Assembly: GCF_026625605.1 (NCBI RefSeq)
Contig: NZ_CP113054.1
Span: forward strand, 682,001-746,000
From: Luteolibacter sp. SL250
Lineage (GTDB): Bacteria > Verrucomicrobiota > Verrucomicrobiia > Verrucomicrobiales > Akkermansiaceae
DNA: 64,000 bases
Direction: 5' to 3'
Positions 1 to 64,000 of this stretch are shown one piece after another. Within the stretch, counting starts at the first letter, position 1, and each line of letters opens with the position of its first letter. A program made the translations under genes and the position numbers. The notes beneath the pieces are model-generated. The model saw only the letters and a program-made list of their open reading frames with translations, was not told where the DNA came from and ran no database searches.

Positions 1-2
1 AC

Positions 3-620
3 AGCTATTGGACGAATCCGGGGGAATCCGGCATGAAACTGAAAGTGATGTGGGATCTTCCCGAGGGATGGACCGCCGGTGAAGTACAGCACCCCGCCCC
101 GAAAAAGTTCCTCACCGGGGAACTGCCCGGCTACGGCTACGAAGGGGAAGTGATCTTCCCGGTCACACTCACGCCGCCTGCCGGAGCCTCCGGGACGGTG
201 CGGCTCGGAGCGAAGGTCTCCTGGCTCACCTGCAACGACGCCTCCTGCATCCCGGGCAAGGCGGAGCTGAAGTTGTCCGCCGCCTCCGGATCCCCGGAGA
301 ATGCCGCAGCCATCGAAAAGGCCCGTGCCCTCGTCCCGCGCCCTTTGGAAGGCCTGAAACTGGAGGTTGCGGAGACTGCCGATGCCGTTGCCCTCACCTT
401 GGAAGCGCCGCAGGGATTCGACGCCACGGGCTGGGAGGTGTTCCCCGCCACCGAGATGGCCTTGGATCATTATAAAGCCATTGAATTCCGCAAGGATGGT
501 GGAAAATGGACCGCAACGGCGAAAAAGAACGCCTACGCCGACGGGCCGCTCAAGGACCTGGTTCTGGTCCTGGTGAGGAAGGGCGAAACCCCGCTGGAAG
601 TGGCGTGGAAGGCGAAATGA
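3..620 (+). CDS. DsbD N-terminal-like (protein-disulfide reductase type) domain protein, 5' truncated
   Basis: The reading frame is open from the first bases of the window, so the start lies upstream; the first ATG at 33 is internal. The fragment begins with the YWTNPGESGM block and continues WDLPEGW, APKKF and GYGYEGEV, the immunoglobulin-like pattern of the N-terminal domain of DsbD thiol:disulfide interchange proteins. The cysteine pair in CNDASC matches the domain's redox pair. The protein stops after this domain with no membrane segments, so it is a shorter relative rather than full DsbD. A redoxin follows 91 bases downstream on the same strand, consistent with a shared extracytoplasmic thiol-redox role, which is inferred. 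Confidence 0.72.
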   Translation, partial: SYWTNPGESGMKLKVMWDLPEGWTAGEVQHPAPKKFLTGELPGYGYEGEVIFPVTLTPPAGASGTVRLGAKVSWLTCNDASCIPGKAELKLSAASGSPENAAAIEKARALVPRPLEGLKLEVAETADAVALTLEAPQGFDATGWEVFPATEMALDHYKAIEFRKDGGKWTATAKKNAYADGPLKDLVLVLVRKGETPLEVAWKAK

Positions 621-711
621 TCACTTTGATGGAATAAATATCGTTGGACAAACGTCCTAACCTCGCCTCGGTTACGGGGCATTTTAAACGCCAAACCTAA
701 ATCATAACCCC

Positions 712-1311
712 ATGAAACTACTCGCATACGCCACGCTCGCCGGAGCCTTCGCACTTGCCTCCGTGACCGCAAAGGAAGTCGGCAAGGCCGCGCCGGAATT
801 CTCCGTCCAGGACACCGCCGGCAAAGCGGTCTCCCTCGCTGACCAAAAGGGAAAAACCGTCGTCCTGGAGTGGGTGAACTTCGGTTGCCCGTTCGTGAAG
901 AAACACTACGGCAGCGGCAACATGCAGAAACTCCAGGAAACCTACACCGGCAAGGGTGTGGTCTGGCTGACCGTCAGCTCCGCGAACAAGGACAAGGCGG
1001 ATGTTTTCGTTGAAGGCTCCAAGCTCGCCGAAGCCGCCAAGGACCAGGGCAGCAAGGCCACCGCGATCCTCGTCGATGGCGACGGCAAGCTCGGCAAGAG
1101 CTACGGTGCGGAAGTCACCCCGCACATGATGATCATCGACAAGGATGGAAAGCTCGCCTACCGCGGTGAGATCGACTCCCTCCACACCACCGAACAGTCC
1201 GATATTGCCAAGGCTGACAAGACCTTCGCCAACGCGCTGGACAACGTGCTCGCCGGCAAGCCGGTCGAGAACGCCAGCAACAAGCCATACGGCTGCGGCG
1301 TGAAATACTGA
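712..1311 (+). CDS. Secreted redoxin / thioredoxin-fold protein
   Basis: The 199-residue protein starts with a signal peptide (about residues 1-20, ending SVTA), then an AhpC/TSA-type redoxin fold: GKAAPEFSVQD, a VVLEWVNFGCPFVKKHY active-site strand with a single Cys at about 59, and EVTPHMMIIDKDGKLAYRG containing the cis-Pro. The usual CxxC is reduced to one Cys; a second Cys lies in the C-terminal PYGCGVKY tail, a feature of this verrucomicrobial/planctomycete redoxin group. It probably acts as a periplasmic thiol peroxidase or thiol oxidoreductase. It follows the DsbD-like gene and is closed by a strong terminator at 1339-1371. Confidence 0.82.
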   Translation: MKLLAYATLAGAFALASVTAKEVGKAAPEFSVQDTAGKAVSLADQKGKTVVLEWVNFGCPFVKKHYGSGNMQKLQETYTGKGVVWLTVSSANKDKADVFVEGSKLAEAAKDQGSKATAILVDGDGKLGKSYGAEVTPHMMIIDKDGKLAYRGEIDSLHTTEQSDIAKADKTFANALDNVLAGKPVENASNKPYGCGVKY

Positions 1312-1338
1312 TTTCCGGTTGCGCGCATTGTTTTTGGC

Positions 1339-1373
1339 AGCCCTTCCACCCATCGGGTGGAAGGGCTTTTTGT
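1339..1373 (+). terminator. Rho-independent terminator after the redoxin gene
   Basis: A perfect 13-bp stem (AGCCCTTCCACCC paired with GGGTGGAAGGGCT, 3-base loop ATC) is followed by a T-rich run (TTTTTGTT). It lies 28 bases after the redoxin stop. Confidence 0.92.
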
Positions 1374-1442
1374 TGCGGCCCGGCTTGTTCCGCGCGGTTC
1401 CGCGCTTGGATTCCGGCGGTGAAGCGGCCAGTTTCCTTCATC

Positions 1443-1808
1443 ATGAGCAAACGGAGCGGTCATTTCGCTGGATGGGCACTGGTTCTGGCAGGATGTCTCC
1501 TGCTGCCATCCTGCGGGCTGATCAAGATGCCCTTCCGGGTTGCGGGTGCGGTCGTGGACGGTGCTTACGTCGGGGGAAAGAAGGTCGCGAAAAACACCTC
1601 GGACGCGCTGGAAAAAAGAAAACAGCGCAAGCAGAAGGAAGAAGAGGAAGCGGCCAAGAAGGATGCGAGGGGGCAAACTCCGGAGCAGGCCGGGGCCCCG
1701 CAGGGACCGTCACCGTCCGCGGATTCAATCCCGGTTGACCAATCACCGGCCATCCCGGTGGACGACACCATCCCGATCCCGGTGGAGCCGTTGCCCCTGC
1801 CGCAGTGA
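1443..1808 (+). CDS. Small lipoprotein with charged and proline-rich tail
   Basis: An ATG at 1443 gives a 121-residue protein with a classic lipoprotein signal: positively charged MSKRSG, a hydrophobic core and lipobox LLPSC, which places the lipidated Cys at about residue 24. A GTG at 1419 would add eight residues but gives a poorer signal. After the Cys come a short amphipathic segment, a Lys/Glu-rich stretch (KRKQRKQKEEEE) and a Pro-rich C-terminus (IPVEPLPLPQ). No domain is recognised. It converges directly on the PEP-CTERM gene, whose stop codon starts at the next base. Confidence 0.65.
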   Translation: MSKRSGHFAGWALVLAGCLLLPSCGLIKMPFRVAGAVVDGAYVGGKKVAKNTSDALEKRKQRKQKEEEEAAKKDARGQTPEQAGAPQGPSPSADSIPVDQSPAIPVDDTIPIPVEPLPLPQ

Positions 1809-2525
1809 CTACCTCCGGCGGCGCAGCAGCGGGAGCGCGCCCAGCGCGGTGAGTGCCATCGTGGAAGGTTCCGGAACGAAGGTCAGGGTCGGCCGGTAGG
1901 CGGTGGTCCTGTGTTCTGAAGCTCCCAGCGACATGTTGGAACCTCCGGCCGTCTGGGCATATACCACGGAGATGAGGGTGAGGGTGCCATCCGCTTGGAC
2001 GAAGTTGTTCCAATTGCCGAGGGTTACCTGGAAGGTTCCACCGACTGCGGTGCCATTGGTGATGTCGAAGGTCCCAACTTCGGTGACCTCCGTGAGATCC
2101 AGATAGTTGCTCGTCGCGGAACTTGAAAAGGCGGGACTGTTGTTCCAGGTGATGCCGTCCCCGGCCCCCGCCGTGCTGTCAGCCGCCAGCCAGTTGTAGC
2201 CGGCGGCACCGCTGTTGAGAGCGTAGACCCGCACCTGGAACAGGGTGTTTGAAGCCGTGGTGTTGGTCACCTGGAAGACCGCGGCCGGGCCATCCACCAC
2301 GGTGGACGCGGCGGAGGTGTCGAACTTGAAGAAGGCGGTCCGGGCGTTGATCTGGCTGGCATTCGCCACTTTGATCGCCAGGGACTCGGCGGTCGCCGTC
2401 TGGTTGACGTCGGCCTGGGCCTTGAACGTGTAGTTGTCGGCGATGGCCGTGACGGTCAGCGCCGCTTCCGAAAAGGAGGCGAGCGAAGTGAGGATCAGGA
2501 AAATCTTGCCCGGAGAAAACGACAT
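1809..2525 (-). CDS. PEP-CTERM protein with DNRLRE/CBM96-like beta domain
   Basis: The 238-residue protein has an N-terminal signal peptide (KIFLILTSLASFSEA) and the C-terminal sorting signal VPEPSTMALTALGALPLLRRRR-type: VPEPS, a hydrophobic helix and an Arg cluster. Such proteins are cut by an exosortase and anchored or released at the cell surface. The middle, starting AIADNYTF and containing NARTAFFKFDTS and DGITWNNSPAF, resembles the DNRLRE/CBM96-like extracellular beta-sandwich family. It lies downstream of lysC on the same strand, but a hairpin overlapping its start codon suggests separate transcription. No exosortase is in the window. Confidence 0.8.
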   Translation of the reverse strand: MSFSPGKIFLILTSLASFSEAALTVTAIADNYTFKAQADVNQTATAESLAIKVANASQINARTAFFKFDTSAASTVVDGPAAVFQVTNTTASNTLFQVRVYALNSGAAGYNWLAADSTAGAGDGITWNNSPAFSSSATSNYLDLTEVTEVGTFDITNGTAVGGTFQVTLGNWNNFVQADGTLTLISVVYAQTAGGSNMSLGASEHRTTAYRPTLTFVPEPSTMALTALGALPLLRRRR

Positions 2526-2553
2526 GGCCCGACCGGATACGTGGTCGGGCCAT
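2524..2553 (-). terminator. Hairpin, probable lysC terminator overlapping the next start codon
   Basis: An 11-bp perfect stem (ATGGCCCGACC with GGTCGGGCCAT, 8-base loop) lies 30 bases after the lysC stop and is followed on the minus strand by GTCGTTTTCT, a weak U tract. The distal arm contains the start codon of the PEP-CTERM gene, so the same structure could also hide that start. Confidence 0.6.
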
Positions 2554-2583
2554 GAAAGGTTTCAGAAATTGCAGTCAATTCGA

Positions 2584-3810
2584 TCAGGCTGGTGCCTTGT
2601 CCAGCGCGAAGGCGTCGTGGACGGCGCGGGCGGCGTCCTCGATGTGGATCTCATCCACGGTCACGGCGATCTTGATTTCCGAGGTGGAGATCATGCCGAT
2701 GTTGATGTTCTTGTCGCCCAGTGCCTTGAACATGGTGGCTGCGACTCCGGAGTGGGAGCGCATGCCGATGCCGACGGCGGAAAGCTTGGCGATGCCCGCC
2801 TCGGTCTCGATCTTCGCGTCCGGGGACAGCTCGGCGAGCACCGGCTTCAGCGCCGCCTGGGCCTTGCCGAGGTCGCTGGAGTGCATGGTGAAGGAATGGC
2901 GGGCCGCTCCGTCGTGGGCGATGTTGGACACGATCATGTCCAGGTTGATCTCGGCTTCGGCGAGCGCGCCGAGGATCTTGCCGGACATGCCGGGGGCATC
3001 AGGGATGCCGGCGATGGTGACGCGGGCCTGCGAGCGTTCGATGGAGATACCACGGATGACGACGTCTTCCATATTTGCGTGTTCTTCTAGCACCAGGGTG
3101 CCGGGGTTATCGTTGAGAGAGGAGCGGACTTCGAAAACAACGCCGAATTTCTTCGCGAACTCGACGGAGCGGGATTGCATGACCTTGGAGCCGGAGGATG
3201 CCATTTCCAGCATCTCGTCATAGGAGATTTCCGGCAGCTTGCGGGCGTTTTTGACGATCCGAGGGTCGCAGGTGTAGACGCCATCCACATCCGTGAGGAT
3301 CTGGCAGACGTCCGCCTTCAGCGCGGCGGCCACGGCGATGGCGGTCAGGTCGGAGCCACCACGGCCGAGCGTGTGGATCATCCCTTCCTTCGTCACGCCC
3401 TGGAATCCGGCGACAACGAGCGTTTTGCCCTCGTCGAGCAGGCCCTTCATCAGGGAGCCGTTGATGTCGGCGATGCGGCCACGGGTGTGGGAACCGGTCG
3501 TCTGGATGCCCGCCTGGCGGCCGGTGATGGAGGCCGCGGGAACGCCGAGATCGTGCAACGCCATCGTCACCAAGGCGATGGACTGCTGCTCCCCGGTGGA
3601 AACGAGGACGTCCAGTTCGCGCTCGGAAGGATTCTCCGAGAGTTCCTTCGCCATCTTGATGAGGCCGTCGGTCACGCCGGACATCGCGGAAACGACGGCA
3701 ACCACCTGGTTGCCCTCGTCGCGGGTGCGTTTCAGGCGCGAGGCGACATTTCGGATGCGATCGAGGCTGCCGACGGAGGTTCCGCCGTATTTCTGGACGA
3801 TGAGGGCCAT
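2584..3810 (-). CDS. lysC: Aspartate kinase
   Basis: This 408-residue enzyme phosphorylates aspartate, the first step towards lysine, threonine and methionine. It begins MALIVQKYGGTSVG, the aspartate-kinase N-terminal signature, and continues with TDGLIKMAKEL, STGEQQSIAL and GRGGSDLTAIA of the amino-acid-kinase fold. The last ~140 residues are two ACT regulatory domains (SIERSQARVTIAGIPDAPG and IGMRSHSGVAATMF), so feedback control is expected. Length is normal for the monofunctional enzyme. The start ATG at 3808-3810 is the only good one. MetX at 59.7 kb belongs to the same amino-acid family. Confidence 0.96.
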   Translation of the reverse strand: MALIVQKYGGTSVGSLDRIRNVASRLKRTRDEGNQVVAVVSAMSGVTDGLIKMAKELSENPSERELDVLVSTGEQQSIALVTMALHDLGVPAASITGRQAGIQTTGSHTRGRIADINGSLMKGLLDEGKTLVVAGFQGVTKEGMIHTLGRGGSDLTAIAVAAALKADVCQILTDVDGVYTCDPRIVKNARKLPEISYDEMLEMASSGSKVMQSRSVEFAKKFGVVFEVRSSLNDNPGTLVLEEHANMEDVVIRGISIERSQARVTIAGIPDAPGMSGKILGALAEAEINLDMIVSNIAHDGAARHSFTMHSSDLGKAQAALKPVLAELSPDAKIETEAGIAKLSAVGIGMRSHSGVAATMFKALGDKNINIGMISTSEIKIAVTVDEIHIEDAARAVHDAFALDKAPA

Positions 3811-3869
3811 GGGCGGCGGGGAGTCAAAGCGGCCCGGCGGGGAGATTCAAGCCAAGATTAGAGGGTCGG

Positions 3870-4229
3870 TCAATGGAGGGCCTCCGGGCTGGTGTCCCTC
3901 GCGGCCAGATCCCAGATACCCGGGTCAAATCCGACATGCCTCAGCTGTGGGAGGGTGACGGCATTCCGGCGCCCCCACTCGGAACTGCGGAGGGCTTCAC
4001 GGGAGCGGCGGATCATCGTCCGGTGGGAAAACCATGCCACTAGGAGCGGGACGACGATCAGGGGAAATGTCAGGTTGCCCCACGGCATCCAGCCTACCAG
4101 CAGCAGGGTACCGGCGCTGCCGATGAACATGCCGGTCAGGGCGATGCGGGCGTGGAACCGGACCTGCCCGATGGTGGCCGCGCGGTCACTGCCGGTCATT
4201 TTTTCAAGAAGCGTGGAAATGGGAACCAT
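3870..4229 (-). CDS. Two-TM membrane protein of unknown function
   Basis: The ATG at 4227-4229 gives 119 residues; a TTG at 4268 would add 13. Two hydrophobic segments sit back to back (ALTGMFIGSAGTLLLVGW and NLTFPLIVVPLLVAWF) after a polar N-terminus (MTGSDRAATIGQV) and before a basic, Trp-containing tail (RRSREALRSSEWGRR). That suggests a helical-hairpin inner-membrane protein with both ends cytoplasmic. No family is recognised. It lies between lysC and the DUF5063 gene without obvious signals. Confidence 0.6.
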   Translation of the reverse strand: MVPISTLLEKMTGSDRAATIGQVRFHARIALTGMFIGSAGTLLLVGWMPWGNLTFPLIVVPLLVAWFSHRTMIRRSREALRSSEWGRRNAVTLPQLRHVGFDPGIWDLAARDTSPEALH

Positions 4230-4285
4230 GGTGGTAATCTGCTGATAATTTCTCTCCCGGATTGCCAAGAGGGAGGGTGCCGATT

Positions 4286-4816
4286 TCAGCCGGTTGCTTC
4301 CTCCGTCTTGTCCACGGCATTTTTGTAATGATCGATCCGATGGATCTCGATGGCTGCGAGAGCGTTCACCGCGTGACGTGCCCAGTGGTGCCGATAGCTA
4401 TGGGACCAGTCAAAACAGGCTTCATCACGATGACCCTGGGCATGATTGCTGAGGCCTTCGGCAAGATCGTCGGAAAGCAATCCCATCACCGGTTCATCAG
4501 TCGCTTCAAAATCATGGGGATCAAAAACAACCCTGTAGAGATTGAATGGGAAGCCGCTGAATCGCCTGACAACGTGTTCATAAGTGACATTGTCGGGTCG
4601 CGACCCCTCAAATCCTGTGCCATGAGGAGCAACATCGACCGCCGGAATGTGGAAGATCAAACGCAACAGCAAGCTTCGGATCGTCCAAAGGTCTGACTCA
4701 TCCGGCGGCTCCTCCTGTTCAGCCAAGGAGCAGAATTCTCCGGCCGCCGAAATGAATTCATCGAGGAGTGGGGAGTTCATATCTTCTGTTCCCGAACGTT
4801 CAAGGTAGGCCGCCAT
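4286..4816 (-). CDS. DUF5063-family protein
   Basis: About 176 residues from the ATG at 4816; an alternative ATG at 4780 gives MNSPLLDEF. The family pattern is clear: LLDEFISAAGEFCSL near the N-terminus, a FNLYRVVFDPHDF block, EPVMGLLSDDLAE, and a C-terminal SYRHHWARHAVNALAAIE helix. DUF5063 proteins are soluble, helical and of unknown function. The preferred start overlaps the end of the upstream GNAT gene by 17 bases, so the two are probably co-translated. Function cannot be assigned. Confidence 0.7.
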   Translation of the reverse strand: MAAYLERSGTEDMNSPLLDEFISAAGEFCSLAEQEEPPDESDLWTIRSLLLRLIFHIPAVDVAPHGTGFEGSRPDNVTYEHVVRRFSGFPFNLYRVVFDPHDFEATDEPVMGLLSDDLAEGLSNHAQGHRDEACFDWSHSYRHHWARHAVNALAAIEIHRIDHYKNAVDKTEEATG

Positions 4817-5414
4817 CCTCTGCGGGGGTGGTTGGACTGCCTTGTCCGCCCAATTCAAGTTTCATGAGCGTGACCTGGCCGCCGTGGTGCTGCTCATGTC
4901 CCATGGACGACCACCCTTGCCTTTCATAGAAAGTGGCACGGTCCGGAGTGAACAGGTAGAGCGTTGGATAGCCTCTCTGTCTGGCAACTTCCACGATTCC
5001 GGAGCAGACGAGGGTTCCCGTCCCCCGGCTCCGTTTGTCTCCGGGTACAAACACACTCGCCAGCCAGGGCCCGAGGTCGGGACGGCTATCAAGATCAAAC
5101 TCCACCAGCCGGGCGACGCCCATTGGTTCGTCGTCCTCCACGGCGATCAGGGTCGTGGGTAGTCCCCGGGCATCAGGCTCCTGACGCAGCGCATGCTCCG
5201 CGGTCTCAACCGACCTGCCGGGCAGATGACGGCCCCATTCGTTGTAGAGCCACCCGGCGACGGCGGGGATGAGTTCAGGGATGGTGTATGAGGGTATGAG
5301 CTGCACGATTTCGCGACAACTACCCTGCGACGCAGCGGTTCTCAAGATTCGATGTTCCGGTGGCCTGATGGAGTGGTGCCGGACGGTTGCCGCAAAGCGA
5401 TGGACGTCCGCCAC
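4800..5414 (-). CDS. GNAT-family N-acetyltransferase
   Basis: The ORF runs to a GTG at 5414, which has a GGAGG nine bases upstream; a GTG at 5306 would start directly at the domain (VQLIPSYTIPEL). The acetyl-CoA binding core is ASVFVPGDKRSRGTGTLVC (the V-x-x-x-x-R-x-x-G-x-G loop), followed by GYPTLYLFTPDRATFYERQGW, the usual beta5-alpha4 and C-terminal element. Substrate is unknown; ELIPAVAGWLYNEWG resembles GNATs acting on small molecules. The first ~36 residues are not typical of the family, so the shorter start remains possible. Confidence 0.75.
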   Translation of the reverse strand: MADVHRFAATVRHHSIRPPEHRILRTAASQGSCREIVQLIPSYTIPELIPAVAGWLYNEWGRHLPGRSVETAEHALRQEPDARGLPTTLIAVEDDEPMGVARLVEFDLDSRPDLGPWLASVFVPGDKRSRGTGTLVCSGIVEVARQRGYPTLYLFTPDRATFYERQGWSSMGHEQHHGGQVTLMKLELGGQGSPTTPAEDGGLP

Positions 5415-5446
5415 CTATGGCATCCTCCGCGGACGCGGCAGCGTCA

Positions 5447-5597
5447 TGGAGTGCGGCAGCCCTCTGCCGCTGTCAGTGGCGGGTGCGGCTTTCCTTGAAG
5501 TGGGGATGCCATCCGCAAGCTGGAGTGTGGTGGTTGCCACCACATCGTCCGGCAGGTGACCTCCACCCCCAAAGCGGCAGGGGGCTGCCGCACTCCA
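5447..5597. repeat. REP/BIME-like palindromic element
   Basis: A 151-base element bounded by 25-base inverted arms matching at 24 of 25 positions (5447-5471 and 5573-5597). Each arm is itself a hairpin: GCGGCAG-CCCT-CTGCCGC on the left and GCGGCAG-GGGG-CTGCCGC on the right. A third hairpin, GTGGTGG-TTG-CCACCAC, lies between them. The layout matches bacterial interspersed mosaic elements. It fills the divergent space between the GNAT gene and murJ. Confidence 0.8.
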
Positions 5598-5708
5598 TAA
5601 GCTGGCGCAATTCCCGGGCGCCCCCATCCACACGTCATGGCCCGCGGGAACCGAATCGCGTGGAAATGGTAGCCAGCCGCCGGGCCCGCGGTTAGAACGG
5701 CCCCAGAA

Positions 5709-7307
5709 ATGTCTGCCAAAGCGACTTGGAAAGTGAGCGCCGCCGTGATGGTGAGCCGGGTGCTGGGATTGGTCCGCGACATGGTCTTCGCGGCGCTGTT
5801 CGGCGGCGGCTGGATGGCGGACGCCTTCAACCTCGCCTACCGGATCCCGAACCTGCTGCGCGACCTGTTCGCGGAGGGAGCGCTTTCCCAGGCGTTTGTC
5901 ACCACCTTCTCCAAAAGGCTGAAAAGCGAGGGCGACGCCTCCGCCTGGCAGCTCGCGAACAAGATGGTGACGCTGACCGCCATCTTCATGGCCGGGGTGG
6001 CCCTGCTGGGGATCCTGGCCGCGCCTTGGATCGTGGACCTGCTCACCGCACTGTCCAAATCCGGCGCGACCGACCGGGTCTATGATCCCGCCCAGATCGC
6101 GCTGATGGTGACAATGGTGCGGATCATGTATCCGTTCATCCTGGTGCTCTCGCTGGCCGCGCTGGTGATGGGCATGCTCAACGCGAAGAATGTCTTCGGC
6201 ATGCCGGCGCTGGCTTCGTGCTTCTTCAATCTCGGCTCCATCATCGGCGGGGTGTCCATCGGATGGTGGATGGATCCGGCGTGGGGGCCGCGCAGCCTCA
6301 TCGGGTTTTCCATCGGGGTGGTGATCGGCGGCCTGGCCCAGTTGGCGTGCCAGTTCCCCGCGCTGTGGCGGACGGGCTACCGTTTCGTGGCGGATTTCAA
6401 CTGGCGGGATTCCGGCGTTGCCCAAGTGCTGAAACTCATGGGACCGGCGGTGATCGCCGCGTCCGTCACCCAGGTCAACGTGGTGGTGAACTCGATGTTC
6501 GCCTACGGCGTCGGCGAGGGCGCGGTGAGCTGGCTGAACTACGCCTTCCGGCTGATGCAGCTCCCCATCGGCGTGTTCGGGGTGGCGGTGGCCACGGTCA
6601 CGCTGCCCGCTTTGTCACGGGCGGCCATCGGTGGGATCTCGGCGGACTTCCGGCCCACGCTGGCGAAGGGCCTGCGTCTGGTCGCCTTCCTGGTGCTGCC
6701 CTCCACCATCGGCCTGGCGCTGCTGGCGGGTCCGATCATCAGCGTGTTGTTCGAACGCGGATCATTCGACGCGCACGACCGCATGCAGACGGCTGCGGCA
6801 TTGCAGGCGTACGGCTGCGGCCTCCTTTTCTACGCGTGGCTGAAGGTGCTTCAACCCGCTTTCTACGCGATCGACAAGCGCTGGCTGCCCATGCTGATGA
6901 GCTTCGCCGCGCTGGGGCTGAACCTCGGCTTCAACTACTTCTTCGTGTTCGTGCTGAAGTGGGGGCACGAGTCGCTGGCGATGACCACCAGCATCGTCGC
7001 GGGTGTGAATTTCCTCTGCCTCTATCTGGCGATGGTGAAGATCTCGGGGGACCTCGGGACGCCGGAGTTGGTGAAGACGTTCGCCAAGCTCGCCGTCGCG
7101 GGCGGCATCATGGGCGGCGTGTGCTGGGCCTCGAGCCGGTTCGTGTTCGGCAGTGATCCCACCCACTTCCACCTCATCCTCCGCATCATCTTGCTGGGGG
7201 CGACCATCGGCGTGGCCGCCGCGATTTATTTCGCCATCGCCAAGGTCCTGCGGGTGGGCGAGGCGAACGAAGCGCTGGGCATGGTGCTGCGCCGGTTCAG
7301 GAGGTGA
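5709..7307 (+). CDS. murJ: Lipid II flippase MurJ (MviN family)
   Basis: The 532-residue polytopic protein of the MOP superfamily moves lipid-linked peptidoglycan precursor across the inner membrane. The N-terminus MSAKATWKVSAAVMVSRVLGLVRDMVFAALFG carries the conserved S-R-x-x-G-x-x-R-D motif, followed by DAFNLAYRIPNLLRDLFAEGALSQAFVT, a near-diagnostic MurJ block. About 14 hydrophobic segments are visible, including GVAVATVTLPALSR in TM 8-9. Full length. It stands apart from the murG-ftsZ cluster; its promoter should lie between the palindromic element and the ATG. Confidence 0.96.
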   Translation: MSAKATWKVSAAVMVSRVLGLVRDMVFAALFGGGWMADAFNLAYRIPNLLRDLFAEGALSQAFVTTFSKRLKSEGDASAWQLANKMVTLTAIFMAGVALLGILAAPWIVDLLTALSKSGATDRVYDPAQIALMVTMVRIMYPFILVLSLAALVMGMLNAKNVFGMPALASCFFNLGSIIGGVSIGWWMDPAWGPRSLIGFSIGVVIGGLAQLACQFPALWRTGYRFVADFNWRDSGVAQVLKLMGPAVIAASVTQVNVVVNSMFAYGVGEGAVSWLNYAFRLMQLPIGVFGVAVATVTLPALSRAAIGGISADFRPTLAKGLRLVAFLVLPSTIGLALLAGPIISVLFERGSFDAHDRMQTAAALQAYGCGLLFYAWLKVLQPAFYAIDKRWLPMLMSFAALGLNLGFNYFFVFVLKWGHESLAMTTSIVAGVNFLCLYLAMVKISGDLGTPELVKTFAKLAVAGGIMGGVCWASSRFVFGSDPTHFHLILRIILLGATIGVAAAIYFAIAKVLRVGEANEALGMVLRRFRR

Positions 7308-7370
7308 GTCTCCGGAGGTATTTGGTTTCGGGGAGATATACAAAGAATATCTAATGGTTCGACATTGGTG

Positions 7371-7410
7371 ATATGACGGGCTGAAATATGCCCAGCCCGG
7401 TCGGGTCATC
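7371..7410. repeat. Inverted repeat between murJ and the TIR gene
   Basis: CGGGCTG (7377-7383) and CAGCCCG (7393-7399) form a 7-bp hairpin with a 9-base loop; ATATGAC and GTCATCATAT flank it and could extend the pairing around a bulge. No T tract follows, so it is a weak terminator candidate for murJ or a regulatory structure just before the TIR start at 7415. Confidence 0.5.
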
Positions 7411-7414
7411 ATAT

Positions 7415-8492
7415 ATGGGACAATTTTTTATCTGCCACTCCAGTACGGACTGGTATCGAGGCCATGGCACTGGCAGTGGCGTTGGAGGCCAGAGGAAAAA
7501 GTTGCTGGATCGCTCCCAGAAACATCGGCGCAGGGACGAATTATCCCCACGAGATCGTGGAAGGGATCAAACGCTGCCCGGAGTTTGTCATTGTCCTGTC
7601 AAACGCGGCGGTGCGCTCGGATCACATCCTGCGGGAGTTGGAGATGGCGGTGAACCAGCGGAAAAAAATCATCCCGATCCGGCTGTCAGGAGTGGAACTC
7701 GGCAACTCGGTCAGCTATTTGCTGGCATCGGTCCAGTGGATTGAGGTCCGCGAGGACGAGTGGAAGAACGCGCCGGGCCGGGTGGCGGACCAGATCCTGG
7801 GCGGGGCGGGTTCGCGAATCGCCTATGAACCTGCCAAAGCCAGGACAGGCGAAGTTTGGATCGGTGCCGCCGCCGCCGGACTGGTGGCATTGGCCGCTGC
7901 GGCGGGGGCGTGGAAAGCTGGCTGGTTTGTTCCCCGGCAGTCGGAAACTCCGGCGGCCGCGGAATCCTCCGGGAGACAGGAAACGCCGGAAATTTCTCCA
8001 TCCGGACTTGCCGATCGGCAGGATCCGGAGGGCAAGCCCCCGGGCGAAATCGAGGTTGGCCAGCGCCAGCAAGATCCTCCCGGTGGGCGGAACTCCGCGG
8101 TGGCTGTGATTCCCCCCAAGCCGCTACCCGAACCCATGGCAAACTCCGAACCAGTGGCTTTCCCGGAAGGTGTGTGGCGTTGCACGGGAAAGGCAGCCTT
8201 CGAGATCGAGTGGGGGATGACATTCACGAGGCATGGGGACGAGCTGCGGGTTTCCGGAGCGAAAGCACTGGTGGGCGGAAAGCCCGCTACCAGGGGGGAA
8301 CGGCAGACCACGCTGGAACTGCGGGGCCGTCTGGACGGAACCAGTTGGGAGGGCCGATACGTGGAAACGTCGAAGAAAGTCAGCGAGGGTGATTTTCAGA
8401 TCCGGTTTTCGGAGGATTTGCGCTCATTCGATGGGAAGATCTTCACCCCTGACAGGAGGGCGTCCTCGAAGTTCGAAGGTATCAAGCGGTGA
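7415..8492 (+). pseudogene. TIR-domain membrane protein with a +1 frameshift
   Basis: From the ATG at 7415 the frame encodes MGQFFICHSSTD, the first strand and loop of a TIR domain. The remainder (GIEAMALAVALEARGKSCWIAPRNI, then SDHILRELEMA and KKIIPIRL) is in another frame. Removing one T at 7451 joins them into a normal TIR spacing. The second frame runs to 8492 and adds one transmembrane helix (GAAAAGLVALAAAAGAW), a Pro/Glu-rich linker and a ~110-residue C-terminal beta-rich domain (EGVWRCTGKAAFEIEWG...). TIR domains bind or cleave NAD. It may be a decayed gene, a sequencing error, or a shorter protein starting at ATG 7464. Confidence 0.75.
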
Positions 8493-8578
8493 GTGGCGCG
8501 TTCGCCGGCCATGAAGCCCTCCCGAAAGACGGTGTTGCCCCTTGCTCTGCCTCGTCCTTGGGCTAGCTTCGGGATGTC

Positions 8579-9211
8579 ATGGGACGAGGCTCCGTTGTGA
8601 TCAAAGCCATCCTCGCGCTGGCGCTGGTCTGGGGCGTGGTGTGGGGTGTGCGGACATGGGCCGGCTCGCGGAAGATCACGGCGGAGAAGGTGAACCGCGA
8701 GATCGTGGCTGCGGACTTCGAGGACTGGTCGGGCGGGAAGGGCCAATCGGACGATCCGGCGGAACGGGAGCGGGAGATCCGCAGGATCGCCGGGATGATC
8801 AACCGGCTGGATTTCCATGAGCGGGAGAAGAACCGCCAGAACCGCACCGGTGAGGAATTTTTCCGGAAGCTCAACCAGGAGGAGCGGGCATTGTTCGTGG
8901 ACCTGACGGTGATGGAATCGATGAACCGTTTCATGGAGGCGCTAGACGGACTGGAGCCGGCGGAGCGGAGGCGTTTCGTGCAGCAGGCGCTGAAGGAGAT
9001 CGACGAGGGGAAGACCGCGGAGGAAATGGCCCGGGCGGAGGCGTTGGGGAAGGACCTGCTCGACCGCATCAGCGAGGAGGGGATGCAGGCGTATTTCAGC
9101 AAGGCGAGCGCGGACACGAAGCTGGACCTGGCGCCGCTGATGGAGGCGATGAACGAGGTGATGCAGGGCATGCGCGGCAATGATTTCGGAGGGATCGGAG
9201 GGCAGCGATGA
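8579..9211 (+). CDS. Membrane-anchored helical protein, first gene of the pseudopilin/ABC operon
   Basis: The 210-residue protein has one N-terminal transmembrane helix (VVIKAILALALVWGVVWGV) and a mostly helical, highly charged remainder (AEREREIRRIAGMINRLDFHEREKNRQNR; ALKEIDEGKTAEEMARAE). The C-terminus is Gly/Met-rich (VMQGMRGNDFGGIGG). No family is recognised. Its stop overlaps the pseudopilin start (ATGA at 9208-9211), so the two are translationally coupled and likely act together in the envelope. Confidence 0.7.
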   Translation: MGRGSVVIKAILALALVWGVVWGVRTWAGSRKITAEKVNREIVAADFEDWSGGKGQSDDPAEREREIRRIAGMINRLDFHEREKNRQNRTGEEFFRKLNQEERALFVDLTVMESMNRFMEALDGLEPAERRRFVQQALKEIDEGKTAEEMARAEALGKDLLDRISEEGMQAYFSKASADTKLDLAPLMEAMNEVMQGMRGNDFGGIGGQR

Positions 9212-9735
9212 AGGCGCGCGGAATGACCCTGACGGAAATGATGTTCGTGATCGCGATCATCGCCATCCTCGCGGGCATCGGCTATCCGCTCGGCGTGAGG
9301 ATGCTGGGCCGTGCACGGGAGTCGGCGTGCCTGACGAACCTGGCGGGCATCGGCGGGGCGCTGGATGTCTATCTGCGTGACCATGGCGGGCGGTTGCCGG
9401 AGCTCCGTCCCGGCCGCGGATCGAAGAAGATCGACGCGCCGGTGCTGGACACCGTGTTGCTGGAATACACGCAGACCGACCGCGTGTTCTGCTGCCCGGC
9501 GGGGGTGAAGGAGTTCAACAAGACCGGCTGCAGCTATTTCTGGAACTCCGCCATGAACGGATCCACGGTGGCGGACGCGACGTTCTTCAACATGCGCAAC
9601 AGCCCGGAGACCATCCCGCTCGTCATGGACAAGGAAGCGTGGCATCCGCATGACACGAACATCCTCTACGCGGATGGCAGCGCCTCGAACAAGATCCGCT
9701 TCAAGATCGGAAACTCGCAGGGGAAAGGGAAATAG
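9208..9735 (+). CDS. Prepilin-like protein with H-X9-DG motif
   Basis: The 175-residue protein starts MKARGMTLTEMMFVIAIIAILAGIGYPL: a short basic leader, a prepilin-peptidase site (G before M-T-L-T-E with Glu at +5), then the hydrophobic helix of type II/IV pseudopilins. Near the C-terminus, HPHDTNILYADG matches the H-X9-DG motif found on many planctomycete and verrucomicrobial pseudopilin-like proteins. Two Cys (FCC) and FWNSAMNGS lie in the globular part. It overlaps the preceding gene by four bases and is five bases from the ABC ATPase. No secretion ATPase or prepilin peptidase is nearby. Confidence 0.85.
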   Translation: MKARGMTLTEMMFVIAIIAILAGIGYPLGVRMLGRARESACLTNLAGIGGALDVYLRDHGGRLPELRPGRGSKKIDAPVLDTVLLEYTQTDRVFCCPAGVKEFNKTGCSYFWNSAMNGSTVADATFFNMRNSPETIPLVMDKEAWHPHDTNILYADGSASNKIRFKIGNSQGKGK

Positions 9736-9740
9736 CGGCC

Positions 9741-10631
9741 ATGCTCGAGGTGAACGGACTCTGGAAATCCTTCGGCGGCAAGGCGGCGCTGGAGGACGTT
9801 TCCTTCAATGTCGGCAGGGGTGAGATTTTCGGCCTGCTGGGACATAACGGCGCGGGCAAGAGCACGTCCCTGGGCATCATCCTCGGGATGGTCGCGGCGG
9901 ACCGCGGGGAGGTGACGGTCGATGGCATCTCCGTGGTGAAGGACCGGGCGCGGGCGTTGGGGAAAGTTGGCGCGATCTTCGAGTCGCCGGCATTCTATGA
10001 CTACCTGAGCGGCTGGGAGAACCTGCGGCTGCTGATGAGCTACACCTGCCCGTTCGATGCGAGGATGGCCCGGGACGTCGTCCAGCGGGTGGGCCTGGCG
10101 GACCGCATCCATTCCAAGGTGCGCACATACAGCCACGGGATGAGGCAGCGGCTCGCGCTCGCACAGTCCCTGCTGCCGGAGCCGGAGGTACTGCTGCTGG
10201 ACGAGCCGACCGACGGTCTGGACCCGGAGGGCATCAAGTGGTTCCGCGACTTCATACTCGGCTTGCGTGACGAACGCGGAACGACCGTCCTTTTCAACTC
10301 CCATCTGCTCGCGGAGGTCGAGCTGATGTGCGACCGCGTGGCGATCCTGCGGAAGGGCAGGCGCGTGTTCGAAGGAAGCGTCGATGGCCTGAACGAGGAC
10401 ACGCCGGTCTATGAGGCGGACCTCCAGCCCTGGGGAACAGCCGTCGGCCTGATCCATGGGGCGGGTGGCGAGGTGCTGGCCGAGGGCCGGCTTTCCCTGC
10501 CACATGAGGTGGACCCGGCGGACTTTGTCGGAACCCTGGTCGCGGCGGGTGTGCGGGTGCGGGCCTTCGCACCGGTCAAGCGGTCCCTGGAAGATCTTTA
10601 CATGGAAATCCTGAACGGAGGGGGAAGGTAG
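9741..10631 (+). CDS. ABC transporter ATP-binding protein
   Basis: The 296-residue ATPase has Walker A GHNGAGKST (about residues 35-43), signature YSHGMRQRL, Walker B VLLLDEPTDGLDP and switch His in FNSHLLAEVE. This is the CcmA/NatA-like layout of ABC-2 exporters. The C-terminal ~70 residues form a short accessory region (ADLQPWGTAVGLIHGAGG). It pairs with the permease starting three bases after its stop. Substrate is unknown; the link to the pseudopilin suggests an envelope or surface role, which is inference. Confidence 0.93.
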   Translation: MLEVNGLWKSFGGKAALEDVSFNVGRGEIFGLLGHNGAGKSTSLGIILGMVAADRGEVTVDGISVVKDRARALGKVGAIFESPAFYDYLSGWENLRLLMSYTCPFDARMARDVVQRVGLADRIHSKVRTYSHGMRQRLALAQSLLPEPEVLLLDEPTDGLDPEGIKWFRDFILGLRDERGTTVLFNSHLLAEVELMCDRVAILRKGRRVFEGSVDGLNEDTPVYEADLQPWGTAVGLIHGAGGEVLAEGRLSLPHEVDPADFVGTLVAAGVRVRAFAPVKRSLEDLYMEILNGGGR

Positions 10632-10633
10632 CC

Positions 10634-11482
10634 ATGCTGTTCCTGCAACAACTCCGGGGGGAACTCAGGAAACTGTTCGCCAGGCCGCGGACCTGGATGG
10701 GCTACGGCGCGTTCCTGGTCATGGAGGCGGTCATCCTGTTCGTCTACAAGCTGGATCTCAGCCAGCGGCTGGTGAAGGGGATGGTCGAGCGGAACGGCCT
10801 GGAGTTCGGCACCTACTACAGCTCCCTTAGCATCACCTTCACCATCATGGTCATCAGCATGGTGCTGCTCGGCGCGATCTATTTCGCGCTGGTGGCTGGG
10901 GACATCGTGGCGAAGGAAAACGAGGACGGGAACCTGCGGCTGGTCTTCGCCCGGCCCATCAGCCGCTTCCGCCTTCTTCTGGTGAAGTATGCGGCGGTCT
11001 GCCTCTACACCTTCACCTTCGTGTTTTTCGTCGGCATCTCCGGATACCTGATGGCGGTCGCGGCCGTCGGGTGGGAGGGGGGACTGCTGGTCATCGAGCA
11101 GAAGATGAAGGTCTTCGCCGCGTACCCGGAGTGGATCGACGGGGCGGAGAAGCTGGCGATGGCCGCGACGGGCATCGGCCTCAGCATGATCACGCTTTCC
11201 TCCATCGCCTTCATGTTCTCCTGCCTGAAGATCAAGCCGGCGGCGGCGTCCATCATCACGCTGACCATCCTGTTCGTGGACATGATCCTGCAGGAGTTCC
11301 CGTTCTTCAAACCGTACGAAAGCTGGTTCGTCACCTGGCGGATGAGCGCGTGGGTGTTCCTGATGGAGCACCAGGTTTCCTGGCCGAAGATCATCGAATC
11401 CTACGCCTTCCTCGGCGGGCTGAACATCACACTGTTCATCCTGGGCTGGCTGTCGTTCCAGACCCGGGATTTCAAGACGTGA
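10634..11482 (+). CDS. ABC-2 type transporter permease
   Basis: The 282-residue integral membrane protein has about six hydrophobic segments: TWMGYGAFLVMEAVILFVY near the N-terminus, ITFTIMVISMVLLGAIYFALV, YTFTFVFFVGISGYLMAVAAV, a pair around MITLSSIAFMFSC and ITLTILFVDMILQ, and a C-terminal LNITLFILGWLSF. The motif GDIVAKENEDGNLRLVFARPISR between TM2 and TM3 is typical of ABC-2 (NatB-like) permeases. It is the last gene of the operon that begins at 8579 and is followed by a bidirectional terminator. Confidence 0.9.
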   Translation: MLFLQQLRGELRKLFARPRTWMGYGAFLVMEAVILFVYKLDLSQRLVKGMVERNGLEFGTYYSSLSITFTIMVISMVLLGAIYFALVAGDIVAKENEDGNLRLVFARPISRFRLLLVKYAAVCLYTFTFVFFVGISGYLMAVAAVGWEGGLLVIEQKMKVFAAYPEWIDGAEKLAMAATGIGLSMITLSSIAFMFSCLKIKPAAASIITLTILFVDMILQEFPFFKPYESWFVTWRMSAWVFLMEHQVSWPKIIESYAFLGGLNITLFILGWLSFQTRDFKT

Positions 11483-11507
11483 GCTTTCCATCCCACTGGG
11501 GGAAAAG

Positions 11508-11537
11508 AAAAACGCCGGTCGGATGACCGGCGTTTTT
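11508..11537. terminator. Bidirectional Rho-independent terminator
   Basis: The stem AAAAACGCCGGTC / GACCGGCGTTTTT (13 bp, loop GGAT) has A and T runs that give a U tail on either strand. It separates the ABC permease gene and the convergent M15-peptidase gene. Confidence 0.93.
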
Positions 11538-11562
11538 CAGAGAGGTTCGTCCAGCCCGGGGA

Positions 11563-12249
11563 TCACCAGTTGACGTTCACGCCACGGGTGTCGATGTGGG
11601 TGAAGCTGCCGTAGCCGCCGACACCGCCCTTGAAGAGGCCGCGGTCACGCAGGTTGCGGGTGGCGGCGGTGATGTAGGAGGCTTTGGTGGGGAATTTCAC
11701 ATCCACGGCGACATTCGCCTGGTGCCAGGAACCCACCTTCGCGCCTTCGCACTGGGCGTTGTAGACCGGGCAGCGGTAGGCGGAGACGATGTCTTCCACC
11801 GGCATGTTGAGATAGACGGCGATGCGGTCCACCACGCGGAGGGTGTAGCCCATGCGGGTCCACCACTGTTTCGGGGGCAGGCGGTTCCAGACGGCGCCCT
11901 TTTGCTTCGCGTGCGCGGCGATGACCTGCTGCGGTTCGAGGCGCTGGAGCTTGAGGGAGGCAAGGTAGCGGGTGTATTCCGGAAGGAGGGCGCCTTGGGT
12001 GGCGGCCCAGTCACCGGAGAGGCCGTTGAAAGAGGCGGCCTGGATCGCGTTGCCGGTCCTGCGGGCCGGGACGCTGGAGCCGGACTTCACTTCCACGACG
12101 GGAGGGGTGTCCTTTTTCTGAAAGAAGAATGCGCTTGCTTGGGTAGAGGTAGCTGCAAGGCCGATGCTGGCGAGGCTGAGGGTTCCGAGCGCGCCGCGAC
12201 GGGTTGTCAGCGGGGATGTTTCCGTTGCGGGAGTTTCGTGGGAAAGCAT
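11563..12249 (-). CDS. DUF882/YcbK-like M15-type peptidase with Tat signal
   Basis: The 228-residue protein has a twin-arginine leader (TTRRGALGTLSLASIGLAATSTQASA). The C-terminal half has the zinc-peptidase pattern of the YcbK/DUF882 branch of family M15: SAYRCPVYNAQCEGAKVGSWHQANVAVDVKF supplies His and Asp ligands, and SFTHIDTRGVNVNW the second His. Such enzymes cut or bind peptidoglycan cross-links in the periplasm; whether this one is an endopeptidase or carboxypeptidase is unknown. It sits alone on the minus strand and ends at the shared terminator. Confidence 0.82.
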   Translation of the reverse strand: MLSHETPATETSPLTTRRGALGTLSLASIGLAATSTQASAFFFQKKDTPPVVEVKSGSSVPARRTGNAIQAASFNGLSGDWAATQGALLPEYTRYLASLKLQRLEPQQVIAAHAKQKGAVWNRLPPKQWWTRMGYTLRVVDRIAVYLNMPVEDIVSAYRCPVYNAQCEGAKVGSWHQANVAVDVKFPTKASYITAATRNLRDRGLFKGGVGGYGSFTHIDTRGVNVNW

Positions 12250-12434
12250 GTGGTGCGTGCTGAGTGAAATTTTGGAAGGTGGTTAGCGAATCCCGTGCCA
12301 AATGCCTCGTCGGAGAGGTCCAGGAGCGCAAAATTCCCGGCTACGAAAGCAGACAAGCCGGGGGTCGCAAGAAAAAACGGCCTAACCGCCTCTAACAGTC
12401 GGACCCGGTACTCCAAACCCGGAAGAGCCGGTAT

Positions 12435-14090
12435 TCACAATGTAACTGTCGTGTTTTCAGCACCTCCCCGCTTGGAACGCCGGGACCGGAAAGCCAGGGC
12501 CGCGCCCCCCACCCCCATGAGGATGATGCCCCAGTCACCGATCATTCCGTAGAGGGACATTCCCGGCCGGGTTGGCACGGGAACCCGCGCAAGAAGCGTG
12601 CCACTGGTGAAGTGGCTGCCTTTGCTGTCAGTGAGGACGGCCGCCCGGCCGGTGGTGTCCACGCTGGCGGTCACCCCGGTGTTGGCGGCGCGGAGCATCG
12701 GCCTCCGGAGTTCGATCGCGCGGAACTTCGCATTCGCGAAATGCTGGGCGGCGGCGGGGCTTTCCTTGAACCAACCGTCGTTGGTGATATTCACGATGAC
12801 CTGCGGGCCGTCCTTCAGGAACCGCCGGGTCAGCCGCGGGACGGTGTCCTCGAAGCAGATACTGGGGATGACGCCGATTTCCGTCCCTGCTGCGGTGGTG
12901 GCGGCGAGCGGTTCAAAGGAGCCTCCGGAGGCGAACGATCCGCCGTATTCCACTCCCGCCTGCTGTTGGTAGATCTTTTTCAGGAACGGGATGGAATCCA
13001 CGAACGGGATGGTTTCGCCGAAGATGACGAGGTGGTGCTTGCGGAACGTCTGGAGTTCGTCCGCAGGGGACATGGCCACCAGGGAGTTGTAGGTGTTTCC
13101 GCCGGGTTTGGGCGTGAGGGTGTCCCCGTCATTGGTGGCCTCCAGTTCGACCGCACCGAACATCAGGGTGAAGTCGCCGCCTTCCCGGACGTTCCGCAGC
13201 GTATCGACATTCTCCTGCCAAGTGCCCCAGCCTCCGTCATCCGTCCGCAGGATGCGTCCGGTGAGGGCGCTTTCCGGCCAAATCACCCAATCCGGGAAAG
13301 TCTCCGCCGCCTTCGCTTCCTCCAGGGCTTCCAGGGTCGCGTCCTCATAGGCCATGTGGATCTCCGCCGGATCCCACAGGTAGCGGGCCGCGTCCTGCGG
13401 GATGTTGTTCTGGACCAGCAGGGCGCGCAGCGGGGTGGTGGGGCGGGATTCCTCTTGTTGGATGCGGAATTTGCCGTAGGCTCCGGCGAGCAGGACCGTC
13501 CCGATGATCGGGATTGCGGCAGATAGGTTCTTCCGGCGGATGCCGAGCACCAGCAGTGCCTGGATGAAAACGAGAAGAAGGGAAAGACCCGGAACCCCGA
13601 GGAGATCCGCCGGTTGGGAGAAGATCAGATTGTCATGGAGGCCGATACCGATCCCGTTCCAGCCGAAGCCGGTGAACAGCCAGCCGCGCAGCCATTCCAG
13701 AGATGCCCATACCGCCGCGGTGGAGAATGCCGCCACGAGGTTGGAGTGGAGCTGTAGACGTCCGTGCAATGGATTGCCCGAAGTGGCGGCGAAGGCTCCG
13801 AAGACGCCCCAGAAAAGACCGAGATAGGCGGGGAGCACCCCGGCTCCCAAGGGGGAGACGACGGAGAGCCAGCTCAGTTGCAGGCCGTGGGCCACGGTGC
13901 CGGCGAGCCAACCGAGGCCGAATCCCTTCCATGCGGCGTGTTTTCCCTCCAGAGACCAGAGTGCGACGAGAAGGGGCGAGAAAGAGATCCATGCGAGGAA
14001 TCCCAGATCCCATGGCGAAACGAGCGCCGCGCTGCCAACCCCTGTGGCGGCGACAGCGGCGAGACGAAGCCAGAACGTGGTGTTTCCCAT
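12435..14090 (-). CDS. lnt: Apolipoprotein N-acyltransferase
   Basis: The enzyme adds the third acyl chain to lipoproteins in the inner membrane. From the ATG at 14090 it has 551 residues (an upstream start at 14129 is less likely). The N-terminal half has about six membrane segments (AWISFSPLLVALW, GLFWGVFGAFAA, EWLRGWLFTGFGWNGIG). The C-terminal nitrilase domain carries the triad in its expected contexts: Glu273 in WPESAL, Lys351 in RKHHLVIFGE and Cys412 in SICFED. A final TM (GMIGDWGIILMGVGGAALAF) precedes a basic tail. The small lipoproteins in this window are plausible substrates. Confidence 0.95.
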   Translation of the reverse strand: MGNTTFWLRLAAVAATGVGSAALVSPWDLGFLAWISFSPLLVALWSLEGKHAAWKGFGLGWLAGTVAHGLQLSWLSVVSPLGAGVLPAYLGLFWGVFGAFAATSGNPLHGRLQLHSNLVAAFSTAAVWASLEWLRGWLFTGFGWNGIGIGLHDNLIFSQPADLLGVPGLSLLLVFIQALLVLGIRRKNLSAAIPIIGTVLLAGAYGKFRIQQEESRPTTPLRALLVQNNIPQDAARYLWDPAEIHMAYEDATLEALEEAKAAETFPDWVIWPESALTGRILRTDDGGWGTWQENVDTLRNVREGGDFTLMFGAVELEATNDGDTLTPKPGGNTYNSLVAMSPADELQTFRKHHLVIFGETIPFVDSIPFLKKIYQQQAGVEYGGSFASGGSFEPLAATTAAGTEIGVIPSICFEDTVPRLTRRFLKDGPQVIVNITNDGWFKESPAAAQHFANAKFRAIELRRPMLRAANTGVTASVDTTGRAAVLTDSKGSHFTSGTLLARVPVPTRPGMSLYGMIGDWGIILMGVGGAALAFRSRRSKRGGAENTTVTL

Positions 14091-14158
14091 GCCGGTAGTT
14101 CTACTGTCTGGAGGTAACCGGTCCACCACGGTTTTGAAGCGACCTCGCGATTTGAAGG

Positions 14159-14524
14159 ATGGTGGTTGTGGATGAGCGGATATTTGGATTCACTCGGCCC
14201 GGCGTGGATCCCTACATTCCTCCTTCCCCAGCTTCGGCGGATCTCCCGGAAGTAACCAGAGATGATCCTGCGGGCGCTCCCTGCCGCCAGTGTGGCAGCA
14301 CCAACACAGGAGTGCAGCAGGCGTTCCGTACCCGTCCCAGCATCATCGGACTGTTTCTGTTCGGCTGGCTTTTCATTCTCGTCGGCGCTGCCTTCCGCAA
14401 GGAGAAGGAAGTTTGCCGGGACTGTGGCGAAATCAGACGCTACCGCACGAAAGGCTCCAATGTGGCGGCCTTCATTGTGGCGGTTTTGGCAATCCTGGTG
14501 CTATTGGGAACACTCAGCGGGTGA
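14159..14524 (+). CDS. Small zinc-ribbon membrane protein
   Basis: The 121-residue protein carries two CxxC pairs: CRQCGSTNTG (about residues 41-44) and CRDCGEIRRY (about residues 85-88). They bracket one membrane segment (IIGLFLFGWLFILVGAAF), and a second hydrophobic segment ends the protein (AAFIVAVLAILVLLGTL). The four Cys probably form a zinc ribbon. GTG codons at 14162 and 14168 are alternative starts. It is divergent from lnt and convergent with ftsZ. Function unknown. Confidence 0.62.
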   Translation: MVVVDERIFGFTRPGVDPYIPPSPASADLPEVTRDDPAGAPCRQCGSTNTGVQQAFRTRPSIIGLFLFGWLFILVGAAFRKEKEVCRDCGEIRRYRTKGSNVAAFIVAVLAILVLLGTLSG

Positions 14525-14530
14525 TCCTTG

Positions 14531-16240
14531 TCATTTCTTCTTCCGGAGGAACGGAGGAAGGTCGAGGTCCTCCCCGTTCACCACGTTCGGGCTCACACCC
14601 TCGAACCGGCCGCGGGGGGCGGTGTCGAAGGAGAGTTCCGGCTGGGCCGTCGGGGTTTTCACGCCGAGCTTCAGCTTGGGTGGCTCCGTTGCGGGTTTTG
14701 CCTGGGCGGCGGGCGCATCCTCGAGATCCGGCGGAAATTCATCGTCCGGGCGCGGTGCGGGTGGCTTGGGGGTCCAGAGGTTCTTTCCGGCGTCCGCGTC
14801 CGGGGACAGCCGCATGACATTCTCCGATTTCGGGGCGGAGGCGGCGGGCAGTTGGACCGCAGGTTTCTCCTCGTCTTCCGGTGCGGATGCCGGAACCGCG
14901 GCTTCCACCGGCGCGTCGGCAAAGGCTTCCGCGAATGGCGGCTCGTCATCCCACATTTCAACCACCGCCTCGGGCTCCGGTTCAGGCTGTGGTTCAGGTT
15001 CGGGCTCTGGCTGGGCCTTGGTTTCGGCCACCGGCTTGGTGGTGAACATCGGCTCCAGGTCGGATTCTGGTTCTGGTTCCGGCTTCGCTTCCTCAACCGG
15101 TGGAGCGGTGTCCGCGAACGCCGTTTCCGGTTTGGGCCCGGGCTTGGGGTCCGGCTCGGGCTTGGCGGCGGGCGCAGGGGTGGAGAATGAGGCGAAGCTG
15201 TCGGACGGATCGAGCACCGGGTTCTCCGGGAGGGAGGAGGACAGCGAATCCCGCGGTGCGGCGCGGAGGTGGTCTTCCGGCAGGGCGCTGATGAGCGTCA
15301 CGGAAAGCGCGTCCCGCATCGCCGGGTCGATCGCCGCGCCGAACAGCACGTGCGCCTTTTCCGGGACGAACTTCTGGAGCCGCTGCATCAGCAGCTCGAT
15401 TTCATAGAGCGTCAGGTCCTCGCCGCCGGAAAGATGGACCAGCACGGTCTGGGCGTCCTTGAGGAGTGCGCCTTGGTCGAGCAGCGGGCTGGCCAGCGCA
15501 TTGCGCAGCGCCTTGGCGGCCCGGTCCTTCCCTTCCGCCAAGCCGGAGCCGAACAGGCAGCGGGAGCGGTTGGTGCGCAGGGCGCTCATCAGGTCGTCCA
15601 GGCCCACATTGATCAGGCCGGGCCGGATCACCAGGCGGATGACCGCCTTGATGGATTCGCAGATCATCAGGTCCGCGGCGGCGAAGGCCTCATGGATGCC
15701 CTGTTTCGCCAGCACCAGCTCACCCATCCGGTTGTTGTCGAAGGTGACCAGCGCGTTGGAAAGGACCGCCAGCTCGTTGAGTGAGGTTTCCGCCTGCTCG
15801 CGCCGGCGCTTGCCCTCGAAGAAGAAAGGCATCGTCGCGAAGACCACCACGAACGCACCTTCCTCACGGGCGATGCGGGTGACAATGGGGGCCGCGCCGG
15901 AGCCGGTGCCTCCACCAAGGCCCACGCAGAGGAAAACGATGCGACGGCCCCGCAGCGAGTCGCGGATTTCGCTCTCCGCCTCGAGCATCGCCTGCTGGCC
16001 GAGTTCCGGATCCCCCCCCGTGCCCAGTCCCTTCGTCAGATTGCGGCCGAGCTGGATCTTCTCACTGGCGACCGCGGCGGACAGCGTGCGGATGTCCGTG
16101 TTGAGCGCCAGCAATTCGGCGCCCTCCATGCCGTCCAGGGCCACACGTTCGAGGATGTTCGTCCCCCCACCACCGAGGCCGATGATTTTCACGCTCGAGG
16201 TGGGGATGGTTTGCTGGGGATCGCGGGTGTAGGAAATCAT
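14531..16240 (-). CDS. ftsZ: Cell division protein FtsZ with long Glu/Pro-rich linker
   Basis: The ATG at 16240 gives 569 residues, far longer than the usual 350-400. The GTPase domain is clear: VKIIGLGGGGTN, LNTDIRTL and the tubulin signature GGGTGSG at 109-115. The synergy (T7) loop reads GLINVGLDDL (208-217) instead of the common N-x-D-x-x-D, with Gly in place of the first catalytic Asp. After about residue 330 comes a ~220-residue disordered linker with Glu-Pro and Lys-Pro repeats. The end, DLPPFLRKKK, is the conserved C-terminal peptide that binds FtsA and other partners. It is the last gene of the division cluster. Confidence 0.95.
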   Translation of the reverse strand: MISYTRDPQQTIPTSSVKIIGLGGGGTNILERVALDGMEGAELLALNTDIRTLSAAVASEKIQLGRNLTKGLGTGGDPELGQQAMLEAESEIRDSLRGRRIVFLCVGLGGGTGSGAAPIVTRIAREEGAFVVVFATMPFFFEGKRRREQAETSLNELAVLSNALVTFDNNRMGELVLAKQGIHEAFAAADLMICESIKAVIRLVIRPGLINVGLDDLMSALRTNRSRCLFGSGLAEGKDRAAKALRNALASPLLDQGALLKDAQTVLVHLSGGEDLTLYEIELLMQRLQKFVPEKAHVLFGAAIDPAMRDALSVTLISALPEDHLRAAPRDSLSSSLPENPVLDPSDSFASFSTPAPAAKPEPDPKPGPKPETAFADTAPPVEEAKPEPEPESDLEPMFTTKPVAETKAQPEPEPEPQPEPEPEAVVEMWDDEPPFAEAFADAPVEAAVPASAPEDEEKPAVQLPAASAPKSENVMRLSPDADAGKNLWTPKPPAPRPDDEFPPDLEDAPAAQAKPATEPPKLKLGVKTPTAQPELSFDTAPRGRFEGVSPNVVNGEDLDLPPFLRKKK

Positions 16241-16253
16241 TTTGGAAAACTTT

Positions 16254-16292
16254 GGAACATTGAACATCGAACGTCCAACATCGAACGTTGAA
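16254..16292. repeat. Left inverted repeat of the four-helix-bundle element
   Basis: This 39-base arm pairs with 16674-16712 in opposite orientation (33 of 39 positions match). It is built from degenerate GAACAT/GAACGT units. It lies between the end of the four-helix-bundle gene and the start of ftsZ. Confidence 0.85.
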
Positions 16293-16302
16293 GTGAAGAG
16301 AG

Positions 16303-16674
16303 CTATTTGCGGCGTTTTTCAGCGGTGTTGATGCTGGTGACGAAAATGCGGATCAATTGGTCGGTTTCGTCAAGCAGCGGGGCGAGTTTCTGGTCAGGCA
16401 GAATCCCGGAACGGATGATCAGTTTGAGCCAGCGTTGGGATTCGCGGAATTCCTTGAGGGCAAGACGCAGTTTGTGAATGAAATCAGCGGGGGATTCAGC
16501 GCTCTGGGCCTCGCCATGATGCGAAAGCGGAGCGGTCCCAGAACGAAGGAGTTGATTGCCGATGTGCCGTGCGGCGTAGTCCGGCCCCAGCGAGCGGGTG
16601 AGCGTGATGATCCGGGCACCGTAGTCCAACAGGCGATCCTCCAGATCGTAGGATGCTCTCTGTTCATCTTCCAT
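16303..16674 (-). CDS. Four-helix-bundle protein (23S rRNA intervening-sequence protein family)
   Basis: The 123-residue all-helical protein contains YDLEDRLLDYGARIITLTRSL, ARHIGNQLLRSGTAPLSHHGEAQSAES, DFIHKLRLALKEFRESQRWLKLI and a final helix LLDETDQLIRIFVTSINTA. This order (N-Q-L-x-R-S-G, then N/H-x-x-E-A, then a KE-x-x-E-S helix) fits the IVP/four-helix-bundle family encoded inside intervening sequences of bacterial 23S rRNA. It is wedged between ftsA and ftsZ, and its start codon overlaps one of two flanking inverted repeats, so it looks like cargo of an inserted element. Confidence 0.85.
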   Translation of the reverse strand: MEDEQRASYDLEDRLLDYGARIITLTRSLGPDYAARHIGNQLLRSGTAPLSHHGEAQSAESPADFIHKLRLALKEFRESQRWLKLIIRSGILPDQKLAPLLDETDQLIRIFVTSINTAEKRRK

Positions 16675-16712
16675 TCGATGTTCATTGTTGGACGTTCAAT
16701 GTTCGATGTTCC
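16674..16712. repeat. Right inverted repeat of the four-helix-bundle element
   Basis: Partner of 16254-16292. The shared core GAACGTCCAACA is exact. The arm begins at the start codon of the four-helix-bundle gene and ends two bases before the ftsA stop codon at 16715-16717, so the 459-base element exactly fills the ftsA-ftsZ gap. Confidence 0.85.
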
Positions 16713-16714
16713 GG

Positions 16715-17926
16715 CTATCGTCCCATCCAGAAGAGGCGGGCGATCCGCCCGAGGCAGCCGGGCGGTTTGGCGCGTTCGGTTTCCAGGATCTGGGCGTAGC
16801 GGATGAGACCGATGGCGGTGGCGAAGCGGGGGTCTTTGAAGCTGTTCTGCGAGCCGCTGAAGTCGGAGGATTCCGGGCGGTAGATGTCGCGCCCGAAGAC
16901 TTCGAACGCCAGCTCGCTGAACCCGCGCATCTGGCTGGTGCCGCCGGTGAGGAAGATGCCCGCGCCGATGTTCTCCACGGCACCTTCCGGAAGCCGCTGC
17001 TTCACCAGCTTGAGCGTTTCCTCCAGCCGCTGGCGGATCACTTCGTTCAGGATGCTGCGCTTCACCTCGACATCCGCATAGCCGCGCTCGTCGGTGAGTT
17101 TCGCGGTGCCGACCGCCTTCGCAGGATCCGCGGAGGCGTCGCCTTCGGTGACTTTGAGGGCTTCCGCCTTGGAAAAGGGAAGACCGGTGACGAGGTGGAT
17201 GTCATTGGTCACATGGTCGCCGCCCACGGGGATGCAGCCGGACGCGGCGATCGAGCCGCCCAGGTAGAGGGCGTAGTCGGTGGTGCCGCCACCGATGTCG
17301 ATCACCAGCGCGCCGCGCTCGCGTTGCTCGGGGTCGAGCGCCATCTGTGCGGTGGCGATGGGGGAGAAAACGACATCATCCACCTCCAGCGGCATCTCCC
17401 GGACCAGCTTGATGCTGTTCTGGATGCGGTTGCCGATGCCATGGACGATGTGGAAGTCCGCCTCCACGGTCTTGCCGAAGAGGCCGACAGGGGAGGTGTT
17501 GTGCTCCAGCCCGTCCAGCCAGTAGTTGCGGATGATGTTGTGGATGTAGACATGGTCCGCCGGGATGTGGACATCCTTCGCGATGTCCCGTGCTTCCTGC
17601 ACGTGTTCCGGTGCCACGGTGGGATCCCCCTCCGGCAGACGGAAGGTGCCGCGGTTGTTCACTCCCTGGATGTGGGAGCCGGTGACCGCCAGATACACGC
17701 TGCCGATCTCCACGTCGCTCGCGTCCTCCGCCTTCACCAGCGCGTCCTTCAGACAGGCCCGGGCCTGCGGGAAATCGTTGATCTCCCCCTTGCGGACGCC
17801 GGCGGTGTTGGTGACGCCGATGCCCAGGATCTTGATCGCGGTGTCCGGCTTCACTTCGCCGACCACCATGCAGGTCTTGCTGGTTCCGATTTCGAGTCCG
17901 ACGTGAATTTTCGAGCGGCGTGCCAT
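16715..17926 (-). CDS. ftsA: Cell division protein FtsA
   Basis: The 403-residue actin-like protein anchors FtsZ filaments to the membrane. It begins KIHVGLEIGTSKTCMVVGE (phosphate-1 motif) and has the SHIQGVNNRGTFRLPEGD region (1C domain), ALVIDIGGGTTDYALY (phosphate-2) and GIFLTGGTSQMRGF (adenosine motif). The last residues, GCLGRIARLFWMGR, form the amphipathic membrane-targeting helix. Length is normal. It follows ftsQ by 15 bases; downstream the inserted element separates it from ftsZ. Confidence 0.95.
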   Translation of the reverse strand: MARRSKIHVGLEIGTSKTCMVVGEVKPDTAIKILGIGVTNTAGVRKGEINDFPQARACLKDALVKAEDASDVEIGSVYLAVTGSHIQGVNNRGTFRLPEGDPTVAPEHVQEARDIAKDVHIPADHVYIHNIIRNYWLDGLEHNTSPVGLFGKTVEADFHIVHGIGNRIQNSIKLVREMPLEVDDVVFSPIATAQMALDPEQRERGALVIDIGGGTTDYALYLGGSIAASGCIPVGGDHVTNDIHLVTGLPFSKAEALKVTEGDASADPAKAVGTAKLTDERGYADVEVKRSILNEVIRQRLEETLKLVKQRLPEGAVENIGAGIFLTGGTSQMRGFSELAFEVFGRDIYRPESSDFSGSQNSFKDPRFATAIGLIRYAQILETERAKPPGCLGRIARLFWMGR

Positions 17927-17941
17927 GTTCGGGTGCGCGGA

Positions 17942-18913
17942 TCAGCGGCTGTTGAGGAGGGTGTTCAGATCACGGGAGCGCCGGTCGCGGCGCACGTCGT
18001 CGGCTGTCGGTTCCGGCACGATGACCGCCTTGGGAGGGGGGGCGGAGCCGCGGAGTGTGACGGGGACGTTGATCTTCGGGATGAGGTTGATGGTGGCGAT
18101 GGAGTAGTTGCCGCGGCTGGCATGGTCGATGGCGGCGCGGAAGTTGGCGATCTGGCGCTCGTGGTCGCCCAGACCGAAGGTCGCCGCCAGGCCCTCACGG
18201 GTCACCAGCTCCAGCGACCAACTGTTCGCCTGCCGCAGTGATTCGATGCGGGAGATGGAGGCGGGGTCGGCGGTGGTGGCGGCATCCAGCAACCGCATGC
18301 AGCGGGCGAGTTCCGGGTGGTCCACGGTCCTGCCGGAAGTGAGTTGATGATCCTCGCCGGCGGGAAGCAGGATGACGGGGAGTTTTTCCGCGGTTTCGAA
18401 CTGGACGGTGGTGCAGGGGAAGGCATGGCCGTCATGGTCGATGAGCAGACCTCCGGGCTTGCGCCCGAAAGAGTCCCCCTCGGTGGCGACCCAGGCGCAA
18501 GGCACGCGGGCGAGGACGCGCACATGCAGGGTCCCCGGAAGGCGGCGCTCCACCTGCACGGCGGAAAGAGCGGGCACGGCACGCAGCCGTTCGGTGACCT
18601 GGTCGATGTCCAGGGTGAACAGGTTCACCTGTGGATCGATGTCCGCGACCTGATAGACGCCGAACTCGTCGATGGCGCTGTTCTCGTTGAGATCCACCGT
18701 CTGCAGGCGGAAGTCCGGGTTCTCATGGAAGGCGTGGCGGATGCCCTTCCATGCCCCCCATCCCGCGGCTCCCACCATGCCGGCGATGAGCGCGTATTTC
18801 ATGCACCTGCCGAAGATCCGGAGGAAGCCGAACCACGCGATGCGCGGCGACATCACGCGCACCTGGAGGACGCTTGATTGCGGGCGTTTGCTGGGTCTGG
18901 AGGTCTTCTTCAT
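17942..18913 (-). CDS. ftsQ: Cell division protein FtsQ/DivIB
   Basis: The 323-residue bitopic division protein has a basic cytoplasmic N-terminus (MKKTSRPSKRPQS), one TM helix (MKYALIAGMVGAAGWGAW), then a POTRA domain (DFRLQTVDLNENSAIDEFGVYQVADI) and the beta domain with LPGTLHVRVLARVPCAWV and GLLIDHDGHAF. Identification rests on this layout and its place between ddl and ftsA. The C-terminal ~40 residues are Pro- and Arg-rich and probably disordered. Confidence 0.9.
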   Translation of the reverse strand: MKKTSRPSKRPQSSVLQVRVMSPRIAWFGFLRIFGRCMKYALIAGMVGAAGWGAWKGIRHAFHENPDFRLQTVDLNENSAIDEFGVYQVADIDPQVNLFTLDIDQVTERLRAVPALSAVQVERRLPGTLHVRVLARVPCAWVATEGDSFGRKPGGLLIDHDGHAFPCTTVQFETAEKLPVILLPAGEDHQLTSGRTVDHPELARCMRLLDAATTADPASISRIESLRQANSWSLELVTREGLAATFGLGDHERQIANFRAAIDHASRGNYSIATINLIPKINVPVTLRGSAPPPKAVIVPEPTADDVRRDRRSRDLNTLLNSR

Positions 18914-18949
18914 GGCGGTGTCCGGCGGACGGGCGGTGAGGCCCGCGGT

Positions 18950-19870
18950 TTATCGTTCCACGTTCAATGACAGTTCGGCGATGGTCTGGCAGAGGGCGGG
19001 GAAATGGATGCCTGCGGCGGCGGCGGCCTTCGGCAGGAGACTGGTCTCGGTCATGCCCGGGATGGTGTTCGCCTCCAGGACGAACGGACGGTTGTCCTTG
19101 TCCAGCAGGACGTCCACGCGGGCATAGACTTCGATGCCCAGCGCCTTGTAGGCGGCCAGAGCGGCTTCCTGCACGGAGCGGGTCGTTTCCTCATCCAGAT
19201 CAGCCGGGCAGATGTACTGGCTGCCTTTTCCGCCGGAGAGCCAGGGGTATTTGCTGGAGAAGTCGTAGTCGCCGTCCGGCGGGATGATGTGGACGACGGG
19301 CAGCGGGGTGCCATCCAGGATGCCCACGGTCAGTTCCCTGCCCTCGATGAATTCCTCGAGGAGCACGACGCCGTATTTCTCCGCGGCTTTCAGCAGCGCG
19401 GTGGGCACGTCATCCTGCACTTTCACGATCTGGATGCCCACGCTGGAGCCTTCCAGCGGCGGCTTGATGACCAGCGGCGCCTTGATGGTGGGGTTCGGCA
19501 GCAGGCCGGGTGAGAGGACAAGGACCTCCGAACGGGCGGTGGGGACGCCCGCCGCCACGAAGCGTTCCTTGGCGAGGGACTTGTCGATGGCGAGCTTGCT
19601 GCTCGCGGAGCCCGCACCGGTGTAGGGGATGCCCCTGGCTTCCAGGAAATCCTGGAGCTGGCCGTCTTCGCCGAAGGTGCCGTGGATGGCGTTGAAGGCG
19701 AGGTCGGTGCCTTCCGGCAGATCGACCGTGGTGCCGGTCACGTCCACGGTGACCGCGTCATGGCCGGCGTCGGTGAGCGCCTTGTGGATGGCCTTGCCGG
19801 TGGCGAGTGAAACCTCGCGCTCGGCGCCGGGGCCACCCATCAGGACGGCGATTCTCTTTCCTTGGAGCAT
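18950..19870 (-). CDS. ddl: D-alanine--D-alanine ligase
   Basis: The ATG at 19868-19870 gives a normal 306-residue Ddl; the frame stays open upstream only as a shadow of murB. The enzyme makes the D-Ala-D-Ala dipeptide for peptidoglycan. It begins GKRIAVLMGGPGAEREVSLATGKAI (the G-G-x-S-x-E-x-x-V-S-like loop, here PGAEREVS), then HGTFGEDGQLQDFLEARGIPYTGAGSASSKLAIDK, VIKPPLEGSSVGI, YGVVLLEEFIEGRELTVGIL and FVLEANTIPGMTETS (metal and ATP binding). It is five bases downstream of the MurC/MurB gene. Confidence 0.95.
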   Translation of the reverse strand: MLQGKRIAVLMGGPGAEREVSLATGKAIHKALTDAGHDAVTVDVTGTTVDLPEGTDLAFNAIHGTFGEDGQLQDFLEARGIPYTGAGSASSKLAIDKSLAKERFVAAGVPTARSEVLVLSPGLLPNPTIKAPLVIKPPLEGSSVGIQIVKVQDDVPTALLKAAEKYGVVLLEEFIEGRELTVGILDGTPLPVVHIIPPDGDYDFSSKYPWLSGGKGSQYICPADLDEETTRSVQEAALAAYKALGIEVYARVDVLLDKDNRPFVLEANTIPGMTETSLLPKAAAAAGIHFPALCQTIAELSLNVER

Positions 19871-19875
19871 GGCTT

Positions 19876-22176
19876 TCAGAAATCGGGTTCGTCTTCGCCG
19901 AGGATCTTGACCTCCGTTTCGAGGTCGACGTAGCGCTCGGTTTTGGCTTTGGCCTGGATGGATTCGATGAGGGTGAGGATCTCGGTGGCGGAGGCACCAC
20001 CGGTGTTGACGATGAAGTTGCCGTGGGATTCGGAAACGGCGGCCTTGCCGACGGACGTGCCCTTCAGGCCCATGGAGTCCACCAGGCGGCCCGCCGCGAT
20101 GACTTCCGGATTCTTGAAGACACATCCGGCGGATGCGGCGATGGGCTGTGAACTACGGCGCTTTTCGCGGGATTCTTCCCAGCGGGCCTTGATGTTTTCA
20201 GGTTTGTCAGGCTTGCCCTTGAAGACGGCCTGGAGCGCGAAGTTGCGGCGGAGTTCCGGCACGTTCCGGTAGCTGGCGACGATCTCGTCCCGCTCCCGGG
20301 TGCGGATCACGCCGTCCTCATCCAGGAAGGTGACGCGCACCACCTGATCGAAGGTTTCCGATCCCATAGCACCGGCGTTCATCCGGAGAGCGCCGCCGAC
20401 ATTGCCGGGGATGCCCTCCATCCATTCGAATCCGCCGATGCCGTGTCCTCCTGCCGCGCTGGCGAGTTTCTTCAGACGGACCCCGGCACCCGCCGTGACA
20501 TGGCCCTTGCCGTCCACGGTCACCTCGGAGAACACACCGCCGCTGGGGTGGATGACAGCACCGCGGATGCCGCCGTCGCGCACCAGCAGGTTCGACCCCC
20601 GGCCGACCACCCGTACCGGGATGCCGCGCTCCCGGCAATAGCTGACGAGGAAGGCGAAGGCGTAGAAACTGTGCGGCTCCATCCAATACTGCGCCGGTCC
20701 GCCGACGAGCATGGTGGTGTGCTTCTTCATCGGCTCGTAGAGACGGCCCTCGATTTCGCCCTCCGGCATCAGGGCGCGCATTTCCTCGAGCACCTTGAGA
20801 TCCGCGGAGATCTTCGTCCCGATCTCATGGACGTTCCCCGCACCGAGGGTGATGAGGAGATCCCCCGGCTCCAGCGCGTTGCCGACGGCGTGGTGGGCGG
20901 TCGCCAGATCCGGCACATAGGTCACCCGGATGTCGCCATGTTTTTCCACGGCATCGACCAAGGTCTGCCCGGAAATGCCCTCGATCGGCTTTTCGGAAGC
21001 GGCATAGACATCCGTGATGAAAATCCGGTCCGCCGCCTGCAGGACCTTGCCGAAATCATCGGCGAGCGCTTGGGTGCGGGTGTAGCGGTGGGGCTGGAAC
21101 AGGACGACAACGCGGCCGGGCTTCAGCGAGCGGGCGGTCTGCAGCGTCGCCGCCAGCTCGGACGGATGGTGGCCGTAGTCATCCACGATGCGGTAGTCCT
21201 TCGAGAGGTACTTCGTCTCGAAGCGCCGCTTCGCTCCGGCGAAAGTGGCGAGGGCACGCGCCACCTTGGCGAATTCCGCGCCGCAGCAGTCCGCCAGCGC
21301 GATCGCGCCGAGGGCGTTGAGGATATTGTGGTTTCCGGGGATGCCGAGTTCCACATCGCCCAGCGGCTCGCCGTTCTTCATCACGCAGAAGGCGGATGAG
21401 CCTTTCAGGTCGCGGATGTCGGACGCGGTGTAGTCCGCGTCGTCCCAGCCGTAGGAGATCGCATTCGGCCGTCCCGAGCAGATTTCATGGGCGACCGGAT
21501 CTTCCGCGCAGAAGACGATCTTGCCGGTGGTCTGGTCCGCCAGCTTCGTGAAGACCTCCTTGATGTGGTCGAGATCGCGGTAGAAATCGAGATGCTCCGC
21601 CTCGATGTTGAGGATGATCGAGTGTTCCGGGTGGTAGAGGGCCAGCGTGCCGTCGCTCTCATCCCCTTCCGCCACCATGTGGGTGCCGTCTTCCGACCAT
21701 TTCGCGTTCGCGCCCAGGATCGGGATCTCCGCGCCGACGTAGTGGCTGGGTTTCTGTCCGGCCTCACGCAACACGTGCGCGGTCATGGAGGAAGTCGTGG
21801 TTTTCCCGTGCGTTCCGGAAATGACGATGCCCTTCTTCGTGTGGAGGATGGCGGCCAGGCACTCGGCGCGGCGCAGCAGGGGGATGCCCGCATCCACAGC
21901 GGCGGCGTAGGCGGGATTTTCCGGACGGATGGCGGAGGAATACACCACCAGGTCAGCGTCCTTCACGGCTTCCCCGGTCTGCGGCGACCAGAACTCCAGG
22001 CCGATCTTCTGCATCCGCTCCGTTTCCCGGGTGGTCACACGGTCGCAGCCGCTCACCCGGTGGCCCATGCCAAGGAGCAGCAGCGCGAGGCCGCTCATGC
22101 CCGAACCGGCGACGCCGATGAGGTGGATGTGCAGCGGGTTGCTGCGGTCGGTGAGGCGCTGGCTGAGATCGGTCAT
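19876..22176 (-). CDS. murC/murB: Fused UDP-MurNAc--L-alanine ligase / UDP-GlcNAc-enolpyruvate reductase (MurC-MurB)
   Basis: A 766-residue bifunctional protein. Residues about 1-470 are MurC: HLIGVAGSGMSGLA, ATP loop GTHGKTTT (121-128), EGDESDGTL, GNHNILNALGA and DDYGHHPSEL. From about 480 it is MurB: VRVVGRGSNLLVRDGGIRG (FAD binding), GFEWMEGIPGNVGGALRMNAGA, ASAGCVFKNP (681-690) and the terminal E-containing LETEVKILG. In MurB the SAGS Ser is the proton donor; here it is Cys685, a variant found in some MurBs. MurC-MurB fusions are known in Verrucomicrobia and related groups. It overlaps murG by four bases. Confidence 0.96.
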   Translation of the reverse strand: MTDLSQRLTDRSNPLHIHLIGVAGSGMSGLALLLLGMGHRVSGCDRVTTRETERMQKIGLEFWSPQTGEAVKDADLVVYSSAIRPENPAYAAAVDAGIPLLRRAECLAAILHTKKGIVISGTHGKTTTSSMTAHVLREAGQKPSHYVGAEIPILGANAKWSEDGTHMVAEGDESDGTLALYHPEHSIILNIEAEHLDFYRDLDHIKEVFTKLADQTTGKIVFCAEDPVAHEICSGRPNAISYGWDDADYTASDIRDLKGSSAFCVMKNGEPLGDVELGIPGNHNILNALGAIALADCCGAEFAKVARALATFAGAKRRFETKYLSKDYRIVDDYGHHPSELAATLQTARSLKPGRVVVLFQPHRYTRTQALADDFGKVLQAADRIFITDVYAASEKPIEGISGQTLVDAVEKHGDIRVTYVPDLATAHHAVGNALEPGDLLITLGAGNVHEIGTKISADLKVLEEMRALMPEGEIEGRLYEPMKKHTTMLVGGPAQYWMEPHSFYAFAFLVSYCRERGIPVRVVGRGSNLLVRDGGIRGAVIHPSGGVFSEVTVDGKGHVTAGAGVRLKKLASAAGGHGIGGFEWMEGIPGNVGGALRMNAGAMGSETFDQVVRVTFLDEDGVIRTRERDEIVASYRNVPELRRNFALQAVFKGKPDKPENIKARWEESREKRRSSQPIAASAGCVFKNPEVIAAGRLVDSMGLKGTSVGKAAVSESHGNFIVNTGGASATEILTLIESIQAKAKTERYVDLETEVKILGEDEPDF

Positions 22177-23270
22177 GATGGGGAGACGGTGGCTTCGATG
22201 GCGCGGCAGACGCGATCCGCGGCGTCCGGGATCGCAAGTGCGCGGGCGGCTTGTGCCATGCGCTCACGGGTTTGCAAGTCTGTCAAAATCCCCGTCGCCA
22301 TTCCGGCGAGGGTGGCGGCGTCCAGGTCTTTCTGCTGGATGAGATGCGCGGCGCCCGCTTTGGCGAAAACTTCCGCGTTTTTCGTCTGGTGGTCGTCCGC
22401 CGCGAACGGGAACGGCACCAGGATGGATGGGATCCCGGAAATGGCGATTTCCGTCAGGCTTGAGGCCCCGGACCGGGAAATGATCAGGTCCGCCACGGCA
22501 TAGGCCGACGGCATCTGGTCGCAGAATCCCAGGATTTTGTGGTTCTCCCGCCCTCCGGCGATCTTGCTGACCGCCTCGAAATCAAGGTTTCCGGCGATGT
22601 GGAGGACCTGGAAGTTCACCGGCAGAAGGTTGCCTGCTTCCGCGCAGAGACGGTTCAGGCCCTGGGCCCCTTGGCTGCCCCCGGTGACCACGATGGTCGG
22701 TTTGGCAGGGTCCAAGCCGAATCTCGCTGCGGCCTCTTCCCGGCTGGGCAGGGCCAGGATCTCCGGCCGGACCGGTGTGCCGGTCAGCTCCGGATTGTGC
22801 CGGGGGAAGAACGCTTTGGCAGGCTCCAGACCCAGAAAGACCTGGGTGCAAAAGCGGCTGGTCAGCACGTTCGCCCGGCCCGGCCGCGCGTTCGAGTCAT
22901 GGATGAACGTCTTCAGCCCCAGTTTGTGCCCCGCATAAACCGGCGGCAGGGAGGTGAAGCCTCCCATTCCCAGCACCGCGTCCGGCTGGTAGTCGCGGAT
23001 CAGCTTCTTCGAGTGGCCGATGGCCTTCCAGAGCTTGATGAGGAAGGGGATCATCTTCGGGGAGGTGGTCGCCGGCTTGGCAACCGCCTGCACCCGCTCG
23101 AAGCGGAGATGGCTGTATTTCGCGGATGCCTGGGAATCGATCTTCTTCTCGGAGATCAGCAGCATCGCATCATGCCCGCCCGCTTTGAGGGCCTCCGCCA
23201 CGGCGATCCCGGGAAACAAGTGGCCACCGGTGCCACCACAGGCGATGAGAATTTTGAGGGATCTGGACAC
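22173..23270 (-). CDS. murG: UDP-GlcNAc:lipid I N-acetylglucosaminyltransferase MurG
   Basis: The 365-residue GT28 enzyme makes lipid II at the inner face of the membrane. The signatures are KILIACGGTGGHLFPGIAVAEAL (first G-loop), AVLGMGGFTSLPPVYAG, VVTGGSQGAQGLN (second G-loop), SRSGASSLTEIAISGIPSILVPFPFAADDHQTKNAEVF (donor site). The start is GTG at 23268-23270. It is the first gene of the minus-strand cluster; mraY, murD and ftsW are not adjacent upstream. Its stop overlaps the murC/murB start (ATGA). Confidence 0.96.
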   Translation of the reverse strand: MSRSLKILIACGGTGGHLFPGIAVAEALKAGGHDAMLLISEKKIDSQASAKYSHLRFERVQAVAKPATTSPKMIPFLIKLWKAIGHSKKLIRDYQPDAVLGMGGFTSLPPVYAGHKLGLKTFIHDSNARPGRANVLTSRFCTQVFLGLEPAKAFFPRHNPELTGTPVRPEILALPSREEAAARFGLDPAKPTIVVTGGSQGAQGLNRLCAEAGNLLPVNFQVLHIAGNLDFEAVSKIAGGRENHKILGFCDQMPSAYAVADLIISRSGASSLTEIAISGIPSILVPFPFAADDHQTKNAEVFAKAGAAHLIQQKDLDAATLAGMATGILTDLQTRERMAQAARALAIPDAADRVCRAIEATVSPS

Positions 23271-23348
23271 GTGGGAAATTCAGTGGGAGCGACGATCAGA
23301 AAAGCGCGAATCGCCGGGGAAGAGGGGGATTTCCCCTGCGCTGGCGGA

Positions 23349-23378
23349 AATGTAAAACAAATCCTAAATATCAAGCAA
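23349..23378 (-). promoter_or_regulatory. Weak sigma70-like promoter candidate before murG
   Basis: On the minus strand TTGCTT (23373-23378) and TACATT (23349-23354) are 18 bases apart in an AT-rich patch about 80 bases upstream of murG, unusual in this GC-rich sequence. Both boxes match consensus at only four positions. Confidence 0.3.
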
Positions 23379-23493
23379 ACCCCAAAAGGGGATCCGGAGC
23401 TTTTTGGACGGGTATTCCCGGTTTTCCAGCGTGTGGTAACCGGAAGAAACTTGCAGAATGCCCCAGCGGCATGTTATGGGCTGCGCCGCCCGA

Positions 23494-24279
23494 ATGGAAG
23501 TGGTTTCAGACATTGCGTTGCCGGTGGATTCGTGTCCCCGGCTTGTTGGGGTTCCGGGGGTACCGGACAGGAAGCGCCTGCGGGCGCTCAGCATCCCGGT
23601 TTCCCACTCAAAGACACCGGGCCGTTTCTATGATGCCTGCCGGGTGTTCTGGTTGGGCATTTTCAAATGCACCATGCGGATCCATACCTGTGGTCTGGAA
23701 AAGATGGCAGGAATCGAGGACGGGATGCTGGTGGCGGTCAGCCATGTGAGCCATCTCGATCCCATTGTGGTCAGCGCGGTTCTGGCGAGACGGGTCAGTT
23801 GGGTATCGAGGATCGAATTTTTCCAGAACTGGATTTCCCGTAAGGTGCTCTACCATGGGGGAGCGTTCCGTGTGGATCGCGGTGGGGCCGCCCTGCCAAC
23901 CATCCGCGAAGGGCTGAAGCGCCTCGGTCGCGGTGAAGTGGTCGGTATTTTCCCCGAAGGAGAGGTCATGGAGGGTGAGCGTTCCGTCCTGAGGGGCGCG
24001 ACGGTGAAGCGCGGGGTCTGCACGCTGGCGGCCCGCTCCGGGTGTCCGGTTGTGCCGGTGGTGGTGTTGGGGACGGATCGTTTGAGAAATGTCGGTCCTT
24101 GGCTTCCCGCGAAAAGGGGCACGTTGTGGATGCTGGTCGGCGAGCCGCTGCAGGCGGAGCCGGGGGACCATACCAAAGAAGGCCGCCGCCGGTTCGCGGC
24201 CCGTCTGGAAGCGGAATATGTGAAGCTCTACGCGGAAATCCGGGGGACCTTCGGGCTGCCGGAGACGATCGTGCCTTGA
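23494..24279 (+). CDS. 1-acyl-sn-glycerol-3-phosphate acyltransferase (PlsC-like)
   Basis: About 261 residues from the ATG at 23494. It has the four PlsC motifs: SHVSHLDPIV (H-x4-D catalytic, motif I), AFRVDRGGAALPTI (motif II), VGIFPEGEVMEG (motif III, FPEG) and VVPVVVLGTDRL (motif IV). This family acylates lysophosphatidic acid or related lysophospholipids at the inner membrane; a short hydrophobic stretch (FYDACRVFWLGIFKCTM) precedes motif I. It is divergent from murG. An in-frame ATG at 23458 is possible but gives an atypical N-terminus. Confidence 0.88.
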   Translation: MEVVSDIALPVDSCPRLVGVPGVPDRKRLRALSIPVSHSKTPGRFYDACRVFWLGIFKCTMRIHTCGLEKMAGIEDGMLVAVSHVSHLDPIVVSAVLARRVSWVSRIEFFQNWISRKVLYHGGAFRVDRGGAALPTIREGLKRLGRGEVVGIFPEGEVMEGERSVLRGATVKRGVCTLAARSGCPVVPVVVLGTDRLRNVGPWLPAKRGTLWMLVGEPLQAEPGDHTKEGRRRFAARLEAEYVKLYAEIRGTFGLPETIVP

Positions 24280-24322
24280 ATGGATGCTTTACGTTTAGGC
24301 ATTTTGATGCGAATATCCAAGA

Positions 24323-24586
24323 ATGAGAACAACCTTGGATTTGCCTGATCCCATTTTCCGGGATTTAAAGATCCGGGCAGCCCAAGAGGGGGTCAAGATG
24401 AAGGAATTGGTGGAGAAATACATCGTAGCAGGACTTCGTGGCCAGCAGGTGGCCGACGGAAAGCCTCTCTCCAGAAGTCCTTTGCCGGTTTTCCGTGAAT
24501 CCAAAGGGAGTACCGCTCCTGCTCTGTCCAACGCGGAACTGCAGGAGATTCTGGACAAGGAGGATGTTGATGGTCTCCACCATTGA
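24323..24586 (+). CDS. VapB-like ribbon-helix-helix antitoxin
   Basis: The 87-residue protein begins MRTTLDLPDPIFRDLKIRAAQEGVKMKELVEKYIVAGL, a ribbon-helix-helix DNA-binding fold whose first strand is R-T-T-L-D-L. The C-terminal half (ALSNAELQEILDKEDVDGLHH) would bind the toxin. It is followed by a PIN-domain gene whose start lies inside its 3' end, the usual antitoxin-toxin order. It probably represses its own promoter. Confidence 0.83.
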   Translation: MRTTLDLPDPIFRDLKIRAAQEGVKMKELVEKYIVAGLRGQQVADGKPLSRSPLPVFRESKGSTAPALSNAELQEILDKEDVDGLHH

Positions 24587-24995
24587 TCTGCCGGACGTCA
24601 ATGTTTGGCTGGCGCTGGCGGATAGCGACCACGCGTTCCATCGGCCGGCGAGAGCCTATTGGGGTGGACTGAGGCCGGAAGGACTGGCCTTCTGCCGTGT
24701 GACGATGATGGGGTTCCTCCGGTTGGTCACGCACCCCAAGGTCATGGCGGGCCGACCATATACGAGAACGGAAGCTTGGGAAATCTACCGGACTTTCCGT
24801 GCATTGCCAGAGGTCACGTTTCTCAAGGAACCGGACGATGTGGAAATCCATTTTGAGTCGCTGGAGTTTTCCCAGAGGCTTTGGACGGACGCGTACCTCG
24901 CGGCGTTCGCTTTGTCGGGAAACCACCGGATCGTCTCATTCGATGCGGATTTCCAACAGTTCAGCGGATTGGAATTGCTTCTGCTGGAACAGTGA
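24570..24995 (+). CDS. VapC-type PIN-domain toxin
   Basis: The start was set at ATG 24570 because AAGGAGG lies at 24557-24563, six bases upstream; this overlaps the antitoxin gene by 17 bases. The 141-residue PIN domain shows Asp9 in IDLPDVNVWLALADSDH, Asp107 in WTDAYLAAFA and acidic residues in SFDADFQQF (125-127), the metal-binding acids of PIN ribonucleases. The position usually holding Glu after the third helix reads CRVTMMGFLRL, as in the subfamily with Thr there. Expected to cleave RNA when released from VapB. Confidence 0.85.
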   Translation: MVSTIDLPDVNVWLALADSDHAFHRPARAYWGGLRPEGLAFCRVTMMGFLRLVTHPKVMAGRPYTRTEAWEIYRTFRALPEVTFLKEPDDVEIHFESLEFSQRLWTDAYLAAFALSGNHRIVSFDADFQQFSGLELLLLEQ

Positions 24996-25005
24996 TTCCT
25001 GATCC

Positions 25006-25821
25006 TCAGCAGAGACGGATCATATCCTTCACGAACTGGCCCCAGAGGAAGAACAGGCCGCGCTTCGAGTATTTGAAATGGCCGTCACCTGTCAGGCGGA
25101 TGATGCCGGAGGCGAGGTTGTGCTCCACCTGGCTGCGCATCTCCTTTTCGATGCTGTCTTCGATCACCTCGGGATCTGGCATGCGGAGGTCATCCGCGAC
25201 CTTCATCCGGAGCAGGAATTCCTGATGGTTGGTGAGGATCTGGTGGAAGCAGCTCCGTTCGCAGGGGACATGGTTCCATCGGACGTTGGGAGGACAGCGG
25301 AGGGTGGGGGCGAAGGGAAAGTTCGTCGTCCTCCAGATGTTGCCCTTCGAGTCATGGGAGGTGATGGAGATGAAGGCGAAGGTGACGTCGCATTGCTCGC
25401 AGAGGCATACCGCGGCGATGGCCCGTTCCTCCGGGTGCCAGAACAGGCGGAAGAACTGCTGCATGCCCGCCCATTCCCAGCCGCAGTCGGAGACATGCTC
25501 GAACCCTGCCTCATCCATGGCGGAGGCGGCCTCCGTCGCATTCGGGAAATGGGATGGGTTCGGCAGCGACTTGTGGGAAAGCCGGTTGTCGAGCGGCAGC
25601 TTCATCCGCCGGACGCGGGTGAGCAACTCGATCCACGGTAGCAGGAACCACATCCCAGCCCCCATGGCCCCGACCACAATCTTTCCGCTGACGAAGTAGA
25701 ACAGGAAGAAGGTAGCGCCGAGAAAAAGGGCGGCCCCCAGCTTCCTCAGTACGAACTGCCGGGAACTGCGCAGCGCAACGGCAAGGACAAACAAGCCGAT
25801 GACGATCAGGGTTTCACGCAT
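25006..25821 (-). CDS. Membrane protein of unknown function with Cys-rich soluble domain
   Basis: The 271-residue protein starts with two membrane segments (ETLIVIGLFVLAVALRSS and LGAALFLGATFFLFYFVSGKIVVGAMGAGMWFLL). The soluble part contains AMDEAGFEHVSDCGWEWAGMQQFFRLFWHPEERAIAAVCLCEQCDVTFAFISI and a later CPPNVRW...CERSC, giving several Cys that could bind a metal. No family is recognised. It converges on vapC with a 10-base gap. Confidence 0.6.
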   Translation of the reverse strand: MRETLIVIGLFVLAVALRSSRQFVLRKLGAALFLGATFFLFYFVSGKIVVGAMGAGMWFLLPWIELLTRVRRMKLPLDNRLSHKSLPNPSHFPNATEAASAMDEAGFEHVSDCGWEWAGMQQFFRLFWHPEERAIAAVCLCEQCDVTFAFISITSHDSKGNIWRTTNFPFAPTLRCPPNVRWNHVPCERSCFHQILTNHQEFLLRMKVADDLRMPDPEVIEDSIEKEMRSQVEHNLASGIIRLTGDGHFKYSKRGLFFLWGQFVKDMIRLC

Positions 25822-25878
25822 GGGTTGGGAGGCGGAATGGGAAATCTGCGGCCGGAACGCCGCAGGTGCGAGAACTTT

Positions 25879-27093
25879 TCAATGGCCTTCCGCGAGGGCG
25901 TCCATGAGGTAGCGTGACGGGCGGAAATTCTCGATGAGCACCTCCCGCTGTTCACCGCGCTTCATCCGGACCTGGCTGATGTTGAAGTTCGGCGTCTTGT
26001 GGGGCGCGAACAGGATGTCGTCGTGGGTGGAGTTCTCGTGCTTCTTGAACATCTCCGGGATGATGTCGCCGCCGAGATGGTCGTCGCGGCCGGTGGCGAG
26101 GTGGCAGGTGCCGAGAACTTTCTCGTCCTGGATGTCCGCGCCTGACACGGGCAGCACCTGGGTGCCGAAGCCCAGCTCGCCCAGGGTGCCGGTCATCGGG
26201 TCATCCTTGAGGCGGGCGTTGTGGGCGTCGATGGTGGCCTGGTTGCCCGCGATGAGGGTGGAGGAAATGATGCGGCGGTCCGTGACCTCCAGCACACCCA
26301 GCGTGCCGTCCTCATACTTCATCGGGAACTGGCCGCGGGCGTCGTTCGGGACGAAATAGACTTCCCCGGCAGGAAGGTTCGCCACGTCAGGGGTCCGGCC
26401 ATTGCACAGGCCGTGGGATTTCTGCGCTTCCTGGTTGCCCAGGCCGAGCCAAGCGGTGAGCACGCGGCCGTCCTCCAGGGCGAAGTCGATCTCGATGGAG
26501 TCCGCCTTGGTCAGCGCGGTGCGGAGTTTTTCCGCGTCGCGGGAGACCTCATGGTAGTCCACGGCCAGACCACTGTTCAGGATGATGTCATTCAGCCCGT
26601 GCAGCGTCGCGCCGCGGAAGCCGTACTCCTTGCACTTCGCGGTGAGCGGAGCCGTTGCGGAGTAGGTGGAGATGCAGAGGATGATGTCGTAGTTCGGGTA
26701 AATGTCGCGGTCCAGGGACAGGTGGTTGCCCGCGGTGTCCCAGACGTCGTCCGCCAGGTCCAGGTTGGAGCCGTAGGTGCATTTGTAGGCGAACATCTCC
26801 CCGCCCTTCATGCCCAGTTTCTCCATGCTGCCCTTCCTGAGGCCCTCGTAGAAGTGCTTGTGGGCGTTCTTCTGGACGGGAAAGTCTTCTTCGTTGAGGA
26901 AGGCGAAGTCCTTGATGAGTCCCGCGGGTTCATCGAAGTCGATCAGGATACAGACGCGACAGCCCTCGGTCGGGGTGAAGACGGTGTCGAGGAGCCGGGT
27001 GAGGTTGAACGGGGGGAACTTGCGGTTCTCCGGGTGGAGGAGGATCTCCTCGCGGAGGTAGTCCGGCAGGCTGGGAGCGGCGGCGTGAAGCAT
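25879..27093 (-). CDS. M29-like (aminopeptidase T type) metallopeptidase
   Basis: The 404-residue protein matches the M29 aminopeptidase pattern in its C-terminal half: NLPAGEVYFVPNDARGQF (first metal-binding Glu), GTLGELGFGTQ (second Glu), DEKVLGTCHLATGRDDHLGGD (Glu, His and Asp ligands) and a final FNISQVRMKRG. The N-terminal half is an alpha/beta domain (CRVCILIDFDEPAG; YPNYDIILCISTYSAT). M29 enzymes remove N-terminal residues in the cytosol using two metals. The family is distant here, so the enzymatic role is probable rather than certain. Confidence 0.65.
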   Translation of the reverse strand: MLHAAAPSLPDYLREEILLHPENRKFPPFNLTRLLDTVFTPTEGCRVCILIDFDEPAGLIKDFAFLNEEDFPVQKNAHKHFYEGLRKGSMEKLGMKGGEMFAYKCTYGSNLDLADDVWDTAGNHLSLDRDIYPNYDIILCISTYSATAPLTAKCKEYGFRGATLHGLNDIILNSGLAVDYHEVSRDAEKLRTALTKADSIEIDFALEDGRVLTAWLGLGNQEAQKSHGLCNGRTPDVANLPAGEVYFVPNDARGQFPMKYEDGTLGVLEVTDRRIISSTLIAGNQATIDAHNARLKDDPMTGTLGELGFGTQVLPVSGADIQDEKVLGTCHLATGRDDHLGGDIIPEMFKKHENSTHDDILFAPHKTPNFNISQVRMKRGEQREVLIENFRPSRYLMDALAEGH

Positions 27094-27165
27094 AGATGTT
27101 GCTAACTTAGGAACGATGCGGGATGCCGCAAGGGGCTATTTTGGAATGGTCCTGCCGGTGTTTTC

Positions 27166-28032
27166 TCAGACCCAGGAACGGGACAGCAGCTCCTTGAGCC
27201 GCTCCGCATCCGTGGCGGATGTCTTTGCCACGAACCCGCGGGCATGGGCGAAATGAACGTCCGCCTCCTCCCCGATGCGGGTAAAGTCCAGGCCGGGATG
27301 GTCATTGTGGCGGGAAAGCGCGTAGCCCGCGCCGCGGCGGTCCGGATACACCAGCCCGGCGATGCCCTGCTCCTCCGGCGGCAGGGACTGGATGTAGCGT
27401 CCCATCCCGGAGGATGGTTCGTCCGGCAGCGGCTCGGTGCGTGGCATGGCCAGCACCCGGAACGGGCCGGCCTCATGAGCGATCTCCCAGACCTGCGCGG
27501 TCCGCGAGATGTAGTCCAGCCGCTCGCGCAGGTTCCGCAGGTAGGAAAGGAGGTCATCACCGATCCACTTCATCGCTTCCCAAAGTGTGTCGCCCGGCGC
27601 GAGCGCGGTGGAGGAGGCGAAGCGGCGCAACAGCGTCAGATCCACGGGTGACTGGAGCTTCGACAGTGTCTCCCGTTCCACTCCCAGCCAGCGGGCGGTC
27701 TCCACCGGACCGCGGGTGTCGAACCATTCGGCGGGTTCCAGCCAGTCGCAGAACGCGCGGCCATCATCATAGACGCCCAGATCCATCATCACCAGGCTCA
27801 GCGCGCACATCGGCGGGTGATCCTTCGGAAACTGGTGGTGGTCGAAGTTTCCGCGCGCGGGGTCATGCTCGCCCCCGACATCCACCACGGCCGTGGAAAG
27901 GTCATCCAGATCCTCCTGGGTTGGCTCACGGCGCACGACGGGCGCTTGGTGGACGGAGATGAGCAGGCAGCAGGCGAGGAACTCGTCTTTGTGGGAGCCG
28001 CCGGGGTGGGTGAGGATCAGGGAATAGCTCAT
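27166..28032 (-). CDS. MYG1-family (UPF0160) DHH-like nuclease/phosphoesterase
   Basis: From the ATG at 28032 it has 288 residues and begins SLILTHPGGSHKDEFLACCLL, the MYG1 version of the metal-binding T-H-x-G-x-F-H-x-D motif, then VVDVGGEHDPARGNFDHHQF (the DHH-like motif). The C-terminal half (HNDHPGLDFTRIGEEADVHFAHARGFVAKT) matches the family's end. MYG1 proteins are 3'-5' RNA exonucleases in eukaryotes; the bacterial role is not established. The first motif ends with K-D-E instead of A-D-D, so the catalytic set is slightly altered. Confidence 0.8.
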   Translation of the reverse strand: MSYSLILTHPGGSHKDEFLACCLLISVHQAPVVRREPTQEDLDDLSTAVVDVGGEHDPARGNFDHHQFPKDHPPMCALSLVMMDLGVYDDGRAFCDWLEPAEWFDTRGPVETARWLGVERETLSKLQSPVDLTLLRRFASSTALAPGDTLWEAMKWIGDDLLSYLRNLRERLDYISRTAQVWEIAHEAGPFRVLAMPRTEPLPDEPSSGMGRYIQSLPPEEQGIAGLVYPDRRGAGYALSRHNDHPGLDFTRIGEEADVHFAHARGFVAKTSATDAERLKELLSRSWV

Positions 28033-28171
28033 GGGACGATGGTTGGAGGAACCGCACCTTAGGCCCGGAACAGAACATGGGAAGAATTTTGCGGAGACAG
28101 GAAACGAAGCTTCGCGTGCTTTTTGCCGGACTTTCATCGGATCTTCATCCATCCGGGTAGGCTATCCGGTC

Positions 28172-28765
28172 ATGGGCAGCAAAACACTCAGGGAGGTGCT
28201 CCCGCGACAACTGCGCTTCTGGTCCCTCCACTGCACGCTCAATGCCCTGCCGAGTCTGGCGATCGCCCTCGGCTGGCTGGGCCTGTGGAAGAGCGGCGTC
28301 GCCATCCTCGCCATGATGTCCGCCATCGTTTCGTTCATCCTTTTATATGCCGTGGTGACTTCGGTGGTCCGTCCGCTGGCGGATGGCGACAGTATCCTCT
28401 CGCGGGCGCTCAAGCTCGGGACGAAAACGCGGTCGTTGATTTCGGGAGGCAGCCTGTTGGCCGTCACCACCGGGATGGGGGTGCCATTCACTCCGGATTT
28501 CTGGTGCGGCTTCGGGGCGTCCGTGATCGTGGATTCACTGCGGACCATTGCCGAGATCGGAGCGTTTCCAGCTCAGTTCGAGCCGGATGTCCCGCGGCTT
28601 GGAAATGTGTCCTTCGGGTCGATCTATCTCACCACGATGCTGGAGGGCCTGCTGCTCTCCATGCTCCTGTTCATGCTGTCCTTCTTTTGCGTGATTCTGC
28701 TCCAAAGACGGGACCGGAAAATGGCCTACGCGTCCGGAAGTCCGGTCGGGGAAGCCGTGAATTGA
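28172..28765 (+). CDS. Four-TM membrane protein of unknown function
   Basis: The ATG at 28172 (MGSKTLREVLPRQLRF) gives 197 residues. Four hydrophobic segments are visible: LNALPSLAIALGWLGLW, GVAILAMMSAIVSFILLYAVVTSVV, a moderately hydrophobic DFWCGFGASVIVDSLRTIAEIG region, and TTMLEGLLLSMLLFMLSFFCVILL. The tail is basic (QRRDRKMA). Divergent from the MYG1 gene and upstream of typA on the same strand, with a 110-base gap. No family recognised. Confidence 0.62.
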   Translation: MGSKTLREVLPRQLRFWSLHCTLNALPSLAIALGWLGLWKSGVAILAMMSAIVSFILLYAVVTSVVRPLADGDSILSRALKLGTKTRSLISGGSLLAVTTGMGVPFTPDFWCGFGASVIVDSLRTIAEIGAFPAQFEPDVPRLGNVSFGSIYLTTMLEGLLLSMLLFMLSFFCVILLQRRDRKMAYASGSPVGEAVN

Positions 28766-28875
28766 GACGGATTCGCCGGAAAAGCTTGAAAATCACGCCT
28801 TGCCAGCGGCGGAAAAAGCGTGCATAGCCCCGGCCCCGCCCGAACCGGGAGGTCCACTCATCGTCGTTTTTTCCC

Positions 28876-30720
28876 ATGTCACTCAAGATCCGAAACCTCG
28901 CCATCATCGCCCACGTTGACCATGGGAAGACCACCCTCGTTGACCAACTCCTCCAGGCAGGAGGCACCTACCGTGAGAACCAGGCGCAGCAGGAGCGCGC
29001 GATGGACTCCATGGACCTCGAGAAGGAAAAGGGCATCACCATCAAGGCGAAGAACACCTCCATCCACTGGGAAGGCTACACGATCAACATCGTGGACACC
29101 CCGGGCCACGCCGACTTCGGCGCGGAAGTGGAGCGCGTGATGAAGATGGTGGACGGCGTGCTTCTCGTCGTGGACGCCTTTGGCGGTCCGCAGGCCCAGA
29201 CCCGCTTCGTTCTCCGCAAGGCTCTCGCCGAAGGCCTGAAGCCGATCGTCGTCATCAACAAGATCGACCGCCCGCTGGCCGACCCGATGAAGGTGCATGA
29301 CCAGGTGCTGGAGCTGTTCCTCGACCTGGACGCGACCGAAGACCAGTTCAACGCCCCCTTCGCCTACGGCTCCGCCCGTGACGGCTACTTCATGGACAAG
29401 CCGGATGACGAGAAGGTGGACTGCATCCCCCTCCTCAAGAAAATCGTCGAGTTCATCCCCGAGCCGAAGGCCGATCCGGAAGCACCGTTCTCCATGCTCG
29501 TCTCCAACATCGAGTGGGACAACTTCGTCGGTCGTGTGGCCGTCGGCAAGGTCCTCGGTGGCAGCGTGAAGAAGGGCGACACCGTCTGGCTGATCCGCAA
29601 GGACGGCACCAAGCAACAGTCGAAGGTCATGAAGACCTTCAGCTACTCCGGTCTGGCCACCACCGACTCCGAAGGCTGCTCCGCCGGTGGCATCGTGGGT
29701 GTCGCCGCAGGCATCGACAACGTGGACATCGGTGAGACCCTCGCCGGTGCCGCCGATATGGAAGGCTTGCCGTTCGTCGAGATCGACCCGCCGACGGTGT
29801 CCATGCAGTTCTCCATCAACGACGGCCCGCTGGCCGGCAAGGAAGGCAAGCACGTGACCTCCCGCGCCATCCGCGAGCGCCTCATGCACGAGCTGAAGAC
29901 GAACATCTCCATCCAGGTGGAGGACACGGATCAGGCCGGTGTATTCAGTGTCTCCGCCCGGGGTGCCATGCAGATCGCCGTTCTCGTCGAGCAGATGCGC
30001 CGCGAGGGCTTCGAGGTCTGCGTCTCCCGTCCGACCGTGATCTACCGCCGCGATGAGAACGGCAAGCTGCTCGAGCCGTTCGAGACCCTCTACGTGGAAG
30101 CTCCCGGCGACTACGCCCAAGGCATCCTCAAGAGCATCTCCAACCGCAAGGGCCTGCTGGAGAACATGGACACGGAGGCCTCCGGCCGCGTGTTCATCCA
30201 GGCGTCCATCCCGACCCGCGGCCTCATCGGCTTCGAGACGGAGCTGGTCAACCTGACCTCCGGCCACGGCATCATGTCCCACCTCTTCAAGGAATACGCG
30301 GAGCACGCCGGCGAGATCGTCACCCGCACCACCGGCACTCTGGTTTCCATGGATTCCGGCGCGGCGACCACCTACTCGCTGCAGGCTCTGGAAGAGCGCG
30401 GCATCCTCTTCGTCGGCCCGAACGACGCGGTCTATGCCGGCATGCTCGTCGGTGAAAACCCGCGCGTCGGCGACCTGCCGGTGAACCCGGTCAAGGAGAA
30501 GCACCTGGACAACATGCGCTCCTCCGGCAAGGACAAGACCTCCAAGCTCACCCCTCCGGTCCGCTTCTCGCTCGAGCGCGCCATCGAATACATCGATGCC
30601 GACGAGCTGGTGGAAGCGACCCCGAAGAACATCCGTCTCCGCAAGCGCATCCTGGACGCCAACGCCCGCAAGCGCGCTGCCAAGGGGCCGAGCGTCGAGG
30701 ACCGCAGCAACCGCGGTTGA
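28876..30720 (+). CDS. typA: Ribosome-associated GTPase TypA/BipA
   Basis: The 614-residue translational GTPase has all G motifs: AHVDHGKTTL (G1), KGITI (G2), DTPGHADF (G3), NKIDRP (G4) and GSAR-type G5 (AYGSARDG). The C-terminal region has TypA-specific blocks: PTRGLIGFETELVNLTSGHGIMSHLF and SMDSGAATTYSLQALEERG. It binds the ribosome and helps growth and ribosome assembly under stress. Full length, with a clear terminator 33 bases after the stop. Confidence 0.97.
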   Translation: MSLKIRNLAIIAHVDHGKTTLVDQLLQAGGTYRENQAQQERAMDSMDLEKEKGITIKAKNTSIHWEGYTINIVDTPGHADFGAEVERVMKMVDGVLLVVDAFGGPQAQTRFVLRKALAEGLKPIVVINKIDRPLADPMKVHDQVLELFLDLDATEDQFNAPFAYGSARDGYFMDKPDDEKVDCIPLLKKIVEFIPEPKADPEAPFSMLVSNIEWDNFVGRVAVGKVLGGSVKKGDTVWLIRKDGTKQQSKVMKTFSYSGLATTDSEGCSAGGIVGVAAGIDNVDIGETLAGAADMEGLPFVEIDPPTVSMQFSINDGPLAGKEGKHVTSRAIRERLMHELKTNISIQVEDTDQAGVFSVSARGAMQIAVLVEQMRREGFEVCVSRPTVIYRRDENGKLLEPFETLYVEAPGDYAQGILKSISNRKGLLENMDTEASGRVFIQASIPTRGLIGFETELVNLTSGHGIMSHLFKEYAEHAGEIVTRTTGTLVSMDSGAATTYSLQALEERGILFVGPNDAVYAGMLVGENPRVGDLPVNPVKEKHLDNMRSSGKDKTSKLTPPVRFSLERAIEYIDADELVEATPKNIRLRKRILDANARKRAAKGPSVEDRSNRG

Positions 30721-30752
30721 TCGGTACGGAGTCTGATTCTCCAAATCTCAGG

Positions 30753-30781
30753 AAAGGGCGGCATTCGTGCCGCCCTTTTTG
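30753..30781 (+). terminator. Rho-independent terminator after typA
   Basis: An 11-bp stem AAAGGGCGGCA / TGCCGCCCTTT with a stable TTCG tetraloop is followed by TTTTGTT. It also separates typA from the convergent response-regulator gene. Confidence 0.92.
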
Positions 30782-30799
30782 TTGCCGGGAAAGCGGACG

Positions 30800-31423
30800 T
30801 CAGTTTCCGCTCAGGGCCTCGACCGCGATCAGGCACGCGGCGGTCCGGGTCTCGACATTCAGCGTGCCGAAGATCTCCAGCACGTGCTTCTTTACGGTGC
30901 TTTCGCTGATGCCGAGGATCGTTGCGATGTCGCCGTTGGTTTTCCCCTGTGCGAGCCAGAGCAATGTCTCCGCGACGCGCGGCGTGAGGCCGAATGCCCT
31001 CTCCAGCGGCGCGGCCGAGGAGAAATCAGGATCGAAGGCGGGCACGGTCGTCTGTTCCGCGCGCCTCAGCCGGGATGCGATGGCGGCGAGCAGCTCGGCC
31101 TTGGCGACGGGCTTCGTGAGGTAGTCGTCGGCGCCGAGGTTCATCCCGGAGCGGATGTCCGGTTTCTCACCCTTGGCCGTCAGGAAGATGAAAGGGGTCG
31201 CCTCCGTGGTCTTGTCCGCCCGCAGTTCGCGGAGCACGCCGTAGCCGTCCAGCTCCGGCATCATGACATCGCAGAGAATGAGGTCCGGCTTTTCCCGCAG
31301 GGCGGCCTCAACGCCGGTGCGGCCGTTCTCCGCGGATACGGGATGGTATTTCTCCAGGCGCAGGATGGTCGCGAGGTTGCGGCGCATCTCCGGCTCGTCC
31401 TCGATAATCAGGATCGTTTTCAT
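30800..31423 (-). CDS. Response regulator with LuxR-type HTH output
   Basis: The 207-residue protein has a receiver domain (residues 1-120): acidic pocket IIEDEPE, phospho-acceptor Asp52 in LILCDVMMPELDG, Thr in FIFLTAKG and Lys in YLTKPVAK. Residues ~140-205 are a NarL/LuxR HTH (LTPRVAETLLWLAQGKTNGDIATILGISESTVKKHVLEIFGTLNVETRTAA). Its start overlaps the histidine-kinase stop (ATGA), so kinase and regulator are translationally coupled and likely cognate. Targets are unknown. Confidence 0.95.
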   Translation of the reverse strand: MKTILIIEDEPEMRRNLATILRLEKYHPVSAENGRTGVEAALREKPDLILCDVMMPELDGYGVLRELRADKTTEATPFIFLTAKGEKPDIRSGMNLGADDYLTKPVAKAELLAAIASRLRRAEQTTVPAFDPDFSSAAPLERAFGLTPRVAETLLWLAQGKTNGDIATILGISESTVKKHVLEIFGTLNVETRTAACLIAVEALSGN

Positions 31424-34134
31424 GAAAGTGGGATGGTGACGGTGAAAGTGGTGCCCGCACCCTGCCGCGTTTCCACGGAGATGTCGCCGCGGTGGAGTTC
31501 CACGCTTTGTTTGACGATGACGAGGCCCAAGCCCGTGCCGGGTGTCTGGCCGACATTCGATCCCCGGCGGAATGCTTCGAACAACGAAGGCAAATCCTCT
31601 TCCGGGATGCCGATTCCTTCATCGCGGATCACGAAGCGAAGCAGTCCATCCGTGGCCGACGCGCGGAATGTCACCGGCGTCCCGTCCGGCGAATATTTCA
31701 CCGCGTTGTTCAACAGGTTGAGGAGGATGTGGCGCAGCAGCCGCTCGTCGGCCATGGCTTCCTCCGGGAGATCGGTGGTGGAGAACTCGATGGGGCGGCG
31801 GGCGTCGGTGGTGGAGCGGACCTCATCGACCAGCCGCCGGAACAGCGCGGCGAGATCGAGCGGCCGCGGCACGAACTCCATGCGCCCGGAGTCGAGCCGG
31901 CCCAGCAGCAGCACGTCCTCCATCAGGCCCGCCATCCGGCGGGAGTTCTTGATGATGGACTGGAGCTGCTCGCCGCGCTCGGCGGCTTCCAGTTGGTCGA
32001 GGTAGTCGTCGAGGATCTCCGCGGACGACTGGATGATGCCCAGCGGCGTGCGGAACTCATGGGAGACCATGGAGACGAAGTTGCTCTTGAGCTGGTTCAG
32101 CTCCCGCTCGCGCTCCAGGGACCGCTTCAACTCCATCTCCGCGTGCTTCCTTGCGGAGATGTCCGTGATGAACGCCTGCATGATGTTCTTTTCCCCATGG
32201 GGGATGCGGTTGAGCGTCACCTCGAGCTGGAGTTCATGTCCGTCCTTGTGGCAGTGGGTCCACTCGAACTGCGACAGTCCGGTTTCCAGGCATCTGCCGA
32301 TCTCCCGTCGGGCGACGGTTTCTGAAAGCTCTCCGTTCGCCTGGTACTCCGGCGCGATTTCGGATGGATGGATGCCGATGAAATCCTCCGGCGCCCTTCC
32401 CAGAATTTTCGCGGCGGCGGGGTTCACCTCGGAGAAGCGGTGGTTCTCGTCATGCAGCATCACCCCCTGGCTGGACGACTCGAACAGTGTGCGGAATTTT
32501 TTCTCCGACTCGCGGATCGCCTGTTCCGCCTGCCTGCGTGGCGTGATGTCCTCGACGATGCCCCACAACTCATCCTCTCCGTTCAGCCCGCGGATCTTCA
32601 TTCCGTTGATGACGATGGGCACGAGGTGGCCGTCACGGTGGATGTATTCCTTTTCGAACGGACCGAAGCGCCCCTCGCGGGCGACGAGCTCCAGGATGAG
32701 CTTTTCCTGCTCCTCATACTTGCGCGGGGTGATGTCCCAGTAGCTCAGCGCGGTGGCCTCCTCCGGCGTGTAGCCGATCATCCTGCCGAAGGATTCGTTC
32801 ACCTGGATCAGGTCCCCTTCCCAGTTCACCCGTGCCATGCCCAGCGGAGAAAACTCGAACAGTGCCTTGAATTTCTCCTCGGACTCGCGGAGCGCGCTCT
32901 CCGCGGCGTGGCGGGCGGAGATGTCCTCGGCGATGCCCCATACCTGCACCTCGCCGGTGGAGGAGACGACGCGAACGCCATTCAGCCGCACGGGGATGCG
33001 CCGGCCGTCCTTGTGGATGTACTCCTTGTCAAAGGGACCGAAGCGGCCGGTGCGCCCGAGGGCCTCGATGGAACTACGTTGTCCGTCGTAGTAGCGCTCC
33101 GGAGTGATGTCCCAGTAACTCATTTCCCCCAACTCGGAGATGTCATAGCCCACCAGCTCGCAGAACGCCGGGTTCGCCTGCTGGAAGCGGGCCTGTTCAT
33201 CCACCTGGGCCATGCCAAGCGGGGAAAACCTGAAGAGCTGCTTGAACCGCTCCTCGGAGATCACGAGTTCCGCGGTCCGTTCCGCGATGCGCTGCTCCAA
33301 CGTCTGGTTGAGTTGGCGCACCTCGTCCTCAGCGATCTTCCGCGCGGTGTGGTCCTCATGGACGCACACCACCTCGATGATGCGGCCCGCAGGGTCGAAC
33401 ACGGGGAACATCGTCGATCCGATCCAGCGAACGCCCTTCCCCTCCTGGTCCGGCGCGGTTTTCAACTGGAAGGGGATCGGCGGTATCACGGAAACTTCAC
33501 CGCCGAACGCGCGCCGGACCTTGTCCATATGGCCGGCCTCCTCGAGCTGGTGGTCTTGCAGGATGTTGAAATCCTTGAGGTCCTCCATGATGAGCTGGAA
33601 GAGCTCCCCGAAAGCACGGTTCACCTGCCGGGTGGAACCATCCGGAGCGAAAATCTGCATGCTCATGGGGATCTGTTCGAAGACGCGGTGCCAGCGGGTT
33701 TCCGAAAGGCGGAGCTCCGCTTCCATCCGCTTGCTGCCGTCGATGTTGCGGGCGGTGCTGAGGATGAGCGTCCGCCCGCCGGAGGGCAGGCTGGTGGCCA
33801 CCACGTCGATGAATTCATCCACCCCGTCGCCGCGGCGGGTCAGCCATTCCGTGCGGTGGCTTCCTTTCTCCATCGCCAGCCGCATGGTTTCGCGCGCGGC
33901 CGCTTCGGTGGTCCTGCCGTCCGCCTGATATTCCGGGCAGATGTCCATCAGCGTGCGGCCGATGACTTTCTCCGGCGGCAGCCCGGTGGCACGGAAGAAC
34001 GCCTCGTTGCCTGCGACGAACTCCATCGTTTCCGGATCCATGAGGTTCATCGCATCGGTGCTCCGCTCGAATAGCAGGCGGAACCACTCCGCGCTGCCGG
34101 AGAGTGCGTCGATGCCGCCTGTGTGGGAGTCCAT
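31420..34134 (-). CDS. Soluble histidine kinase with five PAS domains
   Basis: From the ATG at 34134 the protein has 904 residues and no membrane segment. Five PAS/PAC units begin at about 14 (AEWFRLLFERS), 145 (WHRVFEQIP), 285 (RFKQLFRFSPLGMAQV), 415 (KFKALFEFSPLGMARV) and 540 (KFRTLFESSSQGVML); units 3 and 4 are near-duplicates with the shared PLGMA and SYWDITP strings. A HisKA domain follows with His692 (VSHEFRTPLG), then HATPase with N box NNAVKYS, DEGIGIP and GTGLGL. The stacked PAS domains suggest sensing of several cytosolic cues (redox, oxygen, ligands). Cognate regulator is the overlapping downstream gene. Confidence 0.93.
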   Translation of the reverse strand: MDSHTGGIDALSGSAEWFRLLFERSTDAMNLMDPETMEFVAGNEAFFRATGLPPEKVIGRTLMDICPEYQADGRTTEAAARETMRLAMEKGSHRTEWLTRRGDGVDEFIDVVATSLPSGGRTLILSTARNIDGSKRMEAELRLSETRWHRVFEQIPMSMQIFAPDGSTRQVNRAFGELFQLIMEDLKDFNILQDHQLEEAGHMDKVRRAFGGEVSVIPPIPFQLKTAPDQEGKGVRWIGSTMFPVFDPAGRIIEVVCVHEDHTARKIAEDEVRQLNQTLEQRIAERTAELVISEERFKQLFRFSPLGMAQVDEQARFQQANPAFCELVGYDISELGEMSYWDITPERYYDGQRSSIEALGRTGRFGPFDKEYIHKDGRRIPVRLNGVRVVSSTGEVQVWGIAEDISARHAAESALRESEEKFKALFEFSPLGMARVNWEGDLIQVNESFGRMIGYTPEEATALSYWDITPRKYEEQEKLILELVAREGRFGPFEKEYIHRDGHLVPIVINGMKIRGLNGEDELWGIVEDITPRRQAEQAIRESEKKFRTLFESSSQGVMLHDENHRFSEVNPAAAKILGRAPEDFIGIHPSEIAPEYQANGELSETVARREIGRCLETGLSQFEWTHCHKDGHELQLEVTLNRIPHGEKNIMQAFITDISARKHAEMELKRSLERERELNQLKSNFVSMVSHEFRTPLGIIQSSAEILDDYLDQLEAAERGEQLQSIIKNSRRMAGLMEDVLLLGRLDSGRMEFVPRPLDLAALFRRLVDEVRSTTDARRPIEFSTTDLPEEAMADERLLRHILLNLLNNAVKYSPDGTPVTFRASATDGLLRFVIRDEGIGIPEEDLPSLFEAFRRGSNVGQTPGTGLGLVIVKQSVELHRGDISVETRQGAGTTFTVTIPLS

Positions 34135-34257
34135 GTGCCCTTTATGACGCGGGCGCGGGCGGAAGGAAAGGCGCGGCTGCTGGACCTTTCGGCCCATTTA
34201 CCGGATGGCGGATTTCCCCTTATCACCGACCGCCCGCAGCAACCCGGGCATCCCATC

Positions 34258-36543
34258 ATGAACATCCATCTCCTCATCATCTACGTGATCAGTCTCTGTC
34301 TCGCGGTCATGGCCCTGTCCGCCGAGCCGGTGAACCGGAGCGCGGCCTTCGATGCCCTGGGCCAGTTCACCGTCCAGGTGGATGTTCCCGCCGGTTCGCG
34401 CCACGCGGTGCTGGAAATCTCCGATGATCTCTCCGCCACCGCCACCTGGCGGCCGATGATCGCCGGTGCCATCGACGGGCGTGCGGCGCAGCTCATGTTC
34501 CGCCTCCCTCCGCAGCCCGGCGGGAAGGTCTTTGCCCGCGTGAAAACCGGGACCGCCACCGCACTGCCGTCCGTGGAGCTGTCCGGTGATGGTCTGTACT
34601 ACGTGACCTACGGGGACCGCATCAGCTCCCGGGCGAAGCTGGATTTCCTCACCGCGGCCTCCCCGAAGATGAAGGAGTGGCAGTCCCTGCCCATCGAACA
34701 ATGGCAGGCGAACGTGAGCGCATGGGCGATGCAAAGTCCGCTGGTGCAGTCCACGGAAATCATCCCGCCCGCCGACAATGTATCCGTGACTTTCACGGAC
34801 GGAACCAGCGCCACCCTGCTGGCCGCACCGCGCCGCTACAACGGGCCGTCGATCGAGACCGCAGCCACGATGACTCCGGGCCGAAGCATGCTTGCGTCCG
34901 GTGGTCCGGCAATGGCCATGGGAGCACCCGCCTACTCCCCGCGGGCCGCTGGGGAAACGACGGGACACAACCTGCCGTCCACGGACCATGCCATCACCGC
35001 ATTCTCCCTCGAAAGCACCTTTCCGAACTCCGCCCCCACCATCGCGGGTTGGCTTTCATCACGGAACTACAACGCGACGAATTACATGAGCACGACGGTC
35101 CAGCAGCTCCTCAACTGGTCCCGCGTGAAGCCCATCGCGGTGCTGTTCTGGCAGTCCCATGGCGTGCCGTACCGGAAAAAGGACGGCAGCATCGGCATCT
35201 CGCTCGTCACCTACCAACCGGCGACGGACGCGCTCAACGACGGGCCATTCAAGGCGATGATCGAGGACCGCGAACTCGTCTTCTCCGCGGATGCGGAGAA
35301 CAAGCCCTACTACTCCATCACCTCGGAGTTCGTGCGCAAGCGCCTGCGCTTCGCGGACAACTCGCTGGTCCTGATCGATGCCTGCTATGGGGGCGGCGAG
35401 GAACTGGCGCAGGGATTCATCGATGCCAATGCGGGTTCCTACGGTAGTTGGAGCTGGCTCTCCGGTCCCCAGAGCGGAACGCCTTTCCTGAAGATATTCG
35501 ACAGGCTGCTGGGCATGAATGAGGAGCCGCCGGTGTCCACGCCGAAGGAGCGGCCCTTCGCACTGGGCACCATCCGCTGGTGGATGAGCGCGTTCGAGTA
35601 CGACTACGACCCCAGCCCGAAGTTCCCCAAGCAGAACCACCCGAACGCGAAGCTACTGTGGAAGCACCACGAAACGAAGCCCGCCTACATCCTGCGCCCC
35701 GCCATCATGCGCGTGATCCACGAGGGCAAGGGATTGACCGAGCCATACACGAAATTCCTGATTGAAGGGGACTTCGGCGACGATCCGGGTGAGGCGCTGT
35801 ATGAGGTGCGCTGGGGAGGACAGAGGATGAATGTCGTCCGCTGGGAGCCATTCTCCGGCATCACCATCCGCATGCCGTCATCACCGCCCATTGGCAACAT
35901 CGAGGTGATCATGAAGAAGAACTTCACCACGCGCAGCAACGTGGTGCCCATCACGGAGTGGAGCGTTCCTTTCACCTATGAATTGAGATCCCATGGCGCG
36001 CTGACCGCGAAGCTGGAGATGAACGTGAAGTTCCGCGCGGACATCCGCGGCAGCCGGGGGAATCCGGAGATGCCCTTGCAGCATCTCCCCCGCATGTTCG
36101 CCAACATGGAGGACTGCCATGGCACGGTGTCCGCCACCGGCACCTACAAGCCGGATGCCTCCACCACATTCACATGGTCCGGTGGTTCCAACCTGTCCTC
36201 CGTGGATCCGGAGACGGAGGGCACCTACCTGCCGAAGCGCATCCGCAACCGCGGGATGATCGACTTCGGAACCGGCCGCATGACCCAGTTCCAGCTGACC
36301 GGGGACGGCACCTTCACGGAAACGGAGGTGCGCGTCCACCCGGACGGCACCAGCACCACCATCGTGCGGGAAAACGGCATCGCCTTCCCTGGGTTCTATC
36401 CATTGCCGGAAATGCCGGTGAACCCCGGCAATGCGGTCTTCCGCGGCAACACGCTCACCTGGATCGGCGGCAATGGCTCCGCGAGCCTGTCGTGGCCATC
36501 CGTCGCGCCCCGGATGGTGCCGGATGCGGACACGGAACGCTGA
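34258..36543 (+). CDS. Secreted caspase-fold (clan CD-like) cysteine-peptidase-like protein
   Basis: The ATG at 34258 gives 761 residues with a signal peptide (MNIHLLIIYVISLCLAVMALSA). The centre carries a caspase-like dyad: His301 in PIAVLFWQSHG and Cys376 in NSLVLIDACYGGGEEL, the H-G and D-A-C-x-G motifs of metacaspases, gingipains and CHAT proteases. The C-terminal ~300 residues look like beta-rich modules with no family match (TITIRMPSSPP-type loops; PDGTSTTIVRENG). Export, rather than the usual cytosolic location of bacterial caspases, suggests a gingipain-like extracellular role. The dyad match is by eye only. Confidence 0.62.
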   Translation: MNIHLLIIYVISLCLAVMALSAEPVNRSAAFDALGQFTVQVDVPAGSRHAVLEISDDLSATATWRPMIAGAIDGRAAQLMFRLPPQPGGKVFARVKTGTATALPSVELSGDGLYYVTYGDRISSRAKLDFLTAASPKMKEWQSLPIEQWQANVSAWAMQSPLVQSTEIIPPADNVSVTFTDGTSATLLAAPRRYNGPSIETAATMTPGRSMLASGGPAMAMGAPAYSPRAAGETTGHNLPSTDHAITAFSLESTFPNSAPTIAGWLSSRNYNATNYMSTTVQQLLNWSRVKPIAVLFWQSHGVPYRKKDGSIGISLVTYQPATDALNDGPFKAMIEDRELVFSADAENKPYYSITSEFVRKRLRFADNSLVLIDACYGGGEELAQGFIDANAGSYGSWSWLSGPQSGTPFLKIFDRLLGMNEEPPVSTPKERPFALGTIRWWMSAFEYDYDPSPKFPKQNHPNAKLLWKHHETKPAYILRPAIMRVIHEGKGLTEPYTKFLIEGDFGDDPGEALYEVRWGGQRMNVVRWEPFSGITIRMPSSPPIGNIEVIMKKNFTTRSNVVPITEWSVPFTYELRSHGALTAKLEMNVKFRADIRGSRGNPEMPLQHLPRMFANMEDCHGTVSATGTYKPDASTTFTWSGGSNLSSVDPETEGTYLPKRIRNRGMIDFGTGRMTQFQLTGDGTFTETEVRVHPDGTSTTIVRENGIAFPGFYPLPEMPVNPGNAVFRGNTLTWIGGNGSASLSWPSVAPRMVPDADTER

Positions 36544-36693
36544 ACATGGCTCTTCCGTCCCATCGACGGCGGCCGTGGATGACGGCAGGATCCGGAGATG
36601 CGGATGCTACTGCGAACCTCGTATCAAAGCCGATCCACGCGCCGCTTTTTCCCGATTTCCCATCCCGGACGTTACCACCAACCCCTGATTGCA

Positions 36694-37164
36694 ATGACCA
36701 CCACCATGCCCACAGCACCACTGGAAACCATCCTCCGCGATCCCGAACGTGACGCCCGGTTCATCGGGGCATTCGGCGGCCGGATCAGCTTCTTCCTCAC
36801 CGGCCGCCAGTCGAATGGCTGGCTCACCGGGGCGCACTACATCGCTCCACCGGACAACGGGCCCCCCGTCCACATCCACCGGAACGAGGATGAGCTGCTC
36901 ATCGTCATCGAAGGCCGCTTCGCATTCTTCGCCGATGGCGTGTGGAGCGAGGGTGGCCCCGGCACCACCGTCTTCCTGCCCCGTGGCAAGCCGCATGCCT
37001 TCCGCAACATCGGAGACACGGACGGCAAGCTCTATGTCTTCGCCAATCCCCCGGGGCTGGAGACATTCTTCCCGGAATGTGAAGCGCCGTTCGACCTGCC
37101 GGATGGTCCGGACATGGACACCGTGATCGGAATCGCCGCCCGCCATGGCATCGAAATGGTCTGA
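36694..37164 (+). CDS. Cupin-domain protein
   Basis: From the ATG at 36694 it has 156 residues. The double-stranded beta-helix shows cupin motif 1 in GPPVHIHRNEDELLIVIEG (His, His, Glu ligands) and motif 2 in PRGKPHAFRNIGD (His). LTGRQSNGWLTGAHYIAPP precedes motif 1. Single cupins of this type bind a metal and are enzymes or sensors of many kinds; no substrate can be named. It lies between the caspase-like gene and the first 46-aa microprotein. Confidence 0.8.
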   Translation: MTTTMPTAPLETILRDPERDARFIGAFGGRISFFLTGRQSNGWLTGAHYIAPPDNGPPVHIHRNEDELLIVIEGRFAFFADGVWSEGGPGTTVFLPRGKPHAFRNIGDTDGKLYVFANPPGLETFFPECEAPFDLPDGPDMDTVIGIAARHGIEMV

Positions 37165-37217
37165 GAATTGCCGGCGGCGTCCGTCGACCTGATGGCCGCC
37201 GCCAACTCCTTGCTGTC

Positions 37218-37358
37218 ATGAAATTCGCCACCTTGGTCCTGTCTGCCGCCGTCTGCCTTGCCGGGCTGGCCTGGTATCTGGCGAACCGGAGGCCGATCGA
37301 GCTGCCTCCAGGTGTCGCGGCCAGGCACGAGCGGTCATGGCTGATCTCGTCGAAATGA
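37218..37358 (+). CDS. 46-aa single-TM microprotein A
   Basis: A short frame with an N-terminal hydrophobic helix (FATLVLSAAVCLAGLAWYL), basic NRR, then RPIELPPGVAARHERS and a terminal SSK. The microprotein at 41887 has the same length and aligns without gaps at 21 of 46 positions, including PIELPPG, the His four residues later and the final Lys. That conservation is the evidence it is real. Expected topology is a membrane anchor with a short exposed tail. Function is unknown; the two paralogues flank the PadR/membrane-protein/VIT module. Confidence 0.72.
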   Translation: MKFATLVLSAAVCLAGLAWYLANRRPIELPPGVAARHERSWLISSK

Positions 37359-37587
37359 CGGATATGGGCTGAACCTTGGAGATCTCCGCCGGTCGGCGGT
37401 GGCGGATCATACCCGGATGCGGTCGCATCCGGCTCGGTGGGATTGAATCTGAGGCGGTTGGACCGGCTCCGACCGTCACAGTGGGAAATCTTCAATATAG
37501 CGCGTGGTGCATCATAACTGCGCATTTTTGATTTGCATTTCCGGTGATAAATTATTAACAATTACTGATCTTTGTCCCGTCCAGCCC

Positions 37588-38118
37588 ATGAATATTTCCC
37601 GTCCACTGCTGCTTGTTTCAGGCACCTTGATCTCGTTGATCGCCCATGGCGTAGCGGTTTTGGGGGAAGCGGCACGGAATGCGGAGGGACTCGGATTCAG
37701 CGAGCGGTTCGGGATCGGGCGGTTGGCCGCAGGGCTGGGGAAACTGACCTTCAGGCAGCTCAAGGATATCCAGTTCGAGGTTTGGGAATTCCTTTCCTTC
37801 GGAGGCATGGTGGCCGTGATGGCGGCGGCACTTGCAGGCATGGACAGAGGCTCCCGATGGCTTCCGGTGGGGTACCTTTCCCTGCTGGTGGTTCTTGGAG
37901 GGTGGAAGGCGCTTCTGATGGTCTTCTATGCCCCGATATTCCTCTTCAAGCTCGTCTTCGAGCCTCTGCCGATGGACGGAGAGTTTTTCGCCGATTCCAC
38001 TGCCCGCTATATGGGAGCGGGTGTCTGGTTGCTGGTGTTGTCCGTCTGGGCGCTGTCCGGCTTCATCAAGTGGCGTCCGAAATGGCTGATGCCCCCGCGG
38101 GTGCGTCACATCATCTGA
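37588..38118 (+). CDS. Four-TM membrane protein, paralogue 1
   Basis: The 176-residue protein has four hydrophobic segments: PLLLVSGTLISLIAHGVAVL, FLSFGGMVAVMAAALAG, LPVGYLSLLVVLGGWKALLMVFYAPIFLF and GAGVWLLVLSVWALSGF. It is clearly paralogous to the next gene: both share GEAARNAxGLGFxERFG near the N-terminus and FEPLPMDGEFFADSTARYMGAGVWLL near the C-terminus. No family is recognised. The shared acidic EFF(A)-R-Y-M motif between TM3 and TM4 could be a functional site. Transcribed in the same direction as the PadR and VIT genes. Confidence 0.72.
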   Translation: MNISRPLLLVSGTLISLIAHGVAVLGEAARNAEGLGFSERFGIGRLAAGLGKLTFRQLKDIQFEVWEFLSFGGMVAVMAAALAGMDRGSRWLPVGYLSLLVVLGGWKALLMVFYAPIFLFKLVFEPLPMDGEFFADSTARYMGAGVWLLVLSVWALSGFIKWRPKWLMPPRVRHII

Positions 38119-38275
38119 GAGGGATCGGCGCGGGGCAGAGGTGGGGTGCAGGCGTGAAGGATCCTCCCAGAGGCTCATGATGCGGGCTGCCGCAGCTTGA
38201 AAATAGCTCATTCCAAAATCTTCTTGCCACTACATTGCATAAAAAGGTAGTGATTCATACAGCTTACCAAGCTGA

Positions 38276-38806
38276 ATGATGAAAACGTCCCGTTCCATGC
38301 TTCTGTCCGTCAGCGTTCTTTCGCTGGCGGCCTATGCGCTGGGGCTTTGGAGCGAGGCCGCCAGGAATGCGGCGGGCCTTGGTTTCAACGAGCGGTTCGG
38401 TGTCGCGCGTCTGGCAGAGGGGTTCGGGAAGGTGGGCCTGGGCGATCTCCCGTGGTCAGGAATGGATCCTTGGGAGTATTTCGCCGTCGCGGGGATGTTC
38501 GCCGCATTGGTCGCCGGAATCTCCGAGCTGAAGCGGATCCCCGGCTGGTTGCCTCCTGCCTATCTCACCACGCTCGTTGCCATGGGCGGCTGGGTGGGTC
38601 TCTGGCTGGCCATCTACATCCCTTGGTTCATCTGGTGCCTGGCAACGGACCCGTTGCCGATGGACGGCGAGTTTTTCGCGGAGGATCTGGCCCGCTACAT
38701 GTCCGCGGGCGTCTGGCTGCTTTTCCTGCTGATCCTCTCCATCATGGCATTCATCAAATGGCTCTCCGGGAAGAAGGGGGAAACGAACAACCGGAACCAT
38801 GCCTGA
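38276..38806 (+). CDS. Four-TM membrane protein, paralogue 2
   Basis: The 176-residue protein (or 175 from the adjacent ATG at 38279) is a tandem paralogue of the preceding gene. It keeps EAARNAAGLGFNERFG, LPMDGEFFAEDLARYMSAGVWLL and the four membrane segments, while the first loop differs (LPWSGMDPWEYF). Its end overlaps the PadR start by eight bases, tying it to the regulator and the VIT protein in one operon. A short repeat, CACTAC ... GTAGTG (38228-38252), lies just upstream. Function unknown. Confidence 0.75.
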   Translation: MMKTSRSMLLSVSVLSLAAYALGLWSEAARNAAGLGFNERFGVARLAEGFGKVGLGDLPWSGMDPWEYFAVAGMFAALVAGISELKRIPGWLPPAYLTTLVAMGGWVGLWLAIYIPWFIWCLATDPLPMDGEFFAEDLARYMSAGVWLLFLLILSIMAFIKWLSGKKGETNNRNHA

Positions 38807-39206
38807 CACCCCTCCATCATCAGGCACCCCGGGCGAGACCTTCGACAACTGGACCATCCAGATGCGGAAGGGCGTTCTGGATCTCTGCATCCTCAAGGCG
38901 CTCTCCGGACGGGAGTGGTACGGCTACGCGCTGGTGAAGGCGCTGGTGGCCGTTCCCGGCATTGGTGTTGCGGAAGGGTCGATCTATCCGTTGCTTTCCC
39001 GGCTGAAGAAACAGGGACTGGTCACCACCCGGCTGGAAGAGTCCAGCGAAGGCCCCGCGCGGAAATACTACCTGGCCACCGCTGCGGGCCGCGCCCTCGC
39101 CCAGGAGATGGACGTCTATTTCGGACAGATGAGCCGCAGCGTCGCGGATCTTGGAAATTTCACGAATCCTTCATCAGGGATTCCCGGCAACGGACAAGCA
39201 TCCTGA
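38799..39206 (+). CDS. PadR-family transcriptional regulator
   Basis: The 135-residue protein has the PadR winged helix: QMRKGVLDLCILKALSGREWYGYALVKAL, VAEGSIYPLLSRLKKQGLVTTRLEES and GPARKYYLATAAGRALAQEM. Members usually repress membrane-transport or stress genes next to them. It overlaps the preceding membrane-protein gene and is 22 bases from the VIT protein, so it probably controls this operon. The N-terminal 20 residues are Pro/Ser/Thr-rich and unstructured. Confidence 0.93.
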   Translation: MPDTPPSSGTPGETFDNWTIQMRKGVLDLCILKALSGREWYGYALVKALVAVPGIGVAEGSIYPLLSRLKKQGLVTTRLEESSEGPARKYYLATAAGRALAQEMDVYFGQMSRSVADLGNFTNPSSGIPGNGQAS

Positions 39207-39228
39207 GAAACCCACGCCCCGAACACCC

Positions 39229-41793
39229 ATGAAACAGTGGACCCCACAAGCGGAACAACGGTTGAGCGAATACCTCGTGGAGCGCGCCCGGCGCGAGCAT
39301 CTGGAGGGTGAGGACGCCGCGGAGCTGAAGGATGATTTGCGCCGCCATGTCTTCGAGGAGGCGGAAAAGGAATCTGCGGAGATGATCGGCCTCATGCACC
39401 TGGAGACCATCCTCGGGGCCATGGATGCGGGCTACCGGCCTGCTCCGGAGACAGTGTCCCGGCCGGCGGAGAAGCCGCAGGGCAGTTTCTTTGTTTGGGC
39501 GTTCGGTGTGGTCGCTCCCTTGCTGATCCTCCTGCTGGAGGTATTCACGGCCCTGTGCGGTTCGGTCCTGTTCGATCCCATCCCGACCGTGTGGCATATC
39601 CTGCTGGTCGCCTCCGTTCCCGCGCTGAACGCGTGGTTGCTGAAGGGAGCTCCGAAGGCGAAGGACGTGAAATGGAAAGGCGTGGCCGCGGGAGTGGCGA
39701 TGATGGCTTCCGGGTTCTACGCTCTGCTCTTCATCCCGGTCATCCATTGGTCCTTGCTGGGGCTGCTGTGGTTCGGTTTCGGCATGATCCCGCTCACCCC
39801 CGTGCTGGCGGGCTTCGCTTCGTGGCGCATCTCGCGGAGGGTGAAGGACTCCTCGCCGGTTCTGGCGCGATTCCGGAGTGGATGGAGGATCGGGGCGGCA
39901 TTTACCTTGGCCGTCATCTGCCTGCTGGAGGTCCCCGCGGCATGGACACGGGTGAATCTGAACAGCGCCGCCTCCGCCGCCGGGAATGAGGCTGCGGTCG
40001 CCCGCCTTCGTGCCTTCCACTCGGAGCGGACCTTGCTCAAGGCTTGCTACGAGGTGGGCCGTAGCTCGGACCTCGCCACCGACATCGTCGGCTGGATGTC
40101 GGTCTGCGTGCGGTCGGGTGGCTTCCTGTTCGGCAACGCGATGACCCCGGGGAATGATCCCGGGAAAACCCGCGGGATCTACTTCCGCGTGACCGGCAGG
40201 CCGTTCAATTCCGTGAAGCCTCCGGAAAGGGGCGGGCGCGCCCTGCTGGGCCTGCAGGATCCGATGGCGCAGTTCGAGTTCGACGAACATCTCGGCGGGG
40301 ATGAAGTCGCCGTCCGCCTGAAGCATCTGGACCTGAAGGAATCCAGGTTCGACGGGCACATCGACTCCGTCTCGGAAATCGGCTACGGCGAATGGACGAT
40401 GGTGTTCCACAATGGCGCCCGCAACGCGCAGGAGGCCCGTTGCCAGATCCGCTTGCCGGAGGGCGGCCGTGTTTCGCGCCTGACGCTGTGGGTGAATGGA
40501 GAGCCGCGGGAAGCCGCGTTCAGCACCGTCTCCAAGGTGAAAGCCGCCTACAAGGAGATCGCGGTGGTGCAGCGGCGGGATCCGGTGCTGGTCACCATGG
40601 TCGGTCCGGACACGGTGCTGGTGCAGTGTTTCCCCGTTCCTGCGCGGGGCGACATGAAGATCAGGTTGGGAATCACCGCTCCGCTGCAGGACGGGGCCTG
40701 GGATCTGCCACGGATCGTCGAGAGGAACTTCGGCACTGTTCCGAAGCTGGAGCATGCCGTGTGGCTGCAGGGAGACCGTGATTTCCGCCTGTCAGGAGGA
40801 AAGGGGTTGGCCTCGCAGCGGGATGGGGAGGGCAGGTCCCTCTCCGCGGCGCTGCCGGTTTCCGCGGCGATGGCGGACGGACCCGTGGTGCGGCTGGATG
40901 CCTATGAACCTGTCCCGCTGGTGTGGTGTGAGGATCGCTTCGCAGCCAGCGGTGAACGCTTCCTCATCCGTGAACCGCGGCTGATGAAAACGGACCCTTC
41001 CGGAAAGGTGGTATTGGTCATCGACGGCTCGCAGCCCATGGCGCCGTTCAAGGAAATGATCATCCGGGCGATGGGCGGGAGTATCGTGGCCATTCTGGCG
41101 GACGACTCCGCGAAGCGGATCACCGCGGAGGATCTGCGGAAATACACCTTCTCCGGGGGGCGTGACAACGAAGCCGCGCTGCTCGACGCCATCCGCGTTT
41201 CGCGTGAGGAAGGTGGCGCCCCGATTGTCTGGATCCACGGTCCGCAGGCGGTCGGTGTCTCGAATTCCGAGCGGCTTTCCCAGATGCTGGAGCGGGGCTC
41301 CGTCCGCCCCGTCATCCATACCATTGAGGCCGTGCCCGGGCCGAACCGGCTGGCGGAGGCGATGTACCGGTCCGCTCGCCAGATCCGCGGGCCAAGGTTG
41401 ACTGACGGGGAATCGCTCAAGGGATACCTCACGGGATTGCTCGAGGGAACGGAGTCGACGGGATGGACCTGGCGGAGGTCCGCCACGGCGGATGGTCTGG
41501 TCAGCGGGGAAGTATGGGACCAGCTTGCCAGATCATGGGCCATCGGCGCGGCGGAGGGGGCGCCGGGAATCCAGGTGCCGGAGGAGCAACGCTCCGCGCT
41601 GGCGGCGCGCTACCAGCTCGTGACGCCGGTATCAGGAGCGGTGGTGCTGGAGACGGACGACCAGTATGCACGGCACGGCCTCACCCCCACAGGAACGGAT
41701 GCGGCTCCGCAGATGCCGACCGTGCCGGAGCCATCCAGTGCCCTTCTTTTCCTGCTCACCACAGGTCTCGCGTTGTTCGTCAGGAGGAGATAG
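39229..41793 (+). CDS. HAAS-like/VIT/VWA membrane protein with PEP-CTERM signal
   Basis: From the ATG at 39229 it has 854 residues. An N-terminal helical region (MKQWTPQAEQRLSEYLVERAR... about 1-80) resembles the HAAS/permease-prefix domains that accompany PadR regulators. Then come five or so membrane segments (FVWAFGVVAPLLILLLEVF; WHILLVASVPALNAWLL). A VIT domain follows (VSRLTLWVNGEPREAAFSTVSKVKAAYKEI, RRDPVLVTMV, CFPVPARGDMKI), then a VWA-like domain with the metal-site motif VIDGSQPM. The end, VPEPSSALLFLLTTGLALFVRRR-type, is a PEP-CTERM signal. VIT proteins with this signal belong to exosortase-linked surface systems. Confidence 0.8.
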   Translation: MKQWTPQAEQRLSEYLVERARREHLEGEDAAELKDDLRRHVFEEAEKESAEMIGLMHLETILGAMDAGYRPAPETVSRPAEKPQGSFFVWAFGVVAPLLILLLEVFTALCGSVLFDPIPTVWHILLVASVPALNAWLLKGAPKAKDVKWKGVAAGVAMMASGFYALLFIPVIHWSLLGLLWFGFGMIPLTPVLAGFASWRISRRVKDSSPVLARFRSGWRIGAAFTLAVICLLEVPAAWTRVNLNSAASAAGNEAAVARLRAFHSERTLLKACYEVGRSSDLATDIVGWMSVCVRSGGFLFGNAMTPGNDPGKTRGIYFRVTGRPFNSVKPPERGGRALLGLQDPMAQFEFDEHLGGDEVAVRLKHLDLKESRFDGHIDSVSEIGYGEWTMVFHNGARNAQEARCQIRLPEGGRVSRLTLWVNGEPREAAFSTVSKVKAAYKEIAVVQRRDPVLVTMVGPDTVLVQCFPVPARGDMKIRLGITAPLQDGAWDLPRIVERNFGTVPKLEHAVWLQGDRDFRLSGGKGLASQRDGEGRSLSAALPVSAAMADGPVVRLDAYEPVPLVWCEDRFAASGERFLIREPRLMKTDPSGKVVLVIDGSQPMAPFKEMIIRAMGGSIVAILADDSAKRITAEDLRKYTFSGGRDNEAALLDAIRVSREEGGAPIVWIHGPQAVGVSNSERLSQMLERGSVRPVIHTIEAVPGPNRLAEAMYRSARQIRGPRLTDGESLKGYLTGLLEGTESTGWTWRRSATADGLVSGEVWDQLARSWAIGAAEGAPGIQVPEEQRSALAARYQLVTPVSGAVVLETDDQYARHGLTPTGTDAAPQMPTVPEPSSALLFLLTTGLALFVRRR

Positions 41794-41886
41794 GGGGACG
41801 CCAAGGGCTATCTAAGAAAACCCGTGGGGATTCGTTTGAATAAACACACGGAGAATCCGTCTGAAAGAAAGCAGCCCCCGACCGTC

Positions 41887-42027
41887 ATGAGATTCGCGAT
41901 TCCATTCATCCTTTCCGCCGTGGCCCTTGGTGCGCTTGCATGCTACTTCGGGAAGCTCAATCCCATCGAGTTGCCGCCCGGGATGGCGGAGAAGCACCGG
42001 ACGTCGGAGATCCTCTCGGCGAAGTGA
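41887..42027 (+). CDS. 46-aa single-TM microprotein B
   Basis: The second microprotein: a hydrophobic helix (FAIPFILSAVALGALACYF), GK, then LNPIELPPGMAEKHRTSEILSAK. It aligns end to end with the one at 37218. A longer start at 41824 is less likely because the paralogue lacks that extension. It ends the module that begins at 37218 and lies 93 bases after the VIT gene on the same strand. Function unknown. Confidence 0.75.
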   Translation: MRFAIPFILSAVALGALACYFGKLNPIELPPGMAEKHRTSEILSAK

Positions 42028-42090
42028 GCGGTGCGCCGTCCTTCATCATTTGAAATCACCCCTTCGTGCGGTTAGCGTCAGCCATCCTCC

Positions 42091-42534
42091 ATGGCCGACG
42101 TCTTCACACCCGAGAAGCGCTCCTACGTGATGTCCCGCATCCGCGGCGGCAACACAAAGCCGGAGCTGGCGTTGAGGTCCATGCTCCACCGCATGGGATA
42201 CCGCTTCACCGTGAACGGCCCGAAAAACAGAACCCTCCCCGGGCGGCCGGACGTTGTCCTGCCGAAGCACCGCACCGTCATCTTCGTCCACGGTTGCTTC
42301 TGGCATGGCCATGAACACTGCCCGGACTTCCGCATCCCGTCCACCCGCACCGACTGGTGGATCAACAAGATCGAGGGCAACCGCGCCCGCGACCTCCGCG
42401 CGGAAAATGCCCTGCGTTCACTGGGCTGGCATGTCGTGACCATCTGGGCGTGCGCCCTCAAGAATTCGAAGGCGAGGTTGTGGCTGGAGCCGAGGCTGGG
42501 AAAGCTGCTCGGACAGCCAGCCACCGTCCGGTGA
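42091..42534 (+). CDS. vsr: Very short patch repair endonuclease Vsr
   Basis: The 147-residue endonuclease of DNA mismatch repair nicks next to T:G mismatches made by deamination of 5-methylcytosine. It begins ADVFTPEKRSYVMSRIRGGNTKPEL, the family signature, and has Asp54 in GRPDVVLPKHRTVIFVHGCFWHGHEHC, with active-site His72 and the Cys/His zinc ligands. Length is normal. Vsr usually sits with a cytosine-5 methyltransferase, but none is in this window, so it is an orphan here. Confidence 0.95.
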   Translation: MADVFTPEKRSYVMSRIRGGNTKPELALRSMLHRMGYRFTVNGPKNRTLPGRPDVVLPKHRTVIFVHGCFWHGHEHCPDFRIPSTRTDWWINKIEGNRARDLRAENALRSLGWHVVTIWACALKNSKARLWLEPRLGKLLGQPATVR

Positions 42535-42559
42535 AGGCACGGGCCGGTTGCCGGAACGG

Positions 42560-42580
42560 AGCGCGGACTTCAGTCCGCTT
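42560..42580. repeat. REP-like palindrome
   Basis: GCGGACT (42563-42569) and AGTCCGC (42572-42578) pair across two bases. It lies between vsr and the convergent choice-of-anchor gene, resembles dispersed verrucomicrobial palindromes, and has no T tract. Confidence 0.5.
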
Positions 42581-42603
42581 GGTTTCGCAAAGGTCCGGTT
42601 GGT

Positions 42604-43515
42604 TCAGCGCCTGCGGCGCAGCAGTGCCAGCGCACCGGCTCCGCCGATCAGGGCGAAGGCGGATGGCTCCGGCACCGCCATCGGCAGGTTGCCTTGGAAA
42701 GCGGAGTATTCGAAGGTGCCGCCACCGGTCAGGGAGTCGGAGATCAGCGTGCCCTGGATGGTGCCGTTGCTGAACTTCACGGCGGCATCCGGAGCGAGGA
42801 CGCTGCCAAGCACCGTCAGGCCCGCCAGATTGAGGGAGGTGGCCTCGTGGAAATTGAAGAGCACCTTGCTCTTGTCCGTTCCGTTGACGGACAGGCCCAG
42901 GTTCTGGAAGTTGATCAGGTCGCCGGCCACGTTGATGACCACCGTGGATCCCGTCGGAGCGTTGATGGACATGCTGCTGGCGGACTGGAAGTCGGTCGCC
43001 TTGATGGTGAAGGTGTTCAGCGCACCGTCCGTGCCGGTGAAGACCAGGTTGCCGTAGCTCAGGGAGTAGCTGCTGTTCGCGCCCATGCCGGCGAGCTTGT
43101 CGGACAGGTCGCCGTATTGGACCCTGGCCGCGTCGAAGTCGATGAGATGGCCTTGGGACGCGGTGCCGTTGCTGATGGCCACGTTGGTCAGCTTCGAAGT
43201 GCCGCCCACCAGCAGGCTGCCCTTGTGGACCACGCTGTTCGAGTAGGAGAGGTCACCACCGACCACCAGGGAGTACTTGGAGGAAGAAGGCAGTTGCTCG
43301 CCCAGTCCGTAGCCGGAAAAGGTGGCGTTGCCGCCGACCGCAGCCGCGCCCTTCGATTGGGCATTGGACTGATTGACGTCGCCGAAGACGAAGTAGCTGT
43401 AGCCGGACGCCTCGCCGAGGTTCTGGGCGGTGGCCGTGGAGATCGGGGCGGCGAGAGCCAGGATGAGTGACAGGCGTGCGACGAGGCTGTCTGCGGAAAT
43501 ACGGATGTGTTTCAT
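42604..43515 (-). CDS. Choice-of-anchor A family PEP-CTERM protein
   Basis: The 303-residue protein has a signal peptide (LARLSLILALAAPISTATA-like) and the choice-of-anchor A pattern: NLGEASGYSYFVFGDVNQSNAQSKGAAAVGGNATF, VVGGDLSYSN, then STVVINVAGDLINFQNLGLSVNG and VLFNFHEATSLNLAGLTVLGSVLAPDA. It ends VPEPSAFALIGGAGALALLRRRR-type, the PEP-CTERM sorting signal. Such domains are extracellular and may mediate adhesion or matrix formation. Separated from vsr by the palindrome at 42560. Confidence 0.9.
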   Translation of the reverse strand: MKHIRISADSLVARLSLILALAAPISTATAQNLGEASGYSYFVFGDVNQSNAQSKGAAAVGGNATFSGYGLGEQLPSSSKYSLVVGGDLSYSNSVVHKGSLLVGGTSKLTNVAISNGTASQGHLIDFDAARVQYGDLSDKLAGMGANSSYSLSYGNLVFTGTDGALNTFTIKATDFQSASSMSINAPTGSTVVINVAGDLINFQNLGLSVNGTDKSKVLFNFHEATSLNLAGLTVLGSVLAPDAAVKFSNGTIQGTLISDSLTGGGTFEYSAFQGNLPMAVPEPSAFALIGGAGALALLRRRR

Positions 43516-43700
43516 GGGGGGAGCGTCCGGGGGAACGCGGGTGGGGGAAGTTCGGGGGAACGGCGCTACTTTCGTCCAACTCCCGGGCAGTGTCGAACAG
43601 ATCCGGCCATGAACCGGTCACGCAATCGCGTGTATCCTTAGTGCCGTATGGGATGGGACGTCTCGACTGACGGCGGGGTCGGCCTCTGCGTTGGCGGGCA

Positions 43701-43943
43701 TCAGTCGTTCTGATTGTCCATCTGGTCCCGGATCTTCGAAATGATCTCCCGGTAATGGCTCGCGATGTCGGTTGCTTCCTCCGGTCTGTGGCACTCCTCG
43801 GCGAGGAAGATGCCGTCTTCGGGAAATTCCCCGCAATGGAGGTAGTGGGCTGTTCGTTCCCATGAGTCCGCACGCATCTCCAACCCTTCGAGCAATTGTC
43901 CAAGGTCGTTGTGATCGAGTTCGATGAGGTATGTCCTGCCCAT
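43701..43943 (-). CDS. Small acidic protein of unknown function
   Basis: The ATG at 43943 gives 80 residues (a GTG two codons earlier is possible). It is soluble and helical: YLIELDHNDLGQLLEGLEMRADSWERTAHYL, CGEFPEDGIFLAEECHRPEEATDIASHYREIISKIRDQM. The pattern W-x-x-T-x-x-Y-L followed by E-C-x-x-x-x-E-A resembles small uncharacterised planctomycete/verrucomicrobial proteins. It is divergent from the HNH nuclease gene. Confidence 0.55.
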   Translation of the reverse strand: MGRTYLIELDHNDLGQLLEGLEMRADSWERTAHYLHCGEFPEDGIFLAEECHRPEEATDIASHYREIISKIRDQMDNQND

Positions 43944-44030
43944 GATCACAAGATTGCCTGGCCAGGTGGAACGGGAACGACAAGGGGATTTATCTATTCC
44001 TGTGACTACCGGCTATGATTGGCTGTCGGC

Positions 44031-44828
44031 GTGGCATCCGGAAAGCGTTGGTCACGTGCTGAACTGCTCATTGTCCTGAACCTCTATCACAAGCTGAACT
44101 TCGGGCAGATGGATCACCGGAACCCGGCTGTCATGGCTCTGGCGGGAAAGTTGGAGAGGACTCCGGGAAGCGTGGCCATGAAGCTTGGCAATCTGGCATC
44201 GCTTGACCCCGCATTGCAGTTGAGGGGAATCAAGGGGCTGCAGGGAGCCAGTGCTTTGGATCGAACGGTTTGGCAGGAATTTAATACCTCCCCTGCCGAT
44301 GTGATTCCCGAAACGGAGGAGGCATTGGCTGTTCTGTTCAACGCAAGATCCACTGAAGAAATTGAGGTTCTGCCAAGAGAGGGCATCAGGGTTGGGAAGA
44401 CTCCACCAAGCGGTCCGACGATCGTGATAGCCAACACGAAGTTACGTCGCGGGCAGAGTTACTTCAGGAACGTAGTGATCAACAATTTCGGCGGGCGTTG
44501 CGGCATCACCGAACTGCCGATCCGGGAACTTCTCGTTGCGTCCCACATCCTTCCATGGGGTGGCCATGAATCCGAAAGATTGAACGTCCGGAACGGTCTC
44601 GCGCTCTCGCGGTTGCATGACGCTGCCTTTGACTGCGGATTGATCACCTTCGACGAGGATCTCCGGCTGGTTCTTTCTCTCCGGCTCAAGAGAGAGCTTC
44701 CGCAGCGTTCGGTATCAGAGAGTTTCGGAGCCTACGCCGGGGAGAGGTTGAAGTATCCTGATGACGCGGTTCTGCCTGATATGTCGTTTCTCGCTGAACA
44801 TCGCGCCGTAACTTTCAGGAGGAGGTGA
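44031..44828 (+). CDS. HNH-family endonuclease
   Basis: The GTG at 44031 (MASGKRWSRAELLIVLNLY) puts the conserved W-S-R-x-E-L block at the family's usual distance from the start; a TTG at 44019 is the alternative. The N-terminal domain reads KLNFGQMDHRNPAVMALAGKLERTPGSVAMKLGNLASLDP. The C-terminal HNH_2-type nuclease domain has FGGRCGITELPIRELLVASHILPWGGH and LNVRNGLALSRLHDAAFDCGLITFD. This family is common in genomes and restriction/defence islands; a defence role is possible but unsupported by neighbours. Confidence 0.83.
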   Translation: MASGKRWSRAELLIVLNLYHKLNFGQMDHRNPAVMALAGKLERTPGSVAMKLGNLASLDPALQLRGIKGLQGASALDRTVWQEFNTSPADVIPETEEALAVLFNARSTEEIEVLPREGIRVGKTPPSGPTIVIANTKLRRGQSYFRNVVINNFGGRCGITELPIRELLVASHILPWGGHESERLNVRNGLALSRLHDAAFDCGLITFDEDLRLVLSLRLKRELPQRSVSESFGAYAGERLKYPDDAVLPDMSFLAEHRAVTFRRR

Positions 44829-44849
44829 CAGGCATCGTGTTTCTCCGCG

Positions 44850-46385
44850 CTAGGGATAAGGCTCCAAGCCATCTCCGCCAAGGGATTGCCGGTTCTTCTT
44901 CCTCTCCTTCCTGTGCTCGATCTGGCGGAGCTGCTTCGGGGTCAACTCTTCCTCCTTGTCGCGCCATGACTTGCCGGAGTCACCGGCCATGATGCAGCCG
45001 AGCGGGCGGATCTCGCCGATGACTTCGGCGAGGTTGAACTTCACGATCTGGGCTTTGACCTCGGCGGCGTTCTTGTAGGCGATGGGGGTTTCGCTGAGAT
45101 CCGGCTTTCCGCAGTACCAGCGGATGTCGAGGCCGGCGGTGGAGCGCTGGATGGCCTCTGCCGCGAGGTCGCCGGGGTAGCGGCGGCGCAGCGCGGTGCG
45201 CGAGAGGTTCCGTCCAGCGCCGTGGGGGGCGAAGGAAAGGAAATCGGCATTGTCCGCGCCGAGCACGATGAGGATGGGCTCCGCCATGTTGAGCGGGATG
45301 AGGCCTAGCAAGGGCCTGCCATCGGCATCCCGCCACGCGGGCGTTGCTCCCTTTCCGTGGACGAAAACATCCCCGCGCTGCCAGACGAAGTTGTGCTCGT
45401 TGGCGATCTCCGCGACGGAAGCCGCGCCGATGTTCTCCAGGAAGCGGCGGTGGATCGCGCGGTGGTTCGCCTTCGTCCACATGGCCACGTATTGAAGCGC
45501 CTCCCAGTAGGCGGGGCCGTCCCCGCTGCGGGCGTCCAGCCACGCCGCGCTGTCCGGCACGCGTTCCGCCTGGCGGGCGGTGTGCTTCACCGCGGCGATC
45601 TGGCCGCGCTTGAAGACATGCGCGCCCAGCCCGCGCGAGCCGTGGTGGGTGACCAGCACGCGCCGCCGCGTGCCCGCCACCAGCTTCCCGGCGAGATCGC
45701 CATGGCCGGTGAGACGCAGCATGGCCGTCATCTCCGGGGTGATGTCGATCTCGCCGATGAAGGCGAAATGGTTGCCGTCCCCCTGGTCCGCCATGTGCAG
45801 CTTCGCCCGCTCCTTCAGTCCGGTGAGGAACGGATTCGTCCACACGTCCTCATCATGCACGGGGTCATCCACCAACAGGTCGAGGTGGCGGTGGCCGGTG
45901 CCGAAGCGGGTGGCGGTGGTGAGCGCGTCCAGCTCCGAGCCGATGCCACTACGTTCATCGTAGAACGTGGCGAACATCGAGCAGCAGATGTCCGATGAGT
46001 GCGCGGAGGGAATGATCGCGTTCTCCACGGCGATGGCACCGCCGACGGGGATGGAGGCTTCCTTTCCGCCCATCGGGCAGGCGTCCGGCAGGATCGCACC
46101 ACGGCTGATGACGGGCGTCTTCAGGAGGACCTGCATGTGGCGGCGGACGGCGTACAGGTTCTCCTGCGCGTCTTTTCCGGATGCCTCGATGGCCTCCGCC
46201 AGCGGTGCGGGCGATTCGCGCATCGCCCGCTTCGGCGGAGGTGCGCCGAACTCGCGCTTGATGAGCTTGAGCACGTATTTCGGGTCGGTGAGGCCCTTCG
46301 CCTCGAGTTCGGAAAGCCGCAGCAGCATCTGCGGAAGACGGTTGTCATCCGGGTAGGCTGCGGTGAGTTGTTCGGTGAGTTTCAT
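44850..46385 (-). CDS. rtcB: RtcB-family RNA ligase
   Basis: From the ATG at 46385 it has 511 residues. The manganese/GTP active site is intact: PMGGKEASIPVGGAIAVENAIIPSAHSSDICCSMFATF, GTGHRHLDLLVDD, DQGDGNHFAFIGEI, VTHHGSRGLGAHVFKRG, NEHNFVWQRGDVFVHGKGATPA and GRNLSRTALRRRY with the nucleotidyl-accepting His. RtcB joins 2',3'-cyclic phosphate or 3'-phosphate RNA ends to 5'-OH ends, repairing tRNAs or other cut RNA. No archease is adjacent; an HNH nuclease lies 16 bases upstream on the same strand. Confidence 0.93.
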   Translation of the reverse strand: MKLTEQLTAAYPDDNRLPQMLLRLSELEAKGLTDPKYVLKLIKREFGAPPPKRAMRESPAPLAEAIEASGKDAQENLYAVRRHMQVLLKTPVISRGAILPDACPMGGKEASIPVGGAIAVENAIIPSAHSSDICCSMFATFYDERSGIGSELDALTTATRFGTGHRHLDLLVDDPVHDEDVWTNPFLTGLKERAKLHMADQGDGNHFAFIGEIDITPEMTAMLRLTGHGDLAGKLVAGTRRRVLVTHHGSRGLGAHVFKRGQIAAVKHTARQAERVPDSAAWLDARSGDGPAYWEALQYVAMWTKANHRAIHRRFLENIGAASVAEIANEHNFVWQRGDVFVHGKGATPAWRDADGRPLLGLIPLNMAEPILIVLGADNADFLSFAPHGAGRNLSRTALRRRYPGDLAAEAIQRSTAGLDIRWYCGKPDLSETPIAYKNAAEVKAQIVKFNLAEVIGEIRPLGCIMAGDSGKSWRDKEEELTPKQLRQIEHRKERKKNRQSLGGDGLEPYP

Positions 46386-46401
46386 GGAAATGTGGATTGG
46401 A

Positions 46402-47007
46402 TCAGGCGGAGGCCTTGTTGGAGGGGGCCTTGAGGAACAGATCCCAGTCGGGGATCCGGTGGAGGTTGTGGAGCATGTCGATGGCGGGCAGCGGCCGGGG
46501 TGGCTGCGGCTTGCGCAGCAGGGTGAGTCCGGCTTCTTCCGGGGTGCGCGCGCCTTTCCGGTGGTTGACGCGCCTGTCGGACAGGACGCAGTTCTCCCAG
46601 GAAGTGGAGCCGCCGCGGGAGCGGGGGATGATGTGGTCGATGTTGCCCTCGCCCGGTGCCAGGGCACGCCCCGTGTACTGGCACCTGCCTCCATCCCGCT
46701 GCCAGATGCCGCGCGGACCGAGGCCCGGTTGGTGGACCGGCATCCGGTCGTAGCGGTTCAGCAGGATGACCGTGGGGATGCGGACGCGGCCTTTCGTCGT
46801 GCCGATGGACGGAGCACCATCGGACAACGGACGTTCGCGCCAAGCCTCCCAGTCCAGTGGCTGGATGGACTCGCCGCCGGTGATGTCCAGCGCGCGGGCC
46901 GTCCCCGCACAGAGGTGCGTGAACGCTTCCGCGGGAGTGATCGCGTCGATGGCGGTCCAATGCCGGTTGAGGACAAGGACGGTGCGGTCCTGGAGAAGAG
47001 TGGTCAT
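46402..47007 (-). CDS. HNH endonuclease upstream of rtcB
   Basis: The 201-residue protein has an N-terminal domain (TVLVLNRHWTAIDAITPAEAFTHLCAGTARALD) and an HNH domain (QRDGGRCQYTGRALAPGEGNIDHIIPRSRGGSTSWENCVLSDRRVNHRKGARTPEEAGL) containing D-H and N-C-V-L...N-H-R-K-G. This standalone HNH family is widespread. Sixteen bases from rtcB, it is probably co-transcribed with it; whether the pair cleaves and repairs the same RNA is open. Confidence 0.85.
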   Translation of the reverse strand: MTTLLQDRTVLVLNRHWTAIDAITPAEAFTHLCAGTARALDITGGESIQPLDWEAWRERPLSDGAPSIGTTKGRVRIPTVILLNRYDRMPVHQPGLGPRGIWQRDGGRCQYTGRALAPGEGNIDHIIPRSRGGSTSWENCVLSDRRVNHRKGARTPEEAGLTLLRKPQPPRPLPAIDMLHNLHRIPDWDLFLKAPSNKASA

Positions 47008-47023
47008 GGCTTATGAAGTTGCC

Positions 47024-47044
47024 AGTTTTCAGTTTTCAGTTTTC
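47024..47044. repeat. Short tandem repeat, 3 x 7 bp
   Basis: Three direct copies of AGTTTTC in the leader region upstream of the HNH gene. Confidence 0.8.
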
Positions 47045-47124
47045 AGGGAAGAGAAAGATCGGGGAGGCGGTTCCGGGAATCTCCGGCGACGGCCCGGGAG
47101 ACGGGATCCGCGTCACGGGCGGAA

Positions 47125-47154
47125 CAAAAAACCCGCTCCGGTGAGGAAGCGGGT
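47125..47154 (-). terminator. Rho-independent terminator of the 47.1-47.4 kb unit
   Basis: On the minus strand ACCCGCT / AGCGGGT (7 bp, 10-base loop) is followed by six T residues. It ends the small transcription unit started by the promoter at 47341-47369 before the HNH gene. Confidence 0.88.
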
Positions 47155-47183
47155 GGGGCGGAAATCCTTTGTCAGACGGGATT

Positions 47184-47330
47184 TCAGGCACCTTGCGGTG
47201 CCAGCCAGCTTCCTTCGTGGCCGGTCATGAAACGATGCGATGTCTCCAATGACATTCCGCTCCATGGCGCGGCCGCGCGCTCTCCGGAGAGATAGCGTTT
47301 CGCGTTGATGGTAGGAATGAGGAGACGCAT
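47184..47330 (-). CDS. Possible 48-aa leaderless small protein (or structured RNA)
   Basis: A 48-codon frame on the minus strand (MRLLIPTINAKRYLSGERAAAPWSG..., ending GSWLAPQGA) lies between a good promoter and a terminator. The predicted transcript start is only a few bases before the ATG, so translation would be leaderless, and no ribosome-binding site is visible. The DNA is packed with hairpins: CTCTCCGGAGAG, GCGCGGCCGCGC, ATGTC/GACAT, GGCACC-GCAA-GGTGCC with a GNRA loop adjoining the stop codon, and AAATCC/GGATTT. That density suggests a non-coding RNA instead. The two readings cannot be separated here. Confidence 0.4.
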   Translation of the reverse strand: MRLLIPTINAKRYLSGERAAAPWSGMSLETSHRFMTGHEGSWLAPQGA

Positions 47331-47340
47331 GACGTGGGAG

Positions 47341-47369
47341 TTGATATTCTAACAGATATGCCCCGTCAA
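47341..47369 (-). promoter_or_regulatory. Sigma70-type promoter for the small unit
   Basis: On the minus strand the -35 box TTGACG (47364-47369, five of six consensus) and -10 box TATCAA (47341-47346, four of six) are separated by exactly 17 bases. It points towards the candidate RNA. Confidence 0.6.
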
Positions 47370-47372
47370 GAA

Positions 47373-47535
47373 GTAAGGAGGAAGGACACTCCTGTCCTTC
47401 GGCTGCAATGGGAGCCAAGAGCAACGGCATCTTGGGATAGATCCGCCATTAGCATTATTCGCCAATGCCGCCGGAGGACAGGAATGGGAGCGGAGCGGAC
47501 ATAGCGGCTCTGCCGCAATGTCCTCCCTCCTTACG
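47373..47535. mobile_element. MITE/REP-like element with 16-bp terminal inverted repeats
   Basis: The ends 47373-47388 and 47520-47535 are inverted copies matching at 15 of 16 positions (GTAAGGAGG-A/G-AGGACA). Inside are a small hairpin AAGGACA-CTCC-TGTCCTT and a larger one with GGAGGACA/TGTCCTCC arms (47473-47527) that holds GCGGC-TCT-GCCGC. There is no coding capacity. The right end overlaps the last codons and stop of the ferritin-like gene at 47531, and the left end abuts the promoter at 47341-47369. Confidence 0.7.
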
Positions 47536-48943
47536 CCAGCTCCTTCAAATCCGCGCGGGTGGAGCGGTAGGAGGTGTCGAAGGCGAGGATGTCCGGATCC
47601 GGCTCGATGCTACGGGATTCGCAGTAGCTGCGGTAGAGGTCCGGCCACCAGTTGCGGTGTTCCGTCAGCCCCTCCGCCTTCCACTGGTCCCAGCAGTCGA
47701 GGATGCGGGCCCAGCATTCGTCGCCATACTTCACTGCTTCCGCGGGGGTGGGCATGTCCGCGACGTACCATTCGCGGCCGATCTTCGAGTGCAGCACCTC
47801 GTCCGCCCAATCGTAGTCCTGGAACGTGGCGGCGAGGGGGGAGTGCGCCTGGCGGCTGACCTCCCACTCGTAGCGCTTTCCGGTTTTCGGCATCAGCCCC
47901 TGCTCGATGAAATAGAGCACCGCGTGCCGCTCCTTCGGTTTCAGTGTCAGGTTGAGCTGGCGGGACCAGGTGGAGTTGATCATCACGTGCTGAGGCCAGT
48001 CGATGCCCTCGCTGGCGAATCCCACCTCGCCCATCATCGCGTGGCGAGCCTCATCCCAGAGCTGGCGGGTCATGTCCTGATAGTATTTCCACGGCTTGCC
48101 CTTCGTCTCCGTGATGATGCCGGACATCATTTCCGGCACGTCGATCTCGCGCAGCCGCTTGTAGAACATCATCAGCACCTTCAGCTCCGGCGGTTTCATT
48201 TCATCGTAGAGGAACTGCTCCGCGTTCACCCCCATGTTGTAGGGATCGGGAAAGCGGTGGTCGCGGTTGGGTGTCCCGTCGTATTGATAGGGGTTTGAGG
48301 AAAACCAGCGCGTCGGCTCACTCCCCATGGCGGGGGCGGATCCATCCAGCCCGCCCGCCGCGGCCAAGCAGATGTGAAGGAGATCCCTCCACTGCCGGTC
48401 GCGGTCCGCTGGCAGGAGGGCGGCACAGGCTGCCGCCCCATAGGCGGTGATTTCCTCCAGGTCCATCAGCGCGATGCGGGCAATGCGCATCGACGGCGCG
48501 TCCGCCAGTGGATGCACATCCGCGACGTATTTCTCCAGCGCCGCCTTCAGCTCCGGAAAGGCGACCCCATAGATGCCTTCCACCAGATCCTCGGTGGTGG
48601 GGGAGCAGAGGATCTCATCGAAAAACACCGCCAGCGCCGGGTGCGGGACCTTTTCCAGTCCGAGAGGGGGCTCGCGCATCTCGCCCACCCGTGTGCGGAA
48701 AAGCGTGTCCGCCTCCGCAGCCAGATAGCCATGGCGGCTGAACGCCATCTTCAGTTCATACAGCGGCTCCGCCGTCAACCGGGCGATGACGATGCCGTGC
48801 AGCCTCCAAAACGCGTAGTGGAAGCGCTTCAGCCGGTTCACCGACTCGCCGACGGGCAGGCCCTCCTTCATCGCTTCTTCGAAAGTGGTGATGCCCGCGA
48901 GGGGCGGCAGGCCGCGGTGTGGCTGCGGAATGGTGGGTTTCAT
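47531..48943 (-). CDS. Ferritin-like superfamily protein of unknown function
   Basis: The 470-residue soluble, helical protein contains two E-x-x-H motifs, DEARHAMMGE (about residue 295) and WADEVLHSKIG (about residue 385), as in di-iron ferritin-like enzymes; a Tyr- and Trp-rich C-terminus follows (WYVADMPTPAEAVKYGDECW). The N-terminal part (LKRFHYAFWRLHGIVIARLTAEPLYELKMAFSRHGYLAAEADTLFRTRVGEMREPP) is also helical. No specific family is recalled. An unusually long ferritin-like protein, possibly an oxidase or oxygenase. Its stop codon overlaps the MITE-like element. Confidence 0.65.
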   Translation of the reverse strand: MKPTIPQPHRGLPPLAGITTFEEAMKEGLPVGESVNRLKRFHYAFWRLHGIVIARLTAEPLYELKMAFSRHGYLAAEADTLFRTRVGEMREPPLGLEKVPHPALAVFFDEILCSPTTEDLVEGIYGVAFPELKAALEKYVADVHPLADAPSMRIARIALMDLEEITAYGAAACAALLPADRDRQWRDLLHICLAAAGGLDGSAPAMGSEPTRWFSSNPYQYDGTPNRDHRFPDPYNMGVNAEQFLYDEMKPPELKVLMMFYKRLREIDVPEMMSGIITETKGKPWKYYQDMTRQLWDEARHAMMGEVGFASEGIDWPQHVMINSTWSRQLNLTLKPKERHAVLYFIEQGLMPKTGKRYEWEVSRQAHSPLAATFQDYDWADEVLHSKIGREWYVADMPTPAEAVKYGDECWARILDCWDQWKAEGLTEHRNWWPDLYRSYCESRSIEPDPDILAFDTSYRSTRADLKELA

Positions 48944-49008
48944 GATGGCGGGTTATCACGGATACGATCCGTCATCGACGGAATTTCACACCACATCCTC
49001 CCAACGGA

Positions 49009-49040
49009 AAAGCCGGCGCGGATCGCTCCGGGCCGGCTTT
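49009..49040 (-). terminator. Rho-independent terminator after trxA
   Basis: AAAGCCGGC / GCCGGCTTT (9 bp) with a GC-rich 14-base loop, 20 bases after the trxA stop; a short T run (TTTT) follows on the minus strand. Confidence 0.82.
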
Positions 49041-49059
49041 CGGGAAATGCGGTGGCGTC

Positions 49060-49380
49060 TCAGGCGAGTGCCTGGAGCTTTGCCTTGAGCTGGTCCTTGG
49101 TGACGCTCGCGCCGACGATCTGGTCCTTCACCTCGCCGTTCTTGAAGAACAGGAGCAGCGGGATGGAGCGGACGTTGAACTTCACGGCGAGGTCGCGCGC
49201 GTCATCGACGTTCACCTTGCCGACCTTGGCCTGGCCTTCCAGCTCGGCGGCAACCTGATCGATGACCGGACCGATCATTTTGCAGGGACCGCACCATTCG
49301 GCCCAGAAGTCGACGAGGACCGGCTTGTCGGAATCAAGGACCTCTTCTTGGAAGTTCGCGTCTGTAAGTTTCAGAGACAT
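49060..49380 (-). CDS. trxA: Thioredoxin
   Basis: A canonical 106-residue cytosolic thioredoxin: LVDFWAEWCGPCKM with the redox pair Cys30/Cys33, KVNVDDARDLAVKFNVRSIPLLLFFKNGE with the cis-Pro, and the final helix KDQLKAKLQAL. It reduces protein disulfides using thioredoxin reductase, which is not in the window. It has its own terminator and is well separated from its neighbours. Confidence 0.97.
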   Translation of the reverse strand: MSLKLTDANFQEEVLDSDKPVLVDFWAEWCGPCKMIGPVIDQVAAELEGQAKVGKVNVDDARDLAVKFNVRSIPLLLFFKNGEVKDQIVGASVTKDQLKAKLQALA

Positions 49381-49480
49381 GGCGGGAAGATGGATGCGAC
49401 TTGCCCCGCCGTCAAGGCGGGGGGAGGGGTGGGGCGGGACGAAGCCGGAAGACCTCCGATGGGCACCTCCGGACGCGAAA

Positions 49481-49513
49481 AAAGCCGCTCCGCGGTGAAG
49501 CGGGAGCGGCTTT
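49481..49513 (-). terminator. Rho-independent terminator of the Pro/Ala-rich protein operon
   Basis: AAAGCCGCTCC / GGAGCGGCTTT (11 bp, 11-base loop) with six A on the plus strand, giving a U6 tail on the minus strand. It follows the 27-aa gene. Confidence 0.9.
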
Positions 49514-49540
49514 GTTGGGATTCAGTGAGTTTTGACGGAC

Positions 49541-49624
49541 TCAGACCAGCGGAAGCTGTCCGGCGGAGAAAGCCAGGAAAGCGACGATGCCGGCGAGCAC
49601 GATGTTGAGGATGGTGAGGGCCAT
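49541..49624 (-). CDS. 27-aa single-TM small protein
   Basis: A 28-codon frame beginning MALTILNIVLAGIVAFLAFSAG and ending QLPLV, almost entirely one hydrophobic helix. It starts 21 bases after the stop of the Pro/Ala-rich membrane protein and ends 28 bases before a strong terminator on the same strand. That position, with nothing else to terminate, is the argument that it is expressed. No ribosome-binding site is obvious. It may associate with the single TM of the upstream protein. Confidence 0.5.
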   Translation of the reverse strand: MALTILNIVLAGIVAFLAFSAGQLPLV

Positions 49625-49645
49625 GGATGGTCGTTGGGTTTGGGA

Positions 49646-50287
49646 TTATTCGAAGAGTTGGCCCCATTGGCCGGACTTTTCATTGTCCGGAGCGCTGATC
49701 CAGGAGCTGGCGGTGTCGAACTGGAAGTAGAGCACGATCAGAGCGGCCACAAAGCCGACGATGGAAAGGATGTTGGCGAGGCCGGACTCCTGGACTTCCT
49801 CCTCTTCCTCCTGCCCGGAGCCGAAGCCCACGGGGAAGGTGGCGCTTGCCGGCGCGCTCGGCGGGGACAGTTGGACGGTCGCCTTCGGCAGGGAAATGGT
49901 GGAGCCGCCTGCAGGAGCGCCTGGCAGGGCTGGACGGGCGGCAGGAGCCGTCGGGGAGGCAGGGGATGCCACCGGGCCGGACTTCAGCGGGATGGTCGGG
50001 GCTGGCTTCGGGATGCCTGCGCCGGGAGCGGTCTTGAGAGGGATGGTCGCTGCAGGAGCGGGGCGGGGTGCGCCGCCGATCGCTGGTGCGGTCGGTGCCG
50101 GAGGGGCGGTGCGGACAGTGGGTGCAGCAGGGGCCGTCGGGGTGGGTGGGCGCACGGCGGGGGCGGTTGGGGCGCCACCAGGAGAGGCGGGAGGAGCGTC
50201 GGCGGCTTTCAGGGTCACACGGACGGTTTCCTTTTTCAGCGGGATGCTGGAGGTCTGTTTCGACGGGGTTGGATCGTTTTCGCTCAT
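49646..50287 (-). CDS. Pro/Ala-rich single-TM protein with repeated IPLK motifs
   Basis: From the ATG at 50287 it has 213 residues. About 140 residues of low-complexity Pro/Ala/Thr sequence carry a repeated Ile-Pro-Leu-Lys motif (SSIPLKKET, ATIPLKTAP, PTIPLKSGP and the variant STISLPKAT). An acidic stretch (GQEEEEEVQES) precedes one TM helix (LANILSIVGFVAALIVLYFQF), and the tail is WISAPDNEKSGQWGQLFE. The layout suggests a cytoplasmic disordered region and a short extracytoplasmic tail. The regular motif could bind a partner. Function unknown. Confidence 0.7.
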   Translation of the reverse strand: MSENDPTPSKQTSSIPLKKETVRVTLKAADAPPASPGGAPTAPAVRPPTPTAPAAPTVRTAPPAPTAPAIGGAPRPAPAATIPLKTAPGAGIPKPAPTIPLKSGPVASPASPTAPAARPALPGAPAGGSTISLPKATVQLSPPSAPASATFPVGFGSGQEEEEEVQESGLANILSIVGFVAALIVLYFQFDTASSWISAPDNEKSGQWGQLFE

Positions 50288-50487
50288 TCGCTGGCGGGGT
50301 TTTTGGAAGCTGTAAGTCGTGACTAAGGCGATTTGCCCGGGGTGTGTCAAACCTCCAGCACGGGAAATCTTTCAATCCCGGCGGGATTTTTAAAAATCTT
50401 CCCGGGAAATCTCCGGAATCCGTTCTGGGAGTGAAGATTTTCATGGGATTTCCGGCCCCGCTGGGCTCACTATCCGCCCCGCCAACC

Positions 50488-52023
50488 ATGTCCGAAAAGA
50501 CCGCCATCAGCCCGACCCGTGCCCAGGATTTCCCCGAGTGGTACCAGCAAGTGATCAAAGCCGCCGACATGGCGGAAAATTCCGAAACGCGCGGTTGCAT
50601 GGTCATCAAGCCGTGGGGCTACGGCATCTGGGAGCTCATCCAGCAGCAGATGGACCGTATGTTCAAGGCGACCGGCCACCAGAACGCCTACTTCCCGCTG
50701 CTCATCCCCCTTTCCTATCTGGAAAAGGAAGCGGAGCACGCGGAGGGCTTCGCCACGGAGTGCGCCGTCGTCACCCACCACCGCCTTGAAGCCCAGAAGG
50801 ACGAGGTCACCGGCAAGACCAAGATGATCCCCACCGGAAAGCTGGAGGAACCCTACGTCATCCGCCCGACTTCCGAGACGATCATCGGCGCCGCCTTCTC
50901 CCGCTGGACCCAGTCCTACCGCGACCTGCCCCTGCTCATCAACCAGTGGGCGAACGTCATGCGCTGGGAGATGCGCCCCCGCCTGTTCCTCCGCACCGCG
51001 GAGTTCCTCTGGCAGGAAGGCCACACCGCCCATGAGACGAAGGAAGAGGCCATCACGGAGACCCGGCTCATGCACGGCGTGTATGAGGAGTTCCTGCGCG
51101 ACCATCTCGCCATCCCCGTCATCCCCGGGGAGAAGTCGGAGAACGAACGCTTCCCCGGCGCGGACATGACCCTCACCGTGGAAGCCATGGTCCAGGACCG
51201 GAAGGCCATCCAGGCCGGCACCTCCCACTTCCTCGGCCAGAATTTTTCGAAGGCGCAGGACATTTCCTTCACCGGCCGTGACGGCATGAAGCAGCACGCC
51301 TACACCACCTCATGGGGTGTTTCCACCCGCATGATCGGCACGCTCATCATGGCCCACGCGGATGACGATGGCCTGGTGCTGCCGCCCCGCGTCGCCACCC
51401 AGCAGATCGTCATCATCCCCGTCACGCCGAAGGAAGACACGAAAGCTGCCGTTCTCGCCTCCTGCCAAGCCCTTGCGGAGACCCTCCGCCAGAAGCTTTT
51501 CCACGGAGATCCGCTCCGCGTCCATGTCGATGCCCGCGACATCGGTGGCGGCGTGAAGAAGTGGGAGTGGATCAAGAAAGGCGTGCCCATCCGCATCGAG
51601 ATCGGCCCGCGCGATGTGGAGACGCGGAAAGTCTGCGTCCAGCGCCGTGACCAGGCCTTCGGCGAAAAGCAGTTCGCGGAGAAAGACGAGTTCATCCAGT
51701 CCGTGACGGACCTGCTCGACCAGATCCACCTTTCCCTGCTCACGAAGGCCACCGCCTTCCGTGACGCGAACATCGTCCCCTGCGAGTCGCTGGAGGAGTT
51801 CGGGAAGCACTGGTCCCAGGACAACCCCGGCTGGCTCTACACCCCATGGGGTGGAACCTCCGAGGAGGAGGAACAGATCTCGAAAAAGCTCAAGATCAGC
51901 ATCCGCTGCATCCCCATCCCGGAGGCGAAGCTTCCGGAAGCCATCACCGGGAGATCCGGCGGCAAGTGCTTCCTCACCGGCCGCGACGCGGAGGTGTGGG
52001 CCATCTGGGGCCGCAGCTATTGA
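50488..52023 (+). CDS. proS: Prolyl-tRNA synthetase (archaeal/eukaryote-like ProS type)
   Basis: From the ATG at 50488 it has 511 residues, the ProS form without the bacterial editing insertion. Class II motifs are visible: motif 2 in RWEMRPRLFLRTAEFLWQEGHTAH, proline-binding IRPTSETIIGAAFSRWTQSYRDLP, TTSWGVSTRMIGTLIMAHADDDGLVLPP (motif 3). The anticodon-binding domain is IVIIPVTPKE...VHVDARDIGGGVKKWEWIKKGVPIRIEIGPRD, and the C-terminal zinc-like domain ends EVWAIWGRSY, the conserved Tyr end of this type. Essential for translation. Confidence 0.96.
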   Translation: MSEKTAISPTRAQDFPEWYQQVIKAADMAENSETRGCMVIKPWGYGIWELIQQQMDRMFKATGHQNAYFPLLIPLSYLEKEAEHAEGFATECAVVTHHRLEAQKDEVTGKTKMIPTGKLEEPYVIRPTSETIIGAAFSRWTQSYRDLPLLINQWANVMRWEMRPRLFLRTAEFLWQEGHTAHETKEEAITETRLMHGVYEEFLRDHLAIPVIPGEKSENERFPGADMTLTVEAMVQDRKAIQAGTSHFLGQNFSKAQDISFTGRDGMKQHAYTTSWGVSTRMIGTLIMAHADDDGLVLPPRVATQQIVIIPVTPKEDTKAAVLASCQALAETLRQKLFHGDPLRVHVDARDIGGGVKKWEWIKKGVPIRIEIGPRDVETRKVCVQRRDQAFGEKQFAEKDEFIQSVTDLLDQIHLSLLTKATAFRDANIVPCESLEEFGKHWSQDNPGWLYTPWGGTSEEEEQISKKLKISIRCIPIPEAKLPEAITGRSGGKCFLTGRDAEVWAIWGRSY

Positions 52024-52034
52024 TCCGGAAAGCC

Positions 52035-52535
52035 GTGAGAAAGCTCCTCTCCATCGGATTCGCGCTGCCGCTGGTGGCTTCGCTGCAGATCTCCTGCACA
52101 CAGGTCATCGGTGAGCGGGTGGGCCACGCCGCGGATTCCGACATGGGAGGGGCGATCAAGGACCTCCGGCGGGCTTCCCGCGGAGATCACCGCGAAATGG
52201 CGTATCCTTCGAATTCCATCTTCAGGGCGAAGGAGTTCGTCGCAGCGGCACAGAGTGGTGATGTGGAGAAGATGATGGGCATGACCAGCGCCATCACCCT
52301 GCGGAATGATGGCGCAGGAAAAACCAGGAATGAGATCTACCCCAGCATCGTGCGCGGCCTTTCCGGGGCCGAAATTGTCTGGAAGGGCAGGCCGCAGCCG
52401 ATGACCGATGAAACGGGAAACAAAGGATTCATCATCGCCGGAGAAGCCGTGAAGCAGGGAGTGACACCATTCTTCATCGTCGTGCTGAACGAAGGCGGGA
52501 GGCACGTGGTGGTGAGCATCCGGAAGGAAATCTGA
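52035..52535 (+). CDS. Lipoprotein of unknown function
   Basis: The GTG at 52035 gives 166 residues with a lipoprotein signal (MRKLLSIGFALPLVASLQISC, Cys at 21). The rest is a small alpha/beta domain (SIFRAKEFVAAAQSGDVEKMMGMTSAITLRNDG; TPFFIVVLNEGGRHVVVSIRKEI) resembling NTF2-like or DUF4019-type folds, which is only a guess. It starts 11 bases after proS, so it may be co-transcribed. Confidence 0.65.
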   Translation: MRKLLSIGFALPLVASLQISCTQVIGERVGHAADSDMGGAIKDLRRASRGDHREMAYPSNSIFRAKEFVAAAQSGDVEKMMGMTSAITLRNDGAGKTRNEIYPSIVRGLSGAEIVWKGRPQPMTDETGNKGFIIAGEAVKQGVTPFFIVVLNEGGRHVVVSIRKEI

Positions 52536-52671
52536 CGACGGAGACCCCGGGATCATCACCTCAGCCGGTGAATTTCGTTTGTTGGTTGCGCAATCTGTTG
52601 CTGGTCAACGGAAAGAAATTGTCCATGGGGGAGGGATCTGCTGTGACTCAGGCAGCAGTCCTCTCCCTCCC

Positions 52672-53736
52672 ATGAAATTCCACCTCATCGCCGGCCTGGG
52701 CCTCCTCCTTTGCTCCCTTTCCGCCACCGCCGCCCCACGCGAGTGGACGGACCAGGCGACCGGCCGGAAAGTCACCGGTGAGTTCGTTTCACTCGATGGT
52801 GATCAAGTCACCCTCTCCATCAACGGCAAGGAGTACAAGATGCCGGTGGCGAAACTGTCCGCGGATGACCAAGCGTTCCTAAAGGTGGTGGGTGAAATGC
52901 CGGCTCCGGCTCCGGCGGCCGCTCCGCAGCCCGCTCCGGCGGCGGTTGGCAAAGCCCAGAGGGTGGATATCACGCAGAAAGCATATGCCGATTGGAATGG
53001 ATACTACAGCGGACTTTTCGGAAAGAAGCTGCTGAAGTTCTACGAGAAATCAAAAGGCATTGTTGATGTCCCGGACAAGGACACCATGACCACGGTCGAA
53101 ACGGCGGTGATGTGGCAGAAGGACGACAAGCTCGGCAAAATGATCCTGTTCGTTCCGCCGGACTATGATGGGTCCACTGCATACGGAGTCTTGGTGTATA
53201 TTTCACCAGGCAACGATCCGGTCAGCCTGGTGCCTGGCTGGGACAAGGTTTTCACGGAGAAGAAGCTGATCTATTGCTCGCCCGCCGGAACCGGAAACGA
53301 CCAGGCGGACATGCGGCGTATCGCTCTGGCGCTTGATGCGGTGGCGACGGTGAAAGCAAGCTACAAGGTGGATCCTGCCCGGTTGATCGCTTCCGGTACC
53401 TCCGGTGGTGGAGCGATCTCCACCACCATCGCCGTCCACTATCCCGAATTCAAGGCGATCGATTGCTCGCGGGGGTCGGAGCCGGATGGTGTGACTGTTT
53501 TCCCATATCTTGATTCCGGTGATATCCGGCAGGTGGCTAAGCAGAAGAAGCGCTTTGCCTGGGTGAGCGGTCCGAAGGACAGGAACTACGAATACATCAA
53601 GCGGGGAGTCGCGGGATGGAGTGACGCCGGAGTTGAATCCAAATTGTTTGAAGATCCGAACCAAGGGCATGCCGCGGCGACGGAGGATCTGATGCGGCAG
53701 GCTCTGACTTGGATCGAAGAGCCCCCGACGAAATGA
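52672..53736 (+). CDS. SHD1-domain alpha/beta hydrolase, copy 1
   Basis: From the ATG at 52672 it has 354 residues: signal peptide (LIAGLGLLLCSLSATAA), an SHD1 domain (REWTDQATGRKVTGEFVSLDGDQVTLSINGKEYKMPVAKLSADDQ), a Pro/Ala linker, then an alpha/beta hydrolase with nucleophile elbow GTSGGG, an Asp in the following sheets and His in DPNQGHAA. The fold resembles secreted feruloyl-esterase or PHB-depolymerase-like enzymes. SHD1 is common in planctomycetes and verrucomicrobia and may mediate protein binding. Copy 2 follows 11 bases later. Confidence 0.8.
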   Translation: MKFHLIAGLGLLLCSLSATAAPREWTDQATGRKVTGEFVSLDGDQVTLSINGKEYKMPVAKLSADDQAFLKVVGEMPAPAPAAAPQPAPAAVGKAQRVDITQKAYADWNGYYSGLFGKKLLKFYEKSKGIVDVPDKDTMTTVETAVMWQKDDKLGKMILFVPPDYDGSTAYGVLVYISPGNDPVSLVPGWDKVFTEKKLIYCSPAGTGNDQADMRRIALALDAVATVKASYKVDPARLIASGTSGGGAISTTIAVHYPEFKAIDCSRGSEPDGVTVFPYLDSGDIRQVAKQKKRFAWVSGPKDRNYEYIKRGVAGWSDAGVESKLFEDPNQGHAAATEDLMRQALTWIEEPPTK

Positions 53737-53747
53737 CAGATTGTCCA

Positions 53748-55004
53748 ATGACGATGAAATCCCCATTCCTTTTCGCGCTCTGCTTCGCATTTTCATTCAT
53801 TGCCGCCACCGCTGCCCCGCGCGAGTGGACGGACCAGGCTACCGGCAGGAAAGTCACCGGCGAGTTCGTCTCATTGGAGGGAGATCAGGTCACCCTTTTG
53901 ATCAATGGGAAGGAATTCAAGATGCCGGTGGCGAAGCTGTCCCCGGATGACCAGGCATATCTGAATGTGGTCGGAGAGATGCCTGCTCCCACGCCACCCG
54001 CCGCCCCGGAAGCCGCGCCCGCCGCTCCAGCGAAGCCCACCTCGAAGGTCCAGGGCCCGGTCGAGGTGGATGGTTCCAGCTACTTCTACTACATCCCGTC
54101 CTCCGCACCGGAAGGGGCGAAGCTTCCGCTGCTGACCTACACCGGCTCGCTGGGAGCGGACGCGAACACGGTGAAGTCCATGATCGAAGGCGCGGAGATC
54201 TGCGGCTGGATGGTCGCCTGCTGTGTCCAGAGCAGCAACCGCGTGGATCCGGAACTGAACCAGACCCACCTGGCGAAGGTGGTAAAGCACATGGTGGCGA
54301 ACCAGCCCGTGGACCCGAAGCGCCTGTACTTTTCAGGCCATTCGGGGGGAGCCCGCATGGCGTTCCGGGGATGCAAGCGCCTCGATGGTGCGGGCGTCAT
54401 CGCCTACATCGCCGGAGCGCAGGATGATGAGATCTCCAGAACGGACCGCTATTTCATCATCAGCGGCGCCACCGACTACAACCGATATGACACCGCGACC
54501 ACATTCGCGGCCGCGCGAAAGGTTTCCGCATACCGGCTCCACACCTCCGGCCACAACAACGGTCCCGGCTGGCTCATGACGGAAGGCATGATGTGGCTCC
54601 AGTCCTGCTGGGATGTGGACACCCAGAGCACCGCTCCATCCCGCTCCGCCTTCGAGGCAGCCTCCATCGCGTGGATCGAGAAGACCAAGTCATCCGCCTC
54701 CCACCGCGCTGCATGGTGGGCGAGGTTCTTCAAGACCCAGGGCGTCAGCGCCCCGCATCAGGCGAAGATCGCCTCATTGGACGCGGAACTCTCCCAGACT
54801 CCATCCAACGAGGCCTACATCAAGGGCATCGCGGACATCGAGGCATTCGCGGATGATGTACTGGCCAAGATCAGCATCTACAGTGAGAAGGGCCACACCA
54901 CCCCGGAAATCCAGAAGAAGTGCGACAAGATGCTCGAAACGCATGCGGAGACCCCGTGGATCAAGGATCTCTTCACCGCGCTGAAGAACAAGACCGGCAA
55001 CTGA
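53748..55004 (+). CDS. SHD1-domain alpha/beta hydrolase, copy 2
   Basis: A 418-residue paralogue with the same start: signal peptide (FLFALCFAFSFIAATA) and an almost identical SHD1 domain (REWTDQATGRKVTGEFVSLEGDQVTLLINGKEFKMPVAKL), Pro/Ala linker, then a hydrolase with nucleophile elbow FSGHSGGARM and catalytic His probably in TSGHNNGPGW. It has an extra C-terminal helical region (SASHRAAWWARFF...). SHD1 is more alike than the hydrolase parts, so the pair may have arisen by duplication followed by catalytic divergence. Confidence 0.8.
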   Translation: MTMKSPFLFALCFAFSFIAATAAPREWTDQATGRKVTGEFVSLEGDQVTLLINGKEFKMPVAKLSPDDQAYLNVVGEMPAPTPPAAPEAAPAAPAKPTSKVQGPVEVDGSSYFYYIPSSAPEGAKLPLLTYTGSLGADANTVKSMIEGAEICGWMVACCVQSSNRVDPELNQTHLAKVVKHMVANQPVDPKRLYFSGHSGGARMAFRGCKRLDGAGVIAYIAGAQDDEISRTDRYFIISGATDYNRYDTATTFAAARKVSAYRLHTSGHNNGPGWLMTEGMMWLQSCWDVDTQSTAPSRSAFEAASIAWIEKTKSSASHRAAWWARFFKTQGVSAPHQAKIASLDAELSQTPSNEAYIKGIADIEAFADDVLAKISIYSEKGHTTPEIQKKCDKMLETHAETPWIKDLFTALKNKTGN

Positions 55005-55015
55005 GCCGGCATGAC

Positions 55016-57250
55016 TCAGTCGCGGTCGGCCCGCGTCACCGTGAAGCGGAAGGCCGCGCCGTTCGGCTCCGCGGTTTCCACCCACAGCTTGTGCCCCATG
55101 CGCTCGGCGACCTGGGCGCAGAAAGCCAGGCCGATGCCCGTGCCGGAGGACTCCGAAGAATCCCCGCGGTTGAAATACTCGAAAATCCGCCGCCGCTGCT
55201 CCGCCGGGATGCCTTTTCCGTCATCCCGCACGTGGATGACGGTGCCTTCCGCCGTTTCGGCGAAGCCGACATCGATGGTCAGCGGCCGCCCGCCGCTGCG
55301 GGCGTGTATCAGCGCATTGCGGATGAGGTTGCTGACCAGGTGCCTCACCTGGGTGCGGGGTGCCAGGATTTCCGGCAGCTCGGAGATCCGGATGACGGCT
55401 CCTTCCGCCAGGCCGGAAAGCTTCAGTTCCTCCGCGATGTCGTGCACCATCTCACCCAGGTCGAACGCCTCATCCGGGGTGTTGGTCTCCGTCTTGGAGA
55501 ACGCCAGCATGTCGTTGGTGAACTTTGAGAGCCCGTCCAGGCGCTCACGACCCAGTGTCGCCAGTTGCTGCACGGCGGGGTCCAGTTGGGCCAGCCGTTC
55601 CTCCAGCAGGGACAGGGCGAAGATGCCCGTCTGGAGATGGTTCTTCACCTCATGGGCCACCAGTCCGGCGAACCGCCGCAGGTCCTGGTTGGAGCGTGAA
55701 AGGATGATATTCCGCTTCCGCAGGATCTCCAGGATGCCGGTCCTCACCTCGGAGGTGAGGGCGGCGGTTTCCTCCGGCCATGGCTCGGATTCTCCGCGGA
55801 CTTCCTCCAGCCAGGCGGAGAAGCTGTTGCGCGGGCGGAGCGGGCCGTCCACCGAAGCGATTCCGGGCTTCCTGGGGTCGCCTGCCCATGTCACCTGTCT
55901 GGCCATTTCCCCGCGGAACAGCACCAGCCAGTCGGTGGCCCCCAGGTGGATGGCGACGATGCCCGCCGCGCTGTCCCCCGCGTTCTCCAGCGACGAAAAC
56001 TCCCTGCACGCCCGTGATGAGATCCGCACGCCATCTCCGGAGCCGTCGCCCAGCTCGCGGTGGAAATCCGCCAGCACTTTCTCGTCCGGCGTGCGGCCAT
56101 GGTGGAAGGAGTCCGTCCCGCTGATGAAGGCGGCGCCCCCTGCGGCGAAGAGTTCCATGAAGCGCGGAAGCATGGAGGGGAGGCTTCCCATCGGTTCGGA
56201 GTAGTCGCGCAGCCCTGTCAGGATGGAGAGCGCCATCCGCCGGGCGGAGGCGATGCGGTGGTTCTCCAGGTTCCGCTGCTTCACCTTCAACTGCGCGGAC
56301 AGGACGATGGCGTACAGGCATGACGTCGCGCGGATGGCGTAGGAGACGAACCGGGCGGTGCGGTGGTGGCAGGCGATGAGGCCCCACAGCTTGTCCTCAA
56401 CCACCAGCGAGATGCTGAGGGATGCCCCCACGTCCATGTTCTTCAGATACTGGACGTGAATGGGTGACATCGCGCGCAGGACGGAGCGGCTCATGTCGAG
56501 TGGTCCGCCGGTGAGGGGATGCATTTCAGGAACAAGCGGCACCGGCGCCGCGTCCACATCCTGCAGCAGCCGGACATGGTTTTTCAGGTAGAGCGCGCGG
56601 GCCTGTTCCGGAATGTCGGACGCGGGATAGTGGAGCCCCAGGAACGGTTCCATGTCCTCCTCCACGCTTTCCGCGATGACCTCCCCGTGGAAGTCAGGGG
56701 CAAAGCGGTACACCATCACCCGGTCAAAGCCCGTGAAGGACTTGATTTCCGCAGCCATCACCTCCGCGATGCGCACCACATCGGCCACCCCTGCGATCAT
56801 CTCCAGCGAGCGCTGGACGATCTGGAGATAGTTGTCGATTCCCTCGGTCGATGCCCTTGCGCCCGCTTCCTCGGAGGGGTCCAACTCCAGTTCAAGAACG
56901 GTGCCCAATCCTTCGATCATGTGGGCGATGCCGTCGAAATAGCGCACTCCGTTCCGAACCGGGACGGTGACGCGGAAAGGGTTCACATAGGTGAAGGCCG
57001 CCTCACGGACCAGCCGCTCGAAGGAGGTGCGCGTCTCCGGCACCACCAGGTCCAGCACCGGTGTTCCCAGCAGGGAGGCCGCATCCTTCTCCAGCAGTTC
57101 CGGCGCATTCGCGCTGACCTGCAGGATCCGCAGCTCATCATCCAGCGTGAAGAGCATCCCATGCGGCTGGACGGAGCCGGGGATGTGGATCGGTTCGGCG
57201 GCGCACCGGTCGATGGCGGCTTGGAGTGGGTCGTGTTCCGGGGCGTCCAT
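55016..57250 (-). CDS. Bacteriophytochrome histidine kinase
   Basis: The 744-residue red/far-red photoreceptor: N-terminal PAS with chromophore-attaching Cys16 (DRCAAEPIHIPGSVQPHG), GAF with the phytochrome motif YPASDIPEQARALY, PHY with PRNSF (the PRxSF tongue), then HisKA with His533 (VAHEVKNHLQTG) and an HATPase with DDGKGIP and GTGIGL. Biliverdin should bind Cys16. Its start overlaps the heme-oxygenase stop (TAATG), so the chromophore-making enzyme and the receptor are coupled. No response regulator is adjacent. Confidence 0.95.
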   Translation of the reverse strand: MDAPEHDPLQAAIDRCAAEPIHIPGSVQPHGMLFTLDDELRILQVSANAPELLEKDAASLLGTPVLDLVVPETRTSFERLVREAAFTYVNPFRVTVPVRNGVRYFDGIAHMIEGLGTVLELELDPSEEAGARASTEGIDNYLQIVQRSLEMIAGVADVVRIAEVMAAEIKSFTGFDRVMVYRFAPDFHGEVIAESVEEDMEPFLGLHYPASDIPEQARALYLKNHVRLLQDVDAAPVPLVPEMHPLTGGPLDMSRSVLRAMSPIHVQYLKNMDVGASLSISLVVEDKLWGLIACHHRTARFVSYAIRATSCLYAIVLSAQLKVKQRNLENHRIASARRMALSILTGLRDYSEPMGSLPSMLPRFMELFAAGGAAFISGTDSFHHGRTPDEKVLADFHRELGDGSGDGVRISSRACREFSSLENAGDSAAGIVAIHLGATDWLVLFRGEMARQVTWAGDPRKPGIASVDGPLRPRNSFSAWLEEVRGESEPWPEETAALTSEVRTGILEILRKRNIILSRSNQDLRRFAGLVAHEVKNHLQTGIFALSLLEERLAQLDPAVQQLATLGRERLDGLSKFTNDMLAFSKTETNTPDEAFDLGEMVHDIAEELKLSGLAEGAVIRISELPEILAPRTQVRHLVSNLIRNALIHARSGGRPLTIDVGFAETAEGTVIHVRDDGKGIPAEQRRRIFEYFNRGDSSESSGTGIGLAFCAQVAERMGHKLWVETAEPNGAAFRFTVTRADRD

Positions 57251-57801
57251 TAGTTCTGGCGGAATGAATTGATGAAATGTTGGAAGGTCCGCATGGCCGC
57301 CTCACGGGCCTCCGCGATGAACCCGGGTGTGGTGTCGATGTGGTTGATCCATTCCATGAATGAAGCCCACATCCGGCCGTTTTCATCCCCAAATCCTGTC
57401 AAAAACGAGAGGCTGTCATCCGGGAGGTCCGGATGACCGGACAATTTTCCCAGCAGGATCCGCCCGCCATGGATGCTGCCCTCCAGGACATACAGGCAGC
57501 CGGTGGAAGCCGCAGCCCCCGCACCCGTGTGGTCGCGGAGTTTCGCATGGAGGATGGCCAGACGTTCCAGATCGCTTTCCAGGGCATGGTAGCGCTGTTT
57601 TCTCCTTGAGAGCTCTGGCAGGGCCAGAGCTCCAAGTGTCCCCCAGTCGAGCATCTTCCAGGAGGCGGCGACGCCGTCGTGGAAATGGGAGAGGTAGGCA
57701 CCGTAGGCGGCCGGGTCGGCCGCCGGATCAGGAACAAGGCCATCGAGCTCGCGATGGAGGGCGGAGGTTGCGCTGCGGAGTTCCGGAAGGAGGTTGTTCA
57801 T
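57250..57801 (-). CDS. Heme oxygenase (biliverdin-producing)
   Basis: From the ATG at 57801 it has 183 residues. Proximal His is in ATSALHREL; the distal-helix motif is GCLYVLEGSIHGGRILLG, where the usual GS-x-x-G-G glycines are kept. Heme oxygenases open heme to biliverdin, iron and CO. Its stop codon overlaps the bacteriophytochrome start. The product most likely loads that photoreceptor; release of iron is a second possible use. Confidence 0.93.
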   Translation of the reverse strand: MNNLLPELRSATSALHRELDGLVPDPAADPAAYGAYLSHFHDGVAASWKMLDWGTLGALALPELSRRKQRYHALESDLERLAILHAKLRDHTGAGAAASTGCLYVLEGSIHGGRILLGKLSGHPDLPDDSLSFLTGFGDENGRMWASFMEWINHIDTTPGFIAEAREAAMRTFQHFINSFRQN

Positions 57802-57950
57802 CCAAATTGCTGTTAGGGCAACATCATCCGTCGCCCGGTCATCAGTGTGCACCGGGCCGCGCACAATCGGCAACGTAAGGTTTCCGATGGAAGCCTTAGC
57901 TTTTTCCTAACGGACTTGCGTCAACCGTGCGGCGTGCAAGATTTAATATT

Positions 57951-57968
57951 GCCGACCCTTCGGTCGGC
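57951..57968. promoter_or_regulatory. Perfect palindrome before the LysR-type gene
   Basis: GCCGACC-CTTC-GGTCGGC lies 28 bases before the LysR ATG in the divergent gap with the heme-oxygenase gene. It could be an operator or an RNA hairpin. No T tract follows. Confidence 0.35.
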
Positions 57969-57996
57969 TATAGACCGGAAAACAGTTTTGAGGGCC

Positions 57997-58875
57997 ATGA
58001 ACTTCAATCATCTGCACTATTTCCATGTCATCGCGACAGAGGGCACCCTCTCCCGCGCTGCCAAGAGGCTCGGTCTCAGCCAGCCGACCCTGAGCGCCCA
58101 GCTCCGGAACCTGGAGGAATATTTCGGGCGCAAGTTGTTCGACCGTTCCAGCGGATCCCTCCGGCTGAACGCGAACGGCCGGAAGGCGATCGAGGTCACC
58201 CATGAGATGTTCCGTCTGGGGGAGAGGCTGGAGAGCTTGTTCCCCGGAGAGCGGCGCAGCCCGGTCACCCGGCTTGAGATCGGCATCGCGACCTCGGTCG
58301 TGCGTTCGTTCGCGGTGGAGCGTTTCATCGGCCTGTTCCGCAACAAGGACGTGCTGACCCGCGTCCGCCAAGGCGACCACGAGTATCTCCACCATGAGTT
58401 GCTCACCTCCGGACTGGACCTTTTCATCACCGACACGCCCCCGGACAAGAGGGTTACGCGCGGGACCATCCACCGTCGCCTCAGCTCCCCGGATTTCGCG
58501 ATCATCGCTCCGGTCAGGGCGGCGAGGAAGCTGGCCGCAGGCATGCCGGAGTCCCTGCACGGGCAGCCGTTCGTCCACTACAGTTCCCATAGTGCCGCCC
58601 GCTTCGAGATCGACCAGTACTTCCGCAAGCACCGCATCGAGCCGGACGTCGTCGCGGAAGCGGATGATGTCTATCTGATCCGGGATGCGGTGCTGGAGGG
58701 CATCGGCTTCGGTGTCGTGCCGTCCAGCATCCTCAGGGAAACGGTGGACCGCCACAAGATCACCGCCATGGGCCGCGTCGAGGGGACCTTCGAAATCCAC
58801 GCGGTGTACAACCGGAAGGATCCCACGAAGGAAGTGCTTGCCGCGCTGGACTTGCTGGCCGATCCGGAGAGTTGA
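57997..58875 (+). CDS. LysR-family transcriptional regulator (NhaR-like)
   Basis: From the ATG at 57997 it has 292 residues. The N-terminal HTH (MNFNHLHYFHVIATEGTLSRAAKRLGLSQPTLSAQLRNLEEYFGRKLFDR) is typical of LysR. The effector domain begins at about residue 90 (LEIGIATSVVRSFAVERFI). The N-F-N-H-L-H-Y-F start is shared with the NhaR branch. It is divergent from the heme oxygenase-phytochrome operon, so it may regulate it and/or itself; the effector is unknown. Confidence 0.92.
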   Translation: MNFNHLHYFHVIATEGTLSRAAKRLGLSQPTLSAQLRNLEEYFGRKLFDRSSGSLRLNANGRKAIEVTHEMFRLGERLESLFPGERRSPVTRLEIGIATSVVRSFAVERFIGLFRNKDVLTRVRQGDHEYLHHELLTSGLDLFITDTPPDKRVTRGTIHRRLSSPDFAIIAPVRAARKLAAGMPESLHGQPFVHYSSHSAARFEIDQYFRKHRIEPDVVAEADDVYLIRDAVLEGIGFGVVPSSILRETVDRHKITAMGRVEGTFEIHAVYNRKDPTKEVLAALDLLADPES

Positions 58876-58943
58876 GCGGGGCGTCCCCTCCCCACGGATG
58901 AAGATGGTGGTCCCGCGTCGGAACATCTGCTAGAGTCCGGATC

Positions 58944-59615
58944 ATGGAAGCTGAGAACCCCTACGCCGCCCCCGCCACCCCGCCCGCGCTCCCGAAGGAT
59001 GACATCGCGCGCCAGCTCGGTGGCATCCAGTATCCGCTGACCCTTTCCTTCAAGATCCTGGCCCTGGCGAGCCAGGCCACCGTCACGGATGCGAACGGCC
59101 AGGTGGTGCTCTACACGAAGCAGAAGCTCTTCAAGTTCCGCGAGCACGTGCAGATTTTCACCGACAAGTCGCAGTCCACGCTGCTGGCGGAGATCCGAAC
59201 CAAAAAGATCATCGACTGGTCCGCCCGTTACGTCTCCACGGACGCCGACGGCAGGGAGATCGGCAGCGTCGGCCGCCGTGGCTGGCGCTCCATCTGGAAG
59301 GCCCACTACGAGGTCTTCAACCCGGGCGACGACAGGGTGGATTTTTCCATCCATGAGGAAAACGCCTGGGCGAAGGTGATGGATTCGCTTCTGGGGGAAC
59401 TCCCGGTTATCGGCATGTTCACCGGCTATTTCTTCCACCCCAGCTATCTGGCCGGAAGGGCCGGGGGCGCACCGGCGATGCGCCTGACCAAGCAACCGGC
59501 TTTCTTCGAGGGCAAGTTCAAGGTCGAGAAACTCACGGACCTCACCCCGCGGGAGGAGCTGAACCTGTTCCTTTCCTTCCTGATGCTCGTTCTCCTCGAG
59601 CGAAGGCGCGGGTGA
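58944..59615 (+). CDS. LURP1/scramblase-like (Tubby-fold) protein
   Basis: The 223-residue protein has an N-terminal Pro-rich segment, then LSFKILALASQATVTDANGQVVLYTKQKLFKFREHVQIFTDKSQSTLLAEIRTKKIIDWSARY, DGREIGSVGRRGWRSIWKAHYEVF. This is the Tubby/LURP-one/phospholipid-scramblase beta-barrel pattern. A GxxxG-containing hydrophobic segment (LLGELPVIGMFTGYFF) and the C-terminal LNLFLSFLMLVLLERR may contact the membrane. Function in bacteria is unclear. Confidence 0.72.
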   Translation: MEAENPYAAPATPPALPKDDIARQLGGIQYPLTLSFKILALASQATVTDANGQVVLYTKQKLFKFREHVQIFTDKSQSTLLAEIRTKKIIDWSARYVSTDADGREIGSVGRRGWRSIWKAHYEVFNPGDDRVDFSIHEENAWAKVMDSLLGELPVIGMFTGYFFHPSYLAGRAGGAPAMRLTKQPAFFEGKFKVEKLTDLTPREELNLFLSFLMLVLLERRRG

Positions 59616-59695
59616 CCCGCCGGGCGGTCCCCCGGGTGGCGGGAATATCGCTGCCCTTGCATCTCCGGGCGGGGTCTGCTTAGGGTCCGCCCATC

Positions 59696-60847
59696 ATGTC
59701 AGCAGAAACGGTCACGAAGTTTTTCCACATCGGCGGTTCCGATGAGCCCGTGAGGCTCCGGGATGGCTCGATGTTGGGCGGCGTGACCATCGCCTACGAG
59801 ACCCACGGCGAACTGAATGCCGACGGCTCCAACGCCATCCTCCTGTTCCACGCCCTGTCAGGCTCCCACCACGCGGCGGGCATCACCCCTTCGATCGAGG
59901 GGCTGGACGGCCTTTGGCAGCCGGAACTCCATGATGGCTGGTGGGAAACCATGATCGGCGAGGGCAAGGCGATTGACACCTCGAAGTATTTCATCGTCTG
60001 CGCGAACTACCTCGGCGGCTGTTACGGCAGCACCGGCCCGGGCTCCATCGACCCGGAGACCGGCGCCCCCTACGGCTCGAAGTTCCCCTCCGTCTCCGCG
60101 GCGGACCAGGCGGAGATGGTCCACGCGCTCATCGACAGCCTCGGCGTCGGGACGTTGGTCGCGGTGATCGGGCCGTCCGTCGGCGGCCTGGTGGCCACCA
60201 CCTTCGCCACCCGCTTCCCGGAGCGGGTGCGGAATGTCATCGCCATCGCCTCCGGGTTCAAGACCACCGTCCTGAACAAGCTCATCCTGTTCGAGCAGAT
60301 CCTCGCCATCGAGAACGACCCGCACTTCAACGGCGGCGACTACTACGCGGACCAGCCGCCGCTCTATGGCCTGGCGCTCGCCCGCATGATCTCCCACAAG
60401 ACCTTCGTCCACCTCGACTCCATCGAGAAGCGCGCGCGGCAGGACGTGGTGCAGCCGGATGACATCCTCGCCTGGTACCGTGTGCGGGACCAGTTCCAGA
60501 GCTACATGCTCCACCAGGGGAAGAAGTTCGTGAAGCGCTTCGACGCGAACACCTACCTCCGCATCATCGACATGTGGTCACGTTATGACGCGGCCCACGA
60601 AGGCGACGCGGAAACGCCTGCGGACCTCTTCGGACGCTCGAAGCTCGCCGGGCAACGCTGGCTCGTTTTCTCCATCGACTCCGACTTCTGCTTCTATCCG
60701 GAGGAGCAGGCGGAGCTGGTGAAGCATCTGGAAACGGCGAAGGTGGATGTCATGCACATCACCGTCCATTCCGAGAAAGGGCATGACTCCTTCCTGCTGG
60801 AGCCGGACCTTTACACCCCGCACATCTCCTGGGTGCTGGGCCGCTGA
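59696..60847 (+). CDS. metX: Homoserine O-acetyltransferase (MetX type)
   Basis: The 383-residue alpha/beta-hydrolase enzyme acetylates homoserine for methionine synthesis. Signatures: LLFHALSGSHHAAG, CANYLGGCYGSTGP, nucleophile Ser161 in GPSVGG, Asp in SIDSDFCFYPEEQ and His in SEKGHDSFLLE. Whether it is an acetyl- or succinyl-transferase cannot be told by eye; most MetX proteins of this length are acetyl. It links to LysC in aspartate-family metabolism. Full length. Confidence 0.93.
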   Translation: MSAETVTKFFHIGGSDEPVRLRDGSMLGGVTIAYETHGELNADGSNAILLFHALSGSHHAAGITPSIEGLDGLWQPELHDGWWETMIGEGKAIDTSKYFIVCANYLGGCYGSTGPGSIDPETGAPYGSKFPSVSAADQAEMVHALIDSLGVGTLVAVIGPSVGGLVATTFATRFPERVRNVIAIASGFKTTVLNKLILFEQILAIENDPHFNGGDYYADQPPLYGLALARMISHKTFVHLDSIEKRARQDVVQPDDILAWYRVRDQFQSYMLHQGKKFVKRFDANTYLRIIDMWSRYDAAHEGDAETPADLFGRSKLAGQRWLVFSIDSDFCFYPEEQAELVKHLETAKVDVMHITVHSEKGHDSFLLEPDLYTPHISWVLGR

Positions 60848-60883
60848 GCCGCACCCACAACCCTCACCACCACCGCTCCAACC

Positions 60884-61480
60884 ATGAAGCCCCGCCCGCA
60901 ACACGGAAACTTCAACAAACAGGCCCGTGAGAACCGCCACGTGAAGCCGCAGGAGCCGGAACAGAGCGTTCCGTCCCTGGATGAAGACGACCTCATGGCC
61001 ATCGTCCGCGAGCAGGCCGTGCCCTTCGTCCTGATCCTGGACTGCGTGCAGGACCCCCACAACCTCGGGGCCATCCTCCGCACGGCGGACGGAGCGGGTG
61101 TGCATGCCGTCGTCGCGCCGAAGGACAAGGCCGTCGGCATCACGGAAACCGTGCGCCGCATTTCCGTGGGCGCGGCGGACCATGTACCCTTCGCCCAGGT
61201 GACCAACCTTGCCCGAACCATGGAACGGCTCAAGGAGGCCGGCTTATGGTTCGTCGGTACCTCGGACCGCGCGACGAAGTCGATCTTCGAGCAAGACCTG
61301 AAAGGCCCGCTGGCGCTGGTGCTGGGGGCTGAGGAAAAGGGCATGCGCCGCCTCACGGAAGAGAACTGCGACTTCCTCGTTTCCATCCCCATGGCCGGAA
61401 AGGTCGAGTGCCTCAACGTCTCCGTGGCGACCGGGGTGTGCCTCTTCGAGGCGGTGCGGCAGCGCCGGGTCGGTCCGTGA
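60884..61480 (+). CDS. RlmB-like 2'-O-ribose RNA methyltransferase (SpoU/TrmH family)
   Basis: The 198-residue SPOUT methyltransferase has the three motifs: motif 1 [25 protein letters not shown], motif 2 [21 protein letters not shown] and motif 3 [25 protein letters not shown]. This trefoil-knot pattern fits RlmB, which methylates a guanosine in 23S rRNA. The N-terminal substrate domain is short (about 45 residues, basic) compared with RlmB, so the target may be another rRNA or tRNA. Its stop overlaps the next start. Confidence 0.9.
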
Positions 61481-62301
61481 AAGAGCCGGTGCGGATCCTT
61501 TCCGATCTGCACCTCGGGCACCGTGTCTCACGGATCGCGCGGGTGGAGGCTCTCCGCCCGTTGCTCGCCGGAGCAGGGACTGTCGTTTTCAACGGTGATA
61601 CCTGGCAGGAGCTGGCCAGGGAGCTGAAAGCCGGCTCCCGGGGAAAGCTGGATGAACTGATGGCGCTCTGCCGGGAGGAGGGTTGTGAACCCATTTTCCT
61701 TCCGGGGAATCATGATCCGGGATGGCCGGGGGACGGCTATCTGGAACTTGAGGGTGGGAAAGTCGTCATCACCCATGGCGACGCGCTGCTGAGATCCGGT
61801 GCGCCGTGGAAGCGGGAGATCCTGCTGGATCCACGGCGCGTCGAGGAGCTCTGGGCCGCACATCCCGCGGCAGCCCATGACGCGCGGGAACGGCACCAGC
61901 TCGCCCGGGAAATTTCCATTTCCTATCCCGTGGTGAGGCATCCGGAAGGCCGCGGCTTTTTCCAACGGGTCCTGGAGGCCATCCACCCCCCGCAGCGCGC
62001 CTTGGAAATGATGAAGGCGTGGTGGACCCAGCCGGACATGGGCCTGGCATTCCGCGACCGTTATTTCCCGGAGGCGGAGTTCCTCGTCATCGGGCATTTC
62101 CACTGGGCCGGGACATGGAAGAGGGGAAACCTGCGCGTGATCAACACCGGGTCCTTCCTCAATCCGGGGCGGGCGTACTGGGTGGAGGTCGCGGATGGCT
62201 GGATCAGCCAAGGCCGGATCGAGGAAACCCAGGAAAGCTGCCACATGGGTCTTCCGGATGGCCGGTGGCGCAGCGGCACACCCCAGCCGGGGAATTTCTG
62301 A
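61477..62301 (+). CDS. Calcineurin-like metallophosphoesterase
   Basis: The GTG at 61477 overlaps the methyltransferase stop (GTGA). The 274-residue protein has all five motifs: LSDLHLGH (D-x-H), VFNGDTWQ (GD), LPGNHDPG (GNHD), VITHGDALL (GH-type) and VIGHFHWAG (GHxH). These bind two metals. The family includes LpxH-type UDP-diacylglucosamine hydrolases as well as general nucleotide or DNA phosphoesterases; the substrate is not determined. Confidence 0.87.
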
Positions 62302-62379
62302 TTGGTGGTCTGCCGGATGCGTGAATAAGATTTCTGCGCTGCGCTCCGTAAAGGCGCAGATCACCCGATTTCCGATCCT

Positions 62380-63162
62380 ATGACCCGCACCATCCTGCCC
62401 TTTCTTGCCTTCGCCGGATCCGCCCACGCGGCGATCCTCATCCAGGACAACTTCAACGACGCGACGGCAGCCCATATCAACGGGCGGGCTCCCAGCACCA
62501 ACCTGGTGAATTCCAACAACTGGACCGCCACCGTAACCGCGGATTCCATGAAGTTGGACGGATCCGGACAGCTGATGTTGGGCACGAATCTCAACCGGAC
62601 GGCAGGGATCTCCCTTGGGAGCAATTACTTCACCACGAATCCCGGGATTTACGAACTGTCCTACACGATCACCCACCCGTCGAACTACGGAAATTCCTGG
62701 GTGGGTTTCGGTTTCACCGCCGGCCTGACCACGGAACAGAATCTGACCGATTCGGGTACCGCGGCCGGTCCTTGGTTGTTCTATCGGGCGAACGGAGATG
62801 TCAACGTGAGACCGGGCGGCGGCACCACCGGAAATGTGCTCCTTTCCACCACCTACACGGCTGGAGCTCCCGTCACCTTCAAATTTGTCCTGAACACGAT
62901 CGCGACCCAGTGGACCTACGACCTCTATGTGAATGGTGTCCCCCAGGACGTCAATGGTGGTTCGGCTGGAAACACCTACACTTATGCCACCAACTCCAAC
63001 CCAGCGCTCAATTACATCGCGCTTGGGACCGGAGCGAGCGGAGGCAGTGGAACATCCACGGGTGACAATTTCACGTTCGCCTTGGTTCCGGAGCCCTCCC
63101 ACGCGTTGATGCTGGTGGCTTCCGCGGGTCTTTTCGCGCTGCGCCGCCGCAGAAACTCCTGA
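62380..63162 (+). CDS. PEP-CTERM protein with a lectin-like beta domain
   Basis: The 260-residue protein has a signal peptide (ILPFLAFAGSAHA), a beta-rich body (ILIQDNFNDATAAHINGR, SWVGFGFTAGL, FKFVLNTIATQWTYDLYVNGV, YIALGTGASGGSG) that resembles LamG or concanavalin-like folds, and a PEP-CTERM tail (VPEPSHALMLVASAGLFALRRRR-type). A 7-bp hairpin (62333-62360) sits in its leader. Substrate or binding target is unknown. Confidence 0.85.
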   Translation: MTRTILPFLAFAGSAHAAILIQDNFNDATAAHINGRAPSTNLVNSNNWTATVTADSMKLDGSGQLMLGTNLNRTAGISLGSNYFTTNPGIYELSYTITHPSNYGNSWVGFGFTAGLTTEQNLTDSGTAAGPWLFYRANGDVNVRPGGGTTGNVLLSTTYTAGAPVTFKFVLNTIATQWTYDLYVNGVPQDVNGGSAGNTYTYATNSNPALNYIALGTGASGGSGTSTGDNFTFALVPEPSHALMLVASAGLFALRRRRNS

Positions 63163-63176
63163 TTGCGGGGGAAAAA

Positions 63177-63251
63177 TGGTACACGAGGACGGGATCGAAC
63201 CGCCGACCAACCCGGTGTAAGCGGGTTGCTCTACCGCTGAGCTACTCGTGC
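63177..63251 (-). tRNA. tRNA-Val (UAC anticodon)
   Basis: On the minus strand: acceptor GCACGAG pairing with CTCGTGT (first pair G-U), discriminator A and encoded CCA; D-arm GCTC..GAGC; anticodon stem ACCCG/CGGGT with loop CTTACAC (anticodon TAC, reading GUA and other Val codons); T-arm GGCGG-TTCGATC-CCGTC. 75 bases including CCA. No intron. Confidence 0.97.
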
Positions 63252-63349
63252 AACGACGCCGGAGTCTGCGCGGAATCTGTTTCGGGGATCAAGCGTCGAA
63301 TTGATGAGGGCTTGCGGGAAGGGGCGCGGGGTGGTTTCTTCCCGCCCGG

Positions 63350-63814
63350 ATGCACCTCAGGTTATCGGATCATGAACTCGCCACCCTTGTGGAAATGGTC
63401 AGCCTCGCCGCGAATGTCGCGTCGTGGAACCAGAAGGAGGGGGCCAACGACCAGGTGACCGCCTTTGAGAACCTGGAGAGCAAGATCCTCGAGAAAGCCG
63501 GACACTCCGGACTCGGCGACTGGATCGAGTTCGACGAGGAGACCCAGCGGTTTCGGGTGAAGCAGGAGCGGGAGGAGAAACTGTTCTACCACGAATGCTA
63601 CGAGGAGTTCCGCAACGAGAGCTTCTGGGACGAACTGGCGGTGCGCCTGTCCGACCGGGATCTGGCCAAGGCCATCGGCTTCAAGAACTGGGAAGCCCTC
63701 ACGGAGGAGCAGCGCCGGGCCCGCACCGCGGACCGGGAAAAGCGTTATTGGGAGGAGTTCTCCAAGCGCGGCGTTGACCGTGTTTTCGTCATCCATCCTC
63801 CACAGGAGGGCTGA
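63350..63814 (+). CDS. Conserved-looking protein of unknown function
   Basis: The 154-residue soluble, highly charged protein (HLRLSDHELATLVEMVSLAANVASWNQKEG; FYHECYEEFRNESFWDELAVRLSDRDLAKAIGFKNWEALTEEQRRARTADREKRYWEEFSKRG) has a D-x-H-E-L start and a Trp/Tyr-rich helical middle. The end reads VDRVFVIHPPQ. No domain recognised. Lies on the plus strand next to the tRNA. Confidence 0.65.
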   Translation: MHLRLSDHELATLVEMVSLAANVASWNQKEGANDQVTAFENLESKILEKAGHSGLGDWIEFDEETQRFRVKQEREEKLFYHECYEEFRNESFWDELAVRLSDRDLAKAIGFKNWEALTEEQRRARTADREKRYWEEFSKRGVDRVFVIHPPQEG

Positions 63815-63901
63815 TTCCCACGCCGGAGATCTCCGGAAACGGATGCCACGAGGGGGAGAAGAGGCTTGAAATCCGCGTGGTTGTGGCATTCTTGTCACAC
63901 C

Positions 63902-64000
63902 ATGTTGCCGGAGCTGAGGGATTTCGATGCTTTGCTGGAGAGTTCGACGGTGCTCATGAGGGACCGCTACGGCCCGAAGGTCATCGCCACTCCGGACGGC
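63902..64000 (+). CDS. 5' end of a gene truncated by the window end
   Basis: The ATG at 63902 opens a frame to the last base, 33 codons: MLPELRDFDALLESSTVLMRD, then YGPKVIATPDG. The start of a kinase-like N-lobe (a V-x-x-x-P-D-G strand) is conceivable, but too little is present to name a family. Confidence 0.5.
   Translation, partial: MLPELRDFDALLESSTVLMRDRYGPKVIATPDG

Follow-up and report, generated by a model that had tools for sequence, protein, structure and literature searches.

What is a gene of the 23S rRNA intervening-sequence protein (IVP) family, framed by inverted repeats, doing between ftsA and ftsZ? Work on intervening sequences (IVSs) has so far treated them as peculiarities of rRNA, apart from the heptanucleotide repeats found in intergenic regions. 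A locus that may bring the two together lies in a 64,000-nt stretch of the genome of Luteolibacter sp. SL250 (contig NZ_CP113054.1, positions 682,001 to 746,000), referred to here as the window.

An IVP Gene between Inverted 7-nt Arrays

Profile scans assigned the ORF between ftsA and ftsZ to PF05635 (44.8 bits, cut-off 33.8) and TIGR02436 (72.8 bits, cut-off 24), in agreement with the original prediction of an IVP-family gene. The same scans gave no match to enzyme families, and the closest relative of the protein in the PDB is 2RLD (E = 6.8e-15). The IVS-like layout, with the gene inside inverted arms, was likewise borne out (Table 1). The predicted 39-base inverted repeats are real, but they are only the outer part of a pair that extends to 46 nt per arm with 83% complementarity. 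Similarly, the claim that the element fills the whole gap held at its ftsA end, where two bases remain before the stop codon, but not at the other end: the listed ftsZ ORF starts inside the arm (16267), whereas relatives conserve a start at 16240 (MISY/MIPY), so that 13 bases lie between the arm and ftsZ. The gap is nearly filled by the arms and the IVP gene.

Table 1. Features of the ftsA–ftsZ junction (positions in the window)
Feature	Positions	Strand	Description
ftsZ	14531..16240	−	Start conserved in relatives
3′ arm, inverted copy	16254..16299	+	GAACATT GAACATC GAACGTC CAACATC GAACGTT GAAGTGAAGA, reading inward
IVP / four-helix-bundle gene	16303..16674	−	123 aa, intact
5′ arm (IVP sense)	16667..16712	−	Units GAACATC GAACATT GAACGTC CAACAAT GAACATC, then GAATGGAAGA; IVP start codon within its inner edge
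ftsA	16715..17926	−	Two bases between its stop and the element

Beyond what had been predicted, the arms consist of tandem 7-nt units near GAACRTY/CAACRTY, which occur throughout the host genome. Allowing up to three mismatches, this heptad pattern has six overlapping matches in the window, all of them within the arms; the expectation from 100 shuffles is 0.03. Folding of the sense RNA (minus strand, 561 nt) gives a z-score of −4.0 (0 of 100 shuffles as good), and that of the antisense (plus) strand a z-score of −2.25 (4 of 100 shuffles as good).

The dN/dS of the window's IVP gene is 0.14 and 0.19 against two relatives and saturated against a third, and values of 0.03 to 0.19 were obtained for those 9 IVP pairs, out of 11, whose synonymous sites are unsaturated. 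Judged by these ratios, the IVP gene is under purifying selection.

Elsewhere in the window, FtsZ has, by eye, a long proline- and glutamate-rich C-terminal extension, and its score is under the NCBIfam ftsZ cut-off (277.8 versus 295.2 bits). A 766-aa ORF (19876 to 22176, minus strand) reads by eye as a MurC–MurB fusion, and the start of the ORF at 7464 to 8492 (plus strand) resembles, again by eye, a TIR-type domain.

Occurrence of the Element in Relatives

The ftsA–ftsZ junction could be read in 36 of the 37 genus genomes returned by our search, host included; in G020 it is broken by a contig end. This comparison, proposed together with the original prediction, showed that the element is not fixed: it is intact in the host (G000), present as a relic in two genomes and absent from 33. 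One relic (G028) retains IVP residues 6 to 64 (61% identical) and worn arms, whereas the other (G033) retains the 5′ arm and IVP residues 94 to 121 (82% identical), its contig ending shortly beyond. At the junctions of the remaining 33 genomes no IVP remnant was seen. Since 33 of 36 genomes do without the element and two copies have decayed differently, the element appears to be dispensable between ftsA and ftsZ. Neither an exact pair of empty and filled sites nor a target duplication was found. By eye, some of the element-free gaps (G023, G032, G014 and G022) contain 7-nt repeats of other sequence.

IVPs close to that of the window are encoded in G012 (73% identity), G009 and G007 (71%), G024 (68%), G023 (61%) and G006 (56%). 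Both flanks could be obtained for the loci of G009, G007, G023 and G006, and GAACATC-type arrays lie beside the IVP gene in all four, always at other sites and, in G006, pointing the opposite way. In both G009 and G007 the gene sits at the same junction, by eye oppD–oppF. The suggested search for similar repeats around other four-helix-bundle genes was thus successful, and the occurrence of these arrays at other sites around close IVPs points to mobility. Together with its presence and absence among relatives, this favors the predicted mobile insertion, one that moves or has moved; from these comparisons the element is most likely both mobile and dispensable at this site. More distant IVPs carry other units, for example GATTGTT, and no arms were seen at the 51%-identical IVP of G058 (L271). 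A Mantel test on 95 elements (4279 pairs, after removal of 186 same-site pairs) linked arm sequence weakly to IVP relatedness (r = 0.17, p = 0.0005), mainly between different sites where identity exceeds about 60%.

Dispersal of the Arms in the Host Genome

In the 4.92-Mb host genome, the heptad pattern (up to one mismatch) yielded 61 + 62 overlapping matches, compared to 0 + 0 for the reversed pattern. The genome holds three IVP genes, so that the arm family is mostly gene-less. An arm profile, applied to 29 fetched stretches that represent part of the genome's arms and include the two other IVP loci, gave 45 matches (two of them short), which fall into 8 inverted pairs and 29 unpaired arms. 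Among these 8 pairs only that of the window encloses an IVP gene, and the profile found none of these GAACATC-type arms at the two other IVP loci. The outer flanks of the dispersed copies mostly differ from one another by eye, and the family therefore seems to begin at the heptads. Of 59 genomes searched, 32 contain a shorter arm pattern. Its distribution is very uneven, with 82 matches in the host genome, 87 in G006 and 2 in G028, which ranks first among the relatives by FtsA score. Many GAACATC arms of the host genome stand single and unpaired, denser in one region (e.g., 3.74 to 3.96 Mb), and several of them lie, by eye, directly behind a stop codon.

Seven-Nucleotide Periodicity at IVP Loci

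The periodicity of the arms recurs at IVP loci far from the genus. In a set across phyla, comprising the best 80 of 587 confirmed loci chosen by similarity to one query (about 15 phyla, counted from the record titles of the 80 loci), at least 20 of 28 lag-7 positions matched upstream in 38 of 77 flanks (controls, 0 of 74) and downstream in 29 of 78 (controls, 1 of 76). Lag 7 was the single best period in 40 of 77 and 38 of 78 flanks (controls, 4 of 74 and 5 of 76); for lag 8 the counts were 8 of 77 and 7 of 78. For the host's order (93 loci fetched from a longer list, many at common junctions), the threshold was reached upstream in 27 and downstream in 28 of 92 flanks (controls, 0 of 86 and 1 of 90), with lag 7 as the single best period in 38 and 39 of 92 (controls, 2 of 86 and 5 of 90). 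The order of the cyanobacterium G060, counted with L359 and L379 excluded, gave 18 and 19 of 28 (controls, 2 of 28 and 0 of 26), and lag 7 was best in 15 of 28 on either side (controls, 1 of 28 and 2 of 26). The family of G059 (Lysobacteraceae), counted upstream and without control stretches, reached the threshold in 18 of 30 loci and had lag 7 as the best period in 24 of 30. The units vary between elements, and the period stays at 7.

Relative to cross pairs, the match between the two arms of one locus as inverted copies lay above the 99th percentile in 38 of 72 cases across phyla and in 39 of 92 in the host's order, and when the same flanks across phyla were compared without inversion, 10 of 72 passed this line. 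About half of the loci have clear inverted arms; in the rest they are weak or missed by the test. Four early-stop loci (L134, L141, L152 and L192) were excluded from the arm, G·U, orientation and inner-edge tests and kept in the across-phyla periodicity count. The window element (L033) itself has inverted 7-nt periodic arrays at both ends of its IVP gene. These data suggest that IVP genes with inverted 7-nt arms form a wider class of elements, a class that rests on the periodicity controls.

A conserved purine inner edge (GAAGA) occurs in the host's order, in 21 and 22 of 76 cases versus 1 and 1 in controls. It was dropped as a feature of the class, the counts across phyla being 4 and 2 of 50 versus 2 and 2.

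Orientation within Operons

Where both neighbors could be called among the 93 host-order loci, 59 IVP genes run in the direction of both neighbors and none against both; an earlier method had counted 52 versus 1. Across phyla (76 loci), 36 are co-directional, 2 opposed, 6 convergent and 2 divergent. On these counts, the usual place of the class is in sense between two genes of the same direction. The loci do not count as independent, because many sit at a common junction: 17 of the 93 host-order loci share one that reads by eye as metK–ahcY, and nuo genes, gyrB–gyrA and pheS–pheT recur as well, read by eye from translated ends. At two shared junctions, arms agree better within an element than between copies (permutation p = 0.0005 for each junction), and the unit has changed between copies at a shared junction, for example from AGACAGA to AGACGCA. 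This agreement within elements may reflect re-insertion or concerted change, which the comparison does not separate.

Nature of the Element

We propose that the window element is probably a copy of a small mobile element that consists of an IVP gene and inverted 7-nt arrays and has come to lie in sense between ftsA and ftsZ. Sequence comparison establishes the anatomy, the dispersed arms, the related copies elsewhere, the decay in sister genomes, the purifying selection on the IVP gene and the bias toward sense positions in operons. As for a mechanism, the element would be transcribed together with ftsA and ftsZ, its arms would pair in the transcript, and RNase III might cut the resulting stem by analogy with rRNA IVSs. 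Because such a cut would fall between two reading frames, its cost would presumably be low, much as rRNA tolerates a cut helix. The IVP may recognize its own heptad arms and help the element to copy itself or to persist.

The arm mismatches were also inspected. On the IVP strand of 137 elements, A·C mismatches outnumber G·U mismatches (232 versus 137). Selection for a sense RNA stem should produce an excess of G·U; the result is the opposite, and the mismatches give no sign of such selection. The excess is mostly of A over G, lies for the most part within 30 nt of the inner end, and we read it as start-codon composition.

It is possible, though we think it unlikely, that an unrelated transposase instead moves the whole as a MITE-like DNA element, with the IVP as a passenger and the heptad arms as recognition ends of that transposase. 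Like MITEs and REP-type palindromic repeats, the arms are dispersed, multi-copy inverted repeats that are mostly gene-less, although most arms here are unpaired, and the fact that a single one of the 8 inverted pairs found in the host genome holds an IVP gene would fit this explanation. So would G274, a genome from the order of G060, in which 10 of 13 fetched IVP copies lie in a larger unit that starts with ACTGACGTTACGCA. On the other hand, these tandem arrays change their unit between IVP elements and stay 7-nt periodic, which is not expected of a fixed transposase end, and both the sense-in-operon bias and the purifying selection on the IVP gene speak against a mere passenger.

These ten copies of G274 (L383 to L392) share long, near-identical stretches, mostly at 85 to 99%, and a near-inverted end, TGCGTAACATCAGT, is present in three of the eight units whose ends were inspected. 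By its sequence, the IVP unit of this genome seems to travel inside a larger transposon-like unit.

Improbable, in our judgment, is domestication as a processing site for tuning the FtsA:FtsZ ratio, a role raised by the original prediction. As a conserved function it finds no support, with 33 of 36 genus genomes showing no element and two having differently decayed relics, even though the exact position at the junction would suit it and would place a long hairpin between the two frames. Domestication is conceivable elsewhere, where elements at the junction read by eye as metK–ahcY are kept in many relatives with dN/dS values of 0.04 to 0.06 in three pairs.

We give very little credence to the transfer of a classical 23S IVS into an mRNA operon. 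IVSs with an S23p/IVP gene in 23S rRNA (Coxiella, Leptospira) resemble the window element in that terminal inverted repeats enclose a gene of this protein family, and in Coxiella the IVS also has, according to the cited sections of the source, GACAGAT heptamers (two or three, depending on the strain) followed by GACAGAA before the S23p ORF, with an RNase III cut at the first heptamer (PMC4990558). The window element differs from these in lying between two protein genes and in having a dispersed arm family; it is IVS-like, and by its location it is not an rRNA IVS. Moreover, both 23S genes of the host (2834 nt each) are free of inserts, the close IVP relatives adjoin protein genes, and a blastn search of one host 23S gene against a collected set of the IVP loci gave no match, for which reason the link to rRNA rests on published work. 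Least probable of all is a reverse-transcriptase-driven element akin to diversity-generating retroelements: their Avd protein is related to the IVP and, in the part of the literature cited, resembles PF05635 in structure (PMC10053308), but an RVT_1 reverse transcriptase was not found in the host genome or in G006, despite their 82 and 87 arm matches.

Relation to Known Repeats

Returning to a mobile element of IVP gene and 7-nt arrays, we note several described repeats that may be related to it. Xanthomonas genomes contain GGGAATC heptamer arrays, for which the cited sections report 186 and 183 arrays in two genomes with 70 and 75 convergent inverted pairs, mostly intergenic and nearer to the 5′ neighboring gene (PMC4692102). 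They share with the window's arms the tandem 7-nt units, which are also present at IVP loci within that bacterial family, but they were studied as G-quadruplex repeats, and the term “helix bundle” occurs nowhere in the main text of that report (PMC4692102). The TAACTGA repeats of Beggiatoaceae, cyanobacteria and Bacteroidetes (PMC4679880) and the heptanucleotide elements of Geobacter metallireducens (PMC2700814) are, in the sections cited, also tandem 7-nt units, many of them intergenic. The putative regulator-site classes of G. metallireducens are mostly paired there, one of them having five tandem heptanucleotides (PMC2700814); unlike the elements studied here, neither repeat is linked to an IVP in these sections (PMC4679880, PMC2700814). 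Insertion sequences in the 16S and 23S genes of CPR bacteria carry, as far as the cited sections go, the same protein family; they differ in residing in rRNA genes, and the main text of that report contains no instance of “inverted repeat” (PMC11270868). In the sources covered by our search, with preprints and most subscription journals lying outside it, we found no literature that links IVP genes in general with heptad arrays or operon junctions. As a single case, a table in one report lists, for two strains of Flavobacterium columnare, a four helix bundle gene flanked by guanylate kinase and nadD (PMC5524665).

The sequence similarities suggest that the heptamer repeats of Xanthomonas and the heptamers of the Coxiella 23S IVS could be linked to one type of element. 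A still wider picture is conceivable, and we offer it tentatively, as something short of probable: IVP genes between inverted 7-nt arrays, lying in sense in operon junctions, would be widespread transcript-borne mobile elements; rRNA IVSs would be those cases that landed in rRNA; the intergenic heptanucleotide repeats of Xanthomonas, cyanobacteria and others would be arms and gene-less derivatives; and copying in 7-nt steps would rewrite both arms together, keeping them complementary during turnover. If one type of element does occur in many phyla, the transcripts of essential-gene operons would carry possible sites of cutting or folding, at ftsA–ftsZ here and at metK–ahcY, gyrB–gyrA and pheS–pheT (by eye) in relatives. 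The function of the IVP would then become testable, through binding to its own 7-nt arms.

Runs of GGGAWT units occur in 10 of 30 IVP loci of the G059 family, six with runs near both gene ends that point inward, and part of the L343 IVP matches XCC0516 (PDB 2GSC; E = 6.5e-41). Several of the loci L335 to L353 have their 3′ heptad arm within the final codons of the IVP ORF; heptads thus encode the C terminus of the protein, and the downstream periodicity test misses this arm. Some junctions of this family read, by eye, as accB–accC.
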